Below are positions 1 to 49,232 of a stretch of 49,232 nucleotides of DNA, piece after piece. Positions within the stretch are counted from its first letter, which is position 1; each line of letters starts with the position of its first letter. The notes below the pieces were generated by a model. The model worked only from the letters and a program-made list of their open reading frames with translations. It ran no database searches and had not been told where the DNA came from. Origin of the DNA: Eubacteriales bacterium (GTDB lineage: Bacteria > Bacillota > Clostridia > Lachnospirales > Lachnospiraceae); the NCBI GenBank assembly GCA_030539055.1, contig JAUNSV010000010.1:1-49232 (forward strand), written 5' to 3'. The position numbers and the translations under genes were made by a program.

Positions 1-13
1 TATTCTTTAATTT

Positions 14-1369
14 TTATTTTATTCCAAGCTCTTTTTGTAATTCTGTGTCTGCAAGAAATCGTTCTTTGGCCTCTTCCATTGAAATATTATTATATAATAA
101 ATCTATAATAAAAAAATCATCAATTTTATTATTTTCATCTAAAATATCGATACCCCCAACCCATTTAATATCTCTATTTTTTAATAAAAATTTATATATA
201 TATACTTTCGTTCCACTAATACTTACACTATCAATATCAAAATTCACCACATCTAAATCAAAAATTCCTGTTCTCTCATTATATTTTTCAATAAATTTAT
301 TTGAAATAGGAATTTCAATTTTTTTTAAGTTGCTGTTTTTAAATATATAGTATGCTGATTGTTTTTCAAAAACATCAAAATCAACATCTTTCTCATTTAT
401 TAATTCAACCTGTGCTTCTTCAAGTTGTAGGTCAGAGGATAAACTATATTTTACATCATATGTCCTTCTTTTACATTCCAAAAAACTATCTACTTCAAAC
501 TTTACTTTTTTCTTGTTTATGTCTAAATCAAGTAGTGTTACTTTATTATATTCAAGTGGACTATAATGTATAAACAAATCAAGAAAAGTTTTGTATTTAG
601 TTTTAAAATTATTTGATATTGCTATATCATCTCCATCCCATTCAAGCCCACCTACATATGCATTATTATATCTACACAAATTTTCAAAATTTTCTTTTGT
701 ATGTCCATCATCAAATAGAATTTTCTTTGTTTGCATATTAGTATTGTTATTTAAAATATCTACATTACCGAGTTTAACATTCACTGATTGAATATTTCCG
801 TCTTCAATATGAACCCTTACTCTATATTTTCTTTTTTCACTAGTATTTTTTGCTACTATATCTACATATTTGCCATAATTATCACTACCTAATATATCAC
901 TACTTTCAATTTCAGTATAATCAAAATCTTCAAATAACCCGTTTTTTTGATTAAAATATTTTTCCTGTTTATCAACATTTCCAGCACGAACTCTATCATT
1001 ATTAATTATCAGTATCCAATCACCATTTTTTTTACACATCTCTAGTATAGCTTCCTTTAAGTTAAAATGATATTTGTAAATTTTTTCTCTTTCTGTTCTT
1101 GTTGCATTTTCTTTATATATACCTGGATTCATTCTCATACCATAATAGTAAAAAGTATCTACATCATCAAAATTAAAATCTTCAAAATTTGGTATATTAT
1201 TATTTTTGTAATCATCAACAGTTAATTTTTCTAAATCATTTTCGCTTATACTTTTTTTATTTACTTCAGTAGTTTCCTTATCACTTTTATTCATACTTAA
1301 TACAAAAATAGTAATTATAATAAAAACTACAAGTAATATACTTCCTAATATTAAATATTTCTTTTTCAT
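14..1369 (-). CDS. Membrane-anchored hypothetical protein with three internal repeats
   Basis: I do not recognise this 451-aa protein. Residues about 5-24 form one hydrophobic segment after MKKK, with no lipobox Cys, so it should be a signal anchor with the rest outside the cell. The remainder is charged and lacks further membrane segments. Three stretches, about 140-210, 255-328 and 358-435, share a pattern of a Lys/Arg-Tyr-x-Val strand, a short Asp/Asn turn, and an Ile-x-x-Val/Ala strand before a loop, so I infer a threefold repeat of a small alpha/beta domain. The start is supported by GGAG nine bases upstream. It lies 118 bp after the last gene-B copy, in the same direction, and may be co-transcribed with that array. 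No catalytic motif is visible. Confidence 0.75.
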   Translation of the reverse strand: MKKKYLILGSILLVVFIIITIFVLSMNKSDKETTEVNKKSISENDLEKLTVDDYKNNNIPNFEDFNFDDVDTFYYYGMRMNPGIYKENATRTEREKIYKYHFNLKEAILEMCKKNGDWILIINNDRVRAGNVDKQEKYFNQKNGLFEDFDYTEIESSDILGSDNYGKYVDIVAKNTSEKRKYRVRVHIEDGNIQSVNVKLGNVDILNNNTNMQTKKILFDDGHTKENFENLCRYNNAYVGGLEWDGDDIAISNNFKTKYKTFLDLFIHYSPLEYNKVTLLDLDINKKKVKFEVDSFLECKRRTYDVKYSLSSDLQLEEAQVELINEKDVDFDVFEKQSAYYIFKNSNLKKIEIPISNKFIEKYNERTGIFDLDVVNFDIDSVSISGTKVYIYKFLLKNRDIKWVGGIDILDENNKIDDFFIIDLLYNNISMEEAKERFLADTELQKELGIK

Positions 1370-1487
1370 CTATTTTTTCTCCATATTACTGTATAAATAG
1401 TGAATCTCCAATTTCTTTTCTCTAAATATTTATCGCATATATCAAAAATAAAATTATCTACACTTAAAAATCTATATTTTTTATTCT

Positions 1488-3173
1488 TTAATCCAAAATT
1501 TCTGGATAATCATTTAAATATCTTTTTAACATATTTAATTCAAATTCTGTCATCCCACCATTTGTGTAAAACCATTCATTAATATCATTTTCAGTATGTC
1601 CTTTTAACTTGTTTTTATTTTCTATAATAAATTTATTTAAATTATCATTATTTTCAATATATATTTTTTCAATTTGTTCTTTTGTGAAATCCTTTCCATA
1701 ATCTTTCAAGTTATTTCTAATACTTTCGACTGTATCTGCATAATCTTTTCGTTTATAATTATCTCTATCATCACTATTTATTATATTTTTGCATACTATT
1801 GTTTCATATTCATAAGTATTTGTTTCATCAATTATAAATACAGTAGATACATCTATATCTTTATACTTATTTAAATTAATATTGTATCTTTCTAATAAAT
1901 CTTTTGCTTGTTTTTCTCTTCTTTCTATTCTTCTTTCCCGTTCATTTATCAGTTGATTATAAAGTCTATTATTACCATTTGTACTTTCCAATACTAAAAA
2001 AGCATTTTTGTTATATGTATTTATATCTTTTATTATTAATTTTCTATTTTTTGCACTACCTATTTCATCTTCATCAATAAATGGTAAAAATGTTTTATAA
2101 TATTTATTAAATGCATTTTTTGATATTTCTTTTATATTTTCTATATGTAAAATATTATATCCTATATATTTATTTTTTGTTATTTCTTTTAATTTGTTTA
2201 TTAATTCTTCACTATTTAATTCTGTAATTTTATTATTTACATCATATGAAGTGCATATTGAAAATATTGGATTGTTTTTACTATCAAAACCCACACAAAT
2301 TCCCAATGCATAACCATCATAATCATAAACACCTATATCCCCAATTTCTACATCTTCTATATCACATTCATTGAAATTTAAAATATTGTTTTCTTGTATG
2401 TTATAAAAGTCATCACTAATAAAACCAAAACAATTTCTTAATATATTAAAAATCCAATGATTTTCACTAAAAAAAATACTTTGGCTTATATAATTATAAC
2501 TTATAGCATCTTGAATATTATCAATTTTTTCTATATTTTTATTTTCATATAATTCGTTTTTATTATTGCAAATACTTAAAAAATTATTTGCTACTAAATC
2601 TATTGGAATATCATACAAGTTCTCTTTACATTCATATACACCTATTTCTATGTTCTTCCCATAAAACGATTCATTTCTTTTCTTGTCATCTATAAAACCA
2701 ATTTTACGATATAAAACCGTTCCTGTCCAATTTAATACATATTCTTGAAATCCTTTTTTTGTCATTCTTTCTTTGGGGACATCCATATAATCAATTCCTA
2801 CATAAGGTATTCCTGTAGTAATATAATTATACTTTTCAAATCCTCTTAATACTTCTCCTGTATCTTTATCTCTATAGAATGGATACCATCTTGTACCTTC
2901 ATAAGTATACTCATTTGGTGATAAATTTACTTTTCTATCTAAATATAAATTAATTCCACCAATATATTCAACATTTCTATAGTTTTCTTTTCTGCCTTTT
3001 TTAAAATACTGCCCATTATTCTTATATTCATTTTTAAATTCATATTGTTTTTCATTATTAGATTTTATATCTATGGATTTTTTTATGTTAAAAACTAAAG
3101 CAAAAATACTGACTAATATTACTATTGATAACATTGATATAAATATGTATATTTTTTTGAATTTTTCGTTCAT
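1488..3173 (-). CDS. Gene-B family protein, copy B'': anchored extracellular protein with NlpC/CHAP-like signature
   Basis: This 561-aa protein belongs to a family seen three times in this window and not otherwise recognised. Residues about 8-29 are a membrane anchor. A conserved N-terminal block (about 65-155) holds VEYIGGI, a GTRWYPFYRDKDTGE-type motif and WTGTVL. A second block has RNCFG (Cys248), GDIGVY (278-283), GICVGFD (291-297) and LHIE (His343); the GD...GxxVG pattern resembles NlpC/P60 and CHAP amidases, but the usual His before the GxxxG strand is Leu290. The C-terminal 150 residues are charged and helical. Its ATG overlaps the stop of the upstream gene A' by one base (TAATG), with GGAG ten bases upstream, so the pair is translationally coupled. 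Function is unknown; a wall-active or adhesive role is only inference. Confidence 0.75.
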   Translation of the reverse strand: MNEKFKKIYIFISMLSIVILVSIFALVFNIKKSIDIKSNNEKQYEFKNEYKNNGQYFKKGRKENYRNVEYIGGINLYLDRKVNLSPNEYTYEGTRWYPFYRDKDTGEVLRGFEKYNYITTGIPYVGIDYMDVPKERMTKKGFQEYVLNWTGTVLYRKIGFIDDKKRNESFYGKNIEIGVYECKENLYDIPIDLVANNFLSICNNKNELYENKNIEKIDNIQDAISYNYISQSIFFSENHWIFNILRNCFGFISDDFYNIQENNILNFNECDIEDVEIGDIGVYDYDGYALGICVGFDSKNNPIFSICTSYDVNNKITELNSEELINKLKEITKNKYIGYNILHIENIKEISKNAFNKYYKTFLPFIDEDEIGSAKNRKLIIKDINTYNKNAFLVLESTNGNNRLYNQLINERERRIERREKQAKDLLERYNINLNKYKDIDVSTVFIIDETNTYEYETIVCKNIINSDDRDNYKRKDYADTVESIRNNLKDYGKDFTKEQIEKIYIENNDNLNKFIIENKNKLKGHTENDINEWFYTNGGMTEFELNMLKRYLNDYPEILD

Positions 3174-3940
3174 TATTCAAAATCTCCTTTTACACCATTT
3201 TCGCCATATATTCTTGTAAAATCTTCCCATCTCTCACATTCATATTCTCCATCTACTCTTGTACAATCTATTAATCCATATTCACAAAAAATAAACTTAT
3301 CTCCAAAAGAATTTGTTATACTATCTATTTGTATTGTCTCACCAACCACCTCTTTATAATGAATTAAATTTACTAACTGGTTAAGTACTATATTTAATTT
3401 TTCTTTTAATTTACTTACCACAAAAGAAACTGGGTCTATTATTAATCCATAATAATCATATCTATCCTTTGAAGCTTTCCATAAACCTTTAGAAAATCCA
3501 CTTGTTATTGGGTCATACTTTGATACAATATCTGTAAAACCATTAACTGCATAATCTATTACATCTTCTGCTAATCCCTTTAAATCCAATACATATAACC
3601 CTACATTTATACTACCTTGAATAAATTTTGTTACAAGTGCTTTTATTTGTGAATTATTAGAACCAGTTAAACTCATATAATATATGAGTGCTGTTTCTCT
3701 CGGAGCATACCAAATATCTTTATAACACATATTTTTGTCAACTGGATAAATTGAATTTTCTTTAGCTTTCCAAGTAGCACCATAAACATATCCAGAGCTG
3801 TTAAAGCCATTATATGTATGTTGTTCCATGCATAAAATAATTGGTGTGTTTGGTACTTTATCTCCTATATAATGAAGTCTAATTTCATACTCGTTTTCAC
3901 CATCTTGAATAATACTCTGATGTAATATCTTCATTTGCAT
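3173..3940 (-). CDS. Gene-A family protein, copy A', unknown function
   Basis: This 255-aa protein has no signal peptide or clear membrane segment. It is a paralogue of the gene at 7207-7977: both share an N-terminal strand pair around IIQ(N/D)G-NEY, a central (W)-K-(N/E)-N-(T/S)-IYP motif, and a C-terminal ending of the form RW-x(8)-G-x-G-x-KG-x-F. Compared with that paralogue it lacks about 17 N-terminal residues, and its start codon lies inside the remnant of gene B' (3897-5259), without a good ribosome site. I infer that a deletion joined the end of B' to the beginning of A', so A' may have lost its original start. It is immediately upstream of, and one base overlapping, gene B''. No enzymatic motif was recognised. 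Confidence 0.65.
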   Translation of the reverse strand: MQMKILHQSIIQDGENEYEIRLHYIGDKVPNTPIILCMEQHTYNGFNSSGYVYGATWKAKENSIYPVDKNMCYKDIWYAPRETALIYYMSLTGSNNSQIKALVTKFIQGSINVGLYVLDLKGLAEDVIDYAVNGFTDIVSKYDPITSGFSKGLWKASKDRYDYYGLIIDPVSFVVSKLKEKLNIVLNQLVNLIHYKEVVGETIQIDSITNSFGDKFIFCEYGLIDCTRVDGEYECERWEDFTRIYGENGVKGDFE

Positions 3941-5259
3941 AGCTTTCTATATCAATATAATATCTATTTCGTATTTCATTTGCATTTTTCTCTCTATTAT
4001 TCAGTCTCTCTTTTCTTTCTAGCATAAATTGATCAAATAGATTACATCCTATCCATTCGTTTTTAACTTTCATTTGTTTATATAAGATTTGGCTGTTATA
4101 TATATCAATATTATCAATTATTATGCTTTCATTTATTTCGTTAATCAATGGTAAATTTGTACTATAATATTTTTCAAATACATTTTTTACACTATTACTA
4201 ATGTTTTCAGTGTACAATACATTATACCCTTTATATTCACATAATGTATCACTCATATCTAAATGCCCTATATATTCTTCCATTTTTTTAGCTCATTAAT
4301 ATTTTGATTAATATTCAATGAAGAGCATATCGTAAATATAGGATTTTTCTTTTTATCATATCCTATACACATTCCCATACAATTAATACCATCATCTTTT
4401 TTATATATACCAATATCTCCTATTGAACAATCCTTGATGTCAACTTCCATAAATTAATTTTATTATTGTACACTATATCATAAAAATCATCTGAAATATA
4501 TCCAATAGTATTTCTAAGGATATATAGAATCCAATCATTTTCAGAAAAAAATGTTATATCTTCATTCCCCATTTTATAACTACCAAAATTTATTGCCTTA
4601 ACTATATCATCAATATTGTAGGTTTCACTTCTTTTAATATATTTTGTATTAAACCAAATGTCTGAAATGAGTAAATCTATTGGTTTATCATAATCATAGC
4701 TTTCACAATAGTAAATACCTTTTGAATTATCATATGAAGATTTATCACTTAGTCCATACTGTCCAAATCTTGAATAATTTCCATATAATACTGATCCAGT
4801 CCACTTTTTTACATAATCACTAAAACCTTTTTGGGTTTTTCTATCATTTGGTGTGTCATAATGATCTAAACCCACGAATGGTATCCCTGCCGTTATATAA
4901 TTTATTCTTTCTAATCCTCTCAATATTTCACTTGTGTCTTTATCTCTATAAAATGGATACCATCTTACACCATTGTATCTTTCTTCTTTTGATGATATAT
5001 TGTATTCTCTTTGTAGATTATAATTAATCCCACCTATATATTCTACTTTGCGATAATTGGGAATCTCTTGAGTATAAGTAGATAAATTCCCACTATTAAT
5101 ATAATTTCCTTTATTTATATAACTATTTGTTGATTTTATGTTGCTTTGAGATTTAATATCTATATTAAAAAATTTATTTTTTAATGAAAAAAGAATTATT
5201 AATAATACTATGGTAATTATACATATAACAACTATTTTTATATTTTTATTCTTAGACAT
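3897..5259 (-). pseudogene. Decayed gene-B copy (B'), two frameshifts and a deleted C-terminus
   Basis: Three consecutive reading frames (5259-4420, 4450-4268 and 4283-3897) together align with the single ORFs of copies B and B''. The first break is one missing base near 4450, where NNKIN-L should continue into EVDIKDC. The second is in a seven-base T run (A on the coding strand) at 4283-4289. The C-terminal 130-200 residues present in the other copies are absent; the frame ends at 3897 inside gene A'. The start at 5259 has GGAG eight bases upstream; the longer upstream Met at 5307 lacks one. The anchor, the VEYIGGI and RWYPFYRDKDTSE motifs and GDIGIY are intact, but the conserved Cys of RNCFG is Thr and the conserved His of LHIE is Tyr. 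A sequencing error could explain one base-run shift but not the missing C-terminus. Confidence 0.8.
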
Positions 5260-5326
5260 ATCTTTATCTCCATTTTTCTTTAACACCATACTAGCAATAT
5301 ACATCAATTGTTCTTAAATACAAATT

Positions 5327-7198
5327 TTATTTTTCATCTAATATATTCCTATTTTCATTTAAAAATCTCTTAATAAATCTCAATTCAAGTTCTGAAATTC
5401 CACCAATCGAATAATACCAGTTTCTCAATTCTTCATCATTTATATTCTTTAGTTTATCCTTATTTTTTATTACTAACTCTTTTAATTCATCGTATGCATT
5501 TTTATATGCGATTTCAAGTTGTTCTTGAGAAAAATCATCTCCATAGTTTTTAAATTTTTCAATCATTTCTACTTGTTTTTCTTCATTAGTTTTTCTCGTA
5601 TATCTTTGCAAATATGATTTTAGTATTTTATTTACAAATCCTTGTCCAAATTTTAAATACAAATTATCAAAATTATTATTTAATATATCATTAGAATATT
5701 TATCAATAATATCATTTATTAAGTCAATATTTTCTTTATCTAATAACTGTTCATTTATTGACTCATCATCTAAATTATTATAATAATCACTTAAATTAAA
5801 AACTTTATTTGTATTTATGCCAATATTCTTCTCTCTTTCAATATTATTAGAATTAGTATTTTGTTTATACTCTCCTAAATATTTTTGATATTGATAAGTA
5901 TTTGTTTCATTTATCATATACATAGTTGAAATATCTTTGATTTGATATTCAGACAAATCTATTTGGTTATGTTGTCTAATTGTTTCTGCAAGTTTTTCAC
6001 GATTCTGTATTCTATTTATTCTTTCAGATAATATTTTTTCATTCAAATCTTCATTGCCACTAATATATTTTTCTTTATCAATATAGTATTCGATTCTCTC
6101 ATTATATAATGATATATCTTTTATTATGAAATTTTTTTTATTTGTATTATTATCAATATCAAATGGAAGATATGTTCGATAATAACTATTAAATACATTA
6201 TTTGTTTCTGCATTTAATTTTTCTATATGCAATAAATTATATCCTTCTTCAATATCCTTATATTTTTTTGCTTCATCTAAGATTTTATATATATTTTCAG
6301 AAGCTGATATTGAAAATATAGGGTTAAAATTAACATCATAGCCAACACAAATGCCTATATTATATCCAGTTTTTTCATCTCCATATACTCCAATATCACC
6401 AATAACAACTTCAGTAATATTTATTTCATCAAAACAAATTCTATTATTATTATTTAATTCATAAAAATTATCACCAATATACCCAAAACAATTTCTTAAT
6501 ATATTAAGAATCCATTCATTTTCTGACAATTCTATTGTTGGTAATTTATAATTCTTACTTTTCAAATCTTCGAGATTATATATATCATAACAATTTGAAT
6601 ATTCTTTCCCGTTACCCCATAAATTATCAGCAACTAAATCAATCGGCATATCATACAAATTATCTTTACATTCATATATTCCATTATATATATTCTTATA
6701 TTTGTCAAAATGTGTTTCAGGAGAATTAATTCTATTAGTTCTTGATAATACACAGCCAGTCCAATTTAATACATAATTTTGAAAACCTTTTTTAGTTTTT
6801 CTTTCATTTGGTATTTCTAATTTATCAAGTCCAATATATGGCACTCCTACATTTATAAAATTATAAATCTCAAGTCCACGCAAAATCTCTCCAGTATTTT
6901 TATCTCTAAAAAAAGAATACCATCGTTCACCAACAAATTTCTCTTCATATTTAGAAATTCCAAATGGTCTATTTAAATTTATCTTTATACCACCTATATA
7001 TTCAACTTCTCTATACGATTTATGTTTATTATCATCCACATATTTTTCAAAATTAATGTATTTAGCACTATCAATATTTATATTTTCATTTTCGCTTAAC
7101 ATTACACCATTATGACTAAGATTAAAATACATAACAAGAATAATAATTGTCAAAATAAAAATGCTAATGATAATCTTTATTTTATTAATTAATTTCAT
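5327..7198 (-). CDS. Gene-B family protein, copy B: anchored extracellular protein with NlpC/CHAP-like signature
   Basis: This 623-aa protein is the longest intact copy of the B family. Residues about 7-26 are a membrane anchor. Block one (about 62-152) contains VEYIGGI, GERWYSFFRDKNTGE, PYIGLD and WTGCVL. Block two contains RNCFG (Cys237), GDIGVY (267-272), GICVGYD (282-288), NPIFSIS and LLHIE (His324). The C-terminal part (about 390-623) is charged, predicted helical and about 60 residues longer than in B''. The GD...GICVG arrangement looks like an NlpC/P60 or CHAP fold whose usual catalytic His is replaced by Ile281; this is my inference from motifs only. The start has AGGTGG four bases upstream, and the gene lies 8 bp after gene A, so A and B form a coupled pair. 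Confidence 0.75.
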   Translation of the reverse strand: MKLINKIKIIISIFILTIIILVMYFNLSHNGVMLSENENINIDSAKYINFEKYVDDNKHKSYREVEYIGGIKINLNRPFGISKYEEKFVGERWYSFFRDKNTGEILRGLEIYNFINVGVPYIGLDKLEIPNERKTKKGFQNYVLNWTGCVLSRTNRINSPETHFDKYKNIYNGIYECKDNLYDMPIDLVADNLWGNGKEYSNCYDIYNLEDLKSKNYKLPTIELSENEWILNILRNCFGYIGDNFYELNNNNRICFDEINITEVVIGDIGVYGDEKTGYNIGICVGYDVNFNPIFSISASENIYKILDEAKKYKDIEEGYNLLHIEKLNAETNNVFNSYYRTYLPFDIDNNTNKKNFIIKDISLYNERIEYYIDKEKYISGNEDLNEKILSERINRIQNREKLAETIRQHNQIDLSEYQIKDISTMYMINETNTYQYQKYLGEYKQNTNSNNIEREKNIGINTNKVFNLSDYYNNLDDESINEQLLDKENIDLINDIIDKYSNDILNNNFDNLYLKFGQGFVNKILKSYLQRYTRKTNEEKQVEMIEKFKNYGDDFSQEQLEIAYKNAYDELKELVIKNKDKLKNINDEELRNWYYSIGGISELELRFIKRFLNENRNILDEK

Positions 7199-7206
7199 CT
7201 TTCCAC

Positions 7207-7977
7207 CTATTTAAAAATACCCTTTGCTCCAAATTGACCAGACATATAATCATATGTACTCCATCTTTGACAATTTTGTTTATACTTAAATAAATTTTGA
7301 TTATAAATATCTACCTCTTTTTCCCCTATAATTAAACCACCAAATACTTCATATATTTCTTCACCTTTTGAATTTATATATGAATTAAAACCTATTTCAT
7401 CGCAAATACTTTTTTTAAACATTTCATAATCAACAACATATCTAAATCCATAATTAAATAAACTTTCAAGAGTCTCACTTATGCCAATTATTAATGGATT
7501 TGTGCCCTCTATCACTTCCTTTATATTATCATATAAAGATTTTATCATTTTAACTCCTATTTCTTCAAAAAAATCATCTAAAATAATTAGCTTTTTAAAT
7601 AATTTTGTTATTAGCTTTTCTCCACTAGATATTTCAGCTATTTTAATAGTTGTCAATACATAAAATAATGATATGTCACTATTCATATATGTTTTTTTCT
7701 TAAATACTTGTTCTTCAAATTCATCACTATTATTATCACCTATTGGGTATATTGTATTATTTTTACCCATCCACACTCCGCCAATACTATTGTTTTTACC
7801 ATCTATATGCTGTACCAGACCTATTCGTAAAACTGATGATGTTTCTGCATTTCCTAAACATTTTAATTTTACAAAATATTCATTATATCCATTTTGTATT
7901 ATTCCTTCTTCATAAAAAACTTTATTATAACTAACATCTTTACCATATTTTTTAAAAATATCAAGTATTTTTTTCAC
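7207..7977 (-). CDS. Gene-A family protein, copy A, unknown function
   Basis: This 256-aa protein is the complete member of the A family (paralogue at 3173-3940). It has no signal peptide; the sequence is mixed alpha/beta with a helical middle. Shared features with the paralogue are the IIQNGYNEY strand, the GKNNTIYPI motif, and the RW...GAKGIFK ending. The start is GTG and has no visible Shine-Dalgarno sequence, but a TATAAA hexamer (minus strand, 7985-7990) ends seven bases before it, the same geometry as the leaderless hemW/holA promoters in this window. Gene B follows after 8 bp. Whether A is a chaperone, partner, or immunity protein for B cannot be read from the sequence. Confidence 0.65.
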   Translation of the reverse strand: MKKILDIFKKYGKDVSYNKVFYEEGIIQNGYNEYFVKLKCLGNAETSSVLRIGLVQHIDGKNNSIGGVWMGKNNTIYPIGDNNSDEFEEQVFKKKTYMNSDISLFYVLTTIKIAEISSGEKLITKLFKKLIILDDFFEEIGVKMIKSLYDNIKEVIEGTNPLIIGISETLESLFNYGFRYVVDYEMFKKSICDEIGFNSYINSKGEEIYEVFGGLIIGEKEVDIYNQNLFKYKQNCQRWSTYDYMSGQFGAKGIFK

Positions 7978-8006
7978 AATATTATTTATAAAAAGATTTG
8001 TCTTTT

Positions 8007-8360
8007 TTAATAAAATAATGCTTCATAGTCTTCAAATTTATCTATGTCTTCATCAAATGTGGTATTTTTATTTACTTTGTTTGATTTTTTATTTTTCTTA
8101 TTATATGATTTTTTTATAGTTTTTTTCTTATCAATTTTTTTTATTTGTTTTTCATTTTTATTAATTTTAAATATCTTACAAAAAAGCCATATTATTAATT
8201 TAAAAAATATATAATATATGTAACATATAAAAAATAATATAGATCCTATAACCCAAATTAACGAAAATAATATTATAAAAATAATTCGAAAATGATCATT
8301 CTCTTTATTTTTAATATTTAATTTAATCCAATCACAAAATAAATTATAATAAATTAGCAT
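8007..8360 (-). CDS. Small membrane protein with lysine-rich tail
   Basis: I do not recognise this 117-aa protein. A longer reading frame exists (to 8465) but its first residues would be translated from the tRNA-Arg gene; the ATG at 8360 with GGAG six bases upstream is the sensible start. Residues about 23-60 are hydrophobic, enough for one or two membrane passes, followed by a Lys/Asn-rich segment and an acidic end (DEDIDKFEDYE type). Its ribosome site sits about 10 bases beyond the tRNA terminator, so it appears to depend on read-through or an unseen promoter. It precedes the A-B array in the same direction. Confidence 0.6.
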   Translation of the reverse strand: MLIYYNLFCDWIKLNIKNKENDHFRIIFIILFSLIWVIGSILFFICYIYYIFFKLIIWLFCKIFKINKNEKQIKKIDKKKTIKKSYNKKNKKSNKVNKNTTFDEDIDKFEDYEALFY

Positions 8361-8378
8361 TTTTTCTCCAAAAAATTT

Positions 8379-8404
8379 AAAAAAAAGGATAGTTGTATCT
8401 ATCC
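8379..8404 (-). terminator. Intrinsic terminator of tRNA-Arg(ACG)
   Basis: On the minus strand the stem GGATAG / CTATCC (8399-8404 with 8387-8392) closes a six-base loop and is followed by eight T (8379-8386). It lies 15 bases after the tRNA 3' end. Confidence 0.85.
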
Positions 8405-8419
8405 AAAAAAGTAATTTAA

Positions 8420-8493
8420 CGCACGTGAGAGGATTTGAACCCCCGACCCCTTGGTCCGTAGCCAAGTGCTCTATCCAGCTGAGCTACACGCGC
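8420..8493 (-). tRNA. tRNA-Arg(ACG)
   Basis: The minus strand folds as a 74-nt tRNA: acceptor GCGCGTG pairs with CACGTGC (one G-U), D-arm contains AGCTCAGCTGGATAGAGC, anticodon stem CTTGG/CCAAG encloses loop CTACGGA with anticodon ACG, and the T-loop is TTCAAAT. Discriminator is G; CCA is not encoded. ACG (read as ICG) decodes CGU/CGC/CGA arginine codons. Confidence 0.95.
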
Positions 8494-8502
8494 ATAAAAA
8501 GT

Positions 8503-8531
8503 ATTATAGTAAAATATATAAATTAAGTCAA
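8503..8531 (-). promoter_or_regulatory. Promoter of tRNA-Arg(ACG)
   Basis: Minus-strand -35 TTGACT (8526-8531) and -10 TATAAT (8503-8508) are separated by 17 bp, and the -10 ends nine bases before the tRNA. Confidence 0.85.
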
Positions 8532-8543
8532 TATATAATAATA

Positions 8544-10025
8544 TTACTCGACTTTAGATAAGGCTTTTCCTGTGTCATCAATTTTGTATTTCCCAACTGC
8601 TGTTGTGATTTCTTTCGTTTTTCCCGCATCTGCTTTTGCTAAGGATCCATCAGCTTGCAAAAAGTATGCTCCTGTAGAAGTATTAATCCAAGTATTGTAT
8701 TTTAATTCTCCTGTAGATAAATCAAAATAGTATGTTGAACCATTAGTGAATTCTCTCCAACCTGTAATCATATATCCACTAGCATCTACACAAAACTTAT
8801 TGCCTTTATAATCTATCCATTCATTTACAGCTTTTGTACCATCATTTTTAATATAATACCAACCTGTATTATCCTTACTCCATATACCACTTGATGCTAA
8901 TGTAGTATTTCCTGAATCAATTACTTTGATAGCATAATTTAACAATGCCTTAGATAAATTATAATGATCCCCATTTGATTTTAAAACTACTGTTGCAATG
9001 TCTTGATCTTTATATTTATACATCACAGCTAAGGTGTATTTTGCTTTTGTAGTATATCCTTGCTTTCCAAAACTACATCTTTGATCATAAAATGATGAAG
9101 TATTATTTGATATTTTCATATTTGATTCTATAAATAAAGAATTTCTATGTGCTGTCTTTGGCAATGTATATGATGTCTTTCTCAATATATTTACTATGTT
9201 TTCATCTTTTGAAATTTTGCTTAATATAATAGCCATATCATAAGCTGATGTATATTGCTTATCATCATTTAAACCAGAGGGATTTGTAAAATTTGTATTA
9301 TTACAACCCCATGATTTTACTGTTTCATTCATTAATGTTACAAAATTATTTATTGAACCACTTACTTTCTCTGCTGCAATATTTGCACAATCACATGCAG
9401 ATTTCAATAGCATTGCATGCAATAAATTTTCTACACTAATTGTATCTCCCTCTTGCAATAAAATATTATTAGCTCCACTCTCCAAATTTGATATTGCACT
9501 TTTTGATACACTTACTATATCACTTAATTTTGCATTTTTTAATAACAAATATGAAGTTACTAAATTTGTTAAAGAAGCTGGTGCTAATTGTGTATTCTCA
9601 TCTTTTGATACATAATATTGATTAGTAGATAAATTTACTACTATTGCACTTTCTGATGTAATACTTGGTTTCCCATCTAATTGAACATTTGCATTTGTTA
9701 ATTGAATTAATTCTGTATTAGTTGTAGTTTGGTTATTTGTAGTTGTAGTAGTTGCATTTTGAGTAGTAGTATTATTATTTGTTATTGATACTTCATTAGG
9801 ACCTGTAGAAATAGATGTACCTGTAGAACCAATAGCTGCACCTGGCCCCAAATTATTGTTTTGAGTAATTTCTTTTCCATATATTCTTTGCGAAACTGTA
9901 CCAGAGCTACTTCCTGTATCTCCACCTGGTGTAGTTGCAATGACTATATTAGAAGCAAAAATATTTGAAATAAATAAGATTAAAGATAATGATATACTAA
10001 TTAAAATTTTAAATAAGTTTCTCAT
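8544..10025 (-). CDS. Secreted S11 DD-carboxypeptidase homologue, probably inactive, with choline-binding-type repeats
   Basis: The 493-aa protein has a signal peptide (about 1-25), a Thr/Asn-rich linker (about 35-108), a peptidase S11 (DacA-like) domain (about 115-370) and a C-terminal set of aromatic/Gly wall-binding repeats (about 380-480, with GWYYIKNDG and GYMITGW). The fold-level landmarks of S11 are present (PASLT, AYDMA, GYTTKAKYTL), but all three active-site motifs are altered: SxxK reads SLTN (151-154, Lys to Asn), SxN reads SAC (209-211) and KTG reads KQG (321-323). The changes are clear codons in an intact frame, so this looks like a pseudoenzyme that may bind peptidoglycan or regulate another factor. 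The start overlaps ftsH by 17 bases and has AAGGAGG upstream, so expression is coupled to ftsH. Confidence 0.85.
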   Translation of the reverse strand: MRNLFKILISISLSLILFISNIFASNIVIATTPGGDTGSSSGTVSQRIYGKEITQNNNLGPGAAIGSTGTSISTGPNEVSITNNNTTTQNATTTTTNNQTTTNTELIQLTNANVQLDGKPSITSESAIVVNLSTNQYYVSKDENTQLAPASLTNLVTSYLLLKNAKLSDIVSVSKSAISNLESGANNILLQEGDTISVENLLHAMLLKSACDCANIAAEKVSGSINNFVTLMNETVKSWGCNNTNFTNPSGLNDDKQYTSAYDMAIILSKISKDENIVNILRKTSYTLPKTAHRNSLFIESNMKISNNTSSFYDQRCSFGKQGYTTKAKYTLAVMYKYKDQDIATVVLKSNGDHYNLSKALLNYAIKVIDSGNTTLASSGIWSKDNTGWYYIKNDGTKAVNEWIDYKGNKFCVDASGYMITGWREFTNGSTYYFDLSTGELKYNTWINTSTGAYFLQADGSLAKADAGKTKEITTAVGKYKIDDTGKALSKVE

Positions 10026-12042
10026 TACTCTCCTCCTTAGTTTGTGCTACTATATCCTCTTTTTTATCATCACTACTAGAATTTACTCTATCCTTTTTTT
10101 CTGAAAAATCTAATCCTGTAATCTCAGATAAAATGTTCATAAATTCTTTTCCAGTAATTGTTTCTTTTTGAATTAAATAATCAGATATTCTGTCTAATGC
10201 TTCTCTGTTATTATTAAGAATTTCTTTTGCTTTATCATGTGCCTCTTCAAGCATCTTTTTTACTTCTTCATCAACTAGTGTTGCGGTATTATCGCCACAA
10301 TTCATAAGTGTATCATCGCCTAAGTACATATTCTTTTTTGTTTCTAACCCCATTAAACCAAATTTTGTACTCATTCCATATTGTGTAATCATTGCTCTTG
10401 CAAGTTTAGTAGCTTCTTCTATATCATTTGCAGCTCCTGTAGTTACTGTATCAAATACGATTTCTTCTGCTGCTCTTCCCGATAAAAAAGTAATAAGCCT
10501 TGCTTCCAATTCTTTTTTTGTATTTAAGTATTTTTCTTCCTCTGGTGTTTGCAATACATATCCAAGAGCTCCCATAGTCCGAGGAACTATAGTAATTTTT
10601 TGTACTGGTTCTGAATGTTTTAACATAGCTGATACTAAAGCATGACCTACTTCATGATATGATACAATTCTTCTTTCTTCTTTAGAAAGCACTCTATCTT
10701 TTTTTTCTTTTCCTACTAATACTACTTCAACTGCTTCAAATAAGTCTAATTGTGATACTTCTTTTCTTGAATGCTTTGCAGCATTGATTGCAGCTTCATT
10801 TATCATATTTGCTAAATCTGCTCCGACAGCACCAGATGTAGATAAAGCTATTTCATCAAAATCTACTGATTTGTCCATCTTGACATCTTTTGAATGCACT
10901 TTTAATATTGCTACTCTACCTTTTAGATCTGGTTTTTCTACTATTATTCTTCTATCAAATCTACCTGGCCGAAGCAATGCTTGATCTAATACTTCTGGTC
11001 TATTTGTAGCAGCCATTACCATAATACCTTTATTAACATCAAATCCATCCATTTCAGATAAAAGTTGATTTAGTGTTTGCTCTCTCTCTGAATCTGCACC
11101 TGAGGCTGACCTTGCATCCCTTGATCTACCAATAGCATCTATTTCATCTATAAAAACAATACAAGGTGAGGCACTTTGTGCTTGTTTAAATAAATCTCTT
11201 ACTCTTGAGGCTCCAACTCCTGCATACATTTCTACAAAATCTGAACCTGTAAGTGAAAAGAAAGGTACTTTTGCTTCTCCAGCTACTGCTTTTGCTAGTA
11301 GAGTTTTTCCTGTACCTGGGGGTCCAACTAATAATGCACCCTTTGGCAATTTGGCACCTACTACTGTATATTTTTGGGGATTATGTAAAAAATCAACAAT
11401 TTCTACTAATGATTCTTTTGCTTCATCCTCTCCTGCTACATCATTAAATGTAACTCCAGTTTCTTTTTGCATATATCTTTTTGCATTAGATTTCCCAATG
11501 CCCATTATTCCACCACCCATTGCTCCACCCATACGCTTAGAAAGCATATTGAATAAGAACATTATGAAAATAAAAGGCACTATCCAACCGATTATTATTT
11601 CTTGCAAGAATGAACTTTTTACACCAACTATTTCAATTCCTTTTTGATTTAAAAGTCTATTCATTAACTCTGGATCTTCTACCTTAGTTACTCTGCATCG
11701 CATAGATGTAGCATTAACTTGTTTCATTACTTCATCAATCAAGCTTTTGCTTTCAGTAGTTTCTGTAGGTAAACCTTGAGATTCGTTCATTTTCTCATTA
11801 TCTAAATATACATAAATATCTTCGCCAATCTCTACTCTTTTTACTACTCCTTGATCCACATATTCTACAAATTGACTATAAGTAATATCTTTCACATTAT
11901 TAGAAAAAAGTGAGCTTGAAAACATTTGCCAAATAAAAGCTGTAAGTACTACAGCAATTGCTATTCCAAATAGTGTTTGTCCTATATTACCATTACCTTT
12001 ATTTTGACCTTGGTTTGTATTCTTATTATTGTTGTTGTCCAT
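10009..12042 (-). CDS. ftsH: ATP-dependent zinc metalloprotease FtsH
   Basis: FtsH is a membrane-bound hexameric AAA protease that degrades misfolded and regulatory membrane proteins. The 677-aa protein shows the standard order: membrane segment about 24-42, extracytoplasmic domain about 45-145, membrane segment about 148-166, Walker A GPPGTGKT (240-247), Walker B IVFIDE (295-300), the second region of homology around 346-362 (ATNRPEVLD, RPGRFDR), and the zinc-binding HEVGH (463-467; HEAGH is more usual). The C-terminal tail (about 650-677) is acidic and Ser-rich. The gene sits third in an operon of extracytoplasmic proteins and overlaps the DacA-like gene downstream. Some Gram-positive ftsH genes neighbour tilS/hpt; here neither is present. 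Confidence 0.97.
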   Translation of the reverse strand: MDNNNNKNTNQGQNKGNGNIGQTLFGIAIAVVLTAFIWQMFSSSLFSNNVKDITYSQFVEYVDQGVVKRVEIGEDIYVYLDNEKMNESQGLPTETTESKSLIDEVMKQVNATSMRCRVTKVEDPELMNRLLNQKGIEIVGVKSSFLQEIIIGWIVPFIFIMFLFNMLSKRMGGAMGGGIMGIGKSNAKRYMQKETGVTFNDVAGEDEAKESLVEIVDFLHNPQKYTVVGAKLPKGALLVGPPGTGKTLLAKAVAGEAKVPFFSLTGSDFVEMYAGVGASRVRDLFKQAQSASPCIVFIDEIDAIGRSRDARSASGADSEREQTLNQLLSEMDGFDVNKGIMVMAATNRPEVLDQALLRPGRFDRRIIVEKPDLKGRVAILKVHSKDVKMDKSVDFDEIALSTSGAVGADLANMINEAAINAAKHSRKEVSQLDLFEAVEVVLVGKEKKDRVLSKEERRIVSYHEVGHALVSAMLKHSEPVQKITIVPRTMGALGYVLQTPEEEKYLNTKKELEARLITFLSGRAAEEIVFDTVTTGAANDIEEATKLARAMITQYGMSTKFGLMGLETKKNMYLGDDTLMNCGDNTATLVDEEVKKMLEEAHDKAKEILNNNREALDRISDYLIQKETITGKEFMNILSEITGLDFSEKKDRVNSSSDDKKEDIVAQTKEESNEKLI

Positions 12043-12055
12043 TAATTATCCTTTT

Positions 12056-12808
12056 TTAATAGTATAAAGCATCTTTTATATAAAGCTTTCTATAGTTTGA
12101 ACCATAAGGTATATCTTCATATAGTTGTAAAGAAAAAGTTTTGCATCCTGAAATATCTACATTTATAGTTTCATAAATATAATTATTGAAATCTGTAAAT
12201 CTTTCAATATCTACTCCATTGTCATCTGTTACTACTAAAGTATATGTAGCATATGGATCATAATCACTCTTGTATGAAAGCGATAATCTTGCACTAAAAC
12301 TATTGTATCCAGGATTTGTAAATAAAGCAAAAGATTGATCTTGATTAAAACTCATAATGTTCCCAGTCCAAACTGTGCCATCTTTTATTTTTGCACTGTC
12401 TTTGTTTTTACTTACTCCATCCGAATAATAAATCCATTTTTTTAGCATTTTATGATCACTTGTATTATTTGATGGCACTGGTGTTGGTGTAGGTGATGGT
12501 GTTGGATTCACTCCAACAATTTTTGTTTGCACTATTCCATTTACAACCCATTCTCCTGATGCATTTATGATATATCCATCTGGAGTTATTGTATTTGTTA
12601 AAATATATCCATCTTCCATAAAGAAATAGCATTTTGCTACTCCAGAATTGTTTGCATCTATCCAATGCCAACCGCTTCTTGTAAAAGGTCCACCAACATA
12701 CTCTTGATATTTCCAACCTGTTGAATCATTTAACCAAGTACCCGCAAATGACATTATACATATTGCAAATATAAAAAATGTTGATATTAATATTTTCATT
12801 TTTTTCAT
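12056..12808 (-). CDS. Secreted wall-binding protein with NPCBM-like C-terminal domain
   Basis: The 250-aa protein has a signal peptide (about 1-22). Residues about 23-95 hold choline-binding-type wall repeats (GTWLNDSTGWKYQ, GWHWIDAN, YFFMEDGYI, SGEWVVNG). A Pro-Thr-Ser linker follows (about 100-115). The last 130 residues form a beta-rich domain with SGCKTFSLQLYED near its end, resembling the NPCBM carbohydrate-binding family seen in glycosidases; that assignment is by pattern only. The start has AAGGGG about nine bases upstream. It lies between a lipoprotein gene (22-bp gap) and ftsH (13-bp gap), sharing wall-binding repeats with the last gene of the same operon, which suggests both reside at the cell wall. 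Confidence 0.8.
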   Translation of the reverse strand: MKKMKILISTFFIFAICIMSFAGTWLNDSTGWKYQEYVGGPFTRSGWHWIDANNSGVAKCYFFMEDGYILTNTITPDGYIINASGEWVVNGIVQTKIVGVNPTPSPTPTPVPSNNTSDHKMLKKWIYYSDGVSKNKDSAKIKDGTVWTGNIMSFNQDQSFALFTNPGYNSFSARLSLSYKSDYDPYATYTLVVTDDNGVDIERFTDFNNYIYETINVDISGCKTFSLQLYEDIPYGSNYRKLYIKDALYY

Positions 12809-12830
12809 ATGCTAACCCCTTTATAAAAGA

Positions 12831-13589
12831 TTAATTTATTTTGATTTTAGTATATTGTGTCAAATAAGATTTGATTGTATCTGCCATAACTTTCTTGTAC
12901 TCAGGTACATCTTCTGTATCATCATATATAATTCTCTTATCTGAAAACCTATATCCCAAATCATCAAGTTGATCTATATTTCTCTCTATAACACTTGTAG
13001 TAGAAAGTTTTGGTGCAAAATCATAATATATAAGTAAATTAGTTTTCTCTAAAATATTATGGAATAAAGAAAGGTATGAATAATACTCATCCTCACTTTC
13101 ACTTTCAAATGGAACAATTATCAAATCTGTTTCTGAAAATTCTTGAGAGTCAAGTGTTTGTTGTACAATATCATAATTGGTAGCTCCCTCTGTAATAATT
13201 GTTACTCTATTATCTTTTATATATTCCTCTATTCCTTTATGAAAGTCAGCACTTATAAAATATGCATGTGTTACATTCTCTAATCTTCTTACTACATTTT
13301 GTGATACTTCCTCTTGTAAACCAGCAATTACAGAATTAAAATATCCAAATGATACACTTGATAAGGTATCTACCTCATCTTTCAAATTAAAATAATTTTC
13401 ATTTAATAATTTTACTTCATCTTGCAAGCTTTCTTTTTCACTTTGCAAAGTTTTCAAACTTTCCTTTAAATTATTTATTTCATTTTGTGCATTTATAGTA
13501 TTTTTATCATCAGTATTTTGTATATTTTGACAAGAAAATAAATTAAAAGAAACACATAATAATGTTAAAATTAATAATATTTTTTTCAT
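12831..13589 (-). CDS. Coiled-coil lipoprotein of unknown function
   Basis: The 252-aa protein begins with a lipoprotein signal peptide ending in the lipobox LFSC (Cys about 20). Residues about 35-75 form a heptad-rich coiled coil (NEINNLKESLKTLQSEKESL). Residues about 105-240 alternate hydrophobic strands and helices (HAYFISADF, RVTIITEG, DLIIVPFES, NLLIYYDFAP) in a Rossmann-like pattern, as in periplasmic binding or sensor domains. No catalytic residue set is recognised. The start has AGGGAGAG upstream. It is the first gene of the ftsH operon, with its own promoter. Confidence 0.75.
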   Translation of the reverse strand: MKKILLILTLLCVSFNLFSCQNIQNTDDKNTINAQNEINNLKESLKTLQSEKESLQDEVKLLNENYFNLKDEVDTLSSVSFGYFNSVIAGLQEEVSQNVVRRLENVTHAYFISADFHKGIEEYIKDNRVTIITEGATNYDIVQQTLDSQEFSETDLIIVPFESESEDEYYSYLSLFHNILEKTNLLIYYDFAPKLSTTSVIERNIDQLDDLGYRFSDKRIIYDDTEDVPEYKKVMADTIKSYLTQYTKIKIN

Positions 13590-13619
13590 AAAAAGCTCTC
13601 CCTTACTTATTTTATAATT

Positions 13620-13648
13620 ATTATAACATAGTAAAACTTTTAGTTCAA
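13620..13648 (-). promoter_or_regulatory. Promoter of the lipoprotein-ftsH operon
   Basis: Minus-strand TTGAAC (13643-13648) and TATAAT (13620-13625) are 17 bp apart, about 30 bases upstream of the lipoprotein ATG. Confidence 0.75.
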
Positions 13649-13755
13649 TGAATAAATTTTATCATAAAAATATGTATCTTGTGTGAAAGAGAATTGTACA
13701 GATTTATGTAAAAATTCAATTATATTAACAAACATTAAGGATTTTTTTAAAAAAT

Positions 13756-14925
13756 CTAAATACTATGCTTGTTTGCATAAGAAGACAAAATCATTGTCAA
13801 AGCACCATCACCTGTTACATTACAAGCTGTACCAAAACTGTCTTGCAAAGCAAAAATTGTAAGCATAAGAGCTATGCCACTTGCATCAAAATTCAATATT
13901 CCTGATATTAAGCCAAGGGACGCCATAACTGTACCACCTGGAACTCCTGGTGCTCCAATAGCAAATATTGCGAGTAAAATACAAAATAAAAGCATTGTTG
14001 AAAGATGTGGTATTTGACCATATAACACTTTAGAAATTGTCATTACAAAAAATACTTCTGTAAGTACAGAACCACATAGGTGAATATTTGCAAAAAGTGG
14101 TATTCCAAAGTCTATCATATCTCCTCTCAATACATCGCTAGAAGATTTTTTTGCACACTTTAAAGATACAGCCAAAGTTGCAGCTGAAGACATTGTTCCT
14201 ATTGCAGTTAAATATGCTGGACCATAATTTTTTATGACTTCCAATGGATTTTTACCACTGTATAATCCTGCAATTCCATAAAGAACAAAAAGCCAAATGT
14301 AATGCCCTAGTATTACTATCAAAATAATAATTAAAAATATTGGTAATTGATTTGTTATACTTCCCTCATACGAGAGTGTTGCAAAAGTGCAAGCTATAAA
14401 AAATGGTAGTATGGGAATTACAATTTTTGATACAATATCTAAAACCATTTTTTGAAATTCATTTAATAATTGTATAATTGTTTGTGATTTTGTCCAGGCT
14501 GCAGAAAGACCTATTATTATTGCAAAAACTAAAGCAGACATGACAGGCATAATTTGTGGAATTGATAAAGCAAATATATCTTTTGGAAGCTCTTTTAATC
14601 CCTCACTTACATTAGCAATAGTAAGTGTAGGTATAATAACATATCCAGAAAGCATAGAACATATAGCTGCTAAAACAGATGAAGCATATGCAAGAATAAG
14701 TGCTAAGCCAAGCATTTTAGTAGCATTTAAACCTAATTTTGTAATTGATGGAGCTATAAAACCTATTACAATAATTGGTACTATAAAACTAATAAGCTGA
14801 CCTAAAATATTTTTTATTGGTACTAATACTTGCATTAAATTCTCATTTGCAAATAAACCAATTATTATTCCTAAAATTACTCCTACTATTAATCTTGCTG
14901 GAAGAAAGCTAAAAAACTTTTTCAT
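13756..14925 (-). CDS. Dicarboxylate/amino acid:cation symporter (DAACS family)
   Basis: The 389-aa protein is a multi-spanning membrane transporter of the GltP/DctA/SstT family, which imports glutamate, serine or dicarboxylates with Na+ or H+. Visible family features are the N-terminal RLIVGVILGIIIGL, the Ser-rich re-entrant loop TAIGTMSSAATLAVSL (about 243-258), and the C-terminal half with GAPGVPGG and DSFGTACNVTGDG, matching the transport-core pattern. Substrate cannot be decided from this. The start has TAGGAG about seven bases upstream. It lies 29 bp after the HddA-like kinase and could be the last gene of the polysaccharide operon, though its function seems unrelated. Confidence 0.9.
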   Translation of the reverse strand: MKKFFSFLPARLIVGVILGIIIGLFANENLMQVLVPIKNILGQLISFIVPIIVIGFIAPSITKLGLNATKMLGLALILAYASSVLAAICSMLSGYVIIPTLTIANVSEGLKELPKDIFALSIPQIMPVMSALVFAIIIGLSAAWTKSQTIIQLLNEFQKMVLDIVSKIVIPILPFFIACTFATLSYEGSITNQLPIFLIIILIVILGHYIWLFVLYGIAGLYSGKNPLEVIKNYGPAYLTAIGTMSSAATLAVSLKCAKKSSSDVLRGDMIDFGIPLFANIHLCGSVLTEVFFVMTISKVLYGQIPHLSTMLLFCILLAIFAIGAPGVPGGTVMASLGLISGILNFDASGIALMLTIFALQDSFGTACNVTGDGALTMILSSYANKHSI

Positions 14926-14954
14926 AATTAATCTCCTAAATATTTTTTATAAAA

Positions 14955-16007
14955 TTAAAAATTTTCATTATCATAAATAATTTGTGTTCCTTGTGTTTCA
15001 AAAGAAAAAGGTACTTCCAAAAGAAAATTAAATTTTTCTCTAAATATATTTCGTTTTTCTTTTGGTACAAAAAATAAAAGAAATCCCCCACCACCTGCTC
15101 CAAGTAATTTGCCACCAAGAGCTCCATTTGTTAATGCTTTGCTATATAACTCATCAATATATGAAGTAGAAATGCTATTATTTAAACCTCTTTTTAGCTC
15201 CCAAGTGTGATTTAGGAGTTTTCCAAATTCATTTATATTATCACTATTTGATTCTAAAATATTTTTTGCTTCATATACTAATGACTTCATTTCAATCAAT
15301 TCATTTGTTTTATCTTTTAATGATTTTTCTGTTTTCTCTTGAACTTCAAAAGAATTTCTTGAAATACCAGTAAAGTACAATAACAAACTGAAATTTAAAC
15401 TTTTTAATTTGTCTTCACTTATATTTATTTTTTCTATTTTGTAATTTAAAAAAGATAAATCATCAGTTTTATAATTTTTGGTATATAAGTTTGTATTCTC
15501 TTGTAATTCATCTTTTTTTAAAAATGTAATAATATTTAATCCACCAAATGAAGCAGCAATTTGGTCTTGCACTCCTCCTTTTTCATTGCAAAGGAAGCGT
15601 TCTAAATATATAGCATCATTTGCTAATTTATATTTATTTATATCAATTTTTTTTAATTTATTAAATACATTTAACATTCCAATAGCAAAAGAAGAAGAAG
15701 TACCAAGACCTGTTCTTGCTGGTAAATCTGCATCATATGTAAGCCTTATATTATGTATATCATAATACTCCATAGCTAACCTTACCAAAGGATGAATTAT
15801 GTCTTTTTCATTTTTTACTTGTTCAATTTTTGAATATATTATTTCATTATTGTAATCAAAAAAAGAGGGTAAATCACGAACATTTACATAAGCATATTTA
15901 TCTATTGTAGCAGAAATTACAGCTCCACCATATTGATTATAAAATAAAGGGAAATCAGTCCCTCCTCCAAAAAAAGACATTCTAAAAGGTGTCTTTGAAA
16001 TAACCAT
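14955..16007 (-). CDS. hddA: GHMP-family sugar kinase, HddA-like
   Basis: The 350-aa protein starts KTPFRMSFFGGGTDFP, typical of D-glycero-alpha-D-manno-heptose 7-phosphate kinase and related GHMP sugar kinases, and has the ATP-binding loop LPARTGLGTSSSFAIG (about 98-113) and the C-terminal GGKLLGAGGGGF. The reaction is phosphorylation of a sugar at C1, preparing it for nucleotidyl transfer. The other heptose genes (gmhA, gmhB, hddC) are not in the window, so the exact sugar is uncertain. AGGAG precedes the ATG by six bases. It follows the flippase by 12 bp in the second polysaccharide operon. Confidence 0.88.
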   Translation of the reverse strand: MVISKTPFRMSFFGGGTDFPLFYNQYGGAVISATIDKYAYVNVRDLPSFFDYNNEIIYSKIEQVKNEKDIIHPLVRLAMEYYDIHNIRLTYDADLPARTGLGTSSSFAIGMLNVFNKLKKIDINKYKLANDAIYLERFLCNEKGGVQDQIAASFGGLNIITFLKKDELQENTNLYTKNYKTDDLSFLNYKIEKINISEDKLKSLNFSLLLYFTGISRNSFEVQEKTEKSLKDKTNELIEMKSLVYEAKNILESNSDNINEFGKLLNHTWELKRGLNNSISTSYIDELYSKALTNGALGGKLLGAGGGGFLLFFVPKEKRNIFREKFNFLLEVPFSFETQGTQIIYDNENF

Positions 16008-16019
16008 AATAGCTCCTAT

Positions 16020-17273
16020 TTAAATAATAAATTTATTTTTGTTTGTAATTTTGTGTATTGATATATAGTATATTACTACTTCTAAAATAAATATAAAAAA
16101 AATCGTAATAGTTGATGCTAATGCTACTCCATCTTGAGCGTATTTTTTTATTAAAAAAAAATTTAATAATACATTTATTATTGCACCACTTGATGTAGTA
16201 AACAAAATCCATTTTTCTTTTTCAATAGCAATTAAGAGTCTTGCAGCATATATATCTTCTAGTGATAAAAGTAGTACTTGTGGGGATAAAATTCTTAATG
16301 TATTTATTGAATCATAATATTTTTCATTAAATAATAATTTAATTATAAAATCAGCTTTAAATAAATAAATGATAGTTAAAGGGATGGAAAAAATTAATAT
16401 AATTATAATACACTTTCTGTATATATTTTTAAATTCCAAAAGGTTTTTATCTTTATAAGCTTTTACAAGTGGTGCTAATATTACAGCAGAAATTGCTGTT
16501 ATGCAAGAAGTAGATAAAAGCATAATTCTGCTTGGATAAGTGTAAAGCCCTACTGCTCTTTCCCCTGATATTATGCCAAGCATTGTTGTATCAACTTGCA
16601 TATATAATCTTTGTGAAAGCAAAGTCGCAAAAAATACAAAAATTGGTTTTAATCTTTCTTTTAAATATTTATTATCTATAAATAAATTAATATAATTTTT
16701 GATTTTATATATATTAAAAAAATAATTTAAACCAAGAGCTAAAGAATTAATTAATGCATAAATCACATAATGTGATTCTTCTTTTACAAATAATATTAAT
16801 GCAATAAATGAAAGAATTTTTATTATAAAACTTCTTTTCATTACATAAGCATAATTTTCTGTGCCACCAAAAAACCAATCTGTATTTATAGAATTAAAAA
16901 TTAATTGTAATCCAACTATAAAATATAATAATCTCTCTTTAGCAAAAAAAGGAGTAATAAATATAAAAGTAAAATATATTATACAAAAAATTGTATTCGA
17001 TATTATATTAATTTTTAATATTTCTGATGTTGTTTTTTTTAATAAAATTTTATCATTGTTACATTTTGCAATTTCTCTTATGCCATATGTATTAATACCA
17101 AGGGATGCAAAAGATATAAAATAAAATACTATATTTTGTGCAAATGATACTCTTCCTATCAATTCTGGTATTAGTATTCTTGCAACATAAAGGCTAGATA
17201 AAAGTGGAAAAATGACATTTAAGCCTTGGTATATCATATTAAAAAAAGCATTTTTAGATATTTTATTATTCAT
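16020..17273 (-). CDS. Polysaccharide flippase (Wzx-like, MOP superfamily)
   Basis: The 417-aa protein has about 12 hydrophobic segments and the polysaccharide biosynthesis family start (NAFFNMIYQGLNVIFPLLSSLYVARIL), with FAQNIVFYF and NTYGIREIAK. The family moves lipid-linked oligosaccharide units across the membrane. The gene stands between a glycosyltransferase (19-bp gap) and the sugar kinase, and the same operon carries a Wzy-like polymerase, so a Wzx role is likely. No clear ribosome site precedes the ATG. Confidence 0.9.
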   Translation of the reverse strand: MNNKISKNAFFNMIYQGLNVIFPLLSSLYVARILIPELIGRVSFAQNIVFYFISFASLGINTYGIREIAKCNNDKILLKKTTSEILKINIISNTIFCIIYFTFIFITPFFAKERLLYFIVGLQLIFNSINTDWFFGGTENYAYVMKRSFIIKILSFIALILFVKEESHYVIYALINSLALGLNYFFNIYKIKNYINLFIDNKYLKERLKPIFVFFATLLSQRLYMQVDTTMLGIISGERAVGLYTYPSRIMLLSTSCITAISAVILAPLVKAYKDKNLLEFKNIYRKCIIIILIFSIPLTIIYLFKADFIIKLLFNEKYYDSINTLRILSPQVLLLSLEDIYAARLLIAIEKEKWILFTTSSGAIINVLLNFFLIKKYAQDGVALASTITIFFIFILEVVIYYISIHKITNKNKFII

Positions 17274-17292
17274 ATTATGTTGAATATAATAC

Positions 17293-18441
17293 TTATTTTA
17301 AATATATTCTCCTTATTATATCAAAAGTGTTATTCTTATCAAATTTATCATTGTCTACAATAATATTAGATCTGTCATATTGATGATTTTTATTTTCTTT
17401 TATTTTTAAAATTAAATTAACCCAATCCTTTTTATTATTAAGTGAAAGAAAACAAGTAGCAGAGGATATTTGTACAAGCCTTTCAATATTATTTGATATA
17501 ATGCATGGGAGTTTATTTAATTGTGCTTCTACAGCTACTATGCCTAGACCCTCAAATAATGACGGAAGAATGAATAAATCAAAAGCATTATAATATTTAT
17601 AAATATCATTTATTTTATTTATCATTATTATTTTTTCTTGTATATTTTTTTCTTTTATTTGATTAATTATTTTTTGTTTATCTTTTCCGTCTCCTATCAT
17701 AAATAAAACAATATTATGATTATATTTTAATAATTCATATATTAAATCTACCGAAAAAGTTTGATTTTTTTGATAATCTATTCGCCCTACCATTCCTATA
17801 ACGAATTTGTTGTTTAAGTTAAATTTTTCTCTAATTTCATTCCTATATTCTTCATTATACTTAAATAAATTTATATCTATACCATTATACACTATAATAT
17901 TTTCTTTTAATGCTTTATGAGTATATTTCCATGTGGCAGCACTTTGTGAACAAGATAAGTAATAATTTGCATATTTTTGTAACATAAAATTTAATATTCT
18001 CTTTTGTAATTTATGAATTACACTTTCTTTCTCTCCAGCACAATGCGAGTGCACGATTACTTTTTTTATATTATATTTTTTTGATAATTTTGAAAAAAGG
18101 CACATTGTAGATAAAGAGCCTGTGTGTATGTGAACAATATCATAATCATGATGATTTTTAAAAAATTTATTAATATCATTTTTTAATTTGAATCTATTGT
18201 CATTATTTTTAAACTCCAAATTTAGTGAAAAAATATCTCCATTTTGAAATTCATTTTTATTATTTTTAATTAAATTATAAAAAATATTATTGTCTACAAA
18301 ATATGGAGTGAATAAGTCAAAATGAAAATTTTCATTTTTCAAAACAGTAATCATATTATAAACAACTTGCTCTTGCCCACCAAAAGAGATTGGTTCTCCA
18401 AACATCTCTAATATTTTTATTTTTTTATTTTGTATTTGCAT
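17293..18441 (-). CDS. Glycosyltransferase family 4
   Basis: The 382-aa protein is a GT-B fold retaining glycosyltransferase. The N-terminal domain has the acceptor-side GGQEQVVYNM loop (about 21-30) and VHIHTG; the C-terminal domain has FVIGMVGRIDYQKN, FMIGDG, and the nucleotide-sugar motif FILPSLFEGLGIVAVEAQ with the E-x7-E pattern. It is cytoplasmic and would add a sugar to the lipid-linked repeat unit. The ATG overlaps the end of the upstream glycosyltransferase by 17 bases, with AAAGGT in front of it. The donor sugar cannot be predicted. Confidence 0.92.
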   Translation of the reverse strand: MQIQNKKIKILEMFGEPISFGGQEQVVYNMITVLKNENFHFDLFTPYFVDNNIFYNLIKNNKNEFQNGDIFSLNLEFKNNDNRFKLKNDINKFFKNHHDYDIVHIHTGSLSTMCLFSKLSKKYNIKKVIVHSHCAGEKESVIHKLQKRILNFMLQKYANYYLSCSQSAATWKYTHKALKENIIVYNGIDINLFKYNEEYRNEIREKFNLNNKFVIGMVGRIDYQKNQTFSVDLIYELLKYNHNIVLFMIGDGKDKQKIINQIKEKNIQEKIIMINKINDIYKYYNAFDLFILPSLFEGLGIVAVEAQLNKLPCIISNNIERLVQISSATCFLSLNNKKDWVNLILKIKENKNHQYDRSNIIVDNDKFDKNNTFDIIRRIYLK

Positions 18442-19330
18442 ATTCTACCTTTGGCGAAAAACTTATTCCCTCTATATAACCATTTAAAATAGTTTTTATT
18501 TTATTTATTTTACTATTTGATAAAAATAATACTTTTAATATATGATATATTAACCTTGTAAATAAAAATATTATTCCAAGTAAACCCTCTTTTTTGAATG
18601 TATAAAAATCATTCCTATAAATATATTTATATCTAAAAATCCTATCTTCGCTTTCTTTTGTAATATCTACTCCTATATTTTGTTTGCACTTATGAATTAC
18701 TATGCTATCGTTAATTAAATATGAATTTGAAATTTTAGAAAATCTTCTTGTATATTCTAGATCATCTGTCCAAATAAAAAAATCTTTTATTGGAAATCCT
18801 AATTTTATTACATCCTCTCTTTTAAATAATACAGATACAAAAGAAGCATAATCAACTCTTACTATTCTATTTTTAAAATCTCGTATTTTTCTTGCTACTT
18901 TTTTCCTTTGAATATTTGTTTTGCATATTGAGCCATCTGACCATAGCACTTTAGAAGACAAAAAACCAAAATCATCATTTTTTTCTTTTGCTACATTTAT
19001 TAATTTACTTAGTGAATTTTTACTCACAATACAATCATCATCCATAAGCCAAAAATATTTATATTTATTATCTAGCTCTATTGCCTTTTTTAAGCCAAAA
19101 TTATATCCACCTGCACCACCAATATTTTCGTTTGTATTATAATAATAAATTATATAATTATTGTTTTTTTTATTTAATAAATCATTTAAATATTCTTTTG
19201 TACCATCACTTGATGCATTATCTACAATCAAAATATCACAAAAGTAATCACTCTCATTAAGTGCAATAAGACATTCTTTTAATAGTTCTATTCTGTTATA
19301 CGTAACAATAATTGCTATAGTATTATTCAT
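18425..19330 (-). CDS. Glycosyltransferase family 2, GlfT/rhamnosyltransferase-like
   Basis: The 301-aa protein has a GT-A domain: AIIVTYNR at the start, LIVDNASSDGT, the NENIGGAGGYNFG loop and the metal-binding WLMDDDC (about 95-101). The GGAGG loop and DDD motif are characteristic of the galactofuranosyl/rhamnosyltransferase subgroup. FFIWTDDLEYTRR marks the acceptor region with the catalytic acidic residues. The start overlaps the upstream glycosyltransferase stop by four bases (ATGA). Confidence 0.92.
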   Translation of the reverse strand: MNNTIAIIVTYNRIELLKECLIALNESDYFCDILIVDNASSDGTKEYLNDLLNKKNNNYIIYYYNTNENIGGAGGYNFGLKKAIELDNKYKYFWLMDDDCIVSKNSLSKLINVAKEKNDDFGFLSSKVLWSDGSICKTNIQRKKVARKIRDFKNRIVRVDYASFVSVLFKREDVIKLGFPIKDFFIWTDDLEYTRRFSKISNSYLINDSIVIHKCKQNIGVDITKESEDRIFRYKYIYRNDFYTFKKEGLLGIIFLFTRLIYHILKVLFLSNSKINKIKTILNGYIEGISFSPKVEYANTK

Positions 19331-20388
19331 TTTCTATTTTTCTTTAGTGCATTAAATATTTTTATATTTTTGTTCTTCATATAATAAATAAATTTTGCTT
19401 CTAAATATATTAAAAACACATTCTTCAATTTAAGTGGCAGATACATTATTTTTAAATAAATTTTTTTGCGATATGAATTATTTAGCGCTTCATCATATTC
19501 TTTTGAAGAAATAATATTACTTATTTTTTCATAAATATTTTTTTTACTAAGATTTGATTTTGGATTTAAAAAATTTACAAAGCACTCTATAATTCTATCT
19601 ATATATCTTCTTGAAATCATATCTAGTGAATTTTTATCGTTGTATAAATTCCAATACTTATAAAGAGTACAAACCATATTATGCTCTTCTTCTCTTTTTT
19701 CAAAAAGAGTAGGTACATATTTTTGTGTTTCAGAGTCTTCTCTCTCTCTTAAAAAATGATAATATTGATTATGCATAAAGCCAATATGCTCTATATCTTT
19801 TATGGTATCTATTACAAATGGGAAGTCATCTCTGTATATATTTTTGAATTTTATATTATTATTTTTTATATACTCTCTTTTAAATAATTTGTTCCAGGGT
19901 GAATAAAACATATTATTATCAAAATATTTATAAGCTTCTTTTCTAAAATTCTCTTTATTATGATATATTTTGTCTTCTGGAACATAATGTAGTGTGAAAT
20001 ATGAATTATTCTTTTTTATGAAAGTCTCTATATAAAAACCGCATATTAATAAATCTAAATTTTCATCACTAGCTTTTTCATACATATTTTTTAGCATATC
20101 TTGTTCGACATAATCATCTGAATCAAAAAAACATATATACTCTCCAACTGCTTTTGTTAGTGCTACATTTCTTGCTATTGCAGCTCCCTCATTATTTTTA
20201 TGAATTACATTTATCCTTTCATCTCTTTTTGCATATTCATCACATATTTTAGGTGAATTATCAGGAGAACCATCATCAATTAAAAATAATTCCCAAGACT
20301 CAAATGTTTGGGAAATAATAGAGTATATAGCCTTTGGTAGATATTTTTCTACTTTATATACAGGCATAATTATTGATATTTTAGGCAT
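19327..20388 (-). CDS. Glycosyltransferase family 2
   Basis: GT-A enzyme of the common capsule type: MPKISIIMPVYKVEKYL at the N-terminus, LFLIDDGSPDNSP, NEGAAIARN and the metal-binding CFFDSDDYVE. I chose the ATG at 20388 (353 aa), which overlaps the upstream gene by 8 bases and gives the usual family N-terminus. An alternative TTG at 20421 would add 11 basic residues and overlap by 41 bases. The C-terminal 100 residues are basic and may associate with the membrane. Acceptor and donor are unknown. Confidence 0.9.
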   Translation of the reverse strand: MPKISIIMPVYKVEKYLPKAIYSIISQTFESWELFLIDDGSPDNSPKICDEYAKRDERINVIHKNNEGAAIARNVALTKAVGEYICFFDSDDYVEQDMLKNMYEKASDENLDLLICGFYIETFIKKNNSYFTLHYVPEDKIYHNKENFRKEAYKYFDNNMFYSPWNKLFKREYIKNNNIKFKNIYRDDFPFVIDTIKDIEHIGFMHNQYYHFLREREDSETQKYVPTLFEKREEEHNMVCTLYKYWNLYNDKNSLDMISRRYIDRIIECFVNFLNPKSNLSKKNIYEKISNIISSKEYDEALNNSYRKKIYLKIMYLPLKLKNVFLIYLEAKFIYYMKNKNIKIFNALKKNRK

Positions 20389-21751
20389 TTTTTTGTATTT
20401 CTTTAGATTTTTCTTTTTCAAAACCTTCCGTTTTTTCTTTAATAAAAAGTACTTTTATAGTTTTTAATACAATTTCTAGATCCATAATAAAACTATAATT
20501 TTGAATGTATATTAAATCAAATTTTAATTTATCATATGCTTCTGTATTATATTTACCATATATTTGAGCTAAGCCTGTAATGCCTGCTTTTACTTTTAAT
20601 CTATATGAAAATTCACTAATTTCTTTAGAATACAATTCTACATGCTCTCTTCTCTCGGGGCGAGGACCAACAATACTCATATCGCCTTTAATTACATTGA
20701 AGAATTGTGGCAATTCATCCATATGAGTTAAGCGTATAATTCTTCCAACTTTTGTAATTCTTTCATCACTTTGTTCTGTAGGTCTTACTTTATAATCATT
20801 TGATACTTTCATTGATCTAAATTTAATAATATTAAATTTTTTATTGTTTTTTGTAATTCTCTCTTGCACAAATAGTATAGGACCACCATCCTCCAATTTT
20901 ATGCAAATACTTATTAAAATTAAAATTGGACTCAATAATAAAATAATAATTATACTAACTAGTATATCCATTATTCTTTTTACTATTGTCATCTCTAAAG
21001 GAATACCCTCGTTTCTAGAAATATAAAGAGGAGAGTCAAATAAATAATAATTTTCTGATTTATTTAATATTATATCTGATAACTTTGGTAAAACAAAAGC
21101 TATTTTTGATTTAATAAAACAATACTTTAATAATTCATTTCTTTTTTCTGATTTTATATCGCCTATAATAATATTATCATAGATATTGCATTTTTGTTTA
21201 ATTTTTTCTTCGTCTTCATCTATACAAATTGATTCTTCTATAGTATATATGTCTTTTCTCTTTATGAATTTCTCCATCAATTTATCTTTATACAAATTAC
21301 CATATATTAAAAGCATTTTTGATGGTGGAAAAATTTTTTTCATTATATAGTCTACTAATATAGCCCAAATTACTATAACAATAATTTGATACATAGTAGT
21401 ATAAAGAATTGCTAATGGATTAATAAATCCTAGAGCAGCAGCAGGTACAATGATAGCTACATAAACTATAACATTTGTTATTACTAAAGCAAGAGTCTCT
21501 GAAAAAATAATATTATTTAATCTATACTCACCAATTTTACTTCCACCATAAATTGTTTGAAAGAGTGTAAGTATCAATGCATATATCAATGCCATAAAAT
21601 AATTACCTTTTCTTAAATAAGAAAAGCGTAAAAAATCATTGTAAACATCGACCCACACATTATAATATTGATATGATAATATTACAATTAATAATATATT
21701 TATTATAATTCTAAAATAAGTTTTGTACCTATTTATATTAGTGTTCTTCAT
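20381..21751 (-). CDS. Polyprenyl-phosphate sugar-1-phosphate transferase (initiating enzyme 2)
   Basis: The 456-aa protein transfers a sugar-1-phosphate onto undecaprenyl phosphate to start a repeat unit. The N-terminal half has four to five membrane segments and a cytoplasmic Rossmann-like stretch; the C-terminal catalytic domain has VKRIMDIL, FVQERITKNNKKFNIIKFRSMK, DELPQFFNVIKGDMSIVGPRPER and a final AGITGLAQIYG. This is the same family as 27371-28780, so the cluster carries two. The gene starts two bases after the stop of the polymerase-like gene. Confidence 0.95.
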   Translation of the reverse strand: MKNTNINRYKTYFRIIINILLIVILSYQYYNVWVDVYNDFLRFSYLRKGNYFMALIYALILTLFQTIYGGSKIGEYRLNNIIFSETLALVITNVIVYVAIIVPAAALGFINPLAILYTTMYQIIVIVIWAILVDYIMKKIFPPSKMLLIYGNLYKDKLMEKFIKRKDIYTIEESICIDEDEEKIKQKCNIYDNIIIGDIKSEKRNELLKYCFIKSKIAFVLPKLSDIILNKSENYYLFDSPLYISRNEGIPLEMTIVKRIMDILVSIIIILLLSPILILISICIKLEDGGPILFVQERITKNNKKFNIIKFRSMKVSNDYKVRPTEQSDERITKVGRIIRLTHMDELPQFFNVIKGDMSIVGPRPERREHVELYSKEISEFSYRLKVKAGITGLAQIYGKYNTEAYDKLKFDLIYIQNYSFIMDLEIVLKTIKVLFIKEKTEGFEKEKSKEIQKNA

Positions 21752-21753
21752 TA

Positions 21754-23442
21754 TTATTTAGCTTCTTTATTTATTTTTTTATAATCCATATCATTCATAT
21801 ATGATATAGCCATATAAAATAATGTAAAGAATATTGGAGTAGTAATAGGTATAGCTATATTAACTATAGCTTGAACTAAATATGCTACAACAGCAATAAT
21901 GCAAGCCATTACATAAGGATTATCCAATGCACATTTGAAAGCTCTTACTATGCCAGATATAAATACTAATAGATATGATAGTAATCCCAAAGCACCAACA
22001 CATACCAAATAATGTAAATATTCATTATGTGCAGAGTCATATACTTCGCCATATTTTTGTACCATCTCCAAATAGGCTGTTCTTTCTGTTACTACTAAAT
22101 AAGTATCTGGTCCATGACCAAATAATTTTTGGAAAGGTGTAAAATTGTTGAATGCTTGCACAGCAATACGCCAGTTGTGACCTCTGTGTGTACCCCAATC
22201 ATCATTAAAAATTAAAAATTGATTGATTCCAAGTTTTAAAAATATAGGAAATTTTTGTTTTCCATTTACATCTATAATAACAAAAGTAACTAAGCTTATT
22301 GTCATAATAAAAAACAAAATCCAAAAATAAAAAAAATCACGAGGCATTTTTCTATCGAGTGGTAATTCTACTTCTGTGTTTGTTTTCGTTTTAATTATTT
22401 TTTGTTTTGATGATAAATATAAATATATATTAAGTGCAATTGAATTTATAACAAAAATTATTGTAATGTAATGAATCTTACTAAACTCTCCTATAGTTCT
22501 AAAAATAGAACCAGAATAAAGAAAATGATTTTCATGCCATGCACACGATATTTGTACAAAAGAAATTGATACAAATGTGAGAGCTAAAAAAATAAAATAT
22601 CTTCCAAAACCTCTTCTGTCTTTAAAGCAATAAAATGGTAAAAATCCAAATATTGCAGCTAATCCCAATGCAGCATTATCTGATATTCCTGTAACAGTAC
22701 CAGTTATAGAAATAAAAAGCATTATACCATAGAATATTGTTTTCCATATTTTTTTTTCATTACAAAATAATGTAACACATATTGCAATTATTATTGAAAC
22801 ATAGTTCGTATAAGTATTATAGTTTCCTATAGATGATGCAAACATCAGTTTTTGGTCAAATGATACTTCTCTCAAGAATCCAAAGGGATCTAAAAAGTAA
22901 AAATCCAGAATTCCCCACACGCAAGCAAAGCAACCAGTAAGAATAGCAAAATCTAAATAAAATGGTTTAAATTTAAATGTTCTTGTAATCAATAAATATG
23001 ATATAAAATAATATATCCAACACTCTAATCCTTGCAAACGACCAGAAATACCAGTCCAAGCTTCCTCTTTGTAATCACTCCCTAAAAAAGAAACAAAAAA
23101 AACTATCAATAAAATTATTAAAAAAAAGTCTGTTAGTCTGAATGTTTTTAAAATATTCTTGGGGCTAAAAGAATTTTTGAATCTTATTAGACCCTCATAC
23201 TGTCTTTCTTTAACATCTATAAAAATATATATTAATGCAAGCATTAATAATAAAGAAGCTTGTACTATGATAGAAATTTTATAAAAATTATATCTTGCTC
23301 CCAAAATATCAAAATACATTTCGTGTGTATACAAAGGAAAAATAACTAAAGTAACAAATACCCAAACTCCAGTTATTCCATTTGCTATATTTTTAAAAAT
23401 CGTATCTATATCGTTTTCTTTATTCCGTGTCTTCATCATCAT
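21754..23442 (-). CDS. O-antigen ligase/polymerase family membrane protein (Wzy-like)
   Basis: The 562-aa protein has about 12 membrane segments and the family's large extracellular loop near the C-terminus (about 395-485), containing HRGHNWRIAVQAF, LFGHGPDTY and DSAHNEYLHYLV; the R, H and HNxxL pattern is the Wzy_C/WaaL signature. In this context it probably polymerises repeat units outside the membrane. Three ATGs are in tandem at the start (23442, 23439, 23436); the start overlaps the upstream lipoprotein gene by 23 bases. Confidence 0.9.
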   Translation of the reverse strand: MMMKTRNKENDIDTIFKNIANGITGVWVFVTLVIFPLYTHEMYFDILGARYNFYKISIIVQASLLLMLALIYIFIDVKERQYEGLIRFKNSFSPKNILKTFRLTDFFLIILLIVFFVSFLGSDYKEEAWTGISGRLQGLECWIYYFISYLLITRTFKFKPFYLDFAILTGCFACVWGILDFYFLDPFGFLREVSFDQKLMFASSIGNYNTYTNYVSIIIAICVTLFCNEKKIWKTIFYGIMLFISITGTVTGISDNAALGLAAIFGFLPFYCFKDRRGFGRYFIFLALTFVSISFVQISCAWHENHFLYSGSIFRTIGEFSKIHYITIIFVINSIALNIYLYLSSKQKIIKTKTNTEVELPLDRKMPRDFFYFWILFFIMTISLVTFVIIDVNGKQKFPIFLKLGINQFLIFNDDWGTHRGHNWRIAVQAFNNFTPFQKLFGHGPDTYLVVTERTAYLEMVQKYGEVYDSAHNEYLHYLVCVGALGLLSYLLVFISGIVRAFKCALDNPYVMACIIAVVAYLVQAIVNIAIPITTPIFFTLFYMAISYMNDMDYKKINKEAK

Positions 23443-23974
23443 TTAAATCCCGTACTATGCGAGCATCATATGGCATTTCTTCTCCAGGTCTTATTGTTTT
23501 TACTATTAAATCTTTTCCCTCTTCTGTACAATTAATAATAAGAGCGTATTCATCAAATAGAGTACCGTATGAATCCTTAGTTGATGGTTTAAATCTGCTT
23601 TGTTGTATACTTGCTTCATTTGCCATCAATTTAGAAACCCATACTACAACTAGTGAAGCATCTGCTTCTGTAGTACCCTCTAGGCAATCAAATGTTAAAT
23701 ATATTTCCTTTTTTTCATTGTCGCCAGATATATCAAACATATTCTCCTTGATAAAGAAAAAAGGAGTCATTTCACTCTTTAAACCATCTATTACACTATT
23801 GTGCATTTGCACAAAACCAATATTCTCATCTCCACCTAGTATGCCCTCTCCTGTAATAGGATTTACTGTATTATAGTGTTTTTTTGGTGCATTCAAATTA
23901 GTGCAAGAAACCAAAAAAAATGATAAAACTACTATCATACAAAATAAAAAACGACTTATTTTTGTTTTACGCAT
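23420..23974 (-). CDS. Lipoprotein of the polysaccharide operon
   Basis: The 184-aa protein starts MRKTKISRFLF and has a lipobox FLVSC (Cys about 24). An upstream Met at 24025 is in frame, but only the ATG at 23974 has a ribosome site (GAGAGGTG, six bases away) and lies downstream of the promoter. The mature part is mixed alpha/beta with a conserved-looking EIYLTFDCLEGTTEADASLVVV-type core split over two strands; I do not recognise the family. It is the first gene of the operon and overlaps the Wzy-like gene. Confidence 0.8.
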   Translation of the reverse strand: MRKTKISRFLFCMIVVLSFFLVSCTNLNAPKKHYNTVNPITGEGILGGDENIGFVQMHNSVIDGLKSEMTPFFFIKENMFDISGDNEKKEIYLTFDCLEGTTEADASLVVVWVSKLMANEASIQQSRFKPSTKDSYGTLFDEYALIINCTEEGKDLIVKTIRPGEEMPYDARIVRDLNDDEDTE

Positions 23975-23996
23975 TAAACACCTCTCAATGTGATTC

Positions 23997-24025
23997 ATTT
24001 TAACATATATAAAAAATAGTGTCAA
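23997..24025 (-). promoter_or_regulatory. Promoter of the second polysaccharide operon
   Basis: Minus-strand TTGACA (24020-24025) and TAAAAT (23997-24002) with a 17-bp spacer, about 22 bases before the lipoprotein ATG. Confidence 0.85.
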
Positions 24026-24043
24026 TATTATTTATTTTTAAAC

Positions 24044-24076
24044 AATAAAAAACCCTATAAATATTATATTATAGGG
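24044..24076 (-). terminator. Intrinsic terminator of htrA
   Basis: On the minus strand an 8-bp stem CCCTATAA / TTATAGGG (24069-24076 with 24053-24060) is followed by a run of six T. It lies 12 bases after the htrA stop. Confidence 0.85.
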
Positions 24077-24088
24077 CTTATATAAAAA

Positions 24089-25441
24089 TTACCAACCTCT
24101 AAATTCTCTAAACCAATTATTGAAAAAATCATCATTAAAACCACTAAATGGATCTATGAAATTACCATTATTTCCGCCTTGATTATCTGGAGTTGTTTCT
24201 TTATTTGCATTGCTATTATTATTTTTTGTATCCGCTTCTTTATTTTCTTCCTCGGGTCTTTTACCCAATACTATAGAAATCTCTTTTTCTACATAAGCTC
24301 CACCATCGAGTCTTTTAACTTTAATTTTAACTGATTCTCCTGCTTTAGTATAACTAAGTAAATCTGTAAGATCTGTGAAAGTTTTTACATTTTGATCATC
24401 AAAAGATATTATTATATCTTTTTCTTTTAAATTAGATGCTGCTGCAGAGCCCTCGGTGATTTTATATACATACACACCCTCTGGCATATCAAAACTTTCT
24501 GCTGTAGTAGAATCAATATTTCTTGCCATTATACCAAGATATCCTTGCTCTTCCTTTGGCACTTCTTCTCTAGTTTTCCTTGCAGATAATTTATCAATTA
24601 CATCCACTCCAGCTTTTATAGGAATAGCATATCCCATACCCTCAACTGCTGTGCCAGATGATTTTGCAACATTAATTCCTATTACTTCACCTTGAGTGTT
24701 AAAAAGAGGTCCACCAGAATTACCTGGGTTGATTGTAGCATCCGTTTGCAATAATTTTTCTGACATATCTTCTATTACTCTATCTTTTGCAGAAATAATA
24801 CCTTGTGTTACTGTTTGACCATAACCAAGAGCATTGCCTATAGCTACAACTTGTTGACCAATTTTTACAGAGTCTGAGTCTCCTATTCTTGCAACTTTTA
24901 TTTTATTTAAGGTATCTTGTTTAATTTTATCATTTTGAACAGCAATTATCGCAAGGTCTTTTGTGGAATCTGTACCTTTTATTTTGGCATCAACAGTGTC
25001 AGTCTCCAAAAATGTAACAGATAAAGAAGATGAATCTTGTACAACATGATTATTTGTTACTATTATGACTTCTGTATCAGTCTTACCTACTATAATACCA
25101 GAGCCTGAGGCAGGAGCTTCATATGTTTGTGGTTGTGAATAAAAACCAAACATAGAAAATCCATTTTGAGTAAACTTTTGCATATTTGTAATAGCTACTA
25201 CAGATGGCATAACATCAGACACAAGATTAACTACATCTTGTGAACTAGATGGCATAATTGTAATAGTCTCTTGTTTGATTTGATTATTTGAATTATTTTT
25301 ATCTTCCGTTTGTTCTATAACAGCACTAGTTTCATTAGTAGGAATATAATAATTTGCAACTTTTGTTACTCCTATCATGACACCACCAGCTATTAGTCCA
25401 AAAAATATGGCAGATAATATGATAGTTAAAACTTTCTTCAT
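24089..25441 (-). CDS. htrA: HtrA/DegP-type serine protease with PDZ domain
   Basis: The 450-aa protein is membrane-anchored by residues about 5-27 with the protease outside, where it degrades misfolded exported proteins. The S1C catalytic triad is visible: His132 in VTNNHVV, Asp162 in KDLAII, Ser242 in NPGNSGGPLF. One PDZ domain follows (about 300-395; GYLGIMARNI, GVYVYKITEGSAA). The last 45 residues are Asn/Glu-rich, ending in aromatic residues. The gene is monocistronic with AAGGAG six bases upstream, its own promoter and terminator, and separates the two polysaccharide operons. Confidence 0.96.
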   Translation of the reverse strand: MKKVLTIILSAIFFGLIAGGVMIGVTKVANYYIPTNETSAVIEQTEDKNNSNNQIKQETITIMPSSSQDVVNLVSDVMPSVVAITNMQKFTQNGFSMFGFYSQPQTYEAPASGSGIIVGKTDTEVIIVTNNHVVQDSSSLSVTFLETDTVDAKIKGTDSTKDLAIIAVQNDKIKQDTLNKIKVARIGDSDSVKIGQQVVAIGNALGYGQTVTQGIISAKDRVIEDMSEKLLQTDATINPGNSGGPLFNTQGEVIGINVAKSSGTAVEGMGYAIPIKAGVDVIDKLSARKTREEVPKEEQGYLGIMARNIDSTTAESFDMPEGVYVYKITEGSAAASNLKEKDIIISFDDQNVKTFTDLTDLLSYTKAGESVKIKVKRLDGGAYVEKEISIVLGKRPEEENKEADTKNNNSNANKETTPDNQGGNNGNFIDPFSGFNDDFFNNWFREFRGW

Positions 25442-25465
25442 CTTATCACTCCTTTTCGTTTATTT

Positions 25466-25493
25466 ATTATATAATAATAAATAAATGTGTCGA
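25466..25493 (-). promoter_or_regulatory. Promoter of htrA
   Basis: Minus-strand TCGACA (25488-25493) and TATAAT (25466-25471) with a 16-bp spacer, 24 bases before the ATG. The 90-bp gap is otherwise AT-rich and shows no CssR-like repeat that I can identify. Confidence 0.65.
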
Positions 25494-25531
25494 TATTATG
25501 TATTAATCAAAAATATTTTTTGAAATATAAA

Positions 25532-27358
25532 TTAATGCGGAGATAATGGACTTGTTTCTATAGGCGATACTCTTCCTGGAGCATCTACAGATATTGGAGC
25601 AGATATAGTTGTAGTCTCATTATTATTTACTTTTGGTCCACTTACAGTAGTTTCATTTGAAGACATAGGCCCATCCTTTGATACAATTGGAGTTTTCGCA
25701 TCATTTTGATTGGAACTACTCTCTTTATTACTTGTGCTTTCTTTTGTACTTTTTGTTGTAGTCTCTTTATTTGTGCCTGGTGGGTCTGTGCTAATAATTG
25801 CATCTTTTGTTTCATCTATTTTTGGAACAATATCTGGAGTTACAGCACTACTCTCTTTATCTCCTTTTGGAGATGCATTATTTGGATCTAAATCACTATT
25901 ATTTGTATTATTATTTTTGTTTGTATTTGAACTAGATGCATTTTTTGATATTGGTTTTGAATTATTGCTTTCATCTACAATTGAATTATTTACAGGTTTT
26001 GATTTCTCTTTTTCACTCTCTCTTTTTGATTCCTCTTTGGAGCTTTGTGCTATTTTATTTTCTTCTCTGAAGTTTTGGTATCTTTCCATAATTCCACCAG
26101 AATAATTTCTTACTTTAGATGAAACTGTATAATTTTCTGTGCCATATAATAAGTTGTGCAATAATTGTACATTAGCTACCAAGGTGTTTGGAATAATACA
26201 ATCTCCACTGGAGCCCATTTTTTCATCTAGTATTTTGACTGGAAAAGCTGTTGTTTCTACTATGTTAAAGCCTTTTATATTTCTTACTAAATTAAATAAA
26301 TCTCCTATATCAAAAGAATAAGCAACTTGTGGCAAAATTGAAGAAACTATTTGAAGTAAAATTGAAATATCTGTTTGTTTTGCTTTTTGCAATGCAAGTT
26401 CTATTACTTTTTTTTGTCTTTTTACTCTTTGTACATCTGAATCCATAAGACGGAGTCTGCCATATGCTACAGCTTGTACACCATTTAGATGTTGATAACC
26501 TGGGAATTCGATATACATTGCTGCTGGGTTTTCTGCTGATATTCCAGTTTTTACACAAGTTTCATGAATAAAAGCATTCATATATAAATATTCATTTTTT
26601 GTAATTTCTAAATCGATACCACCTAAATAATCTATTCCATCTGCAACTGCTTTCCAGTTAAAAGAAAAATAATTTTGAATGTTTAAGTCTAAATTATAAT
26701 TTAGCGAATCTATAGCATTCTCAGGTCCACCATGCATATAAGCAGAATTTATTTTTGTAAAAGAATTTGGTTTAATAATATTTAAATAAGTATCTCTATA
26801 CACAGATACTAATTTGATTTCTCCAGTTTCATAATTTATAGTAGATATCATTATAACATCTGAGTTATTGCCTTTTCCAAGCGAACCATCTCTTGAATCA
26901 AGTCCAAAAATAGCTACTGTCATAAAGCCTTTCATATTCTCAAGTTGCTGCTCAGTAATATTCTCATTCTGTTTTGGTGTAAAACTTTGAACTCCATTTT
27001 GACTATTTCTTCTAATTATTATGCCTACAACACATATTATAGCTAAAGTAACAATTTCTACAGATACAAGGGCAAAGATTTTTCCTATACCAAATTTCTT
27101 ATCTTTTTTTTCTTTGTTATCATAATCATCATAATAATAGTCGTTATCTTTTTCTATTTGAATATTTTTTTTGTGAGATTCTTTTTCATTTACACTATTT
27201 AAAAAAGTTTTTTTATTTTTAACATCATTTTTAGAGATATTAGTACTAATATCTCTTGGTGGTCTACTTTTATTTGATATTACACTTTTATTAAATATAC
27301 TTTCATTTTTTTCAAGTGAATCTTTATTCAGTCTTTTTCTTGACTCTTTTAATGACAT
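25532..27358 (-). CDS. LytR-CpsA-Psr (LCP) family wall polymer ligase with long disordered tail
   Basis: LCP enzymes transfer lipid-linked glycopolymers to peptidoglycan. The 608-aa protein has a basic cytoplasmic N-terminus (1-92), one membrane segment (about 93-115), and an extracellular LCP domain (about 148-390) with FGLDSRDGSLGKGNNSDVIM and the VYRDTYL and YGRLRLMDSDVQR motifs, including the Arg and Asp residues that bind pyrophosphate. About 180 C-terminal residues are Ser/Asn/Thr/Lys/Pro-rich and look disordered. AGGGGAAG precedes the ATG. It is the last gene of the first polysaccharide operon, 12 bp after an initiating transferase. Confidence 0.93.
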   Translation of the reverse strand: MSLKESRKRLNKDSLEKNESIFNKSVISNKSRPPRDISTNISKNDVKNKKTFLNSVNEKESHKKNIQIEKDNDYYYDDYDNKEKKDKKFGIGKIFALVSVEIVTLAIICVVGIIIRRNSQNGVQSFTPKQNENITEQQLENMKGFMTVAIFGLDSRDGSLGKGNNSDVIMISTINYETGEIKLVSVYRDTYLNIIKPNSFTKINSAYMHGGPENAIDSLNYNLDLNIQNYFSFNWKAVADGIDYLGGIDLEITKNEYLYMNAFIHETCVKTGISAENPAAMYIEFPGYQHLNGVQAVAYGRLRLMDSDVQRVKRQKKVIELALQKAKQTDISILLQIVSSILPQVAYSFDIGDLFNLVRNIKGFNIVETTAFPVKILDEKMGSSGDCIIPNTLVANVQLLHNLLYGTENYTVSSKVRNYSGGIMERYQNFREENKIAQSSKEESKRESEKEKSKPVNNSIVDESNNSKPISKNASSSNTNKNNNTNNSDLDPNNASPKGDKESSAVTPDIVPKIDETKDAIISTDPPGTNKETTTKSTKESTSNKESSSNQNDAKTPIVSKDGPMSSNETTVSGPKVNNNETTTISAPISVDAPGRVSPIETSPLSPH

Positions 27359-27370
27359 ATCTTCCCCTAA

Positions 27371-28780
27371 TTAATAAGCATTTTTATCTGTAAATATTAC
27401 TACTAAAGTTTGAAATAATATTTTTATATCTAAGCCAACACTCCAATTCTCTATATAATATAAATCATACCTTATTCTGCTGTCTATTGGAGTATCGCCT
27501 CTGTATCCATTTACTTGTGCATATCCTGTAATTCCTGGGCGTACTTGGTGCTTAACCATATACCTTGGTATTTGCTCCTTAAATTTGTCTACAAATTGTT
27601 TTCTCTCGGGGCGAGGCCCTACGAGCGACATATCGCCTTTTAATACATTAAAAAATTGTGGTACTTCATCTAATGAAGTTCTTCTTATTATTCTTCCTAT
27701 TTTTGTTACTCTTGGGTCATCCTTTGTTGTCCAATGCAATTTTTCATCATCAACTGTTTGCTCTTTCATAGAACGAAATTTATACATTGTAAATAATTTG
27801 CTATGGAGACCAACTCTCTCTTGCGAAAAAATAATTGAACCATCTCTACAAATTAATATTATAGCACTTATTATAATCATAAAAGGAGAAAAAACAATTA
27901 TGCCTATAATAGCACCTATAATATCAATAAATCTTTTTATGCTTCTATTTAATAATGATTGCAAGGGTACTGCTCGTATATTTACTACAGGCAGGCCATC
28001 CAAATCATCTGTTGTAGGTTTTGTAGGAATAATAGTTCCATAATCGGGTACAAATTTTGTATGAATTCCTGTTTTTTCACAAATTGAAACTACCTTACTC
28101 AATTTTTCGTATTCTTTCAAAGAAAGAGTAATCAATACTTCATCAAAATCATTATTAGATATTATATCATTTAAATCATTTAAATTGCCTAATACTTTTA
28201 CATTTCTATATTGAGTATCTATTTTTTGATTGTCATCTACTATTCCAAAAATATGATATCCCCAAGTAGCATTGCGTATTGCTCTATCTATAAATTTAAA
28301 ACAAGCATCTGAATATCCTACAAGCAATATATGCTTTTGATTAATTCCTTTTTTTCTTAATTTGCCAAGAACTAAGCGTATAGCATTTCTTGATATTGTT
28401 TCAAATACAATATTTAATCCAATGAACAAAAATACTACCCATCTTGAGAAATTAAAAATATATGGATTTTTTGCACCTATAAAAAATATAGCATTGATCA
28501 ATACAAGCGATAATAAATTAGATTTTAATATATCATAAAATTCAAATAGTCTTTGAGATGTTCTATTTGGTTTGTATAAATTGAAAAACGCATACATTAT
28601 AAGAAGCAAGGGTACAAAAATAATTAATGCAGAAAAATACATCTCATTCGGTATAACACCTGTATTTATGTCATCTCTTGATACAATTACAATATACCAT
28701 GATAAAATGTAAGCTAATATAATTGTAATTATATCAATTAAAATATACACTTTATTAAATTGTTCTTGTTCTGATCTCAT
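27371..28780 (-). CDS. Exopolysaccharide polyprenyl glycosylphosphotransferase (initiating enzyme 1)
   Basis: The 469-aa protein has the complete WcaJ/CpsE-type layout: four N-terminal membrane segments, a CoA-binding-like Rossmann domain (about 145-240; HILLVGYSDAC), a fifth membrane segment near 290-315, and the catalytic sugar transferase domain (IKRFIDIIGA, FSQERVGLHSKLFTMYKFRSM, DEVPQFFNVLKGDMSLVGPRPER, ITGYAQVNGYRGDT). It loads the first sugar-phosphate onto undecaprenyl phosphate. The ATG overlaps the upstream glycosyltransferase stop by four bases. Confidence 0.96.
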   Translation of the reverse strand: MRSEQEQFNKVYILIDIITIILAYILSWYIVIVSRDDINTGVIPNEMYFSALIIFVPLLLIMYAFFNLYKPNRTSQRLFEFYDILKSNLLSLVLINAIFFIGAKNPYIFNFSRWVVFLFIGLNIVFETISRNAIRLVLGKLRKKGINQKHILLVGYSDACFKFIDRAIRNATWGYHIFGIVDDNQKIDTQYRNVKVLGNLNDLNDIISNNDFDEVLITLSLKEYEKLSKVVSICEKTGIHTKFVPDYGTIIPTKPTTDDLDGLPVVNIRAVPLQSLLNRSIKRFIDIIGAIIGIIVFSPFMIIISAIILICRDGSIIFSQERVGLHSKLFTMYKFRSMKEQTVDDEKLHWTTKDDPRVTKIGRIIRRTSLDEVPQFFNVLKGDMSLVGPRPERKQFVDKFKEQIPRYMVKHQVRPGITGYAQVNGYRGDTPIDSRIRYDLYYIENWSVGLDIKILFQTLVVIFTDKNAY

Positions 28781-29769
28781 TTTATTTGTCTTTTTAAATA
28801 TTGTAATATATAATAAATCGTATTAATTATTAATTCTATTTGTATAAATATTAACCTTGAAATATTTATTTTTTGAAAATTATTTTTTTTGATATTTTTA
28901 ATATCCTTTAGTGCATCACATATTCCAAAAAAATAATCCATTCCAAAACCTTTTTTTATAAAATATATTTGTTTTAGTAAAGTGCCAAAAAATATAAATG
29001 GCAAATTTATTACTATTTGGATAAACGGCATATTCTTATATATTAAAAATATATTATTCCTTGATGATAATCTTACTTTAAATTCGTTATATTTTGAACC
29101 AGATGTTGCAGAACCTATATGATAACATTTTGCATTTTTTGCATGTACATTTTTGTATCCATATAATTTTGCTCTATAGCATAAATCTATATCTTCCAAA
29201 TATGCAAAAAAGTATTCATCGAATAAACCAATTTTTTTTAATATATTGTTATTGAAAATTGAAGCGCCACCACAAGAAGAAAAAATATTATATGGGTGTT
29301 TTATTTCATTAATATTTAATCCATTATTTATTTGAAAAGCATATCCAAAAATATTGTATCCATCTCCACAATCATCAGCAATTTCCCTATGATTATAATT
29401 AATCATAAAAGAAGAAGCAGAAAAAAAGTTTTTATTTTTTTCTATAGCATTGACTAATTCTCTTACAAAATTTTTATCAACTTCAGTATCATTATTTAAT
29501 AAAATAGAATAATCATATTGATGATTTATTGAAAATTTAAGCCCCTTGTTTGATGCTATAGCAAAGCCTTGATTTGAATCACTTAATATTGAATGAAAAT
29601 TTTCATTCTCTTTTACTATTTCATTTATTGTGTCTATTGAACCATCGCTTGATCCATTATCAATTATCAAAACATCAAATTGATAATTACTATTGAGTAA
29701 AGAGCGAATGCAATTTTGTAATAGAATTTTTTTATTGTAATTGGGAATTATAACCAAAACTTTTTTCAT
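28777..29769 (-). CDS. Glycosyltransferase family 2, rhamnosyltransferase-like
   Basis: The 330-aa GT-A enzyme has VLVIIPNYNK, VLIIDNGSSDGS, NQGFAIASNKG, the LLNNDTEV metal site, and the acceptor-region motif FFAYLEDIDLCYRAKLYG typical of wall rhamnosyltransferases. The last 60 residues contain hydrophobic segments that may hold it at the membrane. It overlaps the end of the upstream two-domain glycosyltransferase by 38 bases. Confidence 0.93.
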   Translation of the reverse strand: MKKVLVIIPNYNKKILLQNCIRSLLNSNYQFDVLIIDNGSSDGSIDTINEIVKENENFHSILSDSNQGFAIASNKGLKFSINHQYDYSILLNNDTEVDKNFVRELVNAIEKNKNFFSASSFMINYNHREIADDCGDGYNIFGYAFQINNGLNINEIKHPYNIFSSCGGASIFNNNILKKIGLFDEYFFAYLEDIDLCYRAKLYGYKNVHAKNAKCYHIGSATSGSKYNEFKVRLSSRNNIFLIYKNMPFIQIVINLPFIFFGTLLKQIYFIKKGFGMDYFFGICDALKDIKNIKKNNFQKINISRLIFIQIELIINTIYYILQYLKRQIK

Positions 29770-32086
29770 TTTGAAATTTTTTTACTTCCTTTATTTGTTT
29801 TTCTATATCAAATTCTAATTTATATGGTTCTCCTATTTTTTCATAATGCAAATCTCTAAGAGAAAAATTTGATTTTCTTAATGTTAAATTGGGATTATAA
29901 TATGGGTCCCCTTTTTGTAATATATCTGGCCATCTTGATCCAAATAGCACTATTTCTCTATTGAATCTTTCAACTTTTTCTTTTGTATCCTCTAAACCTC
30001 TTGTTTTACTTTCATAATGATAAAATGATGCATATGGATTATATACTACTCTTTTTCCTAAAGATCTTATTTTCATACAATAATCTATATCATTAAATGC
30101 TACTTTAAAATCTTTATTGAAGCCATTCACTTTATTAAACAAAGATTTTTTTGTAAGCATACAAGCTGCAGTTATTGCCGAATAATCACATATCGCGTTA
30201 TTTCTATGCATATAAGCATTCTCTTTATCATATGTAGATATAAAAGTGTGCCCTGCTATTCCACCAAAACCTATTACTACACCAGCGTGCTGAATTGTAT
30301 CATCAGAGTATAATAATTTAGCTCCAACTATGCCTACATCTTCTCTTTTTATATACGAATACATTTCTTTTATGCTATCCTTATTTATCATTTTAATATC
30401 ATTATTTAAAAATAAAATATATTCGCTTTGTACTTCTTTTACTCCAAAATTGTTAATTAGTGCATAATTAAAATCGTTTTCCCATTTTATAACTTTTATA
30501 TTTTTATTCTCTTTTTGTATTTTTTCATAAAATTTAAAAGTATCATTATTTAAAGAATTATTTTCTATTATTAAAAATTTAATGTTTTTGTATGTGCCAG
30601 AATTTATTGAGTCAATACAAATTTTTAAATCTTCATGATGATCCTTATTTGGTATTACAATAGTTATTAAGTCTTCATTATTTGTTGTATCAAATATAGT
30701 ATGATAAAAACCTAATGATACTCCATCTTGTATTTCTTTTATTGGTAAAAAATTTAAGCAAGTATTTTTATAAAAATCTTCTAATGCTTTTTTACCTGCA
30801 CTATATGCATACATTTTTGCTTCTGGTTTTTTTGCTGTAGATTCTTTATGACATCTCCAATGATATAATACCATAGGTATGTGTTTTATTTTAGTTGATG
30901 TGTATAAGGCTTTTTTTAATTCTTGATGATTTATTATATCTCCATCTTTAAGTATTTGATTAATAAGTCTTAAAAATAAGTCGTAATCTTGTGCACCATC
31001 GTATTCTTTTCTTTCATATATATTGAAATCTTTCTTAATTTTTTCTAATAATTCTTTTTTTACTACAAACAAGTGGCAAAAATAATTTACAGATAGTAAA
31101 AAATCTAAATTAAAATCTGGTTTAAAATGTGGCTCAAAATAAGTTTCACTCTCTAGGTCTATTTTATCTTCATCTGAATATATTATTTGTATATTTTTTT
31201 CTTCATTTAATGCTTTTACACATTCGAATAAAGCGTTTTCACAAAGTTCATCATCATGATCACAAAGTACAATAAATTCTCCGTTTGATAAACTAATTGC
31301 TTCATTTGAATTTGTAGCTATTCCTTCATTTTTATTTAAATACTTTATAATAATATTGTTGTACTTATTTTTATACTCTTCTAATATTTTTTTGGGATTA
31401 TTTTTACTATTTTTGTAATCTGTAGCATCTGATATACATATTTCAAAATTGGTATATGTTTGATTGTAAATTGAATTTAATAATAATCTTAAAAAATTCT
31501 CATTTGTATCATATATTGGTATTACTATAGAAAATAAAGGTTTATACTCAAAATTTATTTCTTTTTGTTTTTGTAATTCTTCTTTTTTTATTTTTGTAAT
31601 TCTAGCCCATTCATCATAATCGTATTCAAAACTTTCTCCTTTTAATTTGGATTTAAATTTTTTTATAAAATTAGATGGACCCTCTTTAATTAAAAATGAA
31701 TAAGCATTTTTTAAATTATCTATTGTAAGAAAGCTTTTAAAAAATTTTTTCTTTTTATAATCTATAGAATTATATTTTAATATTATGTCTTTAGATAATT
31801 TTGTTTTTCTTTTGTTATTATCAAATATGATTTCAAAAGTATATGTTTCTTCTTCTTTGTATGGAAATACTACACTAAAGCCGTATCTTGCTTCTCTCTC
31901 TTTGTTTAAATTAAAAATTTCAACTAGATCTTCTCTTATAGTGTAATTTAATTCAAAATCAACAATCTCTCCTTTTTGATTATGTATTAAAAATGTAGGC
32001 TTTTCGTTCAAGTCTTTAGGTAATGCCCAACCCTCGATATTTATGTTTGAATCTCTTAATTTGTATACATCTATTTTATATTTCAT
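29732..32086 (-). CDS. Two-domain family 2 glycosyltransferase
   Basis: The 784-aa protein has three parts: a beta-rich N-terminal domain (about 1-105; GWALP and YGFSVVFPY), a first GT-A domain (about 184-430; FSIVIPIYDTNE, CDHDDEL, IIYSDEDKID) and a second GT-A domain (about 478-720; ITIVIPNKDH, LFLNNDI, AFNDIDYCMK, NPYASFYHYES). Tandem GT2 proteins of this type usually add two successive sugars to a polysaccharide. The metal-binding acidic motifs of both domains appear intact. The ATG overlaps the upstream gene by 11 bases without a strong ribosome site. Confidence 0.92.
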   Translation of the reverse strand: MKYKIDVYKLRDSNINIEGWALPKDLNEKPTFLIHNQKGEIVDFELNYTIREDLVEIFNLNKEREARYGFSVVFPYKEEETYTFEIIFDNNKRKTKLSKDIILKYNSIDYKKKKFFKSFLTIDNLKNAYSFLIKEGPSNFIKKFKSKLKGESFEYDYDEWARITKIKKEELQKQKEINFEYKPLFSIVIPIYDTNENFLRLLLNSIYNQTYTNFEICISDATDYKNSKNNPKKILEEYKNKYNNIIIKYLNKNEGIATNSNEAISLSNGEFIVLCDHDDELCENALFECVKALNEEKNIQIIYSDEDKIDLESETYFEPHFKPDFNLDFLLSVNYFCHLFVVKKELLEKIKKDFNIYERKEYDGAQDYDLFLRLINQILKDGDIINHQELKKALYTSTKIKHIPMVLYHWRCHKESTAKKPEAKMYAYSAGKKALEDFYKNTCLNFLPIKEIQDGVSLGFYHTIFDTTNNEDLITIVIPNKDHHEDLKICIDSINSGTYKNIKFLIIENNSLNNDTFKFYEKIQKENKNIKVIKWENDFNYALINNFGVKEVQSEYILFLNNDIKMINKDSIKEMYSYIKREDVGIVGAKLLYSDDTIQHAGVVIGFGGIAGHTFISTYDKENAYMHRNNAICDYSAITAACMLTKKSLFNKVNGFNKDFKVAFNDIDYCMKIRSLGKRVVYNPYASFYHYESKTRGLEDTKEKVERFNREIVLFGSRWPDILQKGDPYYNPNLTLRKSNFSLRDLHYEKIGEPYKLEFDIEKQIKEVKKFQNEKSFGYNSQLQ

Positions 32087-33035
32087 CTGTAAAATTTATT
32101 CTCTCTTCTTCTATTACAAGTGGTCTATTCATAATTCTTTGATTCATAGATAAAATATATTCTCCAAGTAAACCTATAAAAAATATTTGTATAGAGCCTA
32201 AGAATAACATTCCAAGTAACATTGGGATTGTACCAGCGGGAAATCTATCCCACCAAATCAATTTCATAATAAGATATATTATACCAATTAGTAAAGAAAG
32301 CATTGAACATATAAAACCAAAAAATGTAGCAATTCTTAAACCCATTTTGGTATATGATGTAAATGATAGCATTGCTGCATCGTATAGTGATAAAAAGTTA
32401 TTTGATGTTTTTCCATTTTTTCTTTTACCTTGCGTATATGGAATAATTTTTACTTTGTATCCATATTCAGCTACTATTCCTCTTAAAAAAGGTGTAGGGT
32501 CGTTTAAATCTTTTAAAATATTTATAAACTCTTTATCATATAATCCAAAACCAGTAAACATAGGAATTTGGTCTACATTTGAAAATTTTTTTATTAAACT
32601 ATAATAAATTTTTTTGAAGAAAAGTAAAAATGCATTTTCATTTGACTTCTTCTTTTGGGCTGCGCATATTTTGTAACCATCTTCCCACTCTTTTACGAAA
32701 GTAGGTATTAAGTCTATTGGATCTTGAAAATCTGTAGCCATAAGAATTGTAGCATCTGAGATAGTATGAATCATAGCATAAAATGGAGAATTAAATTGCC
32801 CAAAGTTTTTTGCATTAAAAATTGCTTTAATGTGTTTATCTTTTTTTGATAAATTTCTAATTATTTCTCTAGTATTATCTTTTGAATGATTATCTATAAA
32901 TAAATAATCATAATCGTATTTAATCAATTTTTCATTAAATAAATTATTTAAAGTATTATATATTCCTTCAATATTTTCTTCTTCATTGAATGAGGGAAGT
33001 ACTATTGTGATTTTTTTTCTTGTTTCTTCCAACAA
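32076..33035 (-). CDS. GtrB/DPM1-like polyprenyl-phosphate glycosyltransferase
   Basis: The 319-aa protein has an N-terminal GT2 domain (ITIVLPSFNEEENI, FIDNHSKDNT, ATDFQDP metal site) and two C-terminal membrane segments (about 232-257 and 267-293) followed by YILSMNQRIMNRP, as in enzymes that form undecaprenyl-phosphate-linked sugars for wall or side-branch glycosylation. The start is TTG at 33035 with TAGGAG six bases upstream; no ATG is available. No matching GtrA flippase or GT-C enzyme is in the window. Confidence 0.9.
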   Translation of the reverse strand: MLEETRKKITIVLPSFNEEENIEGIYNTLNNLFNEKLIKYDYDYLFIDNHSKDNTREIIRNLSKKDKHIKAIFNAKNFGQFNSPFYAMIHTISDATILMATDFQDPIDLIPTFVKEWEDGYKICAAQKKKSNENAFLLFFKKIYYSLIKKFSNVDQIPMFTGFGLYDKEFINILKDLNDPTPFLRGIVAEYGYKVKIIPYTQGKRKNGKTSNNFLSLYDAAMLSFTSYTKMGLRIATFFGFICSMLSLLIGIIYLIMKLIWWDRFPAGTIPMLLGMLFLGSIQIFFIGLLGEYILSMNQRIMNRPLVIEEERINFTDEI

Positions 33036-33065
33036 CTTTTTCTCCTAAAAAAATATTATATCATA

Positions 33066-34076
33066 TTACATCTTTTTAATCAATTTTTTTACATCAAATA
33101 GATAATATAAGTAATAAGCAAAAATAACTATACTAATAAAGAAAATTACAAAAATCATAATATTTTGAAGTATTGAATTAGTGTGATTTGTTTTTAAAGT
33201 ATCATTGTTTAAAAGAACTTCACTTTGTAATAAATAGTCATTATTATCATTATATATTTTACTTATAATTTCTTTAGAAATATTATAAATTTTTTCTTCT
33301 GTATCATAACCAAATGCAAGTACAAGACTGTCTTTATCTCTTTCTCTTAAAAAGCTAGCTAAAGTATATTTTGATAAAGTTGTATGTCCATTCTTCCCAG
33401 CTATTACTTTTTCATCATATTCGCTTGCTCCATGCTTCATCATCTTGTTGCCAACAGATATAGTTACTCCATTTGGATAAAAAGAAGAGTATGGAAGAAA
33501 ATAATTTGTATTTTCAAATATTTTCAAAAAATCTTCATTCTCATAAGCATATTTACATATGATAGAAAAATCGTAAGCTGTAGTATAATGATTATTATCA
33601 AATATCCCTGTTGGATTAGTAAAATGTGTATTATATAAATTTAGCATTTTTACTTTGTTATTCATTAATTTTACAAAAGAATCAATACTTCCAGTAGTAT
33701 AAATTGATAAAGCATATGTTGCATCATTTGCTGATTTAAAAAGTAGTGCATATAGCAAATCTTTTATTGTATATTTATCGCCAATTTGCAAATGTATTTG
33801 TGAAGAATCATCGCTAAAGTTTGATATCATTCTTTCATCTATTATTATTTCATCATTTAAATTGCAATTTTCTAGTACAATAATGCTTGATAATATTTTT
33901 GTAAGACTTGCAGGATATATTTTTTTATCTTCATTATTTGCTTCTAATACTTTTTTTGTTTTTAAATTGATTGCAATATAAGAAGTATTATTTGATGCAT
34001 AAATAGGTGCACTAATACAAATAATTGTTAAAATGGTAAGCATTATTGTATATATTTTTTTATTATTATATTTCAT
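33066..34076 (-). CDS. D-alanyl-D-alanine carboxypeptidase family protein (peptidase S11), membrane-anchored
   Basis: The 336-aa protein has a signal peptide (about 1-27), an S11 domain (about 30-260) and a C-terminal membrane segment (about 302-324). The nucleophile motif SLTK (57-60) and SAN (115-117) are intact, but the KTG box reads KNG (228-230), followed by HTTLSKYTL. It should trim pentapeptides in peptidoglycan, with the KNG change possibly affecting activity. It is a paralogue of 8544-10025, whose motifs are all changed. The start overlaps the ogg stop by one base (TAATG). Confidence 0.9.
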   Translation of the reverse strand: MKYNNKKIYTIMLTILTIICISAPIYASNNTSYIAINLKTKKVLEANNEDKKIYPASLTKILSSIIVLENCNLNDEIIIDERMISNFSDDSSQIHLQIGDKYTIKDLLYALLFKSANDATYALSIYTTGSIDSFVKLMNNKVKMLNLYNTHFTNPTGIFDNNHYTTAYDFSIICKYAYENEDFLKIFENTNYFLPYSSFYPNGVTISVGNKMMKHGASEYDEKVIAGKNGHTTLSKYTLASFLRERDKDSLVLAFGYDTEEKIYNISKEIISKIYNDNNDYLLQSEVLLNNDTLKTNHTNSILQNIMIFVIFFISIVIFAYYLYYLFDVKKLIKKM

Positions 34077-34906
34077 TATTTTAATTTTTGTAATCTTGCA
34101 TAATTAAACCAATATTGTTGTATTAAACCAAGGTATTCATTATAAGACTTTGGTATTTTACCATTGTATTCTTTGTTAATTACTCTCTCTATCCACACAT
34201 CTATAGGGCATATTGATAAACGATGATATGAAAAAAGAGCAATGCACGATGCTACTTTTATTCCAATTCCTTTAAAAGACATAAAAAAATCTATTAATTG
34301 TTTATCACTTAGTTTGTTTAATTTATCAAAATTTATTTTTTTTTCGACTACTTCTTTACAAAATAATTTTATATATTCTTTCCTATATCCTAATCCACAA
34401 GAGTTTAAATTTTCATCTTTTAAAAGATATATATCTTTTGCACTAGGAAATGAATAATAAGTTATTTTTTCATTCGTAAAAGGTGATATAAAATGATGTT
34501 TTTTATTGCAAATTTTACATAATCTTTCTATTGATGTTCGTATTGCATTTACAGATTTTCTTTGTGATATAATAAAGCTTATTATTGTTTCAAATTTATT
34601 TTGATTTAATATTCTTAAGCCACTTCCATACTCTATGCACTTTTTTAAAAATACATCTTCTTTATTACATATTTTTTCATATTTTTCGTAATTATTGTTA
34701 TAATCAAAATAGTCTTTATATATATTATTCCATTCTTCTTTTGTACAAGAAAGTAAATACTCATTATTATTTAATATTTTTATTTCCAAATATTTATTTA
34801 AATAAATTAATGAGCATAAAGAATCATTTTTAATTACTAACCTAAACACTTGCCCTGACTCCGCAATTGTTTTTATATTAAATTGTTTTAATTTTAATTT
34901 AATCAC
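34076..34906 (-). CDS. ogg: 8-oxoguanine DNA glycosylase
   Basis: The 276-aa protein excises 8-oxoguanine opposite cytosine and cleaves the DNA backbone. The N-terminal OGG domain begins FNIKTIAESGQVFRL; the helix-hairpin-helix GPD segment has FKGIGIKVAS with the predicted Schiff-base Lys217, and PIDVW with the catalytic Asp236. Length and motif order fit the clostridial Ogg1 type. It overlaps the upstream membrane protein gene by four bases and the carboxypeptidase gene by one, placing a DNA-repair enzyme in a cell-surface operon. Confidence 0.94.
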   Translation of the reverse strand: MIKLKLKQFNIKTIAESGQVFRLVIKNDSLCSLIYLNKYLEIKILNNNEYLLSCTKEEWNNIYKDYFDYNNNYEKYEKICNKEDVFLKKCIEYGSGLRILNQNKFETIISFIISQRKSVNAIRTSIERLCKICNKKHHFISPFTNEKITYYSFPSAKDIYLLKDENLNSCGLGYRKEYIKLFCKEVVEKKINFDKLNKLSDKQLIDFFMSFKGIGIKVASCIALFSYHRLSICPIDVWIERVINKEYNGKIPKSYNEYLGLIQQYWFNYARLQKLK

Positions 34907-35217
34907 TTAATATTTATTATCAAAATCCATACAATTATTTGTAATATAGTAAAAATATAAGTAAAAAAGGATTCTTTATATATTATTTTTATTTTCAAAT
35001 TTTCATTTATATTGGATATTAAAGACATAATTAAACAGCAAATACTTGAAAAAGCAAGAGCACCAACAAATAAGGGTGCTGCACCACTAAAAAAAACAGA
35101 TAATAAAAGAGACAAAAATAAAAGAACATATGATATTATTAAATAAATGATAGAAATTATCATGTTCTTTGAAATTTTTCTTTTTACATAATTATATACT
35201 TTTATCTTCTTTTGCAT
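34903..35217 (-). CDS. Small membrane protein, three to four spans
   Basis: The 104-aa protein has hydrophobic segments at about 19-40, 44-65 and 85-103, with a basic N-terminus. I do not recognise a specific function. It is the first gene of the first polysaccharide operon, overlaps ogg by four bases, and has only a short leader (about 8 bases after the predicted transcription start) with a weak ribosome site. Confidence 0.75.
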   Translation of the reverse strand: MQKKIKVYNYVKRKISKNMIISIIYLIISYVLLFLSLLLSVFFSGAAPLFVGALAFSSICCLIMSLISNINENLKIKIIYKESFFTYIFTILQIIVWILIINIK

Positions 35218-35231
35218 AAATTTTCTATTTA

Positions 35232-35259
35232 ATTATACTATAAACTTAAAGATATTCAA
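35232..35259 (-). promoter_or_regulatory. Promoter of the first polysaccharide operon
   Basis: Minus-strand TTGAAT (35254-35259) and TATAAT (35232-35237) with a 16-bp spacer; the -10 ends 14 bases before the ATG of the first gene. Confidence 0.75.
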
Positions 35260-35276
35260 GTGTTTTTTGTATGAAG

Positions 35277-35312
35277 AAAAAAAACTATTACATTTTTTGT
35301 AATAGTTTTTTT
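35277..35312 (-). terminator. Intrinsic terminator of tRNA-Arg(TCT)
   Basis: Stem CTATTAC / GTAATAG (35299-35305 with 35285-35291), extended by A-T pairs, with eight T on the minus strand after it. It lies five bases beyond the tRNA. The flanking A and T tracts would also allow it to work from the other strand. Confidence 0.88.
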
Positions 35313-35316
35313 ATAG

Positions 35317-35390
<74 letters not shown>

Positions 35391-35403
35391 TTAACGGATA
35401 GTT

Positions 35404-35432
35404 ATTATAATCTATGAAAAATAAAAAGTCAA
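35404..35432 (-). promoter_or_regulatory. Promoter of tRNA-Arg(TCT)
   Basis: Minus-strand TTGACT (35427-35432) and TATAAT (35404-35409), spacer 17 bp, ending 13 bases before the tRNA. The -35 lies eight bases past the stop of the upstream gene. Confidence 0.87.
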
Positions 35433-35439
35433 TACTAAA

Positions 35440-35904
35440 TCATTTTTTGGTTATAGCATCCATTATCTTAATTGAATAATTGTATTTTTTTGCCATTTTT
35501 TGAATTTGAAGTGCTTCTTCTTTTGTAAAATACAATGCTATTTCTGTTGAGCCATATCCAAAGTGCATTCTTGTTAAATTTTTATTTTTTTTATCATACT
35601 CTATAACTATTGAATTTACATCTTCCCACATAATCCTGTCTGATTTGGTAAATAATTTTAAGTCGTGAAAAGTTTCTATACCTCTTTCGCTTACTACAGA
35701 TGTAGCTTTGTAAAACATTGCAAAAATCAACAATATACCAAATAAAATCATATACAAATTGCTTCTTAAAATGCCAATCAATAAAAATAAAAATGTAAAA
35801 ACCCAACCACCAATATTTACCCATCTCTTTCTAGGTTTTTTTTCTTTTGCTTCATATTTAGGACCTTGAACCATAGCCCAAGGAAAAATTCTTTGTTTAA
35901 TCAT
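35440..35904 (-). CDS. Small membrane protein with PH-like C-terminal domain
   Basis: The 154-aa protein has a basic N-terminus, two membrane segments (about 30-46 and 48-65) and a C-terminal domain (about 70-148) with the strand pattern of YcxB/bacterial PH-like proteins (RGIETFHDLKLF, DRIMWEDVNSIVIEY, and a final helix EEALQIQKMAKKY). Function is unknown. The ATG has GAGGAT seven bases upstream. It lies just beyond the NhaC terminator, so it may be expressed by read-through. Confidence 0.75.
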   Translation of the reverse strand: MIKQRIFPWAMVQGPKYEAKEKKPRKRWVNIGGWVFTFLFLLIGILRSNLYMILFGILLIFAMFYKATSVVSERGIETFHDLKLFTKSDRIMWEDVNSIVIEYDKKNKNLTRMHFGYGSTEIALYFTKEEALQIQKMAKKYNYSIKIMDAITKK

Positions 35905-35921
35905 ATTATCCTCATTGTTTT

Positions 35922-35951
35922 AAAAAAGGAGTGTCCTTAAGGCACTCCTTT
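35922..35951 (-). terminator. Intrinsic terminator after the NhaC-family gene
   Basis: Stem GGAGTG / CACTCC (35928-35933 with 35943-35948) around an internal CCTTAAGG palindrome, then six T on the minus strand. Confidence 0.87.
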
Positions 35952-35976
35952 AATTTAATATTTAAATTGATTGTTA

Positions 35977-37539
35977 TTAAACACTTAATTTTGGTGCTTT
36001 GCCTTCTTCTCTTCTTCTCTCTAAATTAGCAAGAGCTGTCTTATGAGCTTCTTCATCACGGCAAAGTGCTGGTTTTTTCATTTTTGTTTTTCCAAGTAAA
36101 TTGGTGTAAGAACCATCTGCCCAGAATATATTTTTTCCAAGGAATGCTGTAATTGCAGCAAATATAGGATTAAGTAAATTAACAAATGCATATGGGAAAT
36201 ACATAAATGGAGACATTCCCAATATTTGTGATTGATATGCACCACAAGCAGTCCATGGGAACATAGGTGACCAAAGTGTACCTGCATCCTCAAGTGATCT
36301 TGATAGCATATTTCTTTGTAATCCTAATTCATCAAATTTATCTACATAAAGTGGTGCTGGAACAGAAATTCCTAAGAATTGATCTCCAAGTGCTGCATCA
36401 CAGAATACTGCTGTAATAAGTGTAGCTAAAACTAAAGAACCAACTGAATTCAATTTCTTCTTTAAATTACCAAACAATGCTTCTACTACTCCTGCTCTCT
36501 CAAGTGCTCCACCATAAGCTACAGCAAGAATAACTAAGTTTATAGTCCACATTGTTCCATCCATACCACCTGCTTTTCCTAAAATTCCAGCAACTGTTTC
36601 ATTTGCAACATTCTCAAATCCAAATCCATAATGGAGAATATCCATAACTGCTACAAGAGATGGACCTGATCCCAATGCTTCCATATAAGCTTGAGGTTGA
36701 AGAATAATTCCAAAAACAACTGCGACTGCAACTGCAATCATTATTCCAACAAGTCCTGGAGTTCTCAAAATACATACAATTATTACAACGACAAGTGGAA
36801 TAAGTGCTAGTGGTGTAATATTGAAATGAACTGCAAATTCTTGTTGAATTCCTTCTGCAACTGTTGGATCATATGTTCCATGGAAACCTAATCCCAAAAT
36901 TGTATATATTACTAACGCTATAATCATTGTTGGAAGTGTGGTTGAAACCATCGCTGTAACGTGATCAAAAAGTCCAGTCTCTGCTACAGCTGCTGCAAGA
37001 TTTGTTGTATCAGAAAGTGGAGAAAATTTATCGCCAACATATGCTCCTGATATAATCATACCTGCTGTTATAGGAGCTGGAACACCTAATCCAGTACCAA
37101 CACCCATCATTGCTATACCCATTGTTGCTGTTGTTGTCCAAGAAGAACCACAAGCAAGACCAACTATAGCACAAAGTATACATCCAACTGGTAAAAACAT
37201 TTTTGGAGTCATAAGATCAAGTCCATAGTATACTAGTGCTGGAATTGTACCTGCCATCATAAATGAAGATACTAAAAGTCCTACTGTACATAAAATAAGT
37301 AAAGCTTCAAGTGTTGCTGATAGTCTAGCTACAATACCTACCATCATATCTTGAAAATCATGACCACAAAAACCACCAACAATACATGCTACACAAATTG
37401 ATACTAAAAGTGGTAAATGTGCATCCGTATAACCAAAACCACTCGCATAATCATAAATCATGAGTGCAGCCATTACTACTATTGGTATAAGTGCTTCAAT
37501 AATATTTGGCTTTCTCACAGGTCTTTTTTCTTTTGCCAT
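35977..37539 (-). CDS. nhaC: NhaC-family Na+/H+ antiporter
   Basis: The 520-aa protein has about 12 membrane segments and the family hallmark around residues 150-190: CGSSWTTTATMG, GAYVGDKFSPLSDTTNLAAA. NhaC-type carriers exchange Na+ for H+, or couple Na+ to organic acid or amine exchange (as in malate/lactate antiporters of this family). The start has AGAGG nine bases upstream. It has its own promoter just past the histidine ammonia-lyase stop, with 99 bp between the two genes, which leaves open a role in moving the substrate or product of that enzyme. Confidence 0.93.
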   Translation of the reverse strand: MAKEKRPVRKPNIIEALIPIVVMAALMIYDYASGFGYTDAHLPLLVSICVACIVGGFCGHDFQDMMVGIVARLSATLEALLILCTVGLLVSSFMMAGTIPALVYYGLDLMTPKMFLPVGCILCAIVGLACGSSWTTTATMGIAMMGVGTGLGVPAPITAGMIISGAYVGDKFSPLSDTTNLAAAVAETGLFDHVTAMVSTTLPTMIIALVIYTILGLGFHGTYDPTVAEGIQQEFAVHFNITPLALIPLVVVIIVCILRTPGLVGIMIAVAVAVVFGIILQPQAYMEALGSGPSLVAVMDILHYGFGFENVANETVAGILGKAGGMDGTMWTINLVILAVAYGGALERAGVVEALFGNLKKKLNSVGSLVLATLITAVFCDAALGDQFLGISVPAPLYVDKFDELGLQRNMLSRSLEDAGTLWSPMFPWTACGAYQSQILGMSPFMYFPYAFVNLLNPIFAAITAFLGKNIFWADGSYTNLLGKTKMKKPALCRDEEAHKTALANLERRREEGKAPKLSV

Positions 37540-37592
37540 TTTTCTTTTCCTCTCTTTTTTTATAAATTTTTCATAAATACTATTAATTCACT

Positions 37593-37621
37593 AATATATC
37601 ACAATTTTAATTTTTTGTCAA
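37593..37621 (-). promoter_or_regulatory. Promoter of the NhaC-family gene
   Basis: Minus-strand TTGACA (37616-37621) and TATATT (37593-37598) with a 17-bp spacer, 53 bases before the ATG. Confidence 0.85.
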
Positions 37622-37638
37622 AACATTATAAAATGCTC

Positions 37639-39201
37639 TTATGCTAATGTTCCAACAACTTTTTGAACTTCTTTTATTGGTGTTTCTTCAAAAATAAGCT
37701 TCTCACATTTTTTGAATTCAGGGTGCATTAATATATCATCTTCTACAAATGGTACTCCTGATTTACGAACAAGGTCAAATACTGCTTTTGCTGCTGGAGA
37801 TACATTTTTTATACCTCTTAATTCTAGTGCTTGACAAACAGCCATAAGTTCAATAGCTTGACAAGATCTTAAATTATCAACTATCATACGAGCTGTTCTT
37901 GCTGCTGTAGTTCCCATAGATACATGATCCTCTTGGTTTGCAGAAGAAGGTATACTATCAACAGAGCAAGGATGTGCATAAGTTTTATTTTCTGATACCA
38001 TAGAAGCTGATGCGTATTGAGCTATCATAAATCCGTTGTTAAGCCCACCTTTTTGACATAAAAATGCAGGTAATCCATAAGATAATGCAGGATTAACCAT
38101 TCTCTCAAGTCTTACTTCAGATATAGAAGCAAGTTCACTTGCAGCAATTCCTAGAGCATCCATTGCTATAGCAACAGGCTCTCCGTGGAAATTACCACCA
38201 GAAATAACTTCATCTTCATCTGGGAATACAAGTGGATTATCTGTAGCTGCATTGATTTCTCTTGACATTAAATCCCATACATATTGAACACACTCTCTTA
38301 TGCCACCTTGAATTTGTGGTAAGCATCTTATTCCATATGCATCTTGAACTTTAATAAAGTCTTCTTTTACTATTCCTGCTGCTTTCAAATCATTGTCATC
38401 GTGTGTAAGTTTAGAACCCTTTGTTAATTTCATCAAATTTGCTGCACAGTCTATTTGGCCTTTGTGTCCACGAACAGCTTGAATTTTTGGATCAAATGCT
38501 TTTCTAATACCAAGTTGAGCCTCGCAGCACATAGCACCAAGAACATCTCCCATTTTTGCCATTTGAACTGTATCCCAAAGAGCTAATGTACCAAATGCAC
38601 ACATTGCATTAGTACCATTAATAAGAGCAAGACCCTCTTTTGATTCCAACTCTATTATAGGAACTCCTGCTTTTTTCATAGCTTCCTCTGATGTCATCAA
38701 TTCGCCTTTATAGTAAGCATTACCAACTCCTATCATAGGTTGAACCATATGAGCAAGAAGTGCTAAATCGCCAGATGCTCCGAGTGAGCCTTTGCTAGGT
38801 ACATATGGAGCTACTCCATTGTTTAGCATATCAATCATAGTTTGAACTGTAGAAAAACGAAGCCCTGAATTACCTTTTACACAAGAATTAGCTCTTAATA
38901 AAAGTAAAGCTCTTGCTACTTCTATTGGAAGTGGGTCTCCCATAGCACATGAATGAGATATAATCAAGTTTTTTTGTAGTGTTTTTGCATCTTTAGGTGG
39001 AATAAATACTTTTTGAAATTCTCCAAAACCAGTTGTTAAACCATAAATTGGTTCTGCTTTTGCTAGTTTTGCTTCCACATAAGAACGAGCTTTATCTACT
39101 TGTTCTTTTGCTTTTGGCGAAATTTCCACTTTTTCTTCATATCGAGCAACCTTAACTACATCTTCAATAGTTAAAGAAAAGCCATCAATTACAATTGCCA
39201 T
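37639..39201 (-). CDS. hutH: Histidine ammonia-lyase
   Basis: The enzyme removes ammonia from L-histidine to give urocanate, using an MIO cofactor formed from Ala-Ser-Gly. Taking the ATG at 39201 (AGGAGG eight bases upstream; an in-frame start 12 codons earlier lacks one) gives 520 aa and places ASG at 142-144, the catalytic Tyr at 53 (YGLTTGFGEF) and His83 in ISHSC, the positions known in Pseudomonas HutH. NQEDHVSMG near the C-terminus carries the catalytic Glu. YGLTTGFG has Thr where HutH usually has Asn, and NGTN replaces NGTQ, so a tyrosine or phenylalanine lyase is a minor alternative. No hutU, hutI or hutG is nearby. Confidence 0.9.
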   Translation of the reverse strand: MAIVIDGFSLTIEDVVKVARYEEKVEISPKAKEQVDKARSYVEAKLAKAEPIYGLTTGFGEFQKVFIPPKDAKTLQKNLIISHSCAMGDPLPIEVARALLLLRANSCVKGNSGLRFSTVQTMIDMLNNGVAPYVPSKGSLGASGDLALLAHMVQPMIGVGNAYYKGELMTSEEAMKKAGVPIIELESKEGLALINGTNAMCAFGTLALWDTVQMAKMGDVLGAMCCEAQLGIRKAFDPKIQAVRGHKGQIDCAANLMKLTKGSKLTHDDNDLKAAGIVKEDFIKVQDAYGIRCLPQIQGGIRECVQYVWDLMSREINAATDNPLVFPDEDEVISGGNFHGEPVAIAMDALGIAASELASISEVRLERMVNPALSYGLPAFLCQKGGLNNGFMIAQYASASMVSENKTYAHPCSVDSIPSSANQEDHVSMGTTAARTARMIVDNLRSCQAIELMAVCQALELRGIKNVSPAAKAVFDLVRKSGVPFVEDDILMHPEFKKCEKLIFEETPIKEVQKVVGTLA

Positions 39202-39263
39202 AATAATTCCTCCTCTACTATAATTGTAAGTTTGCATAAAATTTCACTTACATTATTTATTTT

Positions 39264-39292
39264 ATTGTATATACTAAACAATAAAAAGTCAA
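39264..39292 (-). promoter_or_regulatory. Promoter of hutH
   Basis: Minus-strand TTGACT (39287-39292) and TACAAT (39264-39269), spacer 17 bp, giving a leader of about 55 bases. The remaining 100 bp up to the truB-ribF stop are AT-rich with no riboswitch or strong terminator that I can see. Confidence 0.8.
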
Positions 39293-39395
39293 GGAATTCA
39301 TTGCTATGTTAATATATTGAATATATGTCTTTTGTTATACTTTTTTGATATACGATTTATTTATACCCAAAATAAGCAAAACTTATATGTAAATA

Positions 39396-40844
39396 CTATA
39401 TTTCTATTTTTTGAATGAATTTTAATTGAATATTTTGATCTAATAATTTTGTACACATTTTTAAATTTGTATATTTTGTAAAAATATCTATTTGTTTATT
39501 TTTTGAGATATAACAAACAGCATCTAGTTTTATATCATTTTTTATTATTATTACATGATAATACCCACTTAAAGGAATAATTTTTTCATTGTTTTTTTCA
39601 AATGAAAAATGCTTTTTTTCTACAAATTTTATTCTTCCATTCAAATAATATATTCGATTAAGCATTTTATTTGCATTTACTATATCGCCATCCAGTATGC
39701 AATTCCTAATTAAAGATGAAGAAATAATATGTTTTTCATTATTTATTTTAATTTTTTCTTTATTAATAATGTATAATTTAATATTATATTTATCACAAAT
39801 TTGTTTTAATAAATTTATATCTCCTTTTGCATTTTTGCCAAAAGAACAATCATCTCCAACTATTATTGCTTTTGCTTTTAAATTTTTTATTAAAATCTCT
39901 TCAACAAAAAAATTTGCATCATAATTCATAAAAATTTTATCTAAAGTAATATCTTTTACATTATCTATTCCTAATTCTTTTATTCTTTGAATTTTTTCAC
40001 CAATAGATGTAATATGAGACTTTGACATATCAAATGCTAATACGAAAGATTTTAAATGATCTTTTTTTGATATTTTTTTCATCTCTTTCATTATTTTTAC
40101 ATGACCAATATGCAAAGCATCAAATTTGCCAAAAGTTACTATCGTATCATCTTTACTAAATAAGCAAGGTTTTACAAAAGAGTAATCATTTTTATTTATC
40201 ATTTCTTTTATAGTATTAATTTTGTATGCTTCATTTATATTATAATCATTAATACTTATTCTTTTTAAATTACCCATAGTAGCTGGAATATTTAATTTTT
40301 TTCCTATATCCTTAACAAGTGTTCTTATGTAAGTCCCTTTAGAACAAGAAACAATTATTTTATATTTTTTTTTAGCATAAATTGAATATATTGTAATATT
40401 AATATTCTTTCTTTCAAACTCAATATTTTTTCTTGCTAAATCATAATATCTAATACCATTAAGTCGTTTAGCACTAAATTTTGGTGGTGTTTGAATTTGT
40501 TCTCCTACAAAATCGCTTAATAATTTATTTAATTCTTCTAAATTAGGAAGCTTTATTTGATTATTCTCTATTTGATCTCTTACATCAATTTCTATTTCGC
40601 CTGTAATATCTTCTGTATTTGTTTCTATTCCAAATATCATTTCTGCTTCATACTCTTTTTTACCCTCATTAAAAAAATCATTATACTTTGTTCCTTTTCC
40701 TATCAAACAAATAAGAACTCCAGTAGCATTTGGGTCTAGAGTTCCAGTATGCCCTACTTTTTCATTGAGTAAGTTTTTTAAGATATTATCTATATCTCTT
40801 GATGTATATCCTTTTTCTTTATTAATTACAACTAATCCATCCAT
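39396..40844 (-). CDS. truB-ribF: Fusion of tRNA pseudouridine synthase TruB and FAD synthetase RibF (kinase domain degenerate)
   Basis: One 482-aa frame holds two enzymes that are normally separate neighbours. Residues 1-225 are TruB, which makes pseudouridine 55 in tRNA: GHTGTLDP with catalytic Asp37, RLNGIRYYDLAR, CSKGTYIRTL. No PUA domain follows. Residues about 232-398 are the RibF adenylyltransferase: GKFDALHIGH (HxGH at 245-248), VGDDCSFGKNAKGD (329-342), SSSLIR (375-380) and GDIVNANKMLNR. The rest (400-482) occupies the place of riboflavin kinase, but the family's GFPTAN motif is missing and little else matches, so FMN formation is doubtful. The gene follows nrnA with no gap (stop and ATG adjacent). 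Confidence 0.92.
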   Translation of the reverse strand: MDGLVVINKEKGYTSRDIDNILKNLLNEKVGHTGTLDPNATGVLICLIGKGTKYNDFFNEGKKEYEAEMIFGIETNTEDITGEIEIDVRDQIENNQIKLPNLEELNKLLSDFVGEQIQTPPKFSAKRLNGIRYYDLARKNIEFERKNINITIYSIYAKKKYKIIVSCSKGTYIRTLVKDIGKKLNIPATMGNLKRISINDYNINEAYKINTIKEMINKNDYSFVKPCLFSKDDTIVTFGKFDALHIGHVKIMKEMKKISKKDHLKSFVLAFDMSKSHITSIGEKIQRIKELGIDNVKDITLDKIFMNYDANFFVEEILIKNLKAKAIIVGDDCSFGKNAKGDINLLKQICDKYNIKLYIINKEKIKINNEKHIISSSLIRNCILDGDIVNANKMLNRIYYLNGRIKFVEKKHFSFEKNNEKIIPLSGYYHVIIIKNDIKLDAVCYISKNKQIDIFTKYTNLKMCTKLLDQNIQLKFIQKIEI

Positions 40845-41792
40845 TTATATTTGCTTTTTTATTTCTTGTAGTAATATCTCAATTATTTCTTCACTTTGTG
40901 CTTTGATATTACCACCAGCTGCCAATTTATGGCCCCCTCCCTTAAAATTTAAACATACTTCCGATACATCCAAATTATCATCATTTGACCTTAATGATAC
41001 TTTGTACTCTCCACGAGTTATTTCATAAGCAAAAATTGCACACTTAATACCTTTAGTTTCTCTTATATAAGCAATTATATTATCTATATCTTTTTTACCT
41101 ACATGAAAATCAGCTTGCTCTTTTAATGTAAGATAAGTGTATACTACTTTATTATCATAATATCTCTTAAGTCTTTGCAAACAAAAACCTGTAACTATTT
41201 GTTGATAAAAAGTTTTAGTATAAAATGTTTCTTCTTGAATATAATTAAAATCAATATCCTTTTGCATCAAAAATGATGCAATCTCCATAGTATGAGGCGA
41301 TGTAGTTTTAAATCTAAAAACTCCCGTATCATGAATAATACCAAGGTATAAACATTCTGCTACAAATTTATTTATATATTGTTTATTCATCAAATCAAAA
41401 CATACTTCACATGTAGAAGAAGCATCTTCTTTAATAATAGCATATTTTGAAGTAATATTATTTGTTTTGTGGTGGTCAAGAATAATTAGTGTTGTAGCAT
41501 TTCGTAAATACTTTTCAAATTCACCTGTTCTATCCATACTTGAAGAATCAAGCAAGATACACAAATCATAATTCTTATTGTTGCAATTCATACTAATTAT
41601 ATTTTCAAAACCTTTTAAAAAAGAAAATTTAATATTTGGTTTTTGCAAATATACATCCACTTCTTTATCATTATACATATTCAAAATATAATTATACATT
41701 CCTAAGTTAGAACCAACACAATCACCATCTGGATTAATATGACCCGTAATACAAATCGATTTTGCTTTTTTTATTTCTTCATCTAAATTCAT
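40845..41792 (-). CDS. nrnA: DHH-family phosphoesterase NrnA
   Basis: NrnA hydrolyses short RNA oligonucleotides and pAp, and related enzymes act on c-di-AMP products. The 315-aa protein has the DHH domain motifs HINPDGDCVGS (about 18-28), LLDSSSMDRTG, ILDHHKTN (about 103-110) and HDTGVFRF, and the DHHA1 domain ending GGGHKLAAGG. It is preceded by holA (11-bp gap) and immediately followed by truB-ribF; in many Firmicutes nrnA and truB sit beside rbfA and infB, which are absent here. Confidence 0.95.
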   Translation of the reverse strand: MNLDEEIKKAKSICITGHINPDGDCVGSNLGMYNYILNMYNDKEVDVYLQKPNIKFSFLKGFENIISMNCNNKNYDLCILLDSSSMDRTGEFEKYLRNATTLIILDHHKTNNITSKYAIIKEDASSTCEVCFDLMNKQYINKFVAECLYLGIIHDTGVFRFKTTSPHTMEIASFLMQKDIDFNYIQEETFYTKTFYQQIVTGFCLQRLKRYYDNKVVYTYLTLKEQADFHVGKKDIDNIIAYIRETKGIKCAIFAYEITRGEYKVSLRSNDDNLDVSEVCLNFKGGGHKLAAGGNIKAQSEEIIEILLQEIKKQI

Positions 41793-41803
41793 AATTCACC
41801 TTT

Positions 41804-42778
41804 TTATGTTGAAAGAATAATTAATATTGCTTCGTCAACAGTAATATCTCCATTTTTTATATTTTTTTCTAAATTCAAAATTTGTAAGTATTTATTTGAA
41901 AAATAATTATATGAATGAGTGCGAATAATATTTAATATTTTGTTTACTTTCCAATTTTCTATTTTTAATAAATCTTTAATATCACTTGCATCCTTACCAT
42001 CATTAATTAATTCTTTTGATATAATCATTTGAGTATAATTTGTTCTTAATAAAGAAAATAATATTTGATTTGTGCCATTCTCTTTCTTTAATAATATTTG
42101 TTTATAAATAGAAAAACACTTTTTTTCATTGTTTGTATTCTTATAAGTAATTATATCAAATATTTTATTTTGATAATTTTCTATACATATTGCATCTATA
42201 TCTTCATTTGTTATATTAGTTTTATCATAAGTATAAGAAGTGATTTTGTCCATTTCATTTTTTAAAAGATCCATTGATAAACCAACTTTATTAATAATAT
42301 TAGAAATAGTATTCACATCTATATTAATTTTTTCTTTTGTAAAATTAGAATGCATCCATTTTTTTATTGTATTTTCATCTTGAGTATTTAATTCACAAGA
42401 GTATCCATTTTCTAATATATACTTATATATATTATTTTTATAATCAATATTGTCTTCAATAAATAAGAAAACATTAATATCTTTATTTTCTTTTATTTTA
42501 CATAATAACTCTTCATCATTCTTTTTTAAACTATCTGTAAATTGAAATATTATTAATTTTTTATCACTAAAAAAAGGATATGCTTCAATAATGTCAAATA
42601 CTTTTTGTTTATCTAAAAAAATATCTTTTGTAATTATTTTAATATTTATATCATTTTCTTTTTTAAAAAGCTCAATAAATTTATTTTTAAATTGTCTTAA
42701 TAAATAATCTTCGTTGCCAAATAAAGCATATATATGCTCTAATGTATTATTTTTTATATCATTATTTATTTTTTTCAT
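41804..42778 (-). CDS. holA: DNA polymerase III delta subunit
   Basis: HolA opens and loads the sliding clamp as part of the clamp-loader complex. The 324-aa protein starts with a short leader then YALFGNEDYLLRQF, the usual HolA N-terminus, and continues through an AAA-like domain without Walker motifs (FFSDKKLIIFQF, the helical LSMDLLKNEMDKI) into the C-terminal collar helices. There is no ribosome site before the ATG and no later Met before residue 174, and a -10 box ends seven bases upstream, so translation is probably from a leaderless transcript. It begins an operon with nrnA and truB-ribF. Confidence 0.92.
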   Translation of the reverse strand: MKKINNDIKNNTLEHIYALFGNEDYLLRQFKNKFIELFKKENDINIKIITKDIFLDKQKVFDIIEAYPFFSDKKLIIFQFTDSLKKNDEELLCKIKENKDINVFLFIEDNIDYKNNIYKYILENGYSCELNTQDENTIKKWMHSNFTKEKINIDVNTISNIINKVGLSMDLLKNEMDKITSYTYDKTNITNEDIDAICIENYQNKIFDIITYKNTNNEKKCFSIYKQILLKKENGTNQILFSLLRTNYTQMIISKELINDGKDASDIKDLLKIENWKVNKILNIIRTHSYNYFSNKYLQILNLEKNIKNGDITVDEAILIILST

Positions 42779-42785
42779 AAAAAGT

Positions 42786-42794
42786 ATTATATCA
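42786..42794 (-). promoter_or_regulatory. Extended -10 promoter of holA, leaderless
   Basis: Minus strand reads TGATATAAT then seven bases then the holA ATG. The +1 is expected at or within a base or two of the A of ATG. No clear -35 match is present. Confidence 0.7.
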
Positions 42795-42809
42795 AATTCA
42801 TATAAAATA

Positions 42810-42818
42810 TGCTATAAT
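42810..42818 (+). promoter_or_regulatory. Extended -10 promoter of hemW, leaderless
   Basis: Plus strand reads TGCTATAAT then seven bases (TATTTGT) then ATG at 42826. It mirrors the holA promoter; 21 bp separate the two -10 hexamers, so each occupies the other's -35 region. Confidence 0.7.
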
Positions 42819-42825
42819 TATTTGT

Positions 42826-44019
42826 ATGGATTTATATGATTATTATACAAATTTAGGATATATTAGACCAATGGGAATTTATATTCATATACCTTTTTGT
42901 GAGAGGAAGTGTTCCTATTGCGATTTTTTATCATTTTATGCAAAAGATAATATAATAAAACAATATATAGAAATTCTTAAAAAAGAAATAGTATCAAAAA
43001 AATTTTTAGCTAATGGAAAAGACATATGCACAATTTATATTGGTGGTGGTACTCCATCATTCATAAACCCAGAGTATATAAAACAAATTATTAATTTAAT
43101 AAAAGAAAACTATAATACAATTGATTCTTTAGAAATAACAATAGAATTGAATCCACATAGTGCTATAAAAGATAATTTATATAAGTATAAAGAGTATAAG
43201 ATTAATCGCTTAAGCATAGGTGCACAAAGTACTAATAATGATGAGTTGAATGCACTTGGAAGAATACACACTTATGAAGATTTTTTGCAAACAATGGACT
43301 TCATTTTAAGATTAAAATTTCAAAATGTAAATATTGACTTAATGAATGGTATTCCACTTCAAACTCTTGCTTCTTGGAAAAATACTTTAAAAAAAATAAT
43401 ACTATTTAAGCCAACGCATTTATCTATATATAATCTAATATTAGAAGAAAATACTGAGTTATATAAACTTAATAATGAGGGTTCTCTCAATCTACCAAAT
43501 GAAAAATGTATAACACTAATGGATTTAGATACTTTTGATATTTTAGAAGATCATGGATATGAAAGATACGAAATAAGTAATTATTGTAAAAAGGGATTTG
43601 AGAGTAAACATAACCTTGGCTATTGGAGTGATATCCCATACATCGGATTTGGACTTGGTGCATCTTCATATATTGATAATATTAGATATAAAAATATTTC
43701 AAATTTTTCAAAATATTTAAATTTGAATTTTGATATTTTTCAAAATAATAAACTTAATGAAGAGTATTATGATAGTATAGAAGTATTAAATCAAAAAGAA
43801 TTAATAAAAGAGTATGTAATGCTTGGTTTAAGAAAAGTAAATGGAATAAATATTATTCAATTTAAAAATAAGTTTAATGTAGATTTTAGAGAATATTTTG
43901 ACCAAAAATTAGAAAAGTATTTATTAAATTCTATGATTGTACACGATGGTTCATATTATCATTTTACAAAAAGAGGAATGGATGTATCAAATACTATTTT
44001 GTCGGATTTATTGTTTTAA
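42826..44019 (+). CDS. hemW: Radical SAM protein HemW (HemN-like haem chaperone)
   Basis: The 397-aa protein has the family start MGIYIHIPFC and the iron-sulphur site CERKCSYC (CxxxCxxC, about 25-32), then YIGGGTPSFI, RLSIGAQSTNNDELNALGR and the HemN C-terminal domain. HemW is thought to insert haem rather than oxidise coproporphyrinogen. The ATG at 42826 places 15 residues before MGIYIH; it is the only start consistent with the promoter if the message is leaderless. An ATG at 42871 has AGGA 13 bases upstream and is the alternative. This is the only plus-strand gene; it converges with comFC, three bases between stops. Confidence 0.93.
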   Translation: MDLYDYYTNLGYIRPMGIYIHIPFCERKCSYCDFLSFYAKDNIIKQYIEILKKEIVSKKFLANGKDICTIYIGGGTPSFINPEYIKQIINLIKENYNTIDSLEITIELNPHSAIKDNLYKYKEYKINRLSIGAQSTNNDELNALGRIHTYEDFLQTMDFILRLKFQNVNIDLMNGIPLQTLASWKNTLKKIILFKPTHLSIYNLILEENTELYKLNNEGSLNLPNEKCITLMDLDTFDILEDHGYERYEISNYCKKGFESKHNLGYWSDIPYIGFGLGASSYIDNIRYKNISNFSKYLNLNFDIFQNNKLNEEYYDSIEVLNQKELIKEYVMLGLRKVNGINIIQFKNKFNVDFREYFDQKLEKYLLNSMIVHDGSYYHFTKRGMDVSNTILSDLLF

Positions 44020-44022
44020 AAA

Positions 44023-44787
44023 TTATAAAGAATCAACAATTGCTATAGAAAGAAAATAAATATTTTTTACATTTTTTTCTTTTAAAGCTTTTGCACAGGA
44101 TTCTATAGTAGCACCAGTAGTATAAATATCATCTATTAAGCATATTGATTCAATATTTATATTATTTTTACACAAAAAAGCATTTGATAAATTTTTTATA
44201 CGGTCATTAATATCTAACTTGTTTTGCGTTTTTGTATCTTTAACTCTAAATAATATATCTTCTCTTACAGGGATTTTGATATTTTCTTTTAATAAATTAT
44301 TTGATAAACTCCTTGCAATTAAAGAAGCTTGATTATAACCTCTATTAAGAAATCTTTTTTTGTGTATTGGTATTGGGATTATAGCATCAATATTCATTTT
44401 AAGTATTTGCTTTTTGAACTTTTTTGCAAGAAAAAAACCATAACAATCTGCATACTCTGATCTATTTGAATATTTCATTCTATGAATTGATTCTTTTATT
44501 GTATCATTATATCTAAACAATCCTAATCCATAATCATAATATGATTTTTTATTTGCATATTTTTCTTTACAATTATGACAATATGCTTCATTTGAATCAT
44601 CTAGTGCAGCACCACATTTATTACAAAATGGTTCACTAATAAAATTGATTTTGCTTGCACAATCACTACAAAAATATTGATTATTATTACTTGTACCATA
44701 ATTTAATACTTTATCACAGAATACACATCTTTTAGGAAAGAAAAGATCTGCAACATAATGAGGAATGTCTTTTATTTTCATTTTCAT
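44023..44787 (-). CDS. comFC: ComF family protein (ComFC-like phosphoribosyltransferase fold)
   Basis: The 254-aa protein acts in DNA uptake or recombination with a PRT-fold domain. The N-terminal zinc-ribbon has paired cysteines (CVFC, CSDC, CNKC, CHNC; about 20-75), followed by AIIPIPIHKKRFLNRGYNQA and the PRPP-loop ICLIDDIYTTGATIES. The ATG overlaps the end of recD2 by 56 bases and has TGGAG five bases upstream. Its place next to a helicase recalls comF operons in which a helicase (ComFA) precedes ComFC, though here the helicase is RecD2. Confidence 0.93.
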   Translation of the reverse strand: MKMKIKDIPHYVADLFFPKRCVFCDKVLNYGTSNNNQYFCSDCASKINFISEPFCNKCGAALDDSNEAYCHNCKEKYANKKSYYDYGLGLFRYNDTIKESIHRMKYSNRSEYADCYGFFLAKKFKKQILKMNIDAIIPIPIHKKRFLNRGYNQASLIARSLSNNLLKENIKIPVREDILFRVKDTKTQNKLDINDRIKNLSNAFLCKNNINIESICLIDDIYTTGATIESCAKALKEKNVKNIYFLSIAIVDSL

Positions 44788-46696
44788 TTTGCTCCATTTG
44801 ATAAAATATTTTTTCTAAACCAATTAAGTATACTTTTTCTCTTGCTCTAGTAACTCCAGTATACAATAAATTTTTGTTTAATAAATAGTATGAGGCTTTA
44901 TACATAGGAAAAATAACAATAGGATACTCTGATCCTTGCGATTTATGAACTGTCATAGCATAAGCTAAAGATAAATCTTTTATATCATCATAATTATATT
45001 TTACTTTTTTGCCATCAAAATCTACTATAAATGTTGATTCTTTTTTGTCTATGTCTATTATTCTTCCTAAATCACCATTGAATATACCAAAGCCTTGCTC
45101 TATAATAACTTTTTTTTCATTCTCTATATACCATTCCAAATCATAATTATTTTTAATTTGCATTACTTTATCATTAATTCTATAAATATTAGTATAATAT
45201 TTTATTTCTTTTTTATCTTTTGATTTGGGATTTAATGTATTTTGCAAAATTTTATTTAAATTTATGGTTCCTAGCTCTCCTTTTTTTGTAGAGCATATTA
45301 CTTGTATGTCAAAATAATTTATTATATTTTCTTGATTCATATTCTCTTTTATTAAATTTTGGATATTCTCTATAATCTTATGTGCATCGTATTCTTTAAT
45401 AAAAATAAAATCATTAGAATTATCATCAAGGTCAATTTCTTGTTTGTGATTGATTTTATGAGCATTAATTACTATTTTAGAATTTTGAGATTGTCTATGA
45501 ATAGTAGTAAGTAAATTTACATTGAATATATTAGAAGATATCATATCTGATAATACATTTCCTACTCCAACTGCAGGTAATTGGTCTTTATCTCCTACCA
45601 AAATAATTTTTGTTTTTTTGGGTAATGCGAGTATTAATGAATGCATTAAATATAAGTCTACCATACTCATTTCATCTACTATTACAGTATCAACATCTAA
45701 CTTATTTTTTTCATTCTTCTTAAAAAAATGTCTTCCTCTGTCTGATGTAAATTCTAGTGCTCTATGTATTGTTTTAGCTTTAATATTTGTTACTTCTATT
45801 ATTCTTTTTGCTGCTCTTCCAGTTGGTGCAAGAAGAAGAATTTTTAATCCAAGCCTTAAGAAGTTGCTAGCATATTCTTTTAATAAAGTAGTTTTTCCAG
45901 TTCCAGGGCCACCAGTAATTATTTCTATATCTTCTTTTCTTTCAAAAAGCATTTTTGATAATTCGTACTCTTTTTTATAATTATTATAAGAATATATTTG
46001 TCTTTTTTCTTCTTCTCTTACTACAATTAATTTATTCATTTGCATATTGATTAAGTAATCATCTAAAGTGTTGATATTTAAATTAAGTATTTTTTCTAAC
46101 TCACTTTCTAATTCTTCCATAAATAAAAAAACATGCCCAGCTCTATATGCTGCTTCATTCAATACATATAATATTGCAGCTTCTATTCTTATATCGCTGT
46201 CATGTTCTATTCCTATTTGACTTGCTATTTTGTCTACAAAATCAAAAGACAAATCTTCAAAATCTTCTATAATAACATATGGATTCTTATTTAATATATC
46301 TATTGTTTTATATTTGTATTTTAATACTAAAACGATTATTATTTTTTCATTTAAATCTAAATCTACAAGATATTTTACTTGCTTTTTTAATAATTTAACA
46401 TCTACTTCTTTATCATTATTATAATCATAATCATCTAAAATAGAATTTATTATGTATTCACATATTGTTTTTTTACTTTTTTTAGTTTTTCTTTGATACG
46501 AAATAATAGTATATTGCTTTCCATACTTTGGATGAATAACTTCATCAAGAGTGAAATCAATTGTTTCTCCCTCTATTGCATCACAGCTTCCAAGAATGGT
46601 ATATGGCTCATCATCCATTGAACAAGCCATTATTGAAAAATTTGAACGGTAGTCTTGATAAATAATTTTTTCAATATAGAAAGGGCCCTCTATCAT
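44732..46696 (-). CDS. recD2: RecD2-type ATP-dependent DNA helicase
   Basis: The 654-aa SF1B helicase unwinds DNA 5' to 3'. It has an N-terminal OB-like domain (1-70), a helical region, Walker A GGPGTGKT (262-269), Walker B DEMSMVD, VGDKDQLPAVGVGNVL, TTIHRQ, and the C-terminal SH3-like and motif VI segment with YAMTVHKSQGSEYP. Family members are usually about 720-750 aa; the shortness falls in the N-terminal helix-hairpin-helix region. The ATG overlaps the mreB stop by four bases. Confidence 0.94.
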   Translation of the reverse strand: MIEGPFYIEKIIYQDYRSNFSIMACSMDDEPYTILGSCDAIEGETIDFTLDEVIHPKYGKQYTIISYQRKTKKSKKTICEYIINSILDDYDYNNDKEVDVKLLKKQVKYLVDLDLNEKIIIVLVLKYKYKTIDILNKNPYVIIEDFEDLSFDFVDKIASQIGIEHDSDIRIEAAILYVLNEAAYRAGHVFLFMEELESELEKILNLNINTLDDYLINMQMNKLIVVREEEKRQIYSYNNYKKEYELSKMLFERKEDIEIITGGPGTGKTTLLKEYASNFLRLGLKILLLAPTGRAAKRIIEVTNIKAKTIHRALEFTSDRGRHFFKKNEKNKLDVDTVIVDEMSMVDLYLMHSLILALPKKTKIILVGDKDQLPAVGVGNVLSDMISSNIFNVNLLTTIHRQSQNSKIVINAHKINHKQEIDLDDNSNDFIFIKEYDAHKIIENIQNLIKENMNQENIINYFDIQVICSTKKGELGTINLNKILQNTLNPKSKDKKEIKYYTNIYRINDKVMQIKNNYDLEWYIENEKKVIIEQGFGIFNGDLGRIIDIDKKESTFIVDFDGKKVKYNYDDIKDLSLAYAMTVHKSQGSEYPIVIFPMYKASYYLLNKNLLYTGVTRAREKVYLIGLEKIFYQMEQNENENKRHSSLCCRSFLS

Positions 46697-47751
46697 CTTC
46701 CCTCTTCTCTTCTTCTTTCATTTATTCTTTTTTGTATTCCTCTAATAACAGCATTCACTGGGTTATCGGCAAGCATTACATCGATTGATGTTTCTGATTT
46801 TAATCTTTCCACTAAGCCTCTTAATTGTGAACCACCACCAGTCATTATAATACCTCTTGAGTATATGTCTGCTGCAAGCTCAGGTGGTGTAATTTCAAAT
46901 ATACTTTTTACTGTTTCTACTATTTGTTTTACTGGTTCTTCGAGAGCCTCTCTTATTTCTGATTCACTTACCAAAATATTCTTTGGGTACCCACCAACTG
47001 CACCAAGTAGGAGTCCCTTTATTTTCATACTTCTCTCATTCTCTGTTTTAATTGGTTTTTCTTCATCATTTTCATACTCTATATTTCTTGATTCTTGTGT
47101 TGTTTCGTATGCAGAACCTATTTGAATTTTTACTTCCTCTGCTGTTCTCTCTCCTACAGAGAGTGAATATCTTTCTTTCAAAAATTTTATTATAGCTTCA
47201 TCAAAATCATCTCCACCTATTTTTAATGATTTTGAACATACTATCCCTCCTAAAGATATAACAGCAACATCTGAAGTGCCACCGCCTATATCTATAATCA
47301 TATTCCCCTCTGGCTTTCTTATATCTATATCTACACCTTTTGCAGCACAAATTGGTTCTTCAAGAATTTCTATTTCTCTTGCACCAGCAGATTCTATTGC
47401 ATCCCAAACAGACTTTCTTTCTACCTCTGTAGCACCACTTGGTATGCAAGCTACAACTCTTGGTTTTCTTAAAGTAGATTTACCAATAGCTCTTCTAATA
47501 AAATACTCTATCATTTTTTCTGTATTTGTATAACTAGAAATAAACCCTTTTCTTATGGGTCTAATAGCATATATTTTGTCATGAGTTCTACCTATATACT
47601 CTCTTGCTTTATTGCCAAAAGCAATAGCTCTATTATCTTCTCGATTTATAGCAATAACGGATGGCTCACTATATATTTTTCCATCTACACATACTAAAGT
47701 ATTTGCTGTTCCAAGGTCTATGCCTATATCATTTGAAGAAAATAATCCCAT
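46693..47751 (-). CDS. mreB: Rod shape-determining protein MreB/Mbl
   Basis: MreB is a bacterial actin that guides side-wall synthesis. The 352-aa protein has DIGIDLGTANTLV (phosphate-1), CIPSGATEVERKSV, EEPICAAKG, IIDIGGGTSDVAV (phosphate-2, 152-164) and MTGGGSQLRGL (adenosine). About 20 extra charged residues (roughly 217-240) interrupt the usual GSAYP...EVRG segment, and the C-terminal DNPVNAVIRGIQKRI replaces the common GTGKAL. The start has GGAGGG four bases upstream. It lies 15 bp after the phosphohexomutase and overlaps recD2. Confidence 0.95.
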   Translation of the reverse strand: MGLFSSNDIGIDLGTANTLVCVDGKIYSEPSVIAINREDNRAIAFGNKAREYIGRTHDKIYAIRPIRKGFISSYTNTEKMIEYFIRRAIGKSTLRKPRVVACIPSGATEVERKSVWDAIESAGAREIEILEEPICAAKGVDIDIRKPEGNMIIDIGGGTSDVAVISLGGIVCSKSLKIGGDDFDEAIIKFLKERYSLSVGERTAEEVKIQIGSAYETTQESRNIEYENDEEKPIKTENERSMKIKGLLLGAVGGYPKNILVSESEIREALEEPVKQIVETVKSIFEITPPELAADIYSRGIIMTGGGSQLRGLVERLKSETSIDVMLADNPVNAVIRGIQKRINERRREEGR

Positions 47752-47766
47752 TTTACCCTCCGTTTA

Positions 47767-49232
47767 TTACATAAATTGATTCATTACTTTTTTAAATTTT
47801 ATTAATTTTTCTTTTGCTTCATTTTCGCTATTACCTTTTACTTGATAATATATTTTTATTTTGGGTTCTGTTCCAGATGGTCTTATGCATATGCAAGATC
47901 CATCTTCTAATTTATAAAAAATTGCATTTGTTCTAGGTAATTTTATTTCATCAAGTATATTTGTATTGTGATCAAAAGACATAGATTCATTATAATCTTC
48001 AAATGTATCTACTTTAATATCATAAAAATCTCTTACTTGATCTTTAGATAAAAATGTCATAATATTACTCATTTTTTCTTTACCAGAAATACCCTCATAA
48101 ACAAAAGAGTCTACATTATCTATAAAATACCCATACTTTTTATATATTAAATTTAAAACTTGAGTCAAATCCAAATTTTTAATTTTGAAAAATGATGCTA
48201 TTTCAATAGTAAGTAATAATGCTGATATTGAGTCTTTATCTCTTACATAATCGCCTACTAATGCTCCATACGATTCCTCTGCAGCAAATAAAAACTTTTT
48301 TCTTTTATTTGAATCTAATTTTTCATTATTTAATATTTCTTTTCCTATCCATTTAAAACCTGTTAAACATATTTTTTCTTCTACATTATAATATTTTGCT
48401 TCTTCATCTAAGAGCCTTGATGTAACAAAAGATTTAATTATATAATACTTATCATAATTTGATTTTTTATTTTTAAAAATATTTTTTGTAAAATGTAAAA
48501 TGTATTCACACATTATACTTGCTAACATATTGCCTGTAAGAGAAATATATTCATTATTTTTATTTTTTACTAATACACCTATTCTATCGGCATCTGGGTC
48601 TGTAGCTATAACTAGATCTGCCTTTTTTTGTTTAGCTAAATCAATCCCAAGCTTAAAAGCATCTCTATTCTCTGGGTTTGGAGATTTGATAGTGCAAAAA
48701 TCTCCATTTTTATCATTTTGTGATTCTACTACAAAAAAATTTTTTATATTAAATTTTTTGATTACACTTGATATACATCTTTCTCCTGTTCCATGAAGTG
48801 GTGTATATACGATTTTTAATTTATTTTTCATTATATCTATTGCTTTTTTATTTATTACTTGCTTAGAAACAATTTCTATATATTTATCCCATATTTTTTT
48901 TGGCACATATTCTATTAGCTTTTCTTTTTTTGCAATTTTTTCACTCATAGTTTTGCAAATAGAAAAATCATTTATATTATTAATCTCTTCTATTATCTCT
49001 TTATCTTCTGGAGAAGAAAATTGAGAGCCATCACTTAAATATACTTTGTATCCATTATATTCTTTTGTATTATGTGAGGCTGTAATATTAATACCTACAT
49101 TTGCTCCCAAATTTCTAATAGCAAATGAAACAAGTGGAGTTGGAGAATAATCATCAAAAATATATGTTTTAATACCATTTGCAGCAAAGCAAAGTGCTGT
49201 TTCCATAGCAAATTGTTTTGAATTATTTCTTG
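47767..49232 (-). CDS. Phosphoglucomutase/phosphomannomutase, 5' end outside the window
   Basis: The alpha-D-phosphohexomutase interconverts hexose 1- and 6-phosphates, supplying sugars for wall polymers. An internal Met lies at 49206, but the frame continues to the edge as RNNSKQFAMETA, matching the family's SRxxS block, so the gene is truncated by the window. Visible are the phosphoserine loop TASHNTKEYNGYKVY, the metal loop ATDPDADRIG, the sugar-binding EESYGALVGDYVRDKD and the phosphate loop RPSGTEPKIKIYY. TASHNT has Thr where TASHNP is commoner. It is the upstream partner of mreB. Confidence 0.93.
   Translation of the reverse strand, partial: RNNSKQFAMETALCFAANGIKTYIFDDYSPTPLVSFAIRNLGANVGINITASHNTKEYNGYKVYLSDGSQFSSPEDKEIIEEINNINDFSICKTMSEKIAKKEKLIEYVPKKIWDKYIEIVSKQVINKKAIDIMKNKLKIVYTPLHGTGERCISSVIKKFNIKNFFVVESQNDKNGDFCTIKSPNPENRDAFKLGIDLAKQKKADLVIATDPDADRIGVLVKNKNNEYISLTGNMLASIMCEYILHFTKNIFKNKKSNYDKYYIIKSFVTSRLLDEEAKYYNVEEKICLTGFKWIGKEILNNEKLDSNKRKKFLFAAEESYGALVGDYVRDKDSISALLLTIEIASFFKIKNLDLTQVLNLIYKKYGYFIDNVDSFVYEGISGKEKMSNIMTFLSKDQVRDFYDIKVDTFEDYNESMSFDHNTNILDEIKLPRTNAIFYKLEDGSCICIRPSGTEPKIKIYYQVKGNSENEAKEKLIKFKKVMNQFM

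What the first reader, a model, noticed from the sequence alone, without database searches (positions are those of the whole stretch)
8544..10025. Pseudoenzyme DD-carboxypeptidase: all three active-site motifs changed in an intact gene
SxxK is SLTN, SxN is SAC and KTG is KQG, while the fold landmarks, signal peptide and wall-binding repeats are kept in a full frame. Loss of the general base Lys alone should abolish S11 activity. Retention with wall anchoring points to a binding or signalling role rather than decay.
Basis: partly seen in the sequence, partly recalled or inferred. Interest (0 to 1): 0.75.

Follow-up and report, generated by a model that had tools for sequence, protein, structure and literature searches.

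The report
Conserved dead cell-wall enzyme beside ftsH
A cell-wall-trimming enzyme that lost its catalytic residues has been kept as an open gene, in the same place beside the ftsH gene, in most sequenced species of one bacterial genus, so it probably now works by binding rather than by cutting.

Summary
In detail: window 8544-10025(-) is an intact 493-aa S11-fold gene with SLTN / SAC / KQG in place of SxxK / SxN / KTG. It is not a decaying singleton. Eleven of the 13 genomes held of this genus carry the domain, all 11 with all three motifs changed: Lys lost 11/11, Ser replaced by Ala 5/11, SxN Asn->Cys 11/11, KTG Thr->Met/Leu/Gln 11/11. In all 11 the frame overlaps the end of ftsH. The S11 domain is under purifying selection (omega 0.07-0.12 in the six closest pairs, median 0.21 over 55). 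A second genus holds the probable catalytic relative: in 24 of 25 genomes SxxK and KTG are intact but SxN is SxC, 23 of 24 after ftsH. Without motif columns these 24 and the 11 form one clade (100/99). Likely order of loss: first N->C, as in the K15 transpeptidase, then Lys and Thr; the window's other S11 gene, a very long branch, blurs this. Best reading: an envelope-bound pseudo-DD-peptidase acting as binding scaffold or regulator. No ligand, partner or structure was shown.

The parts
8544..10025 (-). pseudo-DD-peptidase gene (class A), 493 aa
9951..10025 (-). signal peptide, residues 1-25 (by eye, ends ...FAS)
   Evidence: no predictor run
9672..9950 (-). low-complexity N-terminal region with G-P motifs, residues 26-118
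   Evidence: with the second linker the least conserved part
8925..9671 (-). S11-fold domain, residues 119-367
9564..9575 (-). SxxK position: SLTN (residues 151-154)
9393..9401 (-). SxN position: SAC (residues 209-211)
9057..9065 (-). KTG position: KQG (residues 321-323)
8547..8888 (-). C-terminal choline-binding-like repeat region, residues 380-493; at E<=1e-8 it matches once per genome in 11 of 13 genomes (the class A gene), plus one weak second match in G001
10009..12042 (-). ftsH; its 3' end overlaps the pseudoenzyme start by 17 nt
33066..34076 (-). second S11 gene of the window with SLTK / SAN / KNG, for comparison

Best explanation
The gene encodes an exported, envelope-associated pseudoenzyme of the S11 DD-peptidase fold. 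It descends from a ftsH-linked S11 enzyme with the same layout (signal peptide, GP-rich linker, S11 domain, C-terminal repeats) that probably already had SxC in place of SxN; in this genus the SxxK Lys and the KTG Thr, and in five species the Ser itself, were then lost. It most likely works without catalysis: the C-terminal repeats hold it at the wall and the S11 fold acts as a binding platform that recruits or regulates other envelope proteins, much as dead LytM domains control amidases. Shown: motif loss, its fixation in the 11 genomes read, orthology by gene order and (less firmly) by tree, purifying selection. Inferred: absence of activity, wall location, and the scaffold or regulator role.
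For: Motif table, 11 of 11 class A altered at all three motifs. Presence in 11 of 13 genomes of the genus. Frame overlapping the end of ftsH in 11 of 11, and an overlapping exported-protein frame there in G004 too. omega 0.07-0.12 in the S11 domain and 0.06-0.10 in the C-terminal domain for the six closest pairs. Window copy keeps 26 of 27 highly conserved non-motif columns but 13 of 75 variable ones. SxC proteins in 24 of 25 genomes of a second genus, 23 of 24 after ftsH against 0 of 51 other S11 loci; one clade with class A at 100/99 with motif columns removed. K15 DD-transpeptidase shows SGC at the SxN place.
Against: No assay, no partner, no structure: the prediction server was full at all nine tries. 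The six closest pairs come from only four genomes; over all 55 pairs the median omega of the S11 domain is 0.21. For the window copy synonymous sites are near saturation (pS 0.53-0.69) and pN/pS in S11 is 0.58-0.75, so dN/dS does not show constraint there. Its repeats fall below Pfam's cut-off. Trees that include the window's other S11 gene L003 (SLTK/SAN/KNG, end branch 1.6-2.5) place it with class A and B: 95/78, 91/94, and beside the window copy at 51/0; the one SxC row (L087) fell in an unresolved group and not beside class A. In one search A, B, the 24 SxC rows and L003 are together one side at 100/100, and A+B+SxC without L003 is not rejected (p-AU 0.521). If L003 truly belonged there, the order 'SxC first' would need a reversal. 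G011 shows neither ftsH (E<=1e-100) nor class A; I read this as an assembly gap, unproved. The G004 frame has only a weak match to class A (blastp best E 0.002, phmmer none).
Confidence: 0.6

Rival explanations
1. It is still an enzyme: the invariant cysteine at the SxN place, with a second cysteine beside it, replaced the serine as nucleophile.
For: Cys at column 92 in 11 of 11 class A; a second Cys in or next to the motif in 11 of 11 (column 91 in 10, column 94 in the window copy).
Against: The same Cys is in 24 of 24 SxC relatives that still have Ser and Lys, and K15 carries it too, so it looks ancestral. Lys is lost and Thr of KTG becomes Met/Leu/Gln. Class B, which groups inside class A, has Val at this column in 9 of 9.
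Confidence: 0.08
2. The S11 domain is only a spacer; the functional part is the C-terminal repeat region, and the S11 fold is kept merely for stability and length.
For: The C-terminal domain is the most conserved part (mean pairwise identity 0.72 against 0.66 for S11; window copy 0.59-0.72 against 0.43-0.50).
Against: omega of the S11 domain is nearly as low as that of the repeats (closest pairs 0.07-0.12 and 0.06-0.10; medians 0.21 and 0.19); class A has its own invariant residues at several positions (Y19, D93, Q138, K151); class B kept the S11 domain and lacks the repeats, with omega 0.09-0.12 over the whole gene in its six closest pairs (median of 35 pairs 0.29).
Confidence: 0.2
3. A pseudogene on its way out, still open by chance.
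For: Long window branch (0.5-0.98) and shorter N-terminal region.
Against: Open frame in 11 of 11 genomes, low omega in close pairs, conserved gene order, 26 of 27 conserved columns kept in the window copy.
Confidence: 0.04

Closest known systems
S11 DD-peptidases (B. subtilis-type DacB 3mfd, E. coli PBP5)
   Same: Sequence similarity over the domain, E 1.1e-26 to 3mfd, 1e-17 to PBP5.
   Different: All three catalytic motifs changed; the residues for cleavage and penicillin acylation are gone.
Streptomyces K15 DD-transpeptidase (1skf, 1es5)
   Same: Cys in place of Asn in the second motif, SGC (alignment to 1es5); S11-related.
   Different: K15 keeps SxxK and KTG and is active (recalled, from no call); class A does not keep them.
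ftsH-linked SxC S11 proteins of genus g142 (24 genomes; L087, L115-L137)
   Same: Same upstream gene (23 of 24), same layout (L136 lacks the repeats), one clade with class A.
   Different: SxxK and KTG intact in 24 of 24, so presumably still enzymes.
Catalytically dead LytM factors (EnvC, NlpD, DipM)
   Same: Wall-enzyme fold that lost catalysis and regulates other wall enzymes (start of the DipM abstract, PMC10336132, seen in the listing; EnvC and NlpD partly recalled).
   Different: Different fold (M23), Gram-negative systems; regulation by class A is not shown.

Membership tests
Peptidase family S11 (by sequence) | Pfam PF00768 above its cut-off | tested here: met
   153.4 bits against 27.6
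Active S11 DD-carboxypeptidase | SxxK nucleophile and general base | tested here: not met
   SLTN; Lys absent in 11 of 11 orthologues read
Active S11 DD-carboxypeptidase | SxN in the second motif | tested here: not met
   SAC; the SxC alternative seen in K15 is met
Active S11 DD-carboxypeptidase | KTG (or KSG / HTG, recalled) | tested here: not met
   KQG; Thr replaced by Met/Leu/Gln in 11 of 11
Active S11 DD-carboxypeptidase | penicillin binding or D-Ala release | not testable with these tools
   needs purified protein
Choline-binding-repeat surface protein | Pfam choline-binding repeats above cut-off | tested here: inconclusive
   below cut-off in the window copy, above in L037 and L087
Pseudoenzyme under selection | catalytic loss shared by a clade with purifying selection | tested here: met
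   placing of L003 unsure
Dead LytM-type regulator (by way of working) | binds and regulates a wall enzyme | not testable with these tools
   analogy only

The most novel reading that the evidence does not exclude
The co-encoded FtsH and wall-bound pseudo-DD-peptidase form one envelope quality-control module: the dead S11 domain, no longer able to cut, reads the state of the wall or of a wall enzyme and passes it to FtsH, so that catalysis was lost because the sensing or tethering function of the ancestral enzyme was the one under selection.
Probability: 0.1. Interest if true: 0.75.

Novelty: new variant of a known kind. Interest (0 to 1): 0.55.

Why it matters
DD-carboxypeptidases are classic penicillin-binding proteins whose purpose in cells is often unclear (general knowledge). 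Here one genus has discarded the chemistry and kept the protein, while another genus keeps the probable enzyme at the same locus. That pair could separate the catalytic from the non-catalytic role of an S11 protein and suggests an order for the loss of active-site residues. In my searches of the open library (listings only) I saw no described clade of S11 pseudoenzymes; most subscription papers are not in it, and searches listed only part of their hits.

Tried and rejected
Structure prediction with alignment A3 was tried nine times; the machine was full each time, so there is no model, no fold search and no statement about pocket shape. A scan of viral contigs with the class A alignment found no relative. 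NCBIfam gave 10 matches for the window protein, all far below their cut-offs. Paper searches for S11 or PBP pseudoenzymes: none found listed, 3, 20 of 1,823, 15 of 22; none of the titles listed was on point. Read in passages only: PMC6435803, PMC4604126, PMC12073871; the last two did not mention the K15 Cys in the passages shown. The Cys as a new nucleophile was rejected because it looks ancestral. Selection on the retained Ser was rejected because 5 of 11 have Ala. A relocated Lys at column 151 was judged a one-residue helix shift by eye and not pursued; H->Q at column 138 also occurs in intact-motif congeners (by eye), so it is no sign of loss.

Rows dropped: in the tree, repeats L085, L086, L096 and L114, the four lipoprotein-type S11 (L002, L060, L061, L062) and L088; in the tree, class B, L003, the other intact-motif congeners, the earlier comparison set except L015, and L085, L086, L088, L096, L114; one search put class B and L003 back. 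In one search the two S11 genes of L088 were printed under one name; the first, read by eye, has SITK/SAN/KTG.

Full report
Observation. The window frame 8544-10025 (-) is an intact gene of 493 codons with a strong S11 match. All three catalytic motifs are changed: SLTN, SAC, KQG. The same genome has two further S11 genes with SLTK/SAN/KNG and SLTK/SGN/KTG, so the cell has not lost S11 enzymes in general.

Orthologues. The collection holds 13 genomes of this genus. A profile of the class A S11 domain finds it in 11 of 13 (sequences). In all 11 the Lys of SxxK is gone (Asn in 10, Thr in 1), the Ser is Ser in 6 and Ala in 5, the Asn of SxN is Cys in 11, the Thr of KTG is Met 7, Leu 3, Gln 1, and the Gly of KTG stays. 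In a twelfth genome, G004, the end of ftsH is overlapped by a 118-residue frame with a signal-peptide-like start and a GPG motif, cut off by the contig end; its match to class A N-termini is weak (blastp best E 0.002, phmmer none), so I take it as the orthologue by position only, and its motifs are unseen. In the thirteenth, G011, neither ftsH (at E 1e-100) nor class A was found.

Gene order. In the window the start codon lies 17 nt inside the end of ftsH. In the ten other class A genomes the frames also overlap; eight have an ATG overlapping by 8 nt. Outside the genus I read the region of the best ftsH match in 19 of the 48 other genomes: none has an S11 gene just after it in the stretch read, 11 of 19 have a uvrC-like gene directly after it (named by eye), and in one (G060) an S11 gene lies before ftsH. 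Further ftsH copies of those genomes were not read.

Selection. For the six closest pairs, which come from four genomes, omega (Nei-Gojobori, own script) is 0.07-0.12 in the S11 domain, 0.06-0.10 in the C-terminal domain and 0.25-0.39 in the N-terminal region; over all 55 pairs the medians are 0.21, 0.19 and 0.65, with dS often high. Whole genes of the intact-motif paralogues give 0.14-0.25 in their six closest pairs, median 0.31 of 15. Pairs with the window copy are near saturation and say little. As a second test, the window copy agrees with the majority residue in 26 of 27 non-motif columns that are at least 97% conserved in 59 other sequences, 12 of 18 at 90-97%, 26 of 61 at 70-90%, 25 of 54 at 50-70% and 13 of 75 below. 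That is not the pattern of drift.

Class B. Nine genomes carry a second S11-like protein in frames of 392-460 residues without the C-terminal repeats, with G at the Ser place, N at the Lys place, V at the SxN Asn and A at the KTG Gly in 9 of 9. It is one clade (100/100). The window copy branches before it (100/98 and 100/99), and it joins L006 and L011 of class A at 88/61 and 98/80, on a long branch. It lies beside or near a glucose-6-phosphate isomerase-like gene (named by eye) in 7 of 9 loci (7 of 8; not in L045).

Origin. A scan of 300 genomes of the family returned 30 best-match loci whose motifs I read: 28 besides class A, of which 27 have Asn in the second motif and one, from genome G153, has SAC with SMTK and KTG intact. 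In the genus of G153, 24 of 25 genomes have such a protein. All 24 have SxxK, SAC and KTG; L136 lacks the C-terminal repeats. 23 of 24 lie directly after ftsH; of 51 other S11 loci none shows ftsH in the flanks held, about 1.5 kb or less on each side. In a tree without the motif columns, the 24 SxC proteins and the 11 class A proteins form one clade (100/99) and class A is one clade (100/100) nested among the SxC proteins (92/91 at the nearest fork), with a long stem of 0.91 changes per column. The program warned of long branches, of the odd composition of the window row, and that the bootstrap had not settled.

Results against this. In an earlier tree with one SxC row only, that row fell in an unresolved group, not beside class A, while the window's other S11 gene L003 joined class A and B (91/94; also 95/78). 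With all 24 SxC rows, class B and L003 together, A, B, SxC and L003 form one side at 100/100; L003, on a branch of 2.5, sits beside the window copy at 51/0; and A+B+SxC without L003 is not rejected (p-AU 0.521, likelihood slightly higher). I read L003 as drawn there by its long branch. The shared place after ftsH supports orthology of class A and the SxC proteins independently of the tree. The most economical order is then: ftsH-linked S11 enzyme, N->C in the second motif, loss of Lys and Thr, variable loss of Ser. An S11-related enzyme with Cys in this place is known: the K15 DD-transpeptidase reads SGC in the alignment; its activity is recalled, not tested.

What changed. Twelve positions that are near-invariant in both the SxC proteins and the wider family (motif positions included) differ in all class A proteins, and some have become invariant in class A (Y19, D93, Q138, K151; W120 in 10 of 11). 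Class A has two cysteines in or next to the second motif in 11 of 11. This speaks for a rebuilt rather than an eroded site, but no structure could be made.

How it works. Loss of the general base, of the nucleophile in five species and of the KTG Thr (a substrate-binding residue by general knowledge of these enzymes) argues against both cutting and penicillin binding. Export, C-terminal repeats and selection on the S11 domain argue for a non-catalytic role at the wall. I favour a scaffold or regulator of other envelope proteins: about 0.6 for the whole statement, about 0.95 for 'conserved, catalytically dead by motif', which is inference until assayed. A link to FtsH function is suggested only by gene order.

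Noticed in passing
window 33066-34076 (-): Second S11 gene with SLTK, SAN but KNG in the third motif; KNG also occurs in L021 of another genus. Its place in the trees is unsure.
   Followed up: partly
L045-L053 (class B): More degenerate S11 paralogue without repeats, beside or near a glucose-6-phosphate isomerase-like gene in 7 of 9 loci.
   Followed up: partly
L087, L115-L137: In 24 of 25 genomes of a genus, SxC in place of SxN in an S11 protein, 23 of 24 after ftsH; possibly a K15-like transpeptidase.
   Followed up: yes
N-terminal regions of class A, class B, L063 and several of L115-L137: Gly-Pro-[Gly/Thr/Ala] motifs after the signal peptide, shared by active-looking and dead S11 proteins (by eye); role unknown.
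   Followed up: no
window 1488-7198 (-): Paralogous membrane-anchored or exported frames (VEYIGGI ... FYRDKDT ... LRG); the three scanned had no Pfam match at 0.001. Frames 3897-4283 and 4420-5307 look by eye like two pieces of one broken copy.
   Followed up: no
window 12056-12808 (-): Small exported protein with a choline-binding repeat upstream of ftsH (28.5 bits against 27).
   Followed up: no
window 8419-8494 (-): tRNA-Arg (acg) just downstream of the pseudoenzyme gene, where ten congeners have a PEP-carboxykinase-like gene (named by eye).
   Followed up: no
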